Assembly (NCBI GenBank): GCA_018057015.1
Contig: JAGPES010000004.1
Location: 1 to 32,978, forward strand
Direction of reading: 5' to 3'
Origin: Pseudomonadales bacterium
GTDB taxonomy: Bacteria > Pseudomonadota > Gammaproteobacteria > Pseudomonadales > UBA5518
Length of the DNA stretch: 32,978 nt
The position numbers and the translations under genes are program-made. Below the pieces are notes generated by a model. It was not told where the DNA came from, searched no databases, and saw nothing but the letters and a program-made list of their open reading frames with translations. This document shows positions 1-32,978 of this stretch, piece after piece. Each line of letters starts with the position of its first letter. Position 1 is the first letter of the stretch.

Positions 1-2048
1 TTCTCGACCTCGTCCAGCAGCAGCAGCGAGTAAGGGCGCCGGCGCACCGCCTCGGTGAGGTAGCCACCCTCCTCGTAGCCGATGTAGCCCGGGGGTGCTC
101 CGATCAGGCGCGCCACCGAGTGCTTCTCCATGAACTCCGACATGTCGATGCGCACCATCGCTTCCTGGCTGTCGAACAGGAATTCCGCCAGCGCCTTGCA
201 CAGCTCCGTCTTGCCCACGCCCGTGGGTCCGAGGAACAGGAAGGAGCCGTGCGGGCGCATCGGATCCGACAGCCCGGCACGGCTGCGCCGCACCGCGTTC
301 GACACCGCGATGATCGCCTCGTCCTGCCCGATCACGCGCCGATGCAGCGCCTCTTCCATGCGCAGCAGCTTCTCGCGCTCGCCCTCGAGCATCTTCGAGA
401 CCGGGATGCCGGTCCACTTCGACACCACCTCGGCGATCTCCTCCTCGCCGACCCGGTCGCGCAGCAGCTGCATCTTGTGACCGCCGGACTCCAGCTCGCC
501 GGCAGCGGCGAGGCGCTTCTCCAGCGCCGGGATGATCCCGTACTGCAGCTCAGACATGCGCGCCAGGTCGCCCGCGCGGCGCGCGGTCTCCATGTCGAGG
601 CGCGCCTGCTCCAGCTCGCTCTTGATCTGGTGCGAACCCTGCACCGTGGCCTTTTCGGCCTTCCAGATCTCGTCGAGCCCCGCGTACTCGCGCTCGAGCT
701 CGGCGATCTCCGCCTCGATCTTCTCCAGGCGCTGGCGCGCCGACTGGTCCTCGTCCTTGCGCACGGCCTCGCGCTCGATCTTCAGCTGGATCAGGCGGCG
801 GTCGAGGCGGTCCAGCGCCTCGGGCTTGGAGTCGATCTCCATGCGGATGCGGCTCGCGGCCTCGTCGATCAGGTCGATGGCCTTGTCCGGCAGCTGGCGG
901 TCGGTGATGTAGCGCTGCGACAGTTTCGTGGCCGCGATGATCGCCGAATCCGTGATCGTGACGCCGTGGTGCACTTCGTAGCGCTCGCGCAGCCCCCGCA
1001 GGATCGCGATGGTGTCCTCCTCGTTCGGCTCCTCGACCAGCACTTTCTGGAAGCGCCGCTCCAGCGCGGCGTCCTTCTCGATGTACTCGCGGTACTCGTT
1101 CAGCGTGGTCGCGCCCACGCAGTGCAGTTCGCCGCGCGCGAGCGCGGGCTTCAGCATGTTGCCCGCATCCAGCGCACCCTCGGCCTTGCCGGCGCCGACC
1201 ACGGTGTGCAACTCGTCGATGAAGAGGATCACGCGCCCTTCCTCGCGCCCGATCTCCTTCAGCACGGCCTTCAGCCGCTCCTCGAAATCGCCGCGGTACT
1301 TGGCACCGGCGAGCAGCGCGCCGAGGTCCAGCGACAGCAGCCGGCGGTTCTTCAGCCCTTCGGGCACCTCGCCGTTGATGATGCGCTGCGCCAGGCCCTC
1401 GACGATCGCGGTCTTGCCCACGCCGGGCTCGCCGATCAGCACCGGGTTGTTCTTGGTGCGCCGCTGCAGCACCTGGATGGTGCGGCGGATCTCGTCGTCG
1501 CGCCCGATCACCGGGTCGAGCTTGCCCTCGACGGCGCGCTGGGTGATGTCGATCGTGTATTTATCGAGCGCCTGGCGCGTGCCCTCGGCTTCGGGATCGT
1601 CCACGCCCTCGCCTCCGCGCACCTGGTCGATCGACTGTTCCAGCGCCCGACGCTCCAGCCCGGAGAGCTTCAGCGCCTCGCCCACACCGCTGCGGTCCTC
1701 GAGCGACGCTAGCAGCACCAGCTCGCTGGAGATGAACTTGTCCTTGCGCTGCTGCGCGAACTTGTCGCTCAGGTTCAGCAGCTTGGTGAGCTCGTTGGAC
1801 ACGTGCACCTCGCCGCCCACGCCCTCGACGCAGGGCAGACGCTCGAGCAGCTCGACGATACGCTGGCGCAGCCCCTTCACGTCGACGCCGCACTGCAGCA
1901 GCAGCGGACGCACGGTGCCGCCCTGCTGCTCCAGCAGCACGTGCAGCAGGTGCGCCGGCATGATGAAGTTGTGGTCACGCCCGACGGCGAGCGATTGCGC
2001 GTCGGCGAGCGCCGACTGGAGCTGGTTGGTCAAACGGTCCATTCGCAT
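1..2048 (-). CDS. clpB: ATP-dependent disaggregase ClpB, 3' part cut by the window edge
   Basis: Hexameric AAA+ chaperone that, with DnaK, pulls proteins out of aggregates after heat stress in the cytoplasm. About 682 of the usual ~860 residues are present. The protein begins MRMDRLTNQ, close to E. coli ClpB, and has the N-terminal Clp repeat domain. The first Walker A (GEPGVGKT) is near residue 205 with Walker [10 protein letters not shown] after it. The coiled-coil middle domain (about 410-520, rich in E, K, R) follows, then the second Walker A (GPTGVGKT) near 606. The frame is open to position 1, so the C-terminal part of the second AAA domain lies outside. The start at 2048 has AGAGGA six bases upstream. 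A sigma32-like promoter lies just upstream. Identification is secure from domain order and family-specific motifs. Confidence 0.97.
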
Positions 2049-2104
2049 GGCGGTTCCTCTGGATGGGGCAGGGAGCACGCGTGCCCCCTCGCTGCCACCT
2101 TATC

Positions 2105-2129
2105 TTGGGGCATCCCCCCGCAATTCAAG
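2105..2129 (-). promoter_or_regulatory. sigma32-type heat-shock promoter of clpB
   Basis: On the minus strand CTTGAA (2129-2124) is followed after 13 bases by CCCCAA (2110-2105), close to the sigma32 consensus CTTGAA-N11-16-CCCCAT. It points at clpB, whose start is 57 bases further on. The -35 element overlaps the stop codon of pgeF (2125-2127), so clpB can be induced by heat independently of the upstream genes. This is a consensus match only. Confidence 0.7.
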
Positions 2130-2907
2130 CGTCGCCGGGGCCGTGAGAAATCCAGATCAGGCTGGCCATGCGGCCGGTGACGCCGTCGCGGCGGTACGAA
2201 TAGAAGAGCTGCGGCGAGCCGAAGGTACAGAATCCGCCGCCGTAAACGCGGTTCACACCGAGCGCGGCGAGCGCGATGCGCGCCAGCGCGTAGAGATCGG
2301 CGTGGTACCTCGGTGCGCCGTCGCACCCGGGCAGGAAGGCCGCGCGCACCGCGCCGCGCGCCGCCTCGTGGCGGCACGGCGCCAGGAAGGCCTCGCGCAC
2401 CTCGGGGCCGACCTCGAAGGCGCGCTGGCTGATCGCCGGCCCGAGCCAGGCGATGAGCTCCGTGCCGGGACACCCGAAGCGCGCCACGGCGGCCGCCAGC
2501 ACGCCGGCCGCGAGCCCGCGCCAGCCGCAGTGCACCGCCGCTACCTGCGTGCCGGCGCGGTCGGTGAGCAGCACCGGCAGACAGTCTGCCGTCATCACCG
2601 CGCACACCACGCCCGGCGCGGACGTATGCGCCGCATCACCCCTGCGCACGATGCCGTCGGGCCGGGCCTCGACCACCGCGCAGCCGTGCACCTGGTCCAG
2701 CCAGGCCGGCTCGGCGGGAAGACCGAGCGCGGACGCCAGGATGGCACGGTTGCGCGCGACCGCCGCGGGGTCGTCGCCCACGTGCTGCGCGAGGTTCAGC
2801 GAATCCCGGGGCGCGGCGCTGCAGCCGCCCTGGCGCGTGCTCACGCAGGCATGCACGTGCGCCGGCGCCGGCCAGTCGGCGGCGATGAACATGGCGCTCT
2901 CAGTCAT
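2125..2907 (-). CDS. pgeF: PgeF (YfiH) family multicopper-oxidase-like / peptidoglycan editing factor
   Basis: Protein of 260 residues of the DUF152/YfiH (laccase domain) family. E. coli PgeF keeps wrong amino acids out of peptidoglycan precursors, and other members have purine nucleoside phosphorylase activity with zinc. The conserved metal and catalytic residues are visible: H74 in QVHG, C109 in MTADCLPVL and H126 in AVHCGWRG. The start at 2907 overlaps the end of rluD by 8 bases, indicating translational coupling. A second in-frame ATG at 2892 (MFIAADWP) fits the length of E. coli YfiH slightly better and cannot be excluded. The order rluD-pgeF-clpB is common in gammaproteobacteria. The stop codon lies inside the clpB heat-shock promoter. 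Confidence 0.92.
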
Positions 2908-3865
2908 CGGCGCGCTCCAGGCAGTCCTCCTCCAGCGCCGCGACCAGCGCGCGCATGTCCTCCGGCAGCGGCGCCTCGAACTGCATCGGCTCGCCGCTTG
3001 CCGGATGCGCAAAGCGCAAACGAAAGGCATGCAGCGCCTGGCGGCGGAAGCCGCGCAGGCATTCGAGCAACTCCGGCGCGGCGCCGCGCGGCACCCGGGG
3101 TCGCCCGCCGTAGACCGGGTCGCCCACGATCGGATGCCCCTCGGCAGCCATGTGCACGCGGATCTGGTGCGTGCGCCCCGTGTCGAGCATCACCGCCAGC
3201 AGGCTGTGCGCACGGTAGCGCGCCAGCACGCGGTAATGGGTGACGGCGTGCCGGCCGCCCGAGGACAGCACGGCCATGCGTTGGCGATCACGCGGATGGC
3301 GCCCCATCGGCTTGTCTATGGTGCCGCCGCTGATCAGCACGCCGTTCACCACCGCGCGGTACTCGCGGCTGACCTCGCGCGCCTGGATCGCGGCGCCCAG
3401 GCAAGTCTGCGCCGCCAGCGTCTTCGCCACCACCAGCACGCCGCTGGTGTCGCGATCGAGCCGGTGCACGAGCCCGGCGCGCGGCACCCCGGCGAGCGCC
3501 GCACAGTGCTCCAGCAGCCCGTTCAGCAGGGTATCGTCGGCGTGCCCGGCCGCCGGGTGCACGACCAGCCCGACCGGCTTGTCGATCACCAGGATCGACT
3601 CGTCCTCGTACAGGATCGCGAGCTCCATCGCGGTGGCCGTCCATTGCCCCTCGGGCTCGGTCTGCGCCTGCAGGTCCAGCGTGTCGCCATCGAGCACCAC
3701 GGTGCGCGGGGTCCCCGGCTCGCCGTTGACCCGCAGCTTGCCCTCGCGGATCCACTGCTGCAGGCGTGTGCGCGAGAATTCCGGCAGCAGCCGCGCGGCC
3801 GCCTGGTCTAGGCGCAGCCCGGCGTCTGCCGCGGTGACGCGGACGTTGCGCGTGATCGATTCCAT
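2900..3865 (-). CDS. rluD: 23S rRNA pseudouridine synthase RluD
   Basis: Converts U1911, U1915 and U1917 of 23S rRNA helix 69 to pseudouridine during large-subunit assembly. The 321-residue protein has an N-terminal S4 RNA-binding domain (about 16-65, with [13 protein letters not shown] and the [11 protein letters not shown] turn). The RluA-type catalytic domain follows, with the signature HRLDRDTSG and the catalytic aspartate at D137. The start was placed at [10 protein letters not shown], the normal N terminus of RluD. An upstream in-frame ATG would add 28 unlikely residues. Divergent from bamD, as in many gammaproteobacteria, and translationally coupled to pgeF. Confidence 0.95.
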
Positions 3866-3938
3866 GGTCGCTTGCCGTGGCCCGGCGCACAGCGCCCCGG
3901 GCGAGCGCGCGAGTCTAGCACGCACCCCGGGACCCGCT

Positions 3939-3968
3939 TTGGCGGGCACGGCGCCGGTGTGGTTAAAT
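3939..3968 (+). promoter_or_regulatory. candidate sigma70 promoter of bamD
   Basis: TTGGCG (3939-3944) and TTAAAT (3963-3968) are separated by 18 bases, 41 bases before the bamD start, in the otherwise GC-rich rluD-bamD divergent spacer. Consensus match only. Confidence 0.45.
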
Positions 3969-4009
3969 ACGCCGCCTGCAAAGACCCAAGCCCCTCAAGC
4001 GGAACACCG

Positions 4010-4894
4010 ATGCGATTGCTCCATTCCCTGCTCGTCGTGATGCTGGCCACCACCCTGGCTGGCTGCTCCATGTTCAGCAAGGAGGAAGACGTGCCGCCGG
4101 ACCAGGGCGAGCGCGCGCTCTACGACACGGCACGCAAGAACCTCGACAACAGCAACTTCGATCTCGCGATCAAGAACCTGCAGCTGCTCGAGGCCCGCTA
4201 CCCCTTCGGCCCCTACGCCGAGCAGGCGCAGCTGGAACTGATCTACGCGCACTACCGCAACTACGACCACGAGGAAGCCGTGGCCGCGGCCGAGCGTTTC
4301 ATCCGCCTGCACCCGCAGCACCAGAACGTGGACTACGCCTACTACATGAAGGGCCTGTCGTCGTTCACCGAGAGCCAGGGCCTGCTGGAGCGCTTCCTGC
4401 CCACGGACATGACCAAGCGCGACCCCGGCCCGGCGCGGCAGTCCTTCGCCGACTTCTCGCAATTGCTGTCGCGCTTCCCGAACTCCGAGTACGCGGCCGA
4501 TGCCCGAGCGCGCATGGTGCACCTGCGCAACCTCCTGGCGCGCTACGAGATCAACGTCGCGAACTACTATTTCAAGCGTCGCGCCTACGTCGCCGCGCTG
4601 AACCGCGGCCGCTACGTGGTGGAGAATTTCCAGGAGACCCCGGCCGTGCCCGACGGCCTGGCGGTGATGGCGCAGGCCTACTTGATCCTCGACATGCCGG
4701 ACCTGGCGAACAACGCGATCGCCGCGCTGCGCCAGAACTACCCGCAGCACCCCTCGCTGGACGAGTCGGGCAATTTCATCACGCAGCGCTACCCCGGATA
4801 CACCGATCGCTCCTGGGCCAACACGCTGACCTTCGGGCTGGTCGACCGCGCCAAGCCGCCGGTGTTCGACAACCGCGATCTCTTCGAACAGTAA
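4010..4894 (+). CDS. bamD: outer membrane assembly lipoprotein BamD
   Basis: Essential lipoprotein of the BAM complex that inserts beta-barrel proteins into the outer membrane. The 294-residue protein has a signal peptide ending in the lipobox LAGC with the lipidated cysteine at C19. Mature BamD follows with TPR units, for example [20 protein letters not shown] and the conserved [19 protein letters not shown] stretch at about 40-95. The start at 4010 was chosen because it places the lipobox correctly; an earlier in-frame ATG (3872) would add 46 residues ahead of the signal peptide. Monocistronic, divergent from rluD. A REP hairpin starts five bases after its stop and may end or stabilise the transcript. 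Confidence 0.96.
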
Positions 4895-4899
4895 CATCC

Positions 4900-5078
4900 T
4901 GTGGCTCAGGCTTCAGCCTGACATTGCCCTGCCTTGTGGGTCCGGATTTTGTGGGTCCGGATTCATCCGGACGACTGCCTCTCCGCAGGCACAAGTCCGA
5001 ATAAATTCGGACCCACAGAAGCCAGGTCCACAGAAGCTGGATCCACAGAATTCAGGTCCACCGAAGCCGGACCCACAG
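4900..5078. repeat. REP/BIME cluster and 15-bp array between bamD and nadE
   Basis: No gene. A REP hairpin lies at 4900-4923 (TGTGGC then stem TCAGGCT/AGCCTGA). The 15-mer TTGTGGGTCCGGATT is repeated twice at 4934-4963. A forward REP (4950-4972) and an inverted REP (4995-5017) share the outer stem TGTGGGTC/GACCCACA and enclose a stem TGCCT/AGGCA, giving the cloverleaf layout seen again at 6845-7401. From 5013 to 5078 a 15-bp unit beginning CCACAGAAG is repeated four times with decay, ending against the nadE stop codon. REP elements with a GTAG or GTGG foot are known substrates of RAYT transposases; no RAYT gene is in the window. Confidence 0.85.
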
Positions 5079-6710
5079 TCAGTCCCCCGCCTGCCAGCCT
5101 GACGTCACCGGGTAGCGCCGGTCGCGACCGAACGCCTTGCGCGTGATGCGCGGGCCGATGGGCGCCTGGCGGCGCTTGTACTCGTTGATATCGACCATGC
5201 GCACCACGCGATGCACGGTTTCGGCATCGAAGCCCTCGTCGATGATCGCGTTGGCGCTCATGTCGCGCTCGACGTAGCGCTCCAGTATGCGGTCGAGCAC
5301 GCTGTAGGGCGGCAGCGAATCCTCGTCCTTCTGGTCGGGCGCCAGCTCCGCCGACGGCGGGCGCTCGATAACGCGCTCCGGAATCACCGGCGCCACGCTG
5401 TTGCGGTAGCGCGCCAGCTCGAACACCAGCGTCTTGGGCACGTCCTTCAGCACGTCGAAGCCGCCGGCCATGTCGCCGTAGAGCGTGGAATAGCCGACAG
5501 CCATCTCGCTCTTGTTGCCCGTGGTGAGCACCAGGAATCCCTTCTTGTTGGAGATCGCCATCAGCAGCACGCCGCGACAGCGTGCCTGGATGTTCTGCTC
5601 GGTGGTGTCGACGGCGCGACCCGCGAACTCCTCGTCGAGCGCGCCCATGAAGGCGTCGAACATCGGTCCGATCGGGATGATCTTGAAGCCCACGCCCAGC
5701 GTGGTGGCCTGGGTCTCGGCATCCTCGATGCTCATCGCCGCGGTGTAGCGGAACGGCATCATCACCGCCTCGACGCGTTCGGGGCCCAGCGCATCCACGG
5801 CCACCGCCAGCGTGAGCGCCGAGTCGATGCCGCCGGAGAGTCCCAGCACCACGCCCTTGAAGCGGTTCTTGTTCACGTAGTCGCGCACACCGGTGACCAG
5901 CGCGGCGTAGACCGTGGCGTGCAGGTTCGGCTCAGGCGCGACCGTGCCCGGCACCAGCGCCACATGCCCCTGCGCATCGCGCGCGATGCGCACCGGGTAG
6001 AGGCCTTCCTCGAAATGCGGCGCCAGCGCGGCCACCGTGCCGTCGCGCCCGAGCGCCATCGAACCGCCGTCGAACACCAGCTCGTCCTGGCCCCCGACCT
6101 GGTTCACGTAGATGACGCCGACACCGCAGGCGATCGCCCGGCGCTCGACGATCCTGCGCCGCTCCAGGTGCTTGCCCAGATGAAACGGCGAGGCGTTGAT
6201 GTTCAGCACCAGCTCCGCACCCGCGGCCACCGCGAGCGCCGTCGGGCGCTCGTGCCAGATGTCCTCGCACACCGACAGCGCCACCTGGAAACCCTCGATC
6301 TCCACCACGCAGGGCCTCTCGCCCGCCACGAAGTAGCGCTTCTCGTCGAAGACCTGGTAATTGGGCAGCTCCATCTTCGCGTACTCGGCCACGAGCTCGC
6401 CGCCCTTGAGCAGGCCCGCGACGTTCTCGAGCCCGCGCTCGCTGCGGCGCGGATACCCCGCCAGCACCCACACGTCGGGGAGCTCTCGGCGCAGGCGCTC
6501 CAGCGCGCGCTCTACGCGCAGCGCGATGCTCGGGCGCAGCAGCAGGTCCTCGGGCGGATAGCCGGTCAGCGCGAGCTCGGGAAACACCACCACCTGCGCC
6601 CCGTGCGCCGTCACCGCCTCGCGGCTGCGCGCCACGATCGCGGCGGCGTTGCCGTCGATGTCGCCGACCAGCGGATTGACCTGCGCCATCACCACGATCA
6701 GCTGCGCCAT
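5079..6710 (-). CDS. nadE: glutamine-dependent NAD+ synthetase
   Basis: Makes NAD+ from nicotinate adenine dinucleotide, ATP and glutamine, the last step of NAD synthesis. The 543-residue protein has an N-terminal nitrilase-type glutaminase domain (about 1-250). Its Glu-Lys-Cys triad is visible at E45 (VVFPELALTGYPPEDLL), K112 (KMELPNYQVFDE) and C148 (VCEDIWHE). The C-terminal synthetase domain has the ATP pyrophosphatase P-loop SGGIDS at 292-297, plus TTGNKSEMAVGY and the GGFDVLKDVPKT stretch. The start at MAQLIVVMAQVNP fits the family; an in-frame ATG further upstream would add 34 residues. Stands alone, with repeat arrays at both ends. Confidence 0.96.
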   Translation of the reverse strand: MAQLIVVMAQVNPLVGDIDGNAAAIVARSREAVTAHGAQVVVFPELALTGYPPEDLLLRPSIALRVERALERLRRELPDVWVLAGYPRRSERGLENVAGLLKGGELVAEYAKMELPNYQVFDEKRYFVAGERPCVVEIEGFQVALSVCEDIWHERPTALAVAAGAELVLNINASPFHLGKHLERRRIVERRAIACGVGVIYVNQVGGQDELVFDGGSMALGRDGTVAALAPHFEEGLYPVRIARDAQGHVALVPGTVAPEPNLHATVYAALVTGVRDYVNKNRFKGVVLGLSGGIDSALTLAVAVDALGPERVEAVMMPFRYTAAMSIEDAETQATTLGVGFKIIPIGPMFDAFMGALDEEFAGRAVDTTEQNIQARCRGVLLMAISNKKGFLVLTTGNKSEMAVGYSTLYGDMAGGFDVLKDVPKTLVFELARYRNSVAPVIPERVIERPPSAELAPDQKDEDSLPPYSVLDRILERYVERDMSANAIIDEGFDAETVHRVVRMVDINEYKRRQAPIGPRITRKAFGRDRRYPVTSGWQAGD

Positions 6711-6791
6711 GTTGAACTCTCGACTGCGAGGGAACGGTGAGGCGGCATTGTCACGCAATCCGGCGGCCGCAGGCAAAGCAGCCTGGTGGAG

Positions 6792-6851
6792 CCTCATCCT
6801 GTGGGTCCTCATCCTGTGGGTCCTGATCCTGTGGGTCCTTATCCTGTGGGT
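6792..6851 (+). repeat. 15-bp tandem repeat, four copies
   Basis: Four units CCTNATCCTGTGGGT follow each other without gaps (6792-6806, 6807-6821, 6822-6836, 6837-6851), differing only at the fourth base. The last copy runs into the REP hairpin at 6845. The unit contains the TGTGGGT foot of the REP, so it looks like repeated copying of the REP edge. A similar 15-bp periodicity, in the opposite direction, lies on the other side of nadE. Confidence 0.9.
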
Positions 6852-7401
6852 CCGAATTTATTCGGACATGTGCCTGCCCCAATGCACCTGTCAGCATGAA
6901 TGCTGACCCACAGGAAGCACCCCCAATGCACCTGTCAGCATGAATGCTGACCCACAGGGAGCCTGAGATACTGCACATGTCCGGCTGAAACCTGACTCAC
7001 CCCCCTGTGGGTCCGAATTCATTCGGACAGGTGCCTTCCCCAATGCACCTGTCAGCATGAATGCTGACCCACAGGAAGCACCCCCAATGCACCTGTCAGC
7101 ATGAATGCTGGCCCACAGGGAGCCTGAGATACTGCACATGTCCGGCTGAAACCTGACTCACCCCCCCCTGTGGGTCCGAATTCATTCGGACAGGTGCCTT
7201 CCCCAATGCACCTGTCAGCATGAATGCTGACCCACAGGAAGCACCCCCAATGCACCTGTCAGCATGAATGCTGACCCACAGGGAGCCTGAGATACTGCAC
7301 ATGTCCGGCTGAAACCTGACTCACACCCCCCTGTGGGTCCGAATTTATTCGGACAGGTGCCTTCCCCAATGCACCTGTCAGCATGAATGCTGACCCACAG
7401 G
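6843..7401. repeat. 163-bp tandem array of REP cloverleaf units, three and a half copies
   Basis: Units start at 6843, 7004, 7167 and 7330 (periods 161, 163, 163), and the fourth stops after about 70 bases. Each unit has a 68-bp core (for example 7006-7073). The core has an outer stem TGTGGGTC/GACCCACA, arm CGAAT-TC-ATTCG, a central arm GACAGGTGC/GCACCTGTC with a 10-base loop, and arm AGCAT-GA-ATGCT. A further inverted REP and a spacer with CATGTCCGGCTGAAACC follow. Copies are nearly identical, so the expansion is recent. No gene is plausible here. The array ends 41 bases before the PP0621-like gene. Confidence 0.92.
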
Positions 7402-7442
7402 GGCTAGAATAGCCCTGAGGTGCTTGCTCAAGGACAAACCCC

Positions 7443-7688
7443 ATGCTGCTGTTCCGCCTGATACTGCTGTTCGCAATGGCGTTCATCGCCTGGCGCATCT
7501 ACCGCCTGGTGATGGCACCGCGGGTGCGCGCGCGCGAACAGCCGCCGAAGCTCAGCGGCGAAGACATGGTGGAGTGCGCGTTCTGCGCCGTGCACGTGCC
7601 GCGCGCACACGCCGTTAGCGAGGCCTCGCGCTGGTACTGCTGCGAGGACCACCGCCGGCAGCACACGCAAGGCAATGCCGGGACCTGA
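7443..7688 (+). CDS. PP0621-like small membrane protein
   Basis: Protein of 81 residues with one N-terminal membrane segment (about 2-22, LLFRLILLFAMAFIAWRIY). A short basic linker and a C-terminal cysteine cluster follow, with CAFC at 49-52 and WYCCEDH near 68, which could bind zinc. It resembles the conserved PP0621 family, found directly before pilS in Pseudomonas and relatives; its role is unknown. It ends three bases before pilS and is probably co-transcribed with it. Family assignment rests on context and the cysteine pattern. Confidence 0.75.
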   Translation: MLLFRLILLFAMAFIAWRIYRLVMAPRVRAREQPPKLSGEDMVECAFCAVHVPRAHAVSEASRWYCCEDHRRQHTQGNAGT

Positions 7689-7691
7689 ACC

Positions 7692-9359
7692 GTGGCGACG
7701 AGCCTCCCGGTGACGCCCGACAGCGGCGATCCGCTGCTCAGGATCTACGCCTGGTACCGCTTCGCGCTGTCGATCCTGCTGCTGCTGAGCTATTTCGCGT
7801 TCAGCCTCGGGCGCACCGATACGGTATTCCTGCCGCTGCTTTACCTCGGCGTCGCGGTTCCCTACGCGGTGCTCAACCTCGCGGTGCTGGTCGGGGTGCT
7901 GGTCCGCCCGCGCCACCCGCGACCGCGTCACCTGTTCCTGATCCTGGTGCTGGACATCGCGGCGCTGGTACTGATCACGCACGCCAGCGGTGGCATCAAC
8001 AGCGGCTTCGCGATCCTGCTGATGGTCACCGTCGCCGCCGCGGCGATCTTCGTGTCGGGGCAGGTCGCCACGCTGGTCGCCGCGGTCGCCAGCCTCGCGG
8101 TACTCGCGGATGCGACCGCACTCGTGCTGATGCGCGACAACGACCTCTCCACGCTGCTGCCCGCCGGCCTGCTCGGCATGCTGCTTTTCATCAGCTCGAT
8201 GCTGGTGCAGCGGCTCGCGGCACGGCTGCGTCTCAGCCAGCAGCTGGCAATCCAGAAGGCCGGCGAAGTCATCGAGCTGCAGCAGCTCAACCAGCTGATC
8301 GTGCAGCGCATGCGCACCGGCATCCTGTTCGTCGACGCGCAGGACCGCGTGCGCATCGCCAACGCATCGGCGGCGCAGCTGCTCGGCATCGACCGCCACG
8401 AGCTCGCGCAGGGCAGCGGCGTGCCGCTGCGTCTGCCGCGCGTGGTGCAGGACCTGCTCGAGCTGTGGCGCGCCAATCCGCAGCGCGCGGAAGCGCCGTT
8501 GCGGCTGCGCCAGAACGGGCCGCTGGTGCAGCTCGCATTCACGCGCCTGAAAGGGCCGAGCGGCGACGGCACGCTGATCTTCGCCGAGGACTTCTCGCAG
8601 ATTGCGCAGCAGGCGCAGCAGCTCAAGCTCGCCTCCCTGGGCCGCCTCACCGCGAGCATCGCGCACGAGATACGCAACCCGCTCGGCTCGATCAGCCACG
8701 CCGCGCAGCTGCTGCGCGAATCGCCGGCGCTGCCGCGGGAGGATTCGCGCCTGGTCGAGATCGTGATCGGCAACGCGCAGCGCACCAACGACGTCATCGA
8801 GAGCGTGCTGACACTCTCGCGCGGCCAGCAACCCCGCCCCGAGATGATCACGCTGGGCGAATGGCTGCCGGACTTCGCCGCCGAACTGCCGTCGCGCGAA
8901 ACCAGCCAGTCGGTGAGCGTGGAGTTCGCCCCCGGCACGGAAGGGCTGAAAGTCCGTGCCGATCCCGTGCACCTGCGCCAGGTGCTGACCAACCTGTGCG
9001 AAAACGGCCTGCGCTACAGCCTGCGCGCCACCGGCGCGGCGTCGTTGCGGCTCGCGGTGCACAGCGACGCGGCGACGGGCCTGACGCAACTCGATGTGAT
9101 CGACCAGGGCCCGGGCGTACCCGAGGAGAATGTACCCAAGATGTTCGAACCGTTCTTCACCACCGAGCACAGCGGCACGGGTCTCGGCCTGTACCTGGCG
9201 CGCGAGCTCTGCGAAGCCAACCAGGTGCGGCTGGAATACCTGCACGGACCCGCCACCGGGAGTTGCTTTCGCCTGAATTTCCCGCACCCCGAGCGGCGCG
9301 GCGCAGCGACGCTGCCTGAGTCCGCGAGCAAGACCACCGCACCAGGAGACACGCGATGA
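7692..9359 (+). CDS. pilS: type IV pilus sensor histidine kinase PilS
   Basis: Inner-membrane kinase that senses pilin levels and controls PilR. The 555-residue protein starts with GTG. It has about six hydrophobic segments (20-180), a coiled-coil linker and a PAS-like domain (about 205-300, GILFVDAQDRVRIANASAAQLLG). The HisKA box SIAHEIRNPL has its phosphorylated histidine at H325, and the HATPase domain shows NLCENGLRYS, DQGPGVP and GTGLGLYLARELC. It overlaps pilR by four bases (ATGA). The fused topology and the pilR neighbour distinguish it from other NtrB-like kinases. Confidence 0.93.
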   Translation: MATSLPVTPDSGDPLLRIYAWYRFALSILLLLSYFAFSLGRTDTVFLPLLYLGVAVPYAVLNLAVLVGVLVRPRHPRPRHLFLILVLDIAALVLITHASGGINSGFAILLMVTVAAAAIFVSGQVATLVAAVASLAVLADATALVLMRDNDLSTLLPAGLLGMLLFISSMLVQRLAARLRLSQQLAIQKAGEVIELQQLNQLIVQRMRTGILFVDAQDRVRIANASAAQLLGIDRHELAQGSGVPLRLPRVVQDLLELWRANPQRAEAPLRLRQNGPLVQLAFTRLKGPSGDGTLIFAEDFSQIAQQAQQLKLASLGRLTASIAHEIRNPLGSISHAAQLLRESPALPREDSRLVEIVIGNAQRTNDVIESVLTLSRGQQPRPEMITLGEWLPDFAAELPSRETSQSVSVEFAPGTEGLKVRADPVHLRQVLTNLCENGLRYSLRATGAASLRLAVHSDAATGLTQLDVIDQGPGVPEENVPKMFEPFFTTEHSGTGLGLYLARELCEANQVRLEYLHGPATGSCFRLNFPHPERRGAATLPESASKTTAPGDTR

Positions 9360-10720
9360 GCAGTCCCGCGATCCTGATCATCGACGACGAGCCGGACATC
9401 CGCGAACTGCTCGCGATGACGGTACGCCGCATGGGGCTGGACGCCTTCTGCGCCGAGAGCCTCGACGGCGCGCGCCGGATGCTGGAAAAGCGCCGCTTCG
9501 ATTTCTGCCTCACCGACATGAAACTGCCCGACGGCACCGGGCTGCAGCTGATCGAGCACGTGCAGCGGCGTCACGACGGCATGCCGGTGGCGGTGATCAC
9601 CGCCTTCGGCAGCGTCGACCTCGCGATCGAATCGATGAAAGCGGGCGCCTTCGACTTCCTGACGAAGCCGATCGATCTCGAACGGCTGCGCAACCTGGTG
9701 AGCAACGCGCTGCGTCTCGGGGCGGCCAACACCACGCTGCAGTGCCCGGACCAGGTGCAGCTGCTGGGTGACACCGAACCGATGGTGCAACTCCGCCAGC
9801 AGATCGTGCGGCTCTCGCGGAGCCAGGCGCCGGTTTACATCACCGGCGAGTCCGGCACCGGCAAGGAACTGGTGGCGCGACTGCTGCACGCCAACGGGCC
9901 GCGCGCCGCCGGACCGTTCGTGCCGGTCAACTGCGGCGCCATTCCCGGCGAGCTGATGGAGAGCGAGTTCTTCGGCCACCGCAAGGGCAGCTTCACCGGC
10001 GCCGTCGCCGACAAGCAGGGCCTGTTCCAGGCCGCCCACGGCGGCACGCTGTTCCTCGACGAAGTGGCCGACCTGCCGTTGCCGATGCAGGTCAAGCTGC
10101 TGCGCGCGATCCAGGAAAAGGCCGTGCGCGCGGTGGGCAGCGAGCAGGAGAGCCGCGTCGACGTGCGCATCCTGAGCGCCACGCACAAGAACCTCGCCGA
10201 GGAGGTCGAGCAGGGCCTGTTCCGCCGCGACCTGTTCTACCGCATCAACGTGATCGAGCTGCGCGTGCCGAGCCTGCGTGAACGCGCCGCCGACATTCCC
10301 TTGATCGCCGAGGCGTGCATCCGGCGCCTGGCCGAGGAGTACAGCACCGCCGCGCCGCGCCTGCACGAGGACGCGCTGCAGGCGCTGGCCGCCTACGCGT
10401 TCCCCGGCAATGTGCGCGAGCTCGAGAACATCCTCGAACGCGCGTTCACGCTGTGCGACGGCAACGTGATCCGCGCGCCCGACCTGCGACTGCCGGGTGC
10501 GAACGCGGCGCCGAGCAGCGCCGCCGCGCCCGCGGCCGAGCATGACAGGCTGCCCGAGTTGCCGGACGTGCCGCTGGAGGAGTACCTCGAAGGCATCGAG
10601 CGGCGCGCGATCATGCGCGCGCTGGAGCTCGAGCGCTGGAACCGCACCGCGGCCGCCAAGCGCCTCGGCATGACGTTCCGCTCGCTGCGCTACCGGCTGA
10701 AAAAACTGGGCATCGACTGA
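9356..10720 (+). CDS. pilR: sigma54-dependent response regulator PilR
   Basis: Activates the major pilin promoter together with RNA polymerase sigma54 when phosphorylated by PilS. The 454-residue protein has a receiver domain (acidic pair D10/D11, phosphoacceptor D54 in [12 protein letters not shown]). An AAA+ domain follows, with Walker A GESGTGKE at about 163-170 and the sigma54 contact loop GSFTGA at about 211-216 (the PilR variant of GAFTGA). The C-terminal Fis-type helix-turn-helix is [19 protein letters not shown]. The last 78 bases recur, diverged, at 13172-13249 inside the TA island. The repeat element begins four bases after the stop. Confidence 0.95.
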
Positions 10721-10723
10721 TCA

Positions 10724-10947
10724 TGTGGGTCGGCATTCATGCCGACATCTGCCTAACGACAAAAGATCAGACATTTCCTACAGACACCCCGCCGCGCTTC
10801 GCCTACCGTGAAACCGCCGCGAAAGGATTCGCGGCATTCCACGGAAGGAGAGCCTCAGGACGAGGTGGGTAGCCAGGGACGGCCCGAACCAGGCCACACT
10901 GCCATGCGCCGGTCAGGATGACTGCCATGGCAGTTGTGGTGCTGGAT
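10724..10947 (+). repeat. dispersed GGA-hairpin repeat, copy A
   Basis: Starts with a REP hairpin (TGTGGGTCGGCAT...) and ends at GGAT, like copies B (11929-12155) and C (14828-15053). Inside, on the plus strand, are stem-loops exposing GGA. Stem GCCGCGAA/TTCGCGGC encloses loop AGGA (10816-10835). A weak stem encloses ACGGAA (about 10838-10849). CCTC/GAGG encloses AGGAC (10853-10865). GCC/GGC encloses AGGGAC (10872-10883). CGGTC/GACTG encloses AGGAT (10910-10924). The end carries the palindrome ACTGCCATGGCAGT. No promoter or terminator could be assigned with confidence. Confidence 0.85.
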
Positions 10948-11029
10948 TCCACTATCCTCGAGCTCTTAGCCACACTCGGCCTGCAACGCCTCGCGGCGCC
11001 CGCTCGCTCGCTCCAAAGTAGCGCACTGG
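10948..11029 (+). pseudogene. 3' scar of a HigA-like antitoxin
   Basis: The bases after repeat copy A match the 3' end of the intact HigA-like gene (12778-12856). TTCCACTATCCTC, ACTCGGCCTGCAA and GCGGCGCCCGCTCGCTC are all shared. In protein terms LATLGLQRLAAPARS corresponds to IAALGLQLHAAPARS. A CTCG duplication near the end shifts the frame, and the rest of the gene is missing. Homology begins exactly where the repeat ends. Confidence 0.75.
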
Positions 11030-11063
11030 ATTTACTGCCCCCGTTGGGTATCACTGTTGCCAT

Positions 11064-11083
11064 GGTCATACCCCGGTCATACC
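11064..11083 (+). promoter_or_regulatory. candidate operator of the ribbon-helix-helix antitoxin
   Basis: GGTCATACC occurs twice, at 11064-11072 and 11075-11083, with an 11-bp period, just before the antitoxin start at 11092. Ribbon-helix-helix antitoxins usually bind such tandem half-sites to repress their own operon. Inference from position and spacing. Confidence 0.4.
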
Positions 11084-11091
11084 CTGTGCCG

Positions 11092-11328
11092 ATGAAAGTA
11101 GAAGTCTCAGTTCCGGATGCGATCTTCGAAGCCGCGGAACGCTTGGCAAAGCAGCGCCACGTCCCTCTCAGTCAGCTTTTTGCGGAGGCATTGCAGGAGT
11201 ATGTCTCCCGGCACGACGGGGACGCGATAGCGGCGAAGCTCAATGAGCTCTACGCATTGGAAGACTCGACCGTAGACGCTGCCTTGACTCGAACGCAACT
11301 AGCTGCCATTGATCATGAAACGTGGTGA
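11092..11328 (+). CDS. ribbon-helix-helix antitoxin of a MazEF-type module
   Basis: Protein of 78 residues beginning MKVEVSVPDAIFEAAERLA, the beta strand and first helix of a CopG/Arc-like DNA-binding fold. HVPLSQLFAEALQEYV follows, then a C-terminal tail (EDSTVDAALTRTQLAAIDHETW) of the kind that wraps the MazF toxin. Its stop overlaps the start of the downstream mazF reading frame by 14 bases. The antitoxin looks intact although its toxin is broken. Family assignment is by fold pattern and neighbour; ParD-like is an alternative. Confidence 0.8.
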   Translation: MKVEVSVPDAIFEAAERLAKQRHVPLSQLFAEALQEYVSRHDGDAIAAKLNELYALEDSTVDAALTRTQLAAIDHETW

Positions 11329-11652
11329 GATCTGATGGGCCTCGTTGCCGGAACCAATGGGTTCCGGGCGCGGACTTCGTCGGCCGGTTCTCATCGCGCA
11401 ATGCAATCCTTTCAATGAAAGCCGCATTTCTACCGTAGTGGTGGCCATAATTGCGTCGAATCTGGCGCTCGCCAACGCCCCGGGGAATCTCCGTCTCAGC
11501 AAGTCGGAGTCGGGATTGCCCAAAGCATCTGCAGTGAACGTATCGCAGGTGATAACCCTCAGTCGCACATTGCTCACTTGCGCGTCAAGGTGTTGTCTGA
11601 CGCAGCAATGCTGCGAGTAAATGATGGAGTTCGGTTGGTGCTCGGACTGTGA
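11315..11652 (+). pseudogene. mazF: MazF/PemK toxin, inactivated by a stop and a frameshift
   Basis: MazF toxins are mRNA-cleaving ribonucleases. The frame begins MKRGEI and then meets TGA at 11333-11335, where relatives have tryptophan (MKRGEIWWASLPEP). After it the same frame continues with WASLPEPMGSGRG, RRPVLIAQCNPFN, TVVVAIIASNLALA and PGNLRLSKSESGLPKAS, a clear MazF/PemK fold. Near 11575-11587 one base is missing, so the natural C terminus (VLSDAAMLRVNDGVRLVLGL, ending at TGA 11650-11652) is in another frame. Internal restart at the ATG at 11345 would give a product lacking the first strand and with a foreign tail. The toxin is almost certainly dead. Confidence 0.85.
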
Positions 11653-11668
11653 CGCCCAGCAATTCGCG

Positions 11669-11713
11669 CCAGCCGAGATCGGCCAGGCATTGCACGTGCA
11701 AGATCGGCCAGTC
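11669..11713 (+). pseudogene. fragment of an AbrB/MazE-type antitoxin gene
   Basis: The bases GCCGAGATCGGCCAGGCATT and the few after them match the intact AbrB-like gene at about 12945-12980 (PAEIRQALHLRDG versus PAEIGQALHVQDR here). Only about 40 bases survive, wedged between the dead mazF and the minus-strand Phd-RelE scar. Confidence 0.6.
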
Positions 11714-11928
11714 TCAGTCGGAAAGCACGCGCAATCGTTCGCTGCGCCACACCCGAACGATGCGCACTCGCGTCGCCTCACGCCGGTCTGCGACTTCATC
11801 CCGGGAGAGCTCCCGGCCGGCTTCCAGATCGCCAAGACCAGCCGGCACAGCGCGCATGAATGCACGCTCCTCCTCTGCCTTCTCGAATTCAGCCACCGAT
11901 TGCATGACAGCCACGCCGCGCCCCCGAC
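11714..11928 (-). pseudogene. fused scar of a Phd antitoxin and a RelE/ParE toxin
   Basis: Read on the minus strand, RGRGVAVMQSVAEFEKAEEE and the following residues are nearly identical to the second half of the antitoxin at 13614-13883. After LSRDEVAD the frame jumps straight to RREATRVRIVRVWRSERL, the C terminus of the toxin at 13304-13609. The antitoxin 3' end and nearly all of the toxin are thus deleted. The antitoxin 5' half is also gone: the sequence stops where repeat copy B begins (11929). The two breaks are separate events. Confidence 0.75.
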
Positions 11929-12155
11929 GTAGGTCGGCATTCATGCCGACGGTGCCCTCCCCGCACACAAAAGATCAGACATTTCCTACAGACACCCCGC
12001 CACGATTCACCTACCGTGAAATCACCGCGAAAGGATTTGCGGCGTTCCACGGAAGGAAGGTCTTAGGAAGAGACCGGTGGCCAGGGACGGCCAAATCCAG
12101 GCCAAGCTGTCATGTGCCGGTCAGGACGACCGCCATGGCAGCAGTGGTCCCGGAT
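11929..12155 (+). repeat. dispersed GGA-hairpin repeat, copy B
   Basis: The REP at the left end has a GTAG foot (GTAGGTCGGCAT). Hairpins with GGA in the loop are as follows. CCGCGAA/TTTGCGG encloses AGGA, with one G-T pair (12025-12042). TTCC/GGAA encloses ACGGAA (12045-12058). GGTCTT/GAGACC encloses AGGAA (12059-12075). TGGCC/GGCCA encloses AGGGAC (12078-12093). CGGTC/GACCG encloses AGGAC (12118-12132). The right end abuts the promoter region of the intact HigBA-like pair. Confidence 0.85.
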
Positions 12156-12216
12156 GAAACCCTCGTTCCAGTGCGCGTTTTGACCACACCAGAATCCGTC
12201 CGTGACTTGCCCGCTC

Positions 12217-12232
12217 GTATCCCATACGATAC
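12217..12232 (+). promoter_or_regulatory. candidate operator of the HigBA-like operon
   Basis: Inverted repeat GTATC (12217-12221) and GATAC (12228-12232), six bases apart, lies 14 bases before the toxin start. The position suits autorepression by the helix-turn-helix antitoxin. A TTGACC at 12180 could be a -35 element but no good -10 follows. Confidence 0.35.
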
Positions 12233-12246
12233 ATTGGCGACTATCA

Positions 12247-12537
12247 ATGATCGAGGTCCGCCAGACAACGACCTACGCAAAGTGGTTCGCTGGCCTGCGG
12301 GATCGGCTGGCCAAGGCCCGCATTGACATCCGCATCCGGCGCCTCTGCCTCGGAAATCCCGGGGATGTGAAACCCGTTGGGGGAGGAGTATCCGAGTTGC
12401 GCATCAGCTACGGACCAGGGTATCGCGTGTACTTCACACAAAAGGACGAAGCGCTTATCGTCCTGCTCGCTGGCGGCGACAAATCATCGCAAGAGCGGGA
12501 CATTCGTCTGGCCAAGGAACTGGCGCACCACTTATAG
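12247..12537 (+). CDS. HigB-like (HI1419 family) addiction module killer protein
   Basis: Toxin of 96 residues of the RelE superfamily, Gp49/HigB group, expected to cleave mRNA at the ribosome. It begins [20 protein letters not shown] and continues with [19 protein letters not shown]. It ends with the family hallmark [32 protein letters not shown] and DIRLAKELA. Length and motifs are complete. Toxin first, antitoxin second is the order normal for HigBA. The start at 12247 matches the family N terminus; an upstream ATG (12202) would add 15 residues. It follows repeat copy B directly. Confidence 0.88.
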
Positions 12538-12547
12538 GAGTTCAGCT

Positions 12548-12856
12548 GTGAGAAGGACCGCAACAACACCGTGGGATCCAGCCGAGCACCTGCGGACGGA
12601 GGAAGACATGGTCGCTTACCTCGAGGCGGCTCTCGAAGAGGGTGAACCCACGCTTGTCGCAGCAGCGCTTGGCGACATTGCGCGAGCGAAGGGCATGACG
12701 CAGGTTGCCCGTGACGCAGGGCTCGGACGCGAAAGCCTGTACAAGGCGCTTTCGCCTTCTGGCAACCCGGAGTTTTCCACCATCCTCAAGGTCATCGCCG
12801 CACTCGGCCTGCAACTCCACGCGGCGCCCGCTCGCTCCAAAGCCGCGCACCGGTAG
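12548..12856 (+). CDS. HigA-like (HI1420 family) helix-turn-helix antitoxin
   Basis: Protein of 102 residues, partner of the toxin 10 bases upstream. DPAEHLRTEEDMVAYLEAAL, then AALGDIARAKGMTQVARDAG, LGRESLYKALSPSGNPEF and STILKVIAALGLQL form the usual small Cro/XRE-like helix-turn-helix of this family. The start is GTG at 12548, with AGGAG eight bases upstream and overlapping the toxin's end region. Its 3' end recurs as a scar after repeat copy A. It probably binds both the toxin and the promoter. Confidence 0.88.
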   Translation: MRRTATTPWDPAEHLRTEEDMVAYLEAALEEGEPTLVAAALGDIARAKGMTQVARDAGLGRESLYKALSPSGNPEFSTILKVIAALGLQLHAAPARSKAAHR

Positions 12857-12897
12857 GGGCGGCAACCATGCTGACCGGTTGGAAGAACATAGCCCAA

Positions 12898-13554
12898 ATG
12901 TTAGCCACCAAAATTTCCGCGAATGGTCGCGTAGTCATACCCGCCGAGATCCGCCAGGCATTGCACCTGCGCGACGGCGATAGCGTTTACTGGGAATTGG
13001 TGGATGGTGAAGCCCGCCTGAGCACACGGCGAACACGATTGGAAAAGGCACGGGCCATCTTCCAGGCCGCTGCCCCAAAACATCGCAGCCGCTCGATGGC
13101 AGATGAACTCATCACGCAACGCCGCAAGGAAGCGACGTCGAGGGCCGTAAATGAAGGCCTAGATGCAAAGGCGCACCGCCGCCGCCAAGCGCCTGGGCAT
13201 GACGTCCCGCGCGCTGCGCTGCCGGGTGAAGAAGCTGGGGATCGACTGAGGCCTGTGAACTGCACGCGCCGACTTTCGGCGCCAGGCAGCTCTGGAAGAG
13301 CGGTCAATCCCGGTCGGGAAGCACGAGCAATCGTTCGCTGCGCCACACCCGCACGATGCGCACTCGCGTCGCCTCCCGCCGCTACACGATGCGAAACGGA
13401 GGGAAAATCAATTCCCGCAGCCACGGCTGATCGAATTCCGGCACTACCCTGCCAATATCCGGATTCCGCTGTAACGATTCGACGCGCTGAAGTATGCCCT
13501 CGAGCATCCGAACCCCGATCTCGGGCACACCCTGCTCGGCGTACCAGATCCTGA
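12898..13554 (+). CDS. AbrB/MazE-type antitoxin with a foreign, read-through C terminus
   Basis: The first ~80 residues are a normal SpoVT/AbrB swapped-hairpin antitoxin: MLATKISANGRVVIPAEIRQ, ALHLRDGDSVYWELVDGEA, then the toxin-binding tail ending near ADELITQRRKEAT. In relatives a stop and a PIN-domain toxin follow. Here the frame runs on, without a stop, through a fragment of a pilR-like 3' end (in a different frame) and antisense through the toxin at 13304-13609 until 13554. The last ~130 residues have no plausible origin as protein. No toxin partner remains. The start at 12898 matches the family; an ATG at 12868 would add ten residues. Confidence 0.6.
   Translation: MLATKISANGRVVIPAEIRQALHLRDGDSVYWELVDGEARLSTRRTRLEKARAIFQAAAPKHRSRSMADELITQRRKEATSRAVNEGLDAKAHRRRQAPGHDVPRAALPGEEAGDRLRPVNCTRRLSAPGSSGRAVNPGREARAIVRCATPARCALASPPAATRCETEGKSIPAATADRIPALPCQYPDSAVTIRRAEVCPRASEPRSRAHPARRTRS
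13172..13249 (+). pseudogene. second, diverged copy of the pilR 3' end
   Basis: These 78 bases align without gaps to 10643-10720, the Fis-type helix-turn-helix and stop codon of pilR, with 9 differences by my count (about 88% identity). Translated it reads [19 protein letters not shown], then KKLGID and stop. Five of the nine differences are synonymous, which suggests that it comes from a once-functional pilR rather than from random decay of a local copy. Nothing upstream of this segment resembles pilR. Confidence 0.85.
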
Positions 13555-13609
13555 TCGCCTCCAGATCCGCAACTGCGGATTCGGCAAAGCTGATCGTCAA
13601 TTGGCCCAT
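13304..13609 (-). pseudogene. RelE/ParE-family toxin with an amber stop in the last third
   Basis: The frame starts MGQLTISFAESAVADLEAIR and continues with IWYAEQGVPEIG, LQRVESLQRNPDIGRVVPEF and LRELIFPPFRIV, typical of ParE/RelE plasmid stabilisation toxins. At 13384-13382 the codon is TAG where relatives have a tyrosine (RIVYRR). The frame then continues cleanly with RREATRVRIVRVWRSERLL and VLPDRD to TGA at 13304. A C-terminal strand of the fold is therefore lost. It lies four bases after the antitoxin stop, in the normal antitoxin-toxin order. Confidence 0.8.
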
Positions 13610-13613
13610 TGCA

Positions 13614-13883
13614 CTACACCAGCCCAAGCCGCTCTGCGACTTCATCCCGGGAGAGCTCCCGGCCGGCTTCCAGATCGCCAAGACCAGCCAGCACAGCGCG
13701 CATGAATGCACGCTCCTCCTCTGCCTTCTCGAATTCGGCCAACGATTGCATGACCGCCACGCCGCGCCCCCGACTTGTCAACAGTACGGGCCGGTGCGCC
13801 TCGGTAGCATGCTTCACAACACGCCCGGGATTGACCTTCAAGTCAGAAAGCGGAATGACGTCTTCGGAAAATTTCGCACGCAT
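13614..13883 (-). CDS. Phd/YefM-family antitoxin
   Basis: Protein of 89 residues: MRAKFSEDVIPLSDLKVNPG, RVVKHATEAHRPVLLTSRGR and GVAVMQSLAEFEKAEEERA. This is the Phd fold that binds operator DNA with its N terminus and the RelE/ParE toxin with its C terminus (LEAGRELSRDEVAERLGLV). The start at 13883 is preceded by GGAGG five bases upstream, which is why I prefer it to the ATG at 13904. The gene looks intact; its toxin carries a premature stop. A shortened relative is fused into the scar at 11714-11928. Confidence 0.88.
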   Translation of the reverse strand: MRAKFSEDVIPLSDLKVNPGRVVKHATEAHRPVLLTSRGRGVAVMQSLAEFEKAEEERAFMRAVLAGLGDLEAGRELSRDEVAERLGLV

Positions 13884-13913
13884 GATCGATGCCTCCGGAT
13901 CCATGACACCGGC

Positions 13914-13959
13914 ATATTAGCACCCAATATTGGAACCTTTAACAGCACCTTTAACAGCA
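13914..13959 (-). promoter_or_regulatory. promoter/operator region of the Phd-type module
   Basis: On the minus strand TAATAT (13919-13914) is a good -10 element 31 bases before the antitoxin start. Upstream of it lie the perfect palindrome CCAATATTGG (13924-13933) and two exact copies of CCTTTAACAGCA, in plus-strand terms (13936-13947, 13948-13959). The palindrome overlaps the expected spacer, as an autorepression site would. Binding is inferred. Confidence 0.5.
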
Positions 13960-13983
13960 CCTATCCAGCAGATCCGAATGCCC

Positions 13984-14019
13984 CTCAAGACGACTGCCAT
14001 GGCAGCAGTGGCTCTGGAT
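13984..14019 (+). repeat. GGA-hairpin repeat, fragment D (right end only)
   Basis: Contains the terminal part shared with copies A-C: CGACTGCCATGGCAGCAGTG and the closing GGAT. Its last hairpin is broken (CAAGACG instead of CAGGACG). As with A and B, a toxin-antitoxin operon begins shortly after its right end. Confidence 0.75.
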
Positions 14020-14058
14020 TGCCCGATGCCGACGACACGGTTTGACCGATGCAGCCGT

Positions 14059-14091
14059 TATATGTACGTTGTATATGTACATATCTGTACA
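14059..14091 (+). promoter_or_regulatory. operator of the Phd/VapC operon
   Basis: TATATGTAC occurs at 14059-14067 and 14072-14080 (13 bp apart). The second copy lies in the perfect palindrome ATATGTACATAT (14073-14084), and TGTACA follows at 14086-14091. The AT-rich cluster sits 12-44 bases before the antitoxin start and stands out in a GC-rich region. Probable overlapping promoter and antitoxin binding sites. Confidence 0.6.
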
Positions 14092-14102
14092 GGGAAAGCC
14101 TT

Positions 14103-14345
14103 ATGCTGCAAATCACCGCCACTGAACTGCGCAGGCACCTGTTCGAGTACCTGCAACGCGTCGAGCAGGGTGAATCGATCCAGATCAAGCTGAACGGCCG
14201 GGTAATCGGTTGCCTGGGTCCGCAGCACGACGACAGCGAGAAGGCTCTGGCGCGGCTGCGGGAACTCGGCAAAACAGCGCATATTGGCGACATCCTCGCG
14301 CCAACGGATGAAGCGCCCTGGAACGCCGATGAAAACAATCTGTGA
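14103..14345 (+). CDS. Phd/VapB-type antitoxin
   Basis: Protein of 80 residues starting MLQITATELRRHLFEYLQRV, then EQGESIQIKLNGRVIGCLGP, the Phd/YefM N-terminal fold with the short strand that contacts DNA. The acidic C terminus (DEAPWNADENN) is typical of antitoxins that mask a PIN-domain toxin. It overlaps the toxin gene by 17 bases. AGGG lies nine bases before the ATG. Appears complete. Confidence 0.88.
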   Translation: MLQITATELRRHLFEYLQRVEQGESIQIKLNGRVIGCLGPQHDDSEKALARLRELGKTAHIGDILAPTDEAPWNADENNL

Positions 14346-14724
14346 TACCCATGCGTTGATCTGGTGGTGCCTCCAGCCCGACAAACTCGGCGCCGCCTCG
14401 TATCGCCATATCCGGTCGGCGCTCGACCACGACACCCTGATGTTCTGCGACATCTCTTACTGGGAGATCGCCATGTTGCTGAAGAAGGGGCGATTCAGCG
14501 TGAGCGTCGGCATCTCGGAGTTCCTCGATCTGCTGACGCGCGCCTGCGGCTCATCAGTACAACCGATAACCCCGGCCATTGCGGAAGCCTCGCAGGACGG
14601 ACGATTCATGCATGGCGACCCCGCGGACAGGATCATAGGAGCGACCACACTGGTCCTGAACGCCACCCTGATCACGGCTGATCGTCAGCTGCAACAGGTG
14701 CCAGGGCTGCGTTGCGTCTGGTGA
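14329..14724 (+). CDS. vapC: VapC-type PIN-domain ribonuclease toxin
   Basis: Toxin of 131 residues of the PIN family, expected to cut tRNA or rRNA with Mg2+. The acidic active site is complete: D6 in ICDTHALIWW, E46 in SYWEIAML, and D97/D100 in MHGDPADRIIGAT, followed by LITADRQL. The N terminus MKTICDTHALIWWCL is characteristic of the VapC group paired with Phd-like antitoxins. No disabling mutation is seen, in contrast to the two toxins upstream. Overlapping start with the antitoxin indicates coupled translation. Confidence 0.92.
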   Translation: MKTICDTHALIWWCLQPDKLGAASYRHIRSALDHDTLMFCDISYWEIAMLLKKGRFSVSVGISEFLDLLTRACGSSVQPITPAIAEASQDGRFMHGDPADRIIGATTLVLNATLITADRQLQQVPGLRCVW

Positions 14725-14793
14725 CTGTTGCGCCAATGGCGCCTCGGGGTCATTGCCAATCAGGTGCCGACAGGCGCCTTGCCGGACGCTGCT

Positions 14794-14850
14794 GTCGCCA
14801 TGAATGGCGACCCACAGGTGCCGCCGTTGTGGGTCGGCATTCATGCCGAC
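14794..14850. repeat. inverted REP pair (BIME)
   Basis: A minus-oriented REP (14794-14816, stem GTCGCCAT/ATGGCGAC then CCACA) and a plus-oriented REP (14828-14850, stem GTCGGCAT/ATGCCGAC) stand back to back, 11 bases apart. The second is also the left end of repeat copy C. Confidence 0.85.
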
Positions 14851-15053
14851 ATCTGCCTAACGGCAAAACATCAGACATTTCCTACAGACACCCCACCACG
14901 ATTCACCTACCGTGAAACCGCCGCGAAAGGACTCGTGGCGTTCCACGGAAGGGAGGTCTCAGGACGAGACCTGCGGCCAGGGACGAGGCCCAATCCAGGC
15001 CACGCTGCCATGTGCCGGTCAGGACGACCGACATGGCAGCGGTGGCCCCGGAT
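14828..15053 (+). repeat. dispersed GGA-hairpin repeat, copy C
   Basis: Same layout as copies A and B, from REP to the terminal GGAT. Loops with GGA are as follows. GCCGCGA/TCGTGGC encloses AAGGAC, with one G-T pair (14920-14939). GGTCTC/GAGACC encloses AGGAC, perfectly paired (14955-14971). GGCC/GGCC encloses AGGGACGA (14975-14990). CGGTC/GACCG encloses AGGAC, perfectly paired (15016-15030). No gene is seen between vapC and fimT (14725-15166) apart from these repeats. Confidence 0.87.
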
Positions 15054-15120
15054 GATGGCAACCCCACGTCCCCGTCCGCTCGGAAGCATGGGGCGACGCG
15101 CCTCGAGCGCACGCCCTGAT

Positions 15121-15160
15121 CCGGCGCGAAAGGATTCGCGCCCGTCCACGGAAGGAGATT
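15121..15160 (+). promoter_or_regulatory. repeat fragment E forming the fimT leader and ribosome binding site
   Basis: Carries the first hairpin of the repeat, here GGCGCGAA/TTCGCGCC around AGGA (15123-15142), followed by TCCACGGAAGGAG. GGAAGGAG ends nine bases before the ATG of the prepilin gene at 15167 and is its Shine-Dalgarno sequence. One GGA in a hairpin loop plus one in the Shine-Dalgarno is the classical arrangement of CsrA/RsmA-repressed leaders. Regulation is inferred; the sequence match to the other copies is direct. Confidence 0.65.
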
Positions 15161-15166
15161 TGCGAA

Positions 15167-15757
15167 ATGAACGCGCAGCGCCCATGGATGGGCCCGCCCC
15201 GCAGATACGATCGCGGCATGACGCTGGTCGAGTTGCTGGGCGTGCTCTCGATACTCGCCATCCTGATGGGGATCGGCATTCCCGGCATGCACCGGTTGGT
15301 GGCGGGTACGCGCGCCGAGAGCAGCATGACGGAGCTCTTCGGCTTGCTCGGTTCCGCGCGGCAGACGGCAATCCTCACGCGCCGCGAAGTGACGCTGTGC
15401 GGGACAGCGAACGGCACGGCCTGCTCGAGGAATTGGGACGGTATGCCGACGCTGGTGTTCATCGACAGCAACCGGAACCGGCGTGCGGACGAGAACGAAG
15501 AGATATTCCAGGTGGCGCAAACGACTGGCTCGGCGCGCATACGCTGGAGCGCCTCTGGCAACCGCAATTACCTGCGCTACCGCCCGGACGGCGGCGTGAA
15601 GGAATTCGGCAGCTTTACCTATTGCCCCGAGGACGGCGACGCACGCGGGGCGCGCCAGATCATCCTGAGCGCGACCGGCCGGCCGCGCTCCGCAGTGGAC
15701 AGCGACGGCGACGGAATCGTCGAGGACCAGAACGGCATACCACTCAGCTGTAACTGA
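15167..15757 (+). CDS. fimT: FimT/GspH-family minor prepilin (set 1)
   Basis: Minor pilin of 196 residues for type IV pilus assembly, processed by PilD. Leader MNAQRPWMGPPRRYDRG is cut after G17. The mature protein starts MTLVELLGVLSILAILMGIG with the conserved glutamate at +5 (E22), then the GspH/FimT domain (GLLGSARQTAILTRREVTLC) and two cysteines. It stands apart from the rest of set 1 and converges with it; the stop is 65 bases from the end of pilE. FimU is an equally good name. The start codon is fixed by the strong GGAAGGAG upstream. Confidence 0.85.
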   Translation: MNAQRPWMGPPRRYDRGMTLVELLGVLSILAILMGIGIPGMHRLVAGTRAESSMTELFGLLGSARQTAILTRREVTLCGTANGTACSRNWDGMPTLVFIDSNRNRRADENEEIFQVAQTTGSARIRWSASGNRNYLRYRPDGGVKEFGSFTYCPEDGDARGARQIILSATGRPRSAVDSDGDGIVEDQNGIPLSCN

Positions 15758-15822
15758 TGTCGCTGCGCTGGCGCCCATTCACAACGAAAAGAGCCAAAGC
15801 GGGGGCGGAGTGCAGGAGCGCA

Positions 15823-16275
15823 TCACTTCCAGCAGTCGACGCCCAACCCCCCGGTAGCGTCGCGCCGGCCCGTATTGCTCACAGTCAGCGTTGCACATTT
15901 GGCGTCATCCCGAGATTGCCGGTTCACCGTATCGGCCGTCGCCAGGTACCCCATGCCGCCGTTGTTCAACGTGAGACTGAGCACGTAAATCGCACCGGGG
16001 TCATCGGCGTCGACCCAGTTGGATTTGTCGTCCACGCCCATCGTGACCTCATCCAGACCAAAGAACGCCAACGAGTTCGTGTAGACCTTGTTGTCGCCGA
16101 AATAGACCTCCTGCCTGGCCGCAACATCCAGCAATTTCGCCTTGGCAACAGCCCGGTTACCTTTCAGAACCTGATGCTGGTAGGTCGGTACCGCAACGGC
16201 GACGAGAATACCCAGGACGATCACCACGATCATCAACTCGAGCAGGGTAAATCCAGCACTTCGTCCCCGTTGCAT
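15823..16275 (-). CDS. pilE: PilE-like type IV minor pilin (set 1)
   Basis: Protein of 150 residues, last gene of the minus-strand minor pilin operon. Leader MQRGRSAG is cut before FTLLELMIVVIVLGILVAVA, with E5 present. The globular part has a C-terminal disulphide pair (C in DDAKCATLTVSNTG and C in GLGVDCWK), as in PilE. It lies 21 bases after pilY1. In Pseudomonas PilE joins FimU, PilV, PilW and PilX in the pilus tip or priming complex. Confidence 0.9.
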   Translation of the reverse strand: MQRGRSAGFTLLELMIVVIVLGILVAVAVPTYQHQVLKGNRAVAKAKLLDVAARQEVYFGDNKVYTNSLAFFGLDEVTMGVDDKSNWVDADDPGAIYVLSLTLNNGGMGYLATADTVNRQSRDDAKCATLTVSNTGRRDATGGLGVDCWK

Positions 16276-16296
16276 AACTGTCCGCTCCTTGTTGGG

Positions 16297-19200
16297 TCAG
16301 TGATCCACGTCTTTCTCGAACCAGTAGGTGCGATAGTGGCTGGACACGCTTGCATTCTGGAAGTCGCCGGGCCGACCCATGATGAAATTGCCACCCAGCG
16401 ACTGGTATTCCGTTGGCAGCCCGGCACCCCACGCGCTGTCCTCATAACGGTCGACGGCGGTAGAGGGCCTGACCAGGCCGTTGTCGTCCAGGAGGTTCCG
16501 GTTGATCACCGGCCTGCCGTTGAACAGGTTGACCGCGTAACCGCGCCCGATGCCGAGCTTCATCGCATTGCACTCGGCCGCCTCCGTCGGACCGCCTTCC
16601 GGCAGATAGGACGAGAAATACACCTGCCCACCGATCGTCAGCGTGGGCGCCAGGATCTTCTCGCCCGGCTCGGTGAGCGCGAGCTTGTAGCCGTTATCCA
16701 GCAGATCAGCCGCATCGTCGCAACCCGTGTCCGGCGCGCCGGTTACGAGGAAGCAATCCGCATCCGCCAGCTCGCCAATCTCGATCGCGGCACGGGCCCC
16801 GGAAGTCGGGATCGTTGAGCCATGGGGATCCTTGATCACGAACAGGTAATCGTCGCGGGCGGCCTGCTTCGGATGCTCGCGATCACCCGAGCCGATGAGC
16901 AGCGCATCGAAGCTGCCGGGACTGGTGTCGGGATCCCTGGCGAACACGACGTCGATGCGATTCATGAACCGGCGGTCATCAGAACCGCCGTCATTGCCCA
17001 GATCGCCGAGCGCCGCGAGTTTCGTCATCTTCCAGTTCTCGCGGTTGTCCGCATCGTCCCCGGGATCGAGATTTCGCGGCAGATCGATACGCCAGATGTT
17101 GCCGCCCATATCGCCCACGTACGCCCGATCGTCGATGTCGTCGCCGTTGCTGTCCACCACCGCTATCTCGGCGGCGATGCTGTCGTCGAGACCGGTGTTG
17201 GTGTCATGGACGACGCCGGTTCCACCGTCAGCGCCGGCGGAACCGTTGTCCACCGCCTTCCAGATCAGGTGACCGGTCTCGGCGTCGACGATGTAGATCG
17301 CATTTCCCTTCGGGTCGGTGCCGCTCAGGTCCGGTTGCGTGCCTGTTGCATGGTTGTCATAGCCCTTGCGCGGCGTGCTATCCGAGGTGGCCGTGCGACC
17401 GCCGTCCCCGTAATAGCCGCCGCCGAAGACCAGTACCCGCTTTTTCTCGTCGCCGTACATCACGGTGGCCGCTGTCGGCGTGGAGAACGTCAGCGCGAGC
17501 TCCTCGAATCCCGCCGTCTGCGGCACGATGCGCCAGATCAGCCGGGGATCATCGGGATCGGAAATGTCGATCCCGTAGTAGCCGGCACCGCCGCGACGCA
17601 GGCCGAAGAACACCCACGCGGTATCGCCGTCGGTGCTGTCGATGGTAGCGCCGTCGGGGCCGGGATCGACCATCACCACGGGTTCGCCGTCCACACCGAT
17701 CGGATGCAGCGGCGAGCCCAACGGGACCACGCCATTGCGATGTGCCTTGTTGATACCGAGCACCATGCGGGGCATGAACGCCCAGTTTTCCTTGCCTGAC
17801 TCGGTGCATGCGGTCTCGCTGCCGCCGATCTGCCCGTTGGCATCCGTATCACCGCAACTCGCGCCGGCCTCCGTGTTCTGGATCATGCGGAGATAGCCGT
17901 CGTTGCTGCCCATCAGCACGCGAATGTCGGGATTCGTGCGCGAGAAACCGTTGCGCGCGCCGTAGTTGAGCGGCAGCGGCCGTGAGTGCAGGGCATCGGC
18001 CAGTATCCACTTCCGCGCTTCCCGCGTGGTCGGCACCGAGCCGTCTGAAGCGCAGTTCCGGAGCCCGCGCGCGTAGCAGATGAGCTGGCGCGCCTCTGCA
18101 ACGCTCGCCGCCCCGAGATCGGTCTGCAGGCCGCCCGCCGTGGTGTCGTCCATGTCGAGCGCCATCAGGGATGCTCCGGTGTCGGCTTCCGTGAACACCT
18201 TGCGCTTGTTCTCGCTGTTCAGCACGCCCGGGTCACCCGGATTCGGTGACGTCATCGACAAAGTGGCCCCGGGGATGCGGTGACCCGCGCCCCCGCGGGA
18301 GGCAAACGGCCCGTCGCGGCCGTTGATCTTGTGCCGCTGCTCGTCGCCGGCATTTACGTCGTTCACCGAATCCGTGTCCGGCAAGGAGGCAGCAGTGGTC
18401 CAGTAGGTCAGCGCGCCGTAATTGATGCGCCCTCCGGGGGCAATCGCCGAGTTCACGCTATCGAGCGCGTCGTACACGATCAGGTTGCCCGCGGAGTTGT
18501 AGCCGAGCTTGAGCTTCTTCAGGTTACCCGGCCAGAACGGACCCTGGTCCTCGTCCGCGTTGAACAGCGCGATGAAGATGTCATCGCTGAATTCCACGCG
18601 ATTGAACACGTTGACCGGGACGGAAGCCGCCACGAAGGACGCGCTGACGCTGAGGATCTGGTTGAAGATTTCCTTGATCTGCGCCAGCAGTTGCTCGGCA
18701 CTGGCATTCTCGGCATCGAGCACGGTCGCACCCGCTTCCGCGTATTGCGAGAACTGCCCGGCCGGGCCACCGAGGCGCAGGATGTAGGTGCCAAGGGTCT
18801 GGTCGCCGGCGGGCACGGCGCCCGAACTCCAGTTGGGATAGCTGGCGTGCGCGAGATCCGTCGTATCAAACCACTGTATGAACTGGCTGAAGTAATCCGA
18901 GCCCCGGCGCGCAACCGTGGCGATGCCGCCCTCGGCAGTGGTCCCCGTGCCGTGCTGGGCACGCGACTTGTTCGCATCCGCATCGGTGGCACCCTCCTGC
19001 TGCGATGCGCCGAACATCAAATTGATTGCGTAGGTGCCGGCGCACTGCGCGTCGGGACCGAGCGGGGAGACGTAATTGCCATTCTGCTCGACATGGGGGT
19101 TGTCGGGATCATCGCGCTTCGGACCGCCAGTGTCCCATTGCAGCACCGCGTCGATGCCGCCGTCGGGATCGAGATTCAGGTTCGCCGGCGTCTCGTCGGA

Positions 19201-20634
19201 CCCGTCCAGCCCGGGCAGATAGCATTCCTGGTCGAGGTTCTTGCCGGACTGACCCGTGAAGTCGTTCCATCCCTCGTGCCCGTATTTGACCGGCCCCCCG
19301 GTCAGGTAGCGGAACAGCTCGAAATACAGCTCTGCACCCTGGTACTTGTGCGCCTGGCTGGCGTTGGCGGCACCATTCTCGCACCCGGGCGGCGGTTCCT
19401 TGATGGCAGCGGTACCGTCCGCATCGAGAATCGTGTTGCCCGCCGATGCATTCGACAGACGCAGCGTGAAGGTCTCGGGGCCGACGGCATCGGCATCGAC
19501 CTTTGTGGTGAGCTGCACGGTTCTGGTCGCCATGCCTGCCGGAAACGACAGCGTCGTGGTGGGTATCGCAGTGAAATCCGTCGGTGAAACCGCGGTGCCA
19601 TCGACCGTCGCGTAACTGATCGTCGCAGCGGTGGTGGTGGGGCCCGCACGCGTGACGGTGAACGTGATCGGGTTGCCTTCGACGACGGGCGCCGGGTCGT
19701 CGACGCTGAAGCCCCGCGCCAGATTGCAGATGGTGCCGTAGCCGACGGCCGTATCGGTCGCGCCACTCATACCGAGCGTGATCTTGAAGCCCTCGGTGTT
19801 CTCCGCCGCCGTATCGCCGGTGGTGGGCACGGTGATGGTGACGGTGGATGCGCTGGGCGTCTTGAACGGTGCCTTGTTCTTCTGGATCGTGAGGCCTGTC
19901 ATGGATGGAATGGTGTAGTCCGTTCCGCTGGTAGCGGTGTCCACGCCGGCGGCACCACCATTCGCAATCGCCACGCCGAGCGTCTTGTCGGAGTTCTGGT
20001 CGTTGGTGCCGGATCCCGTGATCGTGAACACTGCGTTGCCGCCCTCGGCCACCACCGCGTCGTTGATCATGAACGTCATGCCGAAGGCGGTCATCGTCTT
20101 GTCGGCGCTGACCGAGCCGGTGCAGCTCCCGCTGCCACCGCTGCCGCCAGACGCGACACCGCCGGGACTCGGCAGCGAAAACATCTTGCGCAGCAGCTCT
20201 TCCCTGGCGTGGTTGGTGTCATTGGCCTTGAAGCTGCGAAAGCCACGCAGCACGTAGGCGCCGTCGTCGTGATGGTTGACCATCATGCCGACCTTCACGC
20301 CCTCGAGATCATCGAACAGCGTGGCGAGGACAACGCGGATCACGTCGAAGCGAGTCAGCGACGTGAGGCCGAGGTGCCAGTCGCTGTTGAGCTCGCTCAG
20401 CTTTGCGTTGATTCTCGGACCCAGCACCGCCAGGCAATCCGCACCGACAGTGCATCCCACGGAATCGAGGTTATCGGGTCGCAGGTCCAGCGTCAGCATC
20501 ACCAGCGGCTCCAAGGCTTGCGCATCGGGATCGAGCCCGCTGAAGATGATGTCGGTGTCGTCGCTGTAGCCCGCGGTCGGCGCCGTCAGCGCCAGCGTGC
20601 AGGCAAAGGTGCGGCAGATATGCGAGATTTTCAT
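16297..20634 (-). CDS. pilY1: PilY1-type pilus tip adhesin with Calx-beta-like insert (set 1)
   Basis: Secreted tip protein of 1445 residues. The start at 20634 follows AGGGAG and gives a signal peptide (MKISHICRTFACTLALTAPT, cut near AGYSDD). The N-terminal region resembles a von Willebrand A fold but has MLTLDLRPDN where the metal-site motif DxSxS should be. After a GSGGSGGSGS linker come two Calx-beta-like domains (about 185-305 and 308-412, with VDDPAPVVEG, FTVTRAG, YATVDGTA). The A-domain-like part resumes after that (YFELFRYLTGG). The C-terminal PilY1 propeller has DTDANGQIGGSE (from D929), WVFFGLRRGGAGYYGIDIS and GDMGGNIWRIDLP. It is larger than the usual ~1160 residues because of the insert. 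Confidence 0.92.
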   Translation of the reverse strand: MKISHICRTFACTLALTAPTAGYSDDTDIIFSGLDPDAQALEPLVMLTLDLRPDNLDSVGCTVGADCLAVLGPRINAKLSELNSDWHLGLTSLTRFDVIRVVLATLFDDLEGVKVGMMVNHHDDGAYVLRGFRSFKANDTNHAREELLRKMFSLPSPGGVASGGSGGSGSCTGSVSADKTMTAFGMTFMINDAVVAEGGNAVFTITGSGTNDQNSDKTLGVAIANGGAAGVDTATSGTDYTIPSMTGLTIQKNKAPFKTPSASTVTITVPTTGDTAAENTEGFKITLGMSGATDTAVGYGTICNLARGFSVDDPAPVVEGNPITFTVTRAGPTTTAATISYATVDGTAVSPTDFTAIPTTTLSFPAGMATRTVQLTTKVDADAVGPETFTLRLSNASAGNTILDADGTAAIKEPPPGCENGAANASQAHKYQGAELYFELFRYLTGGPVKYGHEGWNDFTGQSGKNLDQECYLPGLDGSDETPANLNLDPDGGIDAVLQWDTGGPKRDDPDNPHVEQNGNYVSPLGPDAQCAGTYAINLMFGASQQEGATDADANKSRAQHGTGTTAEGGIATVARRGSDYFSQFIQWFDTTDLAHASYPNWSSGAVPAGDQTLGTYILRLGGPAGQFSQYAEAGATVLDAENASAEQLLAQIKEIFNQILSVSASFVAASVPVNVFNRVEFSDDIFIALFNADEDQGPFWPGNLKKLKLGYNSAGNLIVYDALDSVNSAIAPGGRINYGALTYWTTAASLPDTDSVNDVNAGDEQRHKINGRDGPFASRGGAGHRIPGATLSMTSPNPGDPGVLNSENKRKVFTEADTGASLMALDMDDTTAGGLQTDLGAASVAEARQLICYARGLRNCASDGSVPTTREARKWILADALHSRPLPLNYGARNGFSRTNPDIRVLMGSNDGYLRMIQNTEAGASCGDTDANGQIGGSETACTESGKENWAFMPRMVLGINKAHRNGVVPLGSPLHPIGVDGEPVVMVDPGPDGATIDSTDGDTAWVFFGLRRGGAGYYGIDISDPDDPRLIWRIVPQTAGFEELALTFSTPTAATVMYGDEKKRVLVFGGGYYGDGGRTATSDSTPRKGYDNHATGTQPDLSGTDPKGNAIYIVDAETGHLIWKAVDNGSAGADGGTGVVHDTNTGLDDSIAAEIAVVDSNGDDIDDRAYVGDMGGNIWRIDLPRNLDPGDDADNRENWKMTKLAALGDLGNDGGSDDRRFMNRIDVVFARDPDTSPGSFDALLIGSGDREHPKQAARDDYLFVIKDPHGSTIPTSGARAAIEIGELADADCFLVTGAPDTGCDDAADLLDNGYKLALTEPGEKILAPTLTIGGQVYFSSYLPEGGPTEAAECNAMKLGIGRGYAVNLFNGRPVINRNLLDDNGLVRPSTAVDRYEDSAWGAGLPTEYQSLGGNFIMGRPGDFQNASVSSHYRTYWFEKDVDH

Positions 20635-20665
20635 GACTCCCTCCCTGGAATCACGCGATATGCGA

Positions 20666-21187
20666 TCAGTCACAGCCCCCCTGGAGGCCCTGCCGCATAA
20701 GCACCAGTACGCCCTGGTCCAGCGCCGAACGGCCGAGCCTGTCCTCGCTGCCGTCGTAGGTTCCCTCCACGCTGAACCAGGCGCCGTCGAACTCATCCTC
20801 GCTGACGTTCAACCGCCGCGGCACCTTGCCGCGGCAGTAACGGTAGGTCACCCTTGCCTGCGTGCGCTCACCGTGCGGCGCCTCGAGCAGCTCATCATCC
20901 ATCGTCACGTCGGCGTGATCGCAACCCGTGACATTGCCGTTACAGCTGGTTTCGCCGGGCTCCCCGCCTTTCAGGTTGGCGGGCCGCGCGATTACGGCGT
21001 CAATGACCGACTGCGCGCGTTCGAACGCGCTGAGGCGCGCCTCCTCGTTGCGCGCCATCTGCAGCTCGAAAATGCTGCCCCGCATCGCGGCAATGCCCAG
21101 TACCGTCAGCAGCAGCAGGATGATCAGCCCCACGGCCAGCACGACGCCGCGCTGATGCCGCATGCCGGGTCCATTCAAATACGTCAC
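20666..21187 (-). CDS. pilX: PilX-like minor prepilin (set 1)
   Basis: Protein of 173 residues. The start is GTG at 21187 with AAGGAGG six bases upstream. The leader ends QRG and the mature N terminus is VVLAVGLIILLLLTVLGIAA, with valine instead of glutamate at +5, as in GspK-like tip pilins. The PilX signature ELQMARNEEARLSAFERAQS follows, and four cysteines lie in the globular part. It lies between pilW and pilY1 in the operon. The helix hydrophobicity and position support the call. Confidence 0.88.
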   Translation of the reverse strand: MTYLNGPGMRHQRGVVLAVGLIILLLLTVLGIAAMRGSIFELQMARNEEARLSAFERAQSVIDAVIARPANLKGGEPGETSCNGNVTGCDHADVTMDDELLEAPHGERTQARVTYRYCRGKVPRRLNVSEDEFDGAWFSVEGTYDGSEDRLGRSALDQGVLVLMRQGLQGGCD

Positions 21188-21212
21188 GTACGCCCTCCTT
21201 GCCCGGGAGCCG

Positions 21213-22235
21213 TCAGTCCGGGGACGACATCTGCAGCTTTTCGCTGTTGCGCAGCTGCACGGTCATCGAATAGACGCGGCGGTAAAAAGCGTCGTTCCTG
21301 GCGGCAACGGTCTTTCTGCCCAGCTTGTAGGTCTTGTCATTCACGTATCCGGTCACCGGCCTGATACCGCGCACCAGCAGGAATATCCGCGCGGTGGCCG
21401 CGTCCGCAAGTTCGGCGTTGTCGGGATCGGCCGTGTAATGATCGGGAGCCAGGTCGTCGTCGGCACCGTCCACGCCCCATTCGATCTGCATGTCCTCGAC
21501 CCCTTCCACGAGCACTTCGGCCCTCATGTCGTCGCCCTGCAGCGTTTCGCGCACCAGCGTCGGAATGCCATCTTCCCCGGCCGAATCGGGTCGGACATAG
21601 AAAATCTGCGGCTGGTACTGACGGACGTTCGACGAGAACTGCGGCACGCTAACGGTGCAGTCGGCGCAGGTATCGCCAGCGCTGTCGGCGCTGTACAGCG
21701 CCCCGACCGAGCCGTTGGTGAAGAAATAGGCCGTTCCCGGGGTCAGGTCGCCGGATGCTGCCGTCAGCGCCCCATCCGCGTCGTATTCCCGTACGGCATA
21801 GTCTCCGACCCGCTTGATGGCGAACCCATCCGTCCCGTCGACGACGTCGTGGTCATCAATGCAGTCGTAGTCCGGATCGTCCACGTTGCCGGTCTCGTCG
21901 TCCTTGTCGAAGAACTCTAGCGGTAATTCGACGCTGATCATCCAGTCGTCATTGCAGTCCGCTCCCTCGGAGAGCCGACCGGTATCGAGCGCCAGCGGAT
22001 CGGGGTCCGTGTCGATCATGCCACCGAAATAATTCATCATCGCCAGCTCGCGCGACAGCACGCGCAAGGCGTAGCGACCGTTCTCCTGCACGCGCGCGAC
22101 CTGCTCGTCCTGCATCGCACTGATCTTGCCCTGCTGGAACAGCACGACCAGGCCCAGAAGGACCAGCGCCGACAGCAGCAACGAGACCATCAGCTCGATC
22201 AGGGACAATCCGTACTGCCGCCGTTGCGCACCCAC
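21213..22235 (-). CDS. pilW: PilW-like minor prepilin (set 1)
   Basis: Protein of 340 residues starting at a GTG. Leader MGAQRRQYG, mature start LSLIELMVSLLLSALVLLGL with E5 (E14). The conserved PilW stretch QVARVQENGRYALRVLSREL is present, followed by a large, acid-rich domain with many aspartates (for example DKDDETGNVDDPDYDCIDD) that could bind calcium. It sits 25 bases upstream of pilX. Confidence 0.9.
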   Translation of the reverse strand: MGAQRRQYGLSLIELMVSLLLSALVLLGLVVLFQQGKISAMQDEQVARVQENGRYALRVLSRELAMMNYFGGMIDTDPDPLALDTGRLSEGADCNDDWMISVELPLEFFDKDDETGNVDDPDYDCIDDHDVVDGTDGFAIKRVGDYAVREYDADGALTAASGDLTPGTAYFFTNGSVGALYSADSAGDTCADCTVSVPQFSSNVRQYQPQIFYVRPDSAGEDGIPTLVRETLQGDDMRAEVLVEGVEDMQIEWGVDGADDDLAPDHYTADPDNAELADAATARIFLLVRGIRPVTGYVNDKTYKLGRKTVAARNDAFYRRVYSMTVQLRNSEKLQMSSPD

Positions 22236-22252
22236 GTGCAGCTTCTCCCTGC

Positions 22253-22885
22253 TCAGGTGGTGATGAAGAACGTGAACGTGGCCACACGGCGGTAGCGGTC
22301 ACTGCCGGGCGCTTCCCCGGTGCCATAGCGGCCCGTGTCGTTCAGGCCGCCGTCGCAGCCGTCGATATCCGTCGGCTCGAGTTCGCCGGCGCCCCGCCAG
22401 ACCACCGTCAGGGTGTAGAGCCCCGCGCCACCGCCCGCGGGACCGGCAAGACATGCCCGCGGGTTCACCAGTCCGCCGCTGCTCCGGGTATCGCCATCCA
22501 CGTCCCGGGTTTCGGCCACACCGTCCATCTGCAGCTCCCATTGGTAGAGATCGGCGGCTGCCATCTGCGCGGCGGTACAGGTGTCGGCGTCGCTGTCACA
22601 GCCGGGGTGGGGCTCGGCCCGCGAACCGTCCCCGATGACATCGCCCGTCACGTACCCGGACAGTGCGGAGGTGTTCGCGCGCATGCGCTCGATCAGGTCC
22701 ATCGCAAGGTGCGCAGCCGTGGTGCGCTGGACGGCATCGTAATTTGCCTGCTTGCCGGAGATCTGCATGCCGATGATCGCGAGAATGCCAACCGACAGCA
22801 CCAGCAGTGCCACGAACACCTCGATGAGTCCGACGCCGGCCTGCTGGCGGCGAAGCGGTGCGATGTAGAGGGATGCGAACATCAT
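22253..22885 (-). CDS. pilV: PilV-like minor prepilin (set 1)
   Basis: First gene of the minus-strand operon, 210 residues from the ATG at 22885 (alternatives at 22882 and 22924). Leader MMFASLYIAPLRRQQAG, mature start VGLIEVFVALLVLSVGILAI with E5 (E22). HLAMDLIERMRANTSALSGY follows, the PilV/GspI hallmark. It ends 17 bases before pilW. The start is the least certain in the set. Confidence 0.87.
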   Translation of the reverse strand: MMFASLYIAPLRRQQAGVGLIEVFVALLVLSVGILAIIGMQISGKQANYDAVQRTTAAHLAMDLIERMRANTSALSGYVTGDVIGDGSRAEPHPGCDSDADTCTAAQMAAADLYQWELQMDGVAETRDVDGDTRSSGGLVNPRACLAGPAGGGAGLYTLTVVWRGAGELEPTDIDGCDGGLNDTGRYGTGEAPGSDRYRRVATFTFFITT

Positions 22886-23341
22886 GGCACTCTCGAACAC
22901 GGCTTCGATGCGGGCATGCAGCATTACGCCCACGCTCTCGTTGACCTTGCTGGGAACTGATGCGGTTCCGAGCGTAACAACGGGCGGTCCCAGCGCAATC
23001 GCGTGAGGACGAACGGCAGGATTCGGGGAATGAGCGGCGGCTGACAGGGGGGACGGCGTGCGGACGCGTGAACCGCGCGAGGCATTCCCGGGCGTATGTC
23101 GGGATTTGGCGATCCAGCACGACTGCCATCGATGGCGACCGAAGCCTGAGTCGGACAATGTCCGGGCAAATCCGGACCCGGCGCTCCTGCGCGAATTCGT
23201 GACGAACTTCACGCAACCAGACGCCTTCGCCTGTATTGGTCGCCGCTCATCCCCCGAATCGCACCGTCCATCCGCGCACAGTGGCAGTTTGACGGGCCGT
23301 TACTAGACTTGTGACGGGGATATTTTTTCGGGTGGCGTTGG
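22886..23341. other. divergent intergenic region of the two minor pilin operons
   Basis: 456 bases without a convincing gene, separating pilV (set 1, minus) from fimT (set 2, plus). It must hold both promoters. Besides the AlgR-type site at 23008 I see an AT-poor sequence with one T-rich run (GATATTTTTTCGG, 23318-23330) just before fimT, and TTGACG at 23289 without a good -10 partner. No sigma54 consensus was found. Confidence 0.6.
23008..23016 (-). promoter_or_regulatory. AlgR-type binding site upstream of pilV (set 1)
   Basis: The minus strand reads CCGTTCGTC, identical to the core reported for AlgR sites in Pseudomonas aeruginosa, about 123 bases before the pilV start. AlgR activates the fimU-pilVWXY1Y2E operon there. 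A weaker match (AAGTTCGTC) lies at 23201-23209 on the same strand. A 9-base match can occur by chance. Confidence 0.4.
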
Positions 23342-23950
23342 GTGACAACGGCGATGCACAGGGTGGTGAGGCGGATGGCGGGCAGGCCGGCCGAAGATGG
23401 CTTTACGTTGGTCGAACTGCTGATGGTGCTCGTGGTGGGCGTGATCCTGCTCACGATCGGCGCTCCGGCCTTCAACGATACGGTCAAGAACAATCGACTG
23501 GTTGCAAGCATGAATGCCTTGTCCGGAATGCTCGGCAGTGCGCGTGCCGAGGCAATCGCCCAGCGGGCCACCGTAACCATTTGCAGCAGCACTGATGGCG
23601 CTGAATGTGATGAGGACGAGTGGGGAAAAGGCTGGATTTCGTTCCTGGACCTCGACAACGACGGGGAGGTGGAGGTGGATGACGGCGAGACGGTGCTGAG
23701 GCGAGCCAACGCCGTTCCCGGCACGATCAGCGTCGCGTTGGTCGGTGTGACGACGGTGCGCTACGGCAGCCAGGGCTTCGCGACCACGGGCGCCAACAGC
23801 ACGTTCCGGCTGTGCGACGACCGCGGCGACACCCACGGACGCGCGCTGCTGGTCTCCTCGACCGGGCGCGTCAGCGTGGCCACCGACACGGATGCGGAGC
23901 CGGACGGCATCGTGGACGATGCCGCTGGCGGCAATATCGATTGTCCATGA
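23342..23950 (+). CDS. fimT: FimT/FimU-like minor prepilin (set 2)
   Basis: First gene of the plus-strand operon, 202 residues from GTG 23342. ATG 23354 and ATG 23375 are also possible, the last with GGTGAGG upstream giving the short leader MAGRPAEDG. Mature start FTLVELLMVLVVGVILLTIG with E5, then the GspH-like domain (MLGSARAEAIAQRATVTICS). A calcium-loop-like DLDNDGEVEVDDGE stretch lies in the middle. Its stop overlaps pilV by four bases. Confidence 0.88.
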   Translation: MTTAMHRVVRRMAGRPAEDGFTLVELLMVLVVGVILLTIGAPAFNDTVKNNRLVASMNALSGMLGSARAEAIAQRATVTICSSTDGAECDEDEWGKGWISFLDLDNDGEVEVDDGETVLRRANAVPGTISVALVGVTTVRYGSQGFATTGANSTFRLCDDRGDTHGRALLVSSTGRVSVATDTDAEPDGIVDDAAGGNIDCP

Positions 23951-24573
23951 GGCATCTGACGTTCATGCGACCCAATGTTGACAGGCGATTTCGTCATCGT
24001 GGCTTCACGATGGTGGAAGTCATGATCACGGTGCTCGTGCTCTCGATCGGCATGCTGACGATCGCGAGCCTGCAGGCCACCGCCAAGCGTTCGGGCCACC
24101 AGGCTTGGCAGCGATCGCTCGCGATTGCGCTGGCCGACAGCATGGTCGAGCGCATCCGCGCCAATCCGTCCGCCGCCGCCGACTACCACACCGGGTTGGG
24201 AGACGCCGCGTTGGGCGGCGGGACCATCGCCGACGCACCCACCGACTGTGCCGCGGAGGAGTGCTCGACGGAGCAGATGGCCGAATGGGACCTGTGGAAC
24301 TGGGAGCGGCGGCTGGATGGGGCGGCAATCCAGGACGCCGACGACAACGATGCCGGCGGGCTCATCGAGCCTCATGGCTGCATCGTCTTCGAGGAGGCAG
24401 GCGCAGCGGCGCCCGATACGGGCCGCCTGCGCGTGGTGGTGAGCTGGCGCGGCCTGACGGACACCGCGGATGCGGTGCAGGCGGGCGATGCCTGCGGCGA
24501 AGCGGAGGCCGGCACGCTGGCCTCGCGCCGGCAGGTCGTGGTCAACACCTACGTGATCGACGAGGGGAGCTGA
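23947..24573 (+). CDS. pilV: PilV-like minor prepilin (set 2)
   Basis: Protein of 208 residues. The ATG overlaps the fimT stop (ATGA). Leader ends FRHRG (G19), mature start FTMVEVMITVLVLSIGMLTI with E5. SLAIALADSMVERIRANPSA follows, as in PilV/GspI. Four cysteines lie in the globular domain. Four bases before pilW. Confidence 0.9.
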   Translation: MRHLTFMRPNVDRRFRHRGFTMVEVMITVLVLSIGMLTIASLQATAKRSGHQAWQRSLAIALADSMVERIRANPSAAADYHTGLGDAALGGGTIADAPTDCAAEECSTEQMAEWDLWNWERRLDGAAIQDADDNDAGGLIEPHGCIVFEEAGAAAPDTGRLRVVVSWRGLTDTADAVQAGDACGEAEAGTLASRRQVVVNTYVIDEGS

Positions 24574-24577
24574 ACCG

Positions 24578-25576
24578 ATGATGCGCCACAGCAGGCGTCA
24601 CTCGCGCGGCATGACCATGGTCGAGCTGCTGGTGGCGATGGTCATCAGCCTGTTCGTGATAGGTGGCGCGATATCGCTGCTGATCGCGTCCAAGCGCTCG
24701 TACACGGAATCGGAACGCTATGCGCGCATGGGCGAGAACGGTCGTTTTGCCCTGCAGATACTGTCGATGGATCTGCGCCACGCGGGCTTTTTCGGCGAGG
24801 CCGCCCCTCCGGGTATCGAGGCGGATGCCGGGCTGGACGACGTGACCGACGACTGCACCGGCGAGGCAGCCGTGTATGACGTGGAAAATTTCCTCTTCGT
24901 GGCGCGTGCCGATGCCGACGGCGAGGCGATCGGTTGCATAGACGACGCGGTGCCCGACAGCGACGTGGTGGTCATCAAGTCGGTGCGGCCCAGGCCGCTG
25001 TCGGATGGCGAGCGCGACGACCCCGGCGACGACACTGGCACGATCGATACGCCCGAGTCGCTGGGTGGCACGAATACCTACGTGATGGCGAACGCGATCA
25101 ACGGCGTGCTGTTCGACGGGGCCGACACCGCGCCGTCGATCGGCATCGGTGGCGACGTGCCCCTGGGCAACGCGTGGGAGTATCGCTACCAAGCCTACTA
25201 CATCCGCGACGGCGATGTGCCGCAACTCAGCCGCAAGATCATCCGCTGGGATGGCGCCGGCATGGCGGTGGTGACGGAGGATGTCGTCGACGGCATCGAG
25301 AACCTGCGCGTGATGATCGGGACGGATAGTAACGACGACGGCGAGGTCGACCGCTACCGCGATTCCGAGGATGCGGATATCGCGTGGGATCGCGTGGAGT
25401 CCATGGAAATCCACCTGCTGGTGCGCAGCCTCGACCGGCTTCCCGGCCAGGAGGATGAGCGGACCTACAACCTGGGCAACGAGGCGCTCGAGCCGGGCGG
25501 GCCGTTCCAGCGCACGGTGGTCAGCGGCGTGGTTTCCGTGCGCAATGCCATGTTGCTCATCCGGGGAAATATATGA
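24578..25576 (+). CDS. pilW: PilW-like minor prepilin (set 2)
   Basis: Protein of 332 residues. Leader MMRHSRRHSRG, mature start MTMVELLVAMVISLFVIGGA with E5 (E16). RYARMGENGRFALQILSMDL is the PilW consensus stretch. The acidic middle part has DSNDDGEVDRYRDSED, similar to a calcium loop. It overlaps pilX by four bases. It is recognisably related to the set 1 PilW but clearly diverged. Confidence 0.9.
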   Translation: MMRHSRRHSRGMTMVELLVAMVISLFVIGGAISLLIASKRSYTESERYARMGENGRFALQILSMDLRHAGFFGEAAPPGIEADAGLDDVTDDCTGEAAVYDVENFLFVARADADGEAIGCIDDAVPDSDVVVIKSVRPRPLSDGERDDPGDDTGTIDTPESLGGTNTYVMANAINGVLFDGADTAPSIGIGGDVPLGNAWEYRYQAYYIRDGDVPQLSRKIIRWDGAGMAVVTEDVVDGIENLRVMIGTDSNDDGEVDRYRDSEDADIAWDRVESMEIHLLVRSLDRLPGQEDERTYNLGNEALEPGGPFQRTVVSGVVSVRNAMLLIRGNI

Positions 25577-26049
25577 AATCGCTTCCCAGAAATCGCCAGC
25601 AGGGCGTTGCGCTGGTGGTGGCGCTGATCCTGCTCACGGTGCTCGCGCTGATCGGCATCTATGCGGCGGCCACCGGCAGCCTGGAGTTGCGCATGGCCAG
25701 GAACATGCAGGACGCGTACGACTCGTTCCAGTCGGCGGAAGCCGGCATCGCCGCGGTGGTCAGCCTCGCCCGCCTGGGGCCGGATCCGTTCACGGGCGAC
25801 GACGAGGACGAGCCGTTCAACGGCGCGGACGATCCGCTGGAGCAGCTGAACGACGGGCAGGACAGCGTCACCGCCACGGTGGAACTGATCCTGCTGGGGG
25901 CGGTCTGTCCGCGTTCGGAGCTCGCCAGCAGTACGGACCTGATTGCGTGCGACCACTACCGCGTCGAAGCCGAGCACGTCAGCGACGATGCGCGCGCGAC
26001 GGTGGACCAGGGCGTCGTGAAATCCGTGATAGGCAGTGCCACATTGTGA
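25573..26049 (+). CDS. pilX: PilX-like minor prepilin (set 2)
   Basis: Protein of 158 residues. Leader MKSLPRNRQQG, mature start VALVVALILLTVLALIGIYA with valine at +5. LELRMARNMQDAYDSFQSAE is the PilX hallmark, and two cysteines are in the C-terminal half. Start overlaps the pilW stop (ATGA); pilY1 starts 16 bases after it. Confidence 0.88.
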   Translation: MKSLPRNRQQGVALVVALILLTVLALIGIYAAATGSLELRMARNMQDAYDSFQSAEAGIAAVVSLARLGPDPFTGDDEDEPFNGADDPLEQLNDGQDSVTATVELILLGAVCPRSELASSTDLIACDHYRVEAEHVSDDARATVDQGVVKSVIGSATL

Positions 26050-26065
26050 TTCCGGGAGGTCGGAA

Positions 26066-29000
26066 ATGTTGAGCGAACGCAGGATGTCGGGCATGGCAAC
26101 GGGGCCGGGTACGGGCTGTCGGCTGGCAGTGGGGGCGGTGAGGCCCGCCGCACTGATGCTGTGCGCCCTGCTGTCGTGCAGCGGCGTATCTGTCGCCGAT
26201 GACACCGAGATATTCCGGGCGACCTACGACGGCGAAGCCACGAACTCGCGGCCCAAGGTGCTGATCGTCTTCGATGACTCAGGCAGCATGGACACCACCG
26301 TCGCCGGGTCGAAGCCGGCTTACGACCCGGGCACGACCTATGCTGCGGTGGGCGACGTGAAGAGCGGACGGCTCTACTGGGCAACCGGCACCGACGGCAA
26401 ACCACCCGCCAAGGACACGTCGCAATATGTGAACGACGCGAAGAATCGTTGCGATTCCTCCTATGCCCCGTTGAGCAATCAGGGTTTCTATACCGATCGT
26501 GCCGCGCGGTGGAACTCGACCAGTTCCACGTCCTGGCAGAATCTGTCCACGAGCAGCCGCGATCCGCTGCACTTCGATTGCGGTGCGGACGTGACGAACT
26601 CCAACACCGGCAACGGCACGGGGACGGGCCAACCGGGCACCGGATACCCGCGCGCGAGTACGCCGCGCCCCTACGGCGCGGCGCAGGACGCGTCGGTGGA
26701 CGACAACTGGAGCACCTACCGCTTCTATACCGCCAATTACATGAACTGGTATTACAGCACCACGGTGAGCGACCGTACCCGCATCGAGATCGCGCAGGAC
26801 GTCATCACGGACATCGTCGATGCAAACCCGGCGATCGACTTCGGGCTGGCCGTGTTCAACCGCAACTACAACCTCAGCGGTTCCTACACCGCCAGCTCGA
26901 ATTACGACGGTGCGCGCATCGTGCGGCGCATCATCGAGAACGGGAGCGCCAGCCAGCGCAGCAACCTGGTGAGCCTGGTCGATAGCCTGCAGCCGGAAGG
27001 CTCGACGCCGCTCTGCGAGAGCGTCTACGAGGCCTACCGCTATATCGTGGGCGCAAGCGTCCTTTACGGGAACGAAACCTACGCCAGCGACCCGCCTGCC
27101 AAGGACGCCGCCGCCGAGAGCGCAGGCAAATATCTGTCACCCCTGAGCGCCTGCCAATACGTCTACGTCATCGTCATGACGGACGGGGAGCCCCAGCTCG
27201 ACCTCGATGCCAATGCGCGCATCAAGACCCTGACCGGCAAGACGTGCAAGAAATACAAGGCGGCAGGGATCGGAAGCTACCCGGACGAGGACGAGAACTG
27301 CCTGCCGGAGCTGACCGAATACATGTACAACCACGACCTGGACGGCGACGCGGACAACGGTGAGCAGAAGGCGATCACCTACACCATCGGCTTTCACTCG
27401 GACCAGAAACTGCTGAGCGATGCGGCCACCAAGGGCGGCGGCGTCTACTACACGACAAACAGCGCCGAGGGCCTGGCGGACGCGTTCCAGGGCGCCGTCA
27501 CGGGGATACTCTCGACGTCGAGCACCTTTACTGCGCCATCGGTAGCGGTGGATACCTTCACCCGCACCGAGAGCCGCAACGAGGTCTTCTTCGCGATGTT
27601 CGAACCCCGGGCCGGCACCGACTGGCCCGGCAACATCAAGAAGCTCCGCATCGACATCGATGACGGGGTCGCGACGCTGGTGGACGCCGACGGGCTCGCG
27701 GCGCTGGATGACAGCGGCAATATAGCCGACACGGCGAGAACCTACTGGAGCAGCGGCGACGACGGCTCCACGGTCGACAAGGGCGGCGTCGGGCAACTGC
27801 TCGCGGAACGGGATCCCGATTCGCGGGCAATCAAGACCAATACGGGCACCGGCGGCGCGCTGCAGGACTTCGTGCCCGAGAGCATCACCGAAACGGCGTT
27901 CGGGGTGGCCAGCGAGACGGAACTGCTCGACCTGTTCGGAGTGGATACTCGCAGTGAGCTCGACAACCTGCTCGCGTGGGCGCGCGGCTGGAGCGACAGC
28001 TCGAAGAGCGAGACCCGCGGCTGGATCCTGGGCGACATGCTGCACAGCCGTCCGCTGGTGCTCAATTACGGCGCGCGCGGCTCGCATACGGCCACCAACC
28101 CGGACATCCGCATCGTGGTCGGCACCAACGCCGGCTTCCTGCACATGTTCGACAACGCGGACGGCGGGGAAGACTGGGCCTTCTTCCCGAAGGAGTTGGC
28201 CGCGGTCCTCGACCAGCGGCGCGACAACGCCACGGGCCGCGACCCCGTATACGGCGTGGATGCGTCGCCCGTGCTCTACAGCAAGGACATCAACCGCGAC
28301 GGCACGATCGACTCCACCGCCGGCGACAAGCTGTACGTCTACTTCGGCCTGCGCCGCGGTGGCACCTCCTATTACGCGCTGGACGTATCCAATCCGGACA
28401 GCCCGGCGTTCCTGTGGAAGATCGACGGGAACACGGCGGGCTTCGGGGAACTGGGACAGAGCTGGTCGGTGCCCGTGCTGACGCGCGTGCCCGGCTACGC
28501 GAGCGACGGCGTGCCGAAGCCCGTGCTGGTCTTCGGCGCCGGCTACGACACGGCCAAGGACAGCAAGGCCTCGGTCGCCACCGCGGATACCGAGGGCCGC
28601 GGCGTCTACATCGTGGATGCCGTTACCGGCGCGCTGGTGTGGGGTGTCACGCCGGCGGACAATGCGCTGAAGAACCTGCAACTGACCGGGATGCAGCACT
28701 CGGTCGCGGCCGGCGTGAGCGTCGTCGACAGCAATGGCGATGAACTGACCGACCGGATCTATGCGGCGGACACCGGTGGCAACATCTGGCGCGTCGACCT
28801 GCCGGGCAATACCTTGCCGACGTCGGCTCAGACCACCTGGCGAGCCCTGAAATTCGCCGCGCTGAACACCTCGGCCGCCGACGGGCACGCCGGCGACCGG
28901 CGCTTCTTCTACGCGCCCGACGTGGTGCGGACCGTGAGTCGCCACTATGGCGCGTTCGATGCGGTGCTGATCGGCAGCGGCGACCGCGAGAACCCCAATG

Positions 29001-29620
29001 CGACCGACAATGACGACCGCTTCTACATGCTGCGCGACCTCCAGACCGGCATCTATGCCACGGCCGCCCCCACTGCGGACGAGTGTGACGATGACAGCAG
29101 CGACCACCGCTGCGATCTGCCGCTGACCAATGCCGATCTGTACAATGCCACGACCAACCTGCTGCAGGATGGAACCGACGAGCAGCAGACCGCGGCCCAG
29201 ATAGCCATGGCCGCGGCAGCCGGCTGGTACATCAACCTGCAGGCCGCCGACGGGGAAAAGGCGCTGGCGCGCGCGGTGACCATCGCCGGCAAGGTCTATT
29301 TCACGACCTTCTCCCCGGTGATCGACAACGACAATCAGTGCGTGCCAACCGGCGGCACCGGCAGGCTCTACGCGCTGCGCCTGCTCGACGCCACCGCGGC
29401 GGTCGATTTCTCCGGGGACGACGAGCTGGGACTGGTCGACCGCAGCGCGACGCTGGGCTTCCTGATTCCCGATACGCCGGCGCCGCACTTCGGCAGCGAC
29501 AAGAAGATCCGGTTGCTGTTCCCCTCGGGCGGCGGATTGCAGGGGCAAGCCAACCCCTTCGACACGGGGGCTGGGCTGCGCGAGCCCTACGGCACCTACT
29601 GGTACAACCAGGAATACTGA
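26066..29620 (+). CDS. pilY1: PilY1-type pilus tip adhesin with intact von Willebrand A metal site (set 2)
   Basis: Tip adhesin of 1184 residues, the usual PilY1 size. The start at 26066 was chosen for GGGAGG upstream. The signal peptide is long and probably cut after VSVA (about residue 44). The von Willebrand A domain starts PKVLIVFDDSGSMDTTV, so the metal site D70-x-S72-x-S74 is present. The C-terminal beta-propeller carries a calcium loop DINRDGTID (741-749), then YVYFGLRRGGTSYYALDVS and VDSNGDELTDRIYAADTGGN. In Pseudomonas PilY1 this calcium site controls pilus retraction and surface sensing. Confidence 0.94.
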   Translation: MLSERRMSGMATGPGTGCRLAVGAVRPAALMLCALLSCSGVSVADDTEIFRATYDGEATNSRPKVLIVFDDSGSMDTTVAGSKPAYDPGTTYAAVGDVKSGRLYWATGTDGKPPAKDTSQYVNDAKNRCDSSYAPLSNQGFYTDRAARWNSTSSTSWQNLSTSSRDPLHFDCGADVTNSNTGNGTGTGQPGTGYPRASTPRPYGAAQDASVDDNWSTYRFYTANYMNWYYSTTVSDRTRIEIAQDVITDIVDANPAIDFGLAVFNRNYNLSGSYTASSNYDGARIVRRIIENGSASQRSNLVSLVDSLQPEGSTPLCESVYEAYRYIVGASVLYGNETYASDPPAKDAAAESAGKYLSPLSACQYVYVIVMTDGEPQLDLDANARIKTLTGKTCKKYKAAGIGSYPDEDENCLPELTEYMYNHDLDGDADNGEQKAITYTIGFHSDQKLLSDAATKGGGVYYTTNSAEGLADAFQGAVTGILSTSSTFTAPSVAVDTFTRTESRNEVFFAMFEPRAGTDWPGNIKKLRIDIDDGVATLVDADGLAALDDSGNIADTARTYWSSGDDGSTVDKGGVGQLLAERDPDSRAIKTNTGTGGALQDFVPESITETAFGVASETELLDLFGVDTRSELDNLLAWARGWSDSSKSETRGWILGDMLHSRPLVLNYGARGSHTATNPDIRIVVGTNAGFLHMFDNADGGEDWAFFPKELAAVLDQRRDNATGRDPVYGVDASPVLYSKDINRDGTIDSTAGDKLYVYFGLRRGGTSYYALDVSNPDSPAFLWKIDGNTAGFGELGQSWSVPVLTRVPGYASDGVPKPVLVFGAGYDTAKDSKASVATADTEGRGVYIVDAVTGALVWGVTPADNALKNLQLTGMQHSVAAGVSVVDSNGDELTDRIYAADTGGNIWRVDLPGNTLPTSAQTTWRALKFAALNTSAADGHAGDRRFFYAPDVVRTVSRHYGAFDAVLIGSGDRENPNATDNDDRFYMLRDLQTGIYATAAPTADECDDDSSDHRCDLPLTNADLYNATTNLLQDGTDEQQTAAQIAMAAAAGWYINLQAADGEKALARAVTIAGKVYFTTFSPVIDNDNQCVPTGGTGRLYALRLLDATAAVDFSGDDELGLVDRSATLGFLIPDTPAPHFGSDKKIRLLFPSGGGLQGQANPFDTGAGLREPYGTYWYNQEY

Positions 29621-29621
29621 T

Positions 29622-30071
29622 ATGGGGCACGGGAAGGCAACAGGGATGCGCAGTCGCAGCCGAGGCTTCACCCTGATGGAAGTGATGATGGTAGTGGTAA
29701 TCGTCGCGATCCTTGCGGCAATCGCCTACCCGTCCTACCAGGAGCAGGTGCGCAAGTCGCGGCGCAGCGACGCCAAGCAGGCGCTGATGGATGCGGTGAA
29801 CCGCCAGGAGCAGTACATCCTCGACCATTCCACGTACACGGCGGACATGGAAGATCTGGGCTACGATGCAGATCCTGCGGACTCGGAAGAGGGGTACTAC
29901 ACCATCGGTGCGGCCGCCGGCGCCTGCGGGACCATCGTGCGCTGCTACACGCTCACCGCAACGCCAGTCGCGGGCAAGTCGCAGGCGGATGACGCGAAGT
30001 GCACCAGTTTTGTCGTCGAATCTACCGGGGGCAGATCGGCGACCGGAACGATGGGAGATGAATGCTGGTGA
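29622..30071 (+). CDS. pilE: PilE-like type IV minor pilin (set 2)
   Basis: Protein of 149 residues starting right after the pilY1 stop. An ATG at 29646 would give the shorter leader MRSRSRG. Mature start FTLMEVMMVVVIVAILAAIA with E5, then YPSYQEQVRKSRRSDAKQAL as in PilE. Four cysteines (GACGTIVRC, KCTSF, DECW) can form two disulphides. Last prepilin of the operon. Confidence 0.92.
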   Translation: MGHGKATGMRSRSRGFTLMEVMMVVVIVAILAAIAYPSYQEQVRKSRRSDAKQALMDAVNRQEQYILDHSTYTADMEDLGYDADPADSEEGYYTIGAAAGACGTIVRCYTLTATPVAGKSQADDAKCTSFVVESTGGRSATGTMGDECW

Positions 30072-30094
30072 GACCAATCAATCGAGGCTCGGTT

Positions 30095-30403
30095 ATGCGT
30101 GAATCAGGTATGCGAATTTCATTCATGCGGCTTGTTTCCGCCGTGACGTTAATGACGGTGGCCGGCGTGGCCTCCGCGGGCGAATACGCCTGTCATGTCG
30201 AGATCGCCAAGAACAAACCGGCGATCGCGCTGGTCGATACTGATAGCAACGCCAATGCAGAACGTGCCGCGGCAGGCGCAACGGCTCGGGCCGCGGATGG
30301 CACGCGCGGGCCCGTGGAGCGCGTGGTGCAGTGCATCGATCGCCTGACCGGGCGTTTTTCCGACTCGCAGGTACAGGAGCAACTGGAGCAGCTTGCGCTT
30401 TGA
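30095..30403 (+). CDS. small exported protein of unknown function after pilE
   Basis: I do not recognise this protein. From the ATG at 30095 it has 102 residues with a clear signal peptide (MRLVSAVTLMTVAGVASA, cut before GEYACHVE). The mature part of about 80 residues has two cysteines (ACHVE and VVQCIDRLTG), enough for one disulphide. Other starts at 30062 (overlapping the pilE stop, suggesting coupling) and 30110 are possible. Being in line with the pilin operon at a distance of 24 bases, it may be co-expressed. Codon usage and the signal peptide make it a likely real gene. Confidence 0.6.
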   Translation: MRESGMRISFMRLVSAVTLMTVAGVASAGEYACHVEIAKNKPAIALVDTDSNANAERAAAGATARAADGTRGPVERVVQCIDRLTGRFSDSQVQEQLEQLAL

Positions 30404-30521
30404 GGCTCCCGCAGGCCACCAGATGACCGTCGCAGGCAAGGTCCGCTCCCGAGCCGGTCCAGCGTGGCTGCTGCAAAACGGAACGCGCGTGTCCATTCAC
30501 CCATGACATTTCGGACCCCAG

Positions 30522-30746
30522 ATGAAAAAGCAACGTAGGAGCGACAAGGGCGCAGCAGTTGTCTATCAGACCAATCGATTCTTCGAGAAGGACGGCCGGT
30601 GGTATTTCCTGACGCGGGAAGAAGGCATGAAGGGCCCTTTTCCCGATCGTCAAGCGGCTGAGGAAATGGCCGAAGCCTATAGCAAGGCTATGGGGTCTCC
30701 GTTTCGTCCGAGTGCCGAGCTAAGCCTGCTTCCGCTGGATGACTGA
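30522..30746 (+). CDS. DUF6316-like small protein
   Basis: Protein of 74 residues with NRFFEKDGRWYFLTREEGMK and GPFPDRQAAEEMAEAYSKAM. It appears to belong to the short DUF6316 family: an aromatic WYF-TRE strand pair followed by GPF and a helix. Function unknown. No signal or membrane segment. A second, shorter match to the same pattern lies at 32544-32813. Monocistronic as far as can be seen. Confidence 0.65.
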   Translation: MKKQRRSDKGAAVVYQTNRFFEKDGRWYFLTREEGMKGPFPDRQAAEEMAEAYSKAMGSPFRPSAELSLLPLDD

Positions 30747-30869
30747 TTCGTTGCGGTGCTGCAGAATCCAGAATCACCTGCAACTAACCGTCGGATTGAT
30801 ACGAAAAAGCGAAGCGGTGCTCCCGAACCGCCGCAGTCGCTCTCTCGGCGGCGGAAGGGGGAAAGGATC

Positions 30870-31088
30870 TTAGCGGAATTTGCGCAGTTTCCTCGATTGA
30901 AGGAGGCGCGCGTCACGCCGCCAAAGAAAAACAAGCGCCGATGCCAGCCAGAGGAGCAGTCCTGAAGTGGCGGCCAGAACACCCTGACCGACGGAAAAAA
31001 CCCAACCGCCAGCGAGCCGGTAGATTACAGGCAACAGTTGGTAAATTGCCTCGGGGACGCGCCTGTGACGCCAGAACATCAATCTCAT
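30870..31088 (-). CDS. small membrane protein of unknown function
   Basis: Protein of 72 residues from the ATG at 31088, which has GGAGG five bases upstream. MRLMFWRHRRVPEAIYQLLP is followed by two hydrophobic stretches (VIYRLAGGWVFSVGQGVLAA and TSGLLLWLASALVFLWR) and a basic tail, consistent with one or two membrane spans. It resembles short conserved gammaproteobacterial membrane proteins with a YELLPYLY-like start, but I cannot name it. Strong ribosome binding site and protein character make it more likely than the overlapping plus-strand frame. Confidence 0.6.
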   Translation of the reverse strand: MRLMFWRHRRVPEAIYQLLPVIYRLAGGWVFSVGQGVLAATSGLLLWLASALVFLWRRDARLLQSRKLRKFR

Positions 31089-31432
31089 CAGGCCTCCATT
31101 CCTTTTCCTGAATTGGCTATCGCTGCGATCGAACCAGAACTGACAGCGTGCAGCGAGGCTCGCCAATGTCAGAGTCTTGCAGCACGCACAGGAACCGATC
31201 GAGTTGGGCCATCGCCAGTCGTTTCACCGGGCCATCTGCCGTGTCGAGTATCACCCCCCCATAAGCGCTTAGGTCTTCGGAGTGGTGCGACGCCCGATGC
31301 GCCCATATGCGGGAATTCCTCGGAAGGCCCCTGAAGCAACCGAAAACGGCATCGTATCTGCGGAGTGGGTGTGACAGGCTAACCGTGCTAGAAGCGGCTG
31401 AAGCACGCGAGCAGGACAGATGCGTTGAGCTG
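31089..31432. other. intergenic region without a convincing gene
   Basis: Between the small membrane protein and the PEP-CTERM gene, both on the minus strand. An open frame on the minus strand (31461-31117) lacks a ribosome binding site, a signal and a recognisable domain. No repeat or clear terminator seen. Confidence 0.5.
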
Positions 31433-32083
31433 TCACTTCTGGCGTTTACGAACGGCAACAAGCGCCGCGAAACCGAAACCCATTAGCGCGACGGTGCCTG
31501 GCTCGGGAACGGCTACGCGCTGGACGAGGTTGGGAGCGAAGTCAAAGACTTCTACGCGGGTCACGCCCTCGGGTTCCAGATTCCAGTCTTGAACCAGGTC
31601 GAATGCGTCGCCAGCGTAGTCCGAACCGGGACCGCTGTCGAATATCCTGAGAGCGAGTGAGTCGGCCTGCAGGTAGAACACCCGCCAACCCGTCGTGGCT
31701 GGGTTGCCGATCGCCCAGGTCCAAGCGTAGTTCTCATCGTATACGTCTCGAGGAGTCTGGGCGCCAGGCGGGGCGAGCAAGCCGGAGATTGTGATGATCG
31801 CGTTGGACATGGACTCGCCATCGGCGCAAGGGTCGCAGCTATCGGTCAAGTCGAGTAGGTCGTCGCCAGCACCGAACTCGGCGATGTGGTTATCCCCGTC
31901 GGAATAGAAGTGCGCAAAAGAACCGGCGCTGTCGTACGTGGCAGAGAGATGGAAGACGTGTCCCGCCGGGTATATGTCCCACTCTTCGGTGAGGGCGATC
32001 TGGTAACTTTCGATGATGAGTGCTGCGTGAGACAGGCTTGCCAGGGCGCCTAGCAACAGGCCGACAGCCGTTCGCGTGAACAT
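31433..32083 (-). CDS. PEP-CTERM sorting domain protein
   Basis: Exported protein of 216 residues. The signal peptide MFTRTAVGLLLGALASLSHA is cut before ALIIES. The middle part is a beta-rich, aspartate-rich domain with a cysteine pair (DSCDPCADGE). The C terminus is the tripartite PEP-CTERM signal: VPEPGTVALMGFGFAALVAV then RKRQK. Such proteins are recognised by exosortase (EpsH/XrtA), cleaved at the PEP motif and linked to extracellular polysaccharide. The start at 32083 has GGAGGT seven bases upstream. No exosortase is in the window. Confidence 0.92.
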   Translation of the reverse strand: MFTRTAVGLLLGALASLSHAALIIESYQIALTEEWDIYPAGHVFHLSATYDSAGSFAHFYSDGDNHIAEFGAGDDLLDLTDSCDPCADGESMSNAIITISGLLAPPGAQTPRDVYDENYAWTWAIGNPATTGWRVFYLQADSLALRIFDSGPGSDYAGDAFDLVQDWNLEPEGVTRVEVFDFAPNLVQRVAVPEPGTVALMGFGFAALVAVRKRQK

Positions 32084-32543
32084 GGGAAATACCTCCGCAG
32101 TATTCTGTTGGGTTATCGGGCTGCGCAACACTGTCCAGCCCCCTCAGGTACTGGGGCATTGGCTGTCACAAAGCAACAAACCGGCAACACCGGACATCTG
32201 TCCACCCGCTAAAATAATTCACGCAAAAAACGATCCTGAATTTTCAATAACTTGTTTTACTTATTAAATTCCTAAATTATTCGCGCAAAGGCTGGTGCGA
32301 ATGTAAAGTTTTGCGACAACCACATATGGGCGGTAACTGGCTCGGTGATGGTCGTGCGACAGGCAATGCCGTTCAGAACAAGAAATGCCTCAGCCAGTCA
32401 GAACGATGCGAACAGAGACTGCTTCTTGGTGGTGGGAAATGCAATTTTCCACAGAAACAGCATGAGCAGGGATCCAGATTGCGAAATCCCCTGTCTTTGC
32501 TAGCCTTGTTTTCAGCGAGTCAGCGCAGTGGTGGGTGGCGTTC
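32084..32543. other. AT-rich divergent intergenic region
   Basis: 460 bases without a gene. The part at 32208-32310 is far richer in A and T than anything else in the window. It holds two related boxes, AATAATTCACGCAAA (32213-32227) and AAATTATTCGCGCAAA (32274-32289), in the same direction 63 bases apart. It probably contains the promoters of the PEP-CTERM gene (minus) and the DUF6316-like gene (plus). No sigma54 consensus with correct spacing was found. Confidence 0.5.
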
Positions 32544-32813
32544 ATGGCAGGTCAGCGCAAAAGCGATATTGACACGGGGCGTCGGTGGTTCCGGACTCCA
32601 TCGCGCATTTTCGTTGACAGGGGGCTGTGGTATTTCGACACCCGTGAGCGGACGATCGAAGGTCCCTACATAGACGAGGTGCAGGCCAAGCTCGCGTTGG
32701 ACACGTACGTGAAACTGATGAGTTCGCGATTCGTGCTGAACGTGGAACTCGGCCTCATCGAGAAGGACGCGCGTGAAGTGCCGGCGCCGCCTCTCAAAAA
32801 AGGGGCGAGGTAG
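32544..32813 (+). CDS. second DUF6316-like small protein
   Basis: Protein of 89 residues from the ATG at 32544. RRWFRTPSRIFVDRGLWYFD, TRERTIEGPY and DEVQAKLALDTYVKLMSSRF share the pattern R-F, WYF-TRE, GPF/GPY and C-terminal helix with the protein at 30522. Function unknown, no export signal. The C-terminal extension (PAPPLKKGAR) is absent from the other copy. Confidence 0.65.
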   Translation: MAGQRKSDIDTGRRWFRTPSRIFVDRGLWYFDTRERTIEGPYIDEVQAKLALDTYVKLMSSRFVLNVELGLIEKDAREVPAPPLKKGAR

Positions 32814-32919
32814 CGGGCAGCCAGCGGTATTTGCACCTGCCTCCTGCATTATGAATTTGCCGAATTTGGGCGATGGCCCCCCGTCACGCGGTTGGGGCGT
32901 GGCATTTTCACTCTCGAGA

Positions 32920-32978
32920 TCAGCGCTGCGCTGAGTGCTTGCGGCGCTGCTGGTAGCCGATGCCAGCCAGTCCGAGAC
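32920..32978 (-). CDS. C-terminal end of a second PEP-CTERM protein, cut by the window edge
   Basis: The minus-strand frame entering from the right edge reads LGLAGIGYQQRRKHSAQR and then TGA (32922-32920). A small hydrophobic, glycine-rich segment followed by an arginine-rich tail is how PEP-CTERM proteins end. The PEP motif itself would lie outside the window. With a full PEP-CTERM gene 840 bases away on the same strand this is a reasonable call. Confidence 0.55.
   Translation of the reverse strand, partial: LGLAGIGYQQRRKHSAQR

Follow-up and report, generated by a model that had tools for sequence, protein, structure and literature searches.

The window, by which we mean the whole 32,978-nucleotide stretch of DNA analyzed here, contains a locus bordered upstream by a pilR-like gene for a sigma-54 response regulator and ending in fimT, a prepilin gene whose product has N-methylation and GspH domains (Table 1). 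Near its C-terminus FimT reads ATGRPRS; the GRPR motif is found in FimT of all six species of the genus, and a GRxR motif is the mark of DNA-binding FimT (PMC8897410). A search for related loci with FimT as the query gave no match. Between pilR and fimT lie three full copies (A, B, and D) of an element of about 140 nt, the tail of a further copy, and a short fragment (E) immediately before fimT. The stretch between the copies (10951-14724) is occupied by toxin-antitoxin pieces, namely RHH, a Gp49-like/HI1420-like pair, MazE-like, Phd/YefM (twice), and PIN. The 3' end of pilR is duplicated at 13172-13249, and a 3' fragment of the HI1420-like antitoxin gene follows copy A at 10947-11009; both duplicated fragments would be traces of multiplication of the locus. 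Outside the locus, positions 6839-7488 hold four tandem repeats of 161-163 nt, 60-99% alike, that are made up of REP-like palindromes.

Table 1. Genes, predicted RNA elements, and candidate promoter motifs of the pilR-fimT locus (positions in the window)
Feature	Position	Strand	Basis
pilR-like gene for a sigma-54 response regulator, bordering the locus upstream	9356..10720	+	Pfam Response_reg, Sigma54_activat, HTH_8
Predicted promoter box of copy A, CAGACATTTCCTACAGAC; -10-like TACCGT at 10804-10809	10768..10785	+	
Putative sRNA, copy A: GGA-loop hairpins H1, mini-hairpin, H2, H3, and long terminal stem	10810..10950	+	Covariance model, E = 1.6e-29
Predicted promoter box of copy B; -10-like TACCGT at 12012-12017	11976..11993	+	
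Putative sRNA, copy B	12018..12158	+	Covariance model, E = 8.4e-29
Remnant, 3' end of a further copy	13985..14020	+	BLAST, 83% identity over 36 nt; repeat family D8
Predicted promoter box of copy D, the closest box ahead of fimT; -10-like TACCGT at 14908-14913	14872..14889	+	
Putative sRNA, copy D, immediately before the fimT leader; terminal stem without U-tract	14914..15057	+	Covariance model, E = 3.7e-27
Fragment E, fimT proximal leader, homologue of sRNA H1 plus linker	15121..15158	+	BLAST, covariance model
Leader hairpin, 8 bp, loop AGGA at 15131-15134; candidate high-affinity CsrA site	15123..15142	+	
CCACGGAAGGAG, fimT Shine-Dalgarno sequence and candidate second CsrA site	15146..15157	+	
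fimT, prepilin gene with C-terminal GRPR	15167..15757	+	Pfam N_methyl, GspH

Fragment E reads CCGGCGCGAAAGGATTCGCGCCCGTCCACGGAAGGAGA. The original prediction placed a hairpin with an AGGA loop and the Shine-Dalgarno sequence of fimT directly before the start codon, and this anatomy is confirmed: the hairpin arms are GGCGCGAA-AGGA-TTCGCGCC, followed by CGTCCACGGAAGGAGA, and the ATG lies downstream of CCACGGAAGGAG. E is the leader and ribosome-binding site of fimT, and it has the two-site CsrA layout that had been proposed, with 18 nt from the GGA of the hairpin to the GGA of the Shine-Dalgarno sequence. The minimum free energy fold of the leader consists of the 8-bp hairpin and a small TCC(ACGGAA)GGA hairpin over the Shine-Dalgarno sequence; taken by itself, the leader hairpin is no rarer than in shuffled sequences (57/500). 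Of its 38 positions, E shares 34 with copy A and 29 each with copies B and D; in the stem, GCC..GGC of copy A is replaced by GGC..GCC, a compensated swap. E was recovered both by BLAST across the genome (E = 2e-7) and by a covariance model derived from the complete copies (E = 1.8e-7), and because of this significance we regard it as a real partial copy and not a chance resemblance.

Each full unit comprises, in order, a promoter box TCCGANATNTCCTACAGAC, a -10-like TANNNT, hairpin H1, a mini-hairpin CC-ANGGAN-GG, hairpins H2 and H3, and a long terminal stem. All five congeners examined (G001 to G005) carry one homologous RNA of about 140 nt per genome, between pilR and fimT and without a REP. 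A covariance model (R1) built from eight sequences (alignment A1) finds the element in 6/6 genomes of the genus, with E-values of 1e-25 to 1e-32, and among the other searched genomes of the order (294 in all) gives a single weak, non-syntenic match; no convincing occurrence of the element emerged from those sampled outside the genus. Weak matches of the model elsewhere in the class, at L123 (G014), L200 (G456), L202 (G532), and L204 (G428), show two to four consecutive ANGGA-type hairpins; we rejected them as occurrences of the element, since they appear to be either chance matches or multi-GGA hairpin RNAs of separate origin, and they are possibly unrelated Csr-type sRNAs, located away from fimT.

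The predicted structure is supported by covariation. Compensated changes occur in 14 of 29 stem pairs, 94.6% of the alignment cells are paired as against 36-46% when the partners are slid, and the covariation value is 0.459, compared with 0.208 in shuffles. The sequence A-N-GGA in the loops of H1, the mini-hairpin, and H2 is invariant in all eight sequences, and this combination of fixed loops and free stems gives the element the look of a CsrA-binding RNA (cf. PMC7652899). There are two to five GGA-loop hairpins in each ~140 nt, where dinucleotide shuffles have about 0.3-0.55, an excess at the 1% level or better in seven of the eight copies; the spacing between the first and second GGA is 18 nt in all eight. 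A U-tract follows the terminal stem in G002, G003, and G005 and is absent after the window copies. No Rfam family matches the locus in the window or in the five congeners, and an RsmZ model run over the six genomes gave sub-threshold matches only, those inspected not being GGA-hairpin RNAs. In G001 and G004 there was a weak similarity to the Xanthomonas sRNA sX7 (RF02226), at 21 bits (E = 1.4), far below the gathering score of 55 and most likely reflecting only a shared style of GGA hairpins. The ~140-nt RNA is best read, from sequence and predicted structure, as a new Csr/Rsm-type sRNA family. It resembles CsrB/CsrC and RsmX/Y/Z in being intergenic, in packing several GGA-loop hairpins into about 140 nt, and in having a terminal stem with a U-tract in some congeners, but differs from them in lacking an Rfam match, in its fixed position beside pilR-fimT, and in its triplication here with REP heads and toxin-antitoxin cassettes.

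A csrA gene is present in 5/5 congeners, with a canonical sequence in G002; none was found in the 88%-complete draft of the genome studied here (G000), where its absence is probably an assembly gap. The fimT leader resembles the CsrA-repressed leader of Escherichia coli glgC, in which a hairpin-loop GGA is combined with a Shine-Dalgarno GGA at bridging distance, CsrA being able to bridge sites 10-63 nt apart (PMC7652899, where the SELEX and bridging data are reviewed). It differs from glgC in having a DNA-uptake prepilin as its target and in its homology with the 5' end of the adjacent, putatively titrating RNA. In Legionella, comEA-type mRNAs are controlled post-transcriptionally through their 5' leaders by RocC, a ProQ/FinO protein that represses together with a dedicated base-pairing sRNA, RocR; here, in contrast, repression would come from a CsrA-type protein, and the sRNA would lift it.

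Comparison across the genus shows which parts of the leader are held in common. All six species have the ribosome-binding-site motif TCCANGGANGGAG unchanged, and in each of them the Shine-Dalgarno sequence lies within a small hairpin. An upstream GGA-loop hairpin is present in the proximal fimT leader of four species (the window, G002, G003, and G005) and missing from those of G001 and G004; its GGA stands 18 nt from the Shine-Dalgarno GGA in the window and G002, and 32-34 nt in G003 and G005. Outside the genus, GGA hairpins at fimT are not significantly enriched over control genes (p about 0.15), with suggestive single cases across the order in G008, G024, and G052. In G002, fimT has a box of its own, then the hairpin GGTGCAC-AAGGA-CGTGCGCC, then CTCCAGGGACGGAG and the ATG; the sRNA forms a unit apart, farther upstream, which has a box too and whose stem is followed by GGTTTTG. 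Because TCCANGGANGGAG is invariant in six species, and because G002 has a box-hairpin-Shine-Dalgarno leader distinct from the sRNA, E would correspond to the native fimT leader. The idea that a repeat had become the leader of this gene is thus not borne out, as the element is native to the pilR-fimT interval throughout the genus and is single-copy and free of REPs in the congeners. Instead, E was probably homogenized with, or copied from, the neighboring sRNA copies; the near match with copy A suggests that one was copied from the other, or altered by gene conversion, in this genome, in either direction.

The box TCCGANATNTCCTACAGAC, followed at a near-constant spacing (N~17) by TANNNT, precedes all sRNA copies, and it is common to the sRNA, fimT (in G002 only), comEA, and genes for Rpn-family nucleases. 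Exact or near-exact boxes lie before comEA in G000, G003, G004, and G005 and before Rpn genes in G001, G003, and G004; ahead of comEA in G001 and G002 the box is degraded. Loci with the box-N~17-TANNNT arrangement are L140, L151, L153, and L177 for comEA and L143, L144, L149, L155, and L164 for Rpn. The comEA leader retains a hairpin in all six species, with one compensated pair and some G-U changes, a covariation that is weak on six sequences; its loop is ANGGA in five of the six, and in the three leaders measured the Shine-Dalgarno GGA follows the hairpin GGA by 30-33 nt. The shared box and the comEA leader hairpins point to a DNA-uptake regulon, and we propose TCCGANATNTCCTACAGAC as a candidate competence box. 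Outside the genus it is clear only at comEA of G006 and otherwise not clearly present, and among the literature matches listed for the box string all were unrelated. The GacA/UvrY site has the consensus TGTAAG-N6-CTTACA. The box shares only a CCTACA half with that consensus and is no clear match to it; with its box shared by comEA and Rpn genes and no clear GacA/UvrY site, the sRNA appears to differ in this respect too from CsrB/CsrC and RsmX/Y/Z.

Taking these observations together, we put at about two in three the probability that CsrA represses fimT and that A, B, and D are a genus-specific Csr/Rsm-type sRNA that titrates CsrA and has a promoter box in common with comEA, Rpn genes, and, in G002, fimT. 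A CsrA dimer would hold the GGA of the hairpin loop and that of the Shine-Dalgarno sequence, 18 nt apart, and so block translation of fimT, whereas the A, B, and D sRNA made between pilR and fimT would titrate CsrA as a set of decoys. CsrA would repress comEA as well, and activation at the box would produce these mRNAs and the sRNA that de-represses them at the same time. In this genome the sRNA unit has been multiplied together with the toxin-antitoxin cassettes. The further suggestion of the original prediction, that the full copies resemble Csr sponges and that a putative titrator and its target, both next to a pilus locus, are related to each other, is greatly strengthened by the five-congener comparison.

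A different and rather unlikely account is that the RNA serves fimT only in cis, as a long leader or attenuator transcribed from a single box through into the gene; CsrA would act on it in cis, at the multiple GGAs or by control of the terminal stem, and no sponge would act in trans. Such a leader would fit the position of the RNA, which ends roughly 40-110 nt before the start of fimT, and the presence of a box only upstream of the RNA in G001, G003, G004, G005, and the window. It would also fit the missing U-tracts of the window copies and the lack of any promoter found before E; the window fimT, having no box of its own, may be transcribed from the promoter of copy D. The missing U-tracts and the missing fimT box make a free-standing sRNA less certain in this species. 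However, G002 has a second, separate box for fimT, GGTTTTG follows the stem at the end of its sRNA, U-tracts occur also in G003 and G005, and copies A and B of the window keep their structure although kilobases of other genes separate them from fimT. That some regulator other than CsrA binds the hairpins, or that they work through RNA structure alone (for example, by occluding the ribosome-binding site), is improbable: the failure to detect csrA in the draft genome and the small hairpin around the Shine-Dalgarno sequence in six of six species would agree with it, but what is invariant is the ANGGA loop with its 18-nt spacing, the signature of CsrA, while the stems vary freely.

The element had also been described as a repeat family of the genome, and this holds only for its REP head of about 35 nt, which is dispersed (109 matches) and stands directly before each full copy; the remainder was found by genome-wide BLAST at the pilR-fimT locus alone, as A, B, D, E, and the tail remnant. 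REP palindromes, GTGGGTCGGCATTCATGCCGAC, number about 100 in the genome and are often clustered. The reading that the copies are REP-associated or mobile repeats of no regulatory role, with E a chance scrap supplying a Shine-Dalgarno sequence, rests on this association with REPs and is largely refuted and very improbable, since the non-REP part is confined to one locus and orthologous at the same site in congeners that lack the REP there, with covarying stems and invariant GGA loops; we rejected a mobile-repeat origin.

Returning to titration of CsrA by A, B, and D, the open-access literature yielded nothing pertinent on CsrA in connection with sRNA control of fimT or comEA. The novelty of the proposal lies in the RNA family and its wiring, the mechanism itself being known from glgC leaders and from CsrB/RsmZ sponges. 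Somewhat short of an even chance, in our estimate, is the fuller proposition that the sponge sRNA family and the CsrA-repressed leader share both ancestry and promoter, such that one activator would switch on the DNA-uptake mRNAs (fimT and comEA) along with the decoy that frees them. Were the shared ancestry to hold, a competence circuit would be wired by a sponge derived from, or homogenized with, the leader of its own target. If the proposals made here are right, an uncultured freshwater genus of Gammaproteobacteria would possess a new Csr-type sRNA family, and a shared promoter box would tie its Csr system to DNA uptake. The locus would then be a concrete example in which a regulatory sponge is related to its target mRNA, and would make testable both the origin of CsrA sponges and the tuning of a regulon by sponge copy number, which is three here and one in the congeners.
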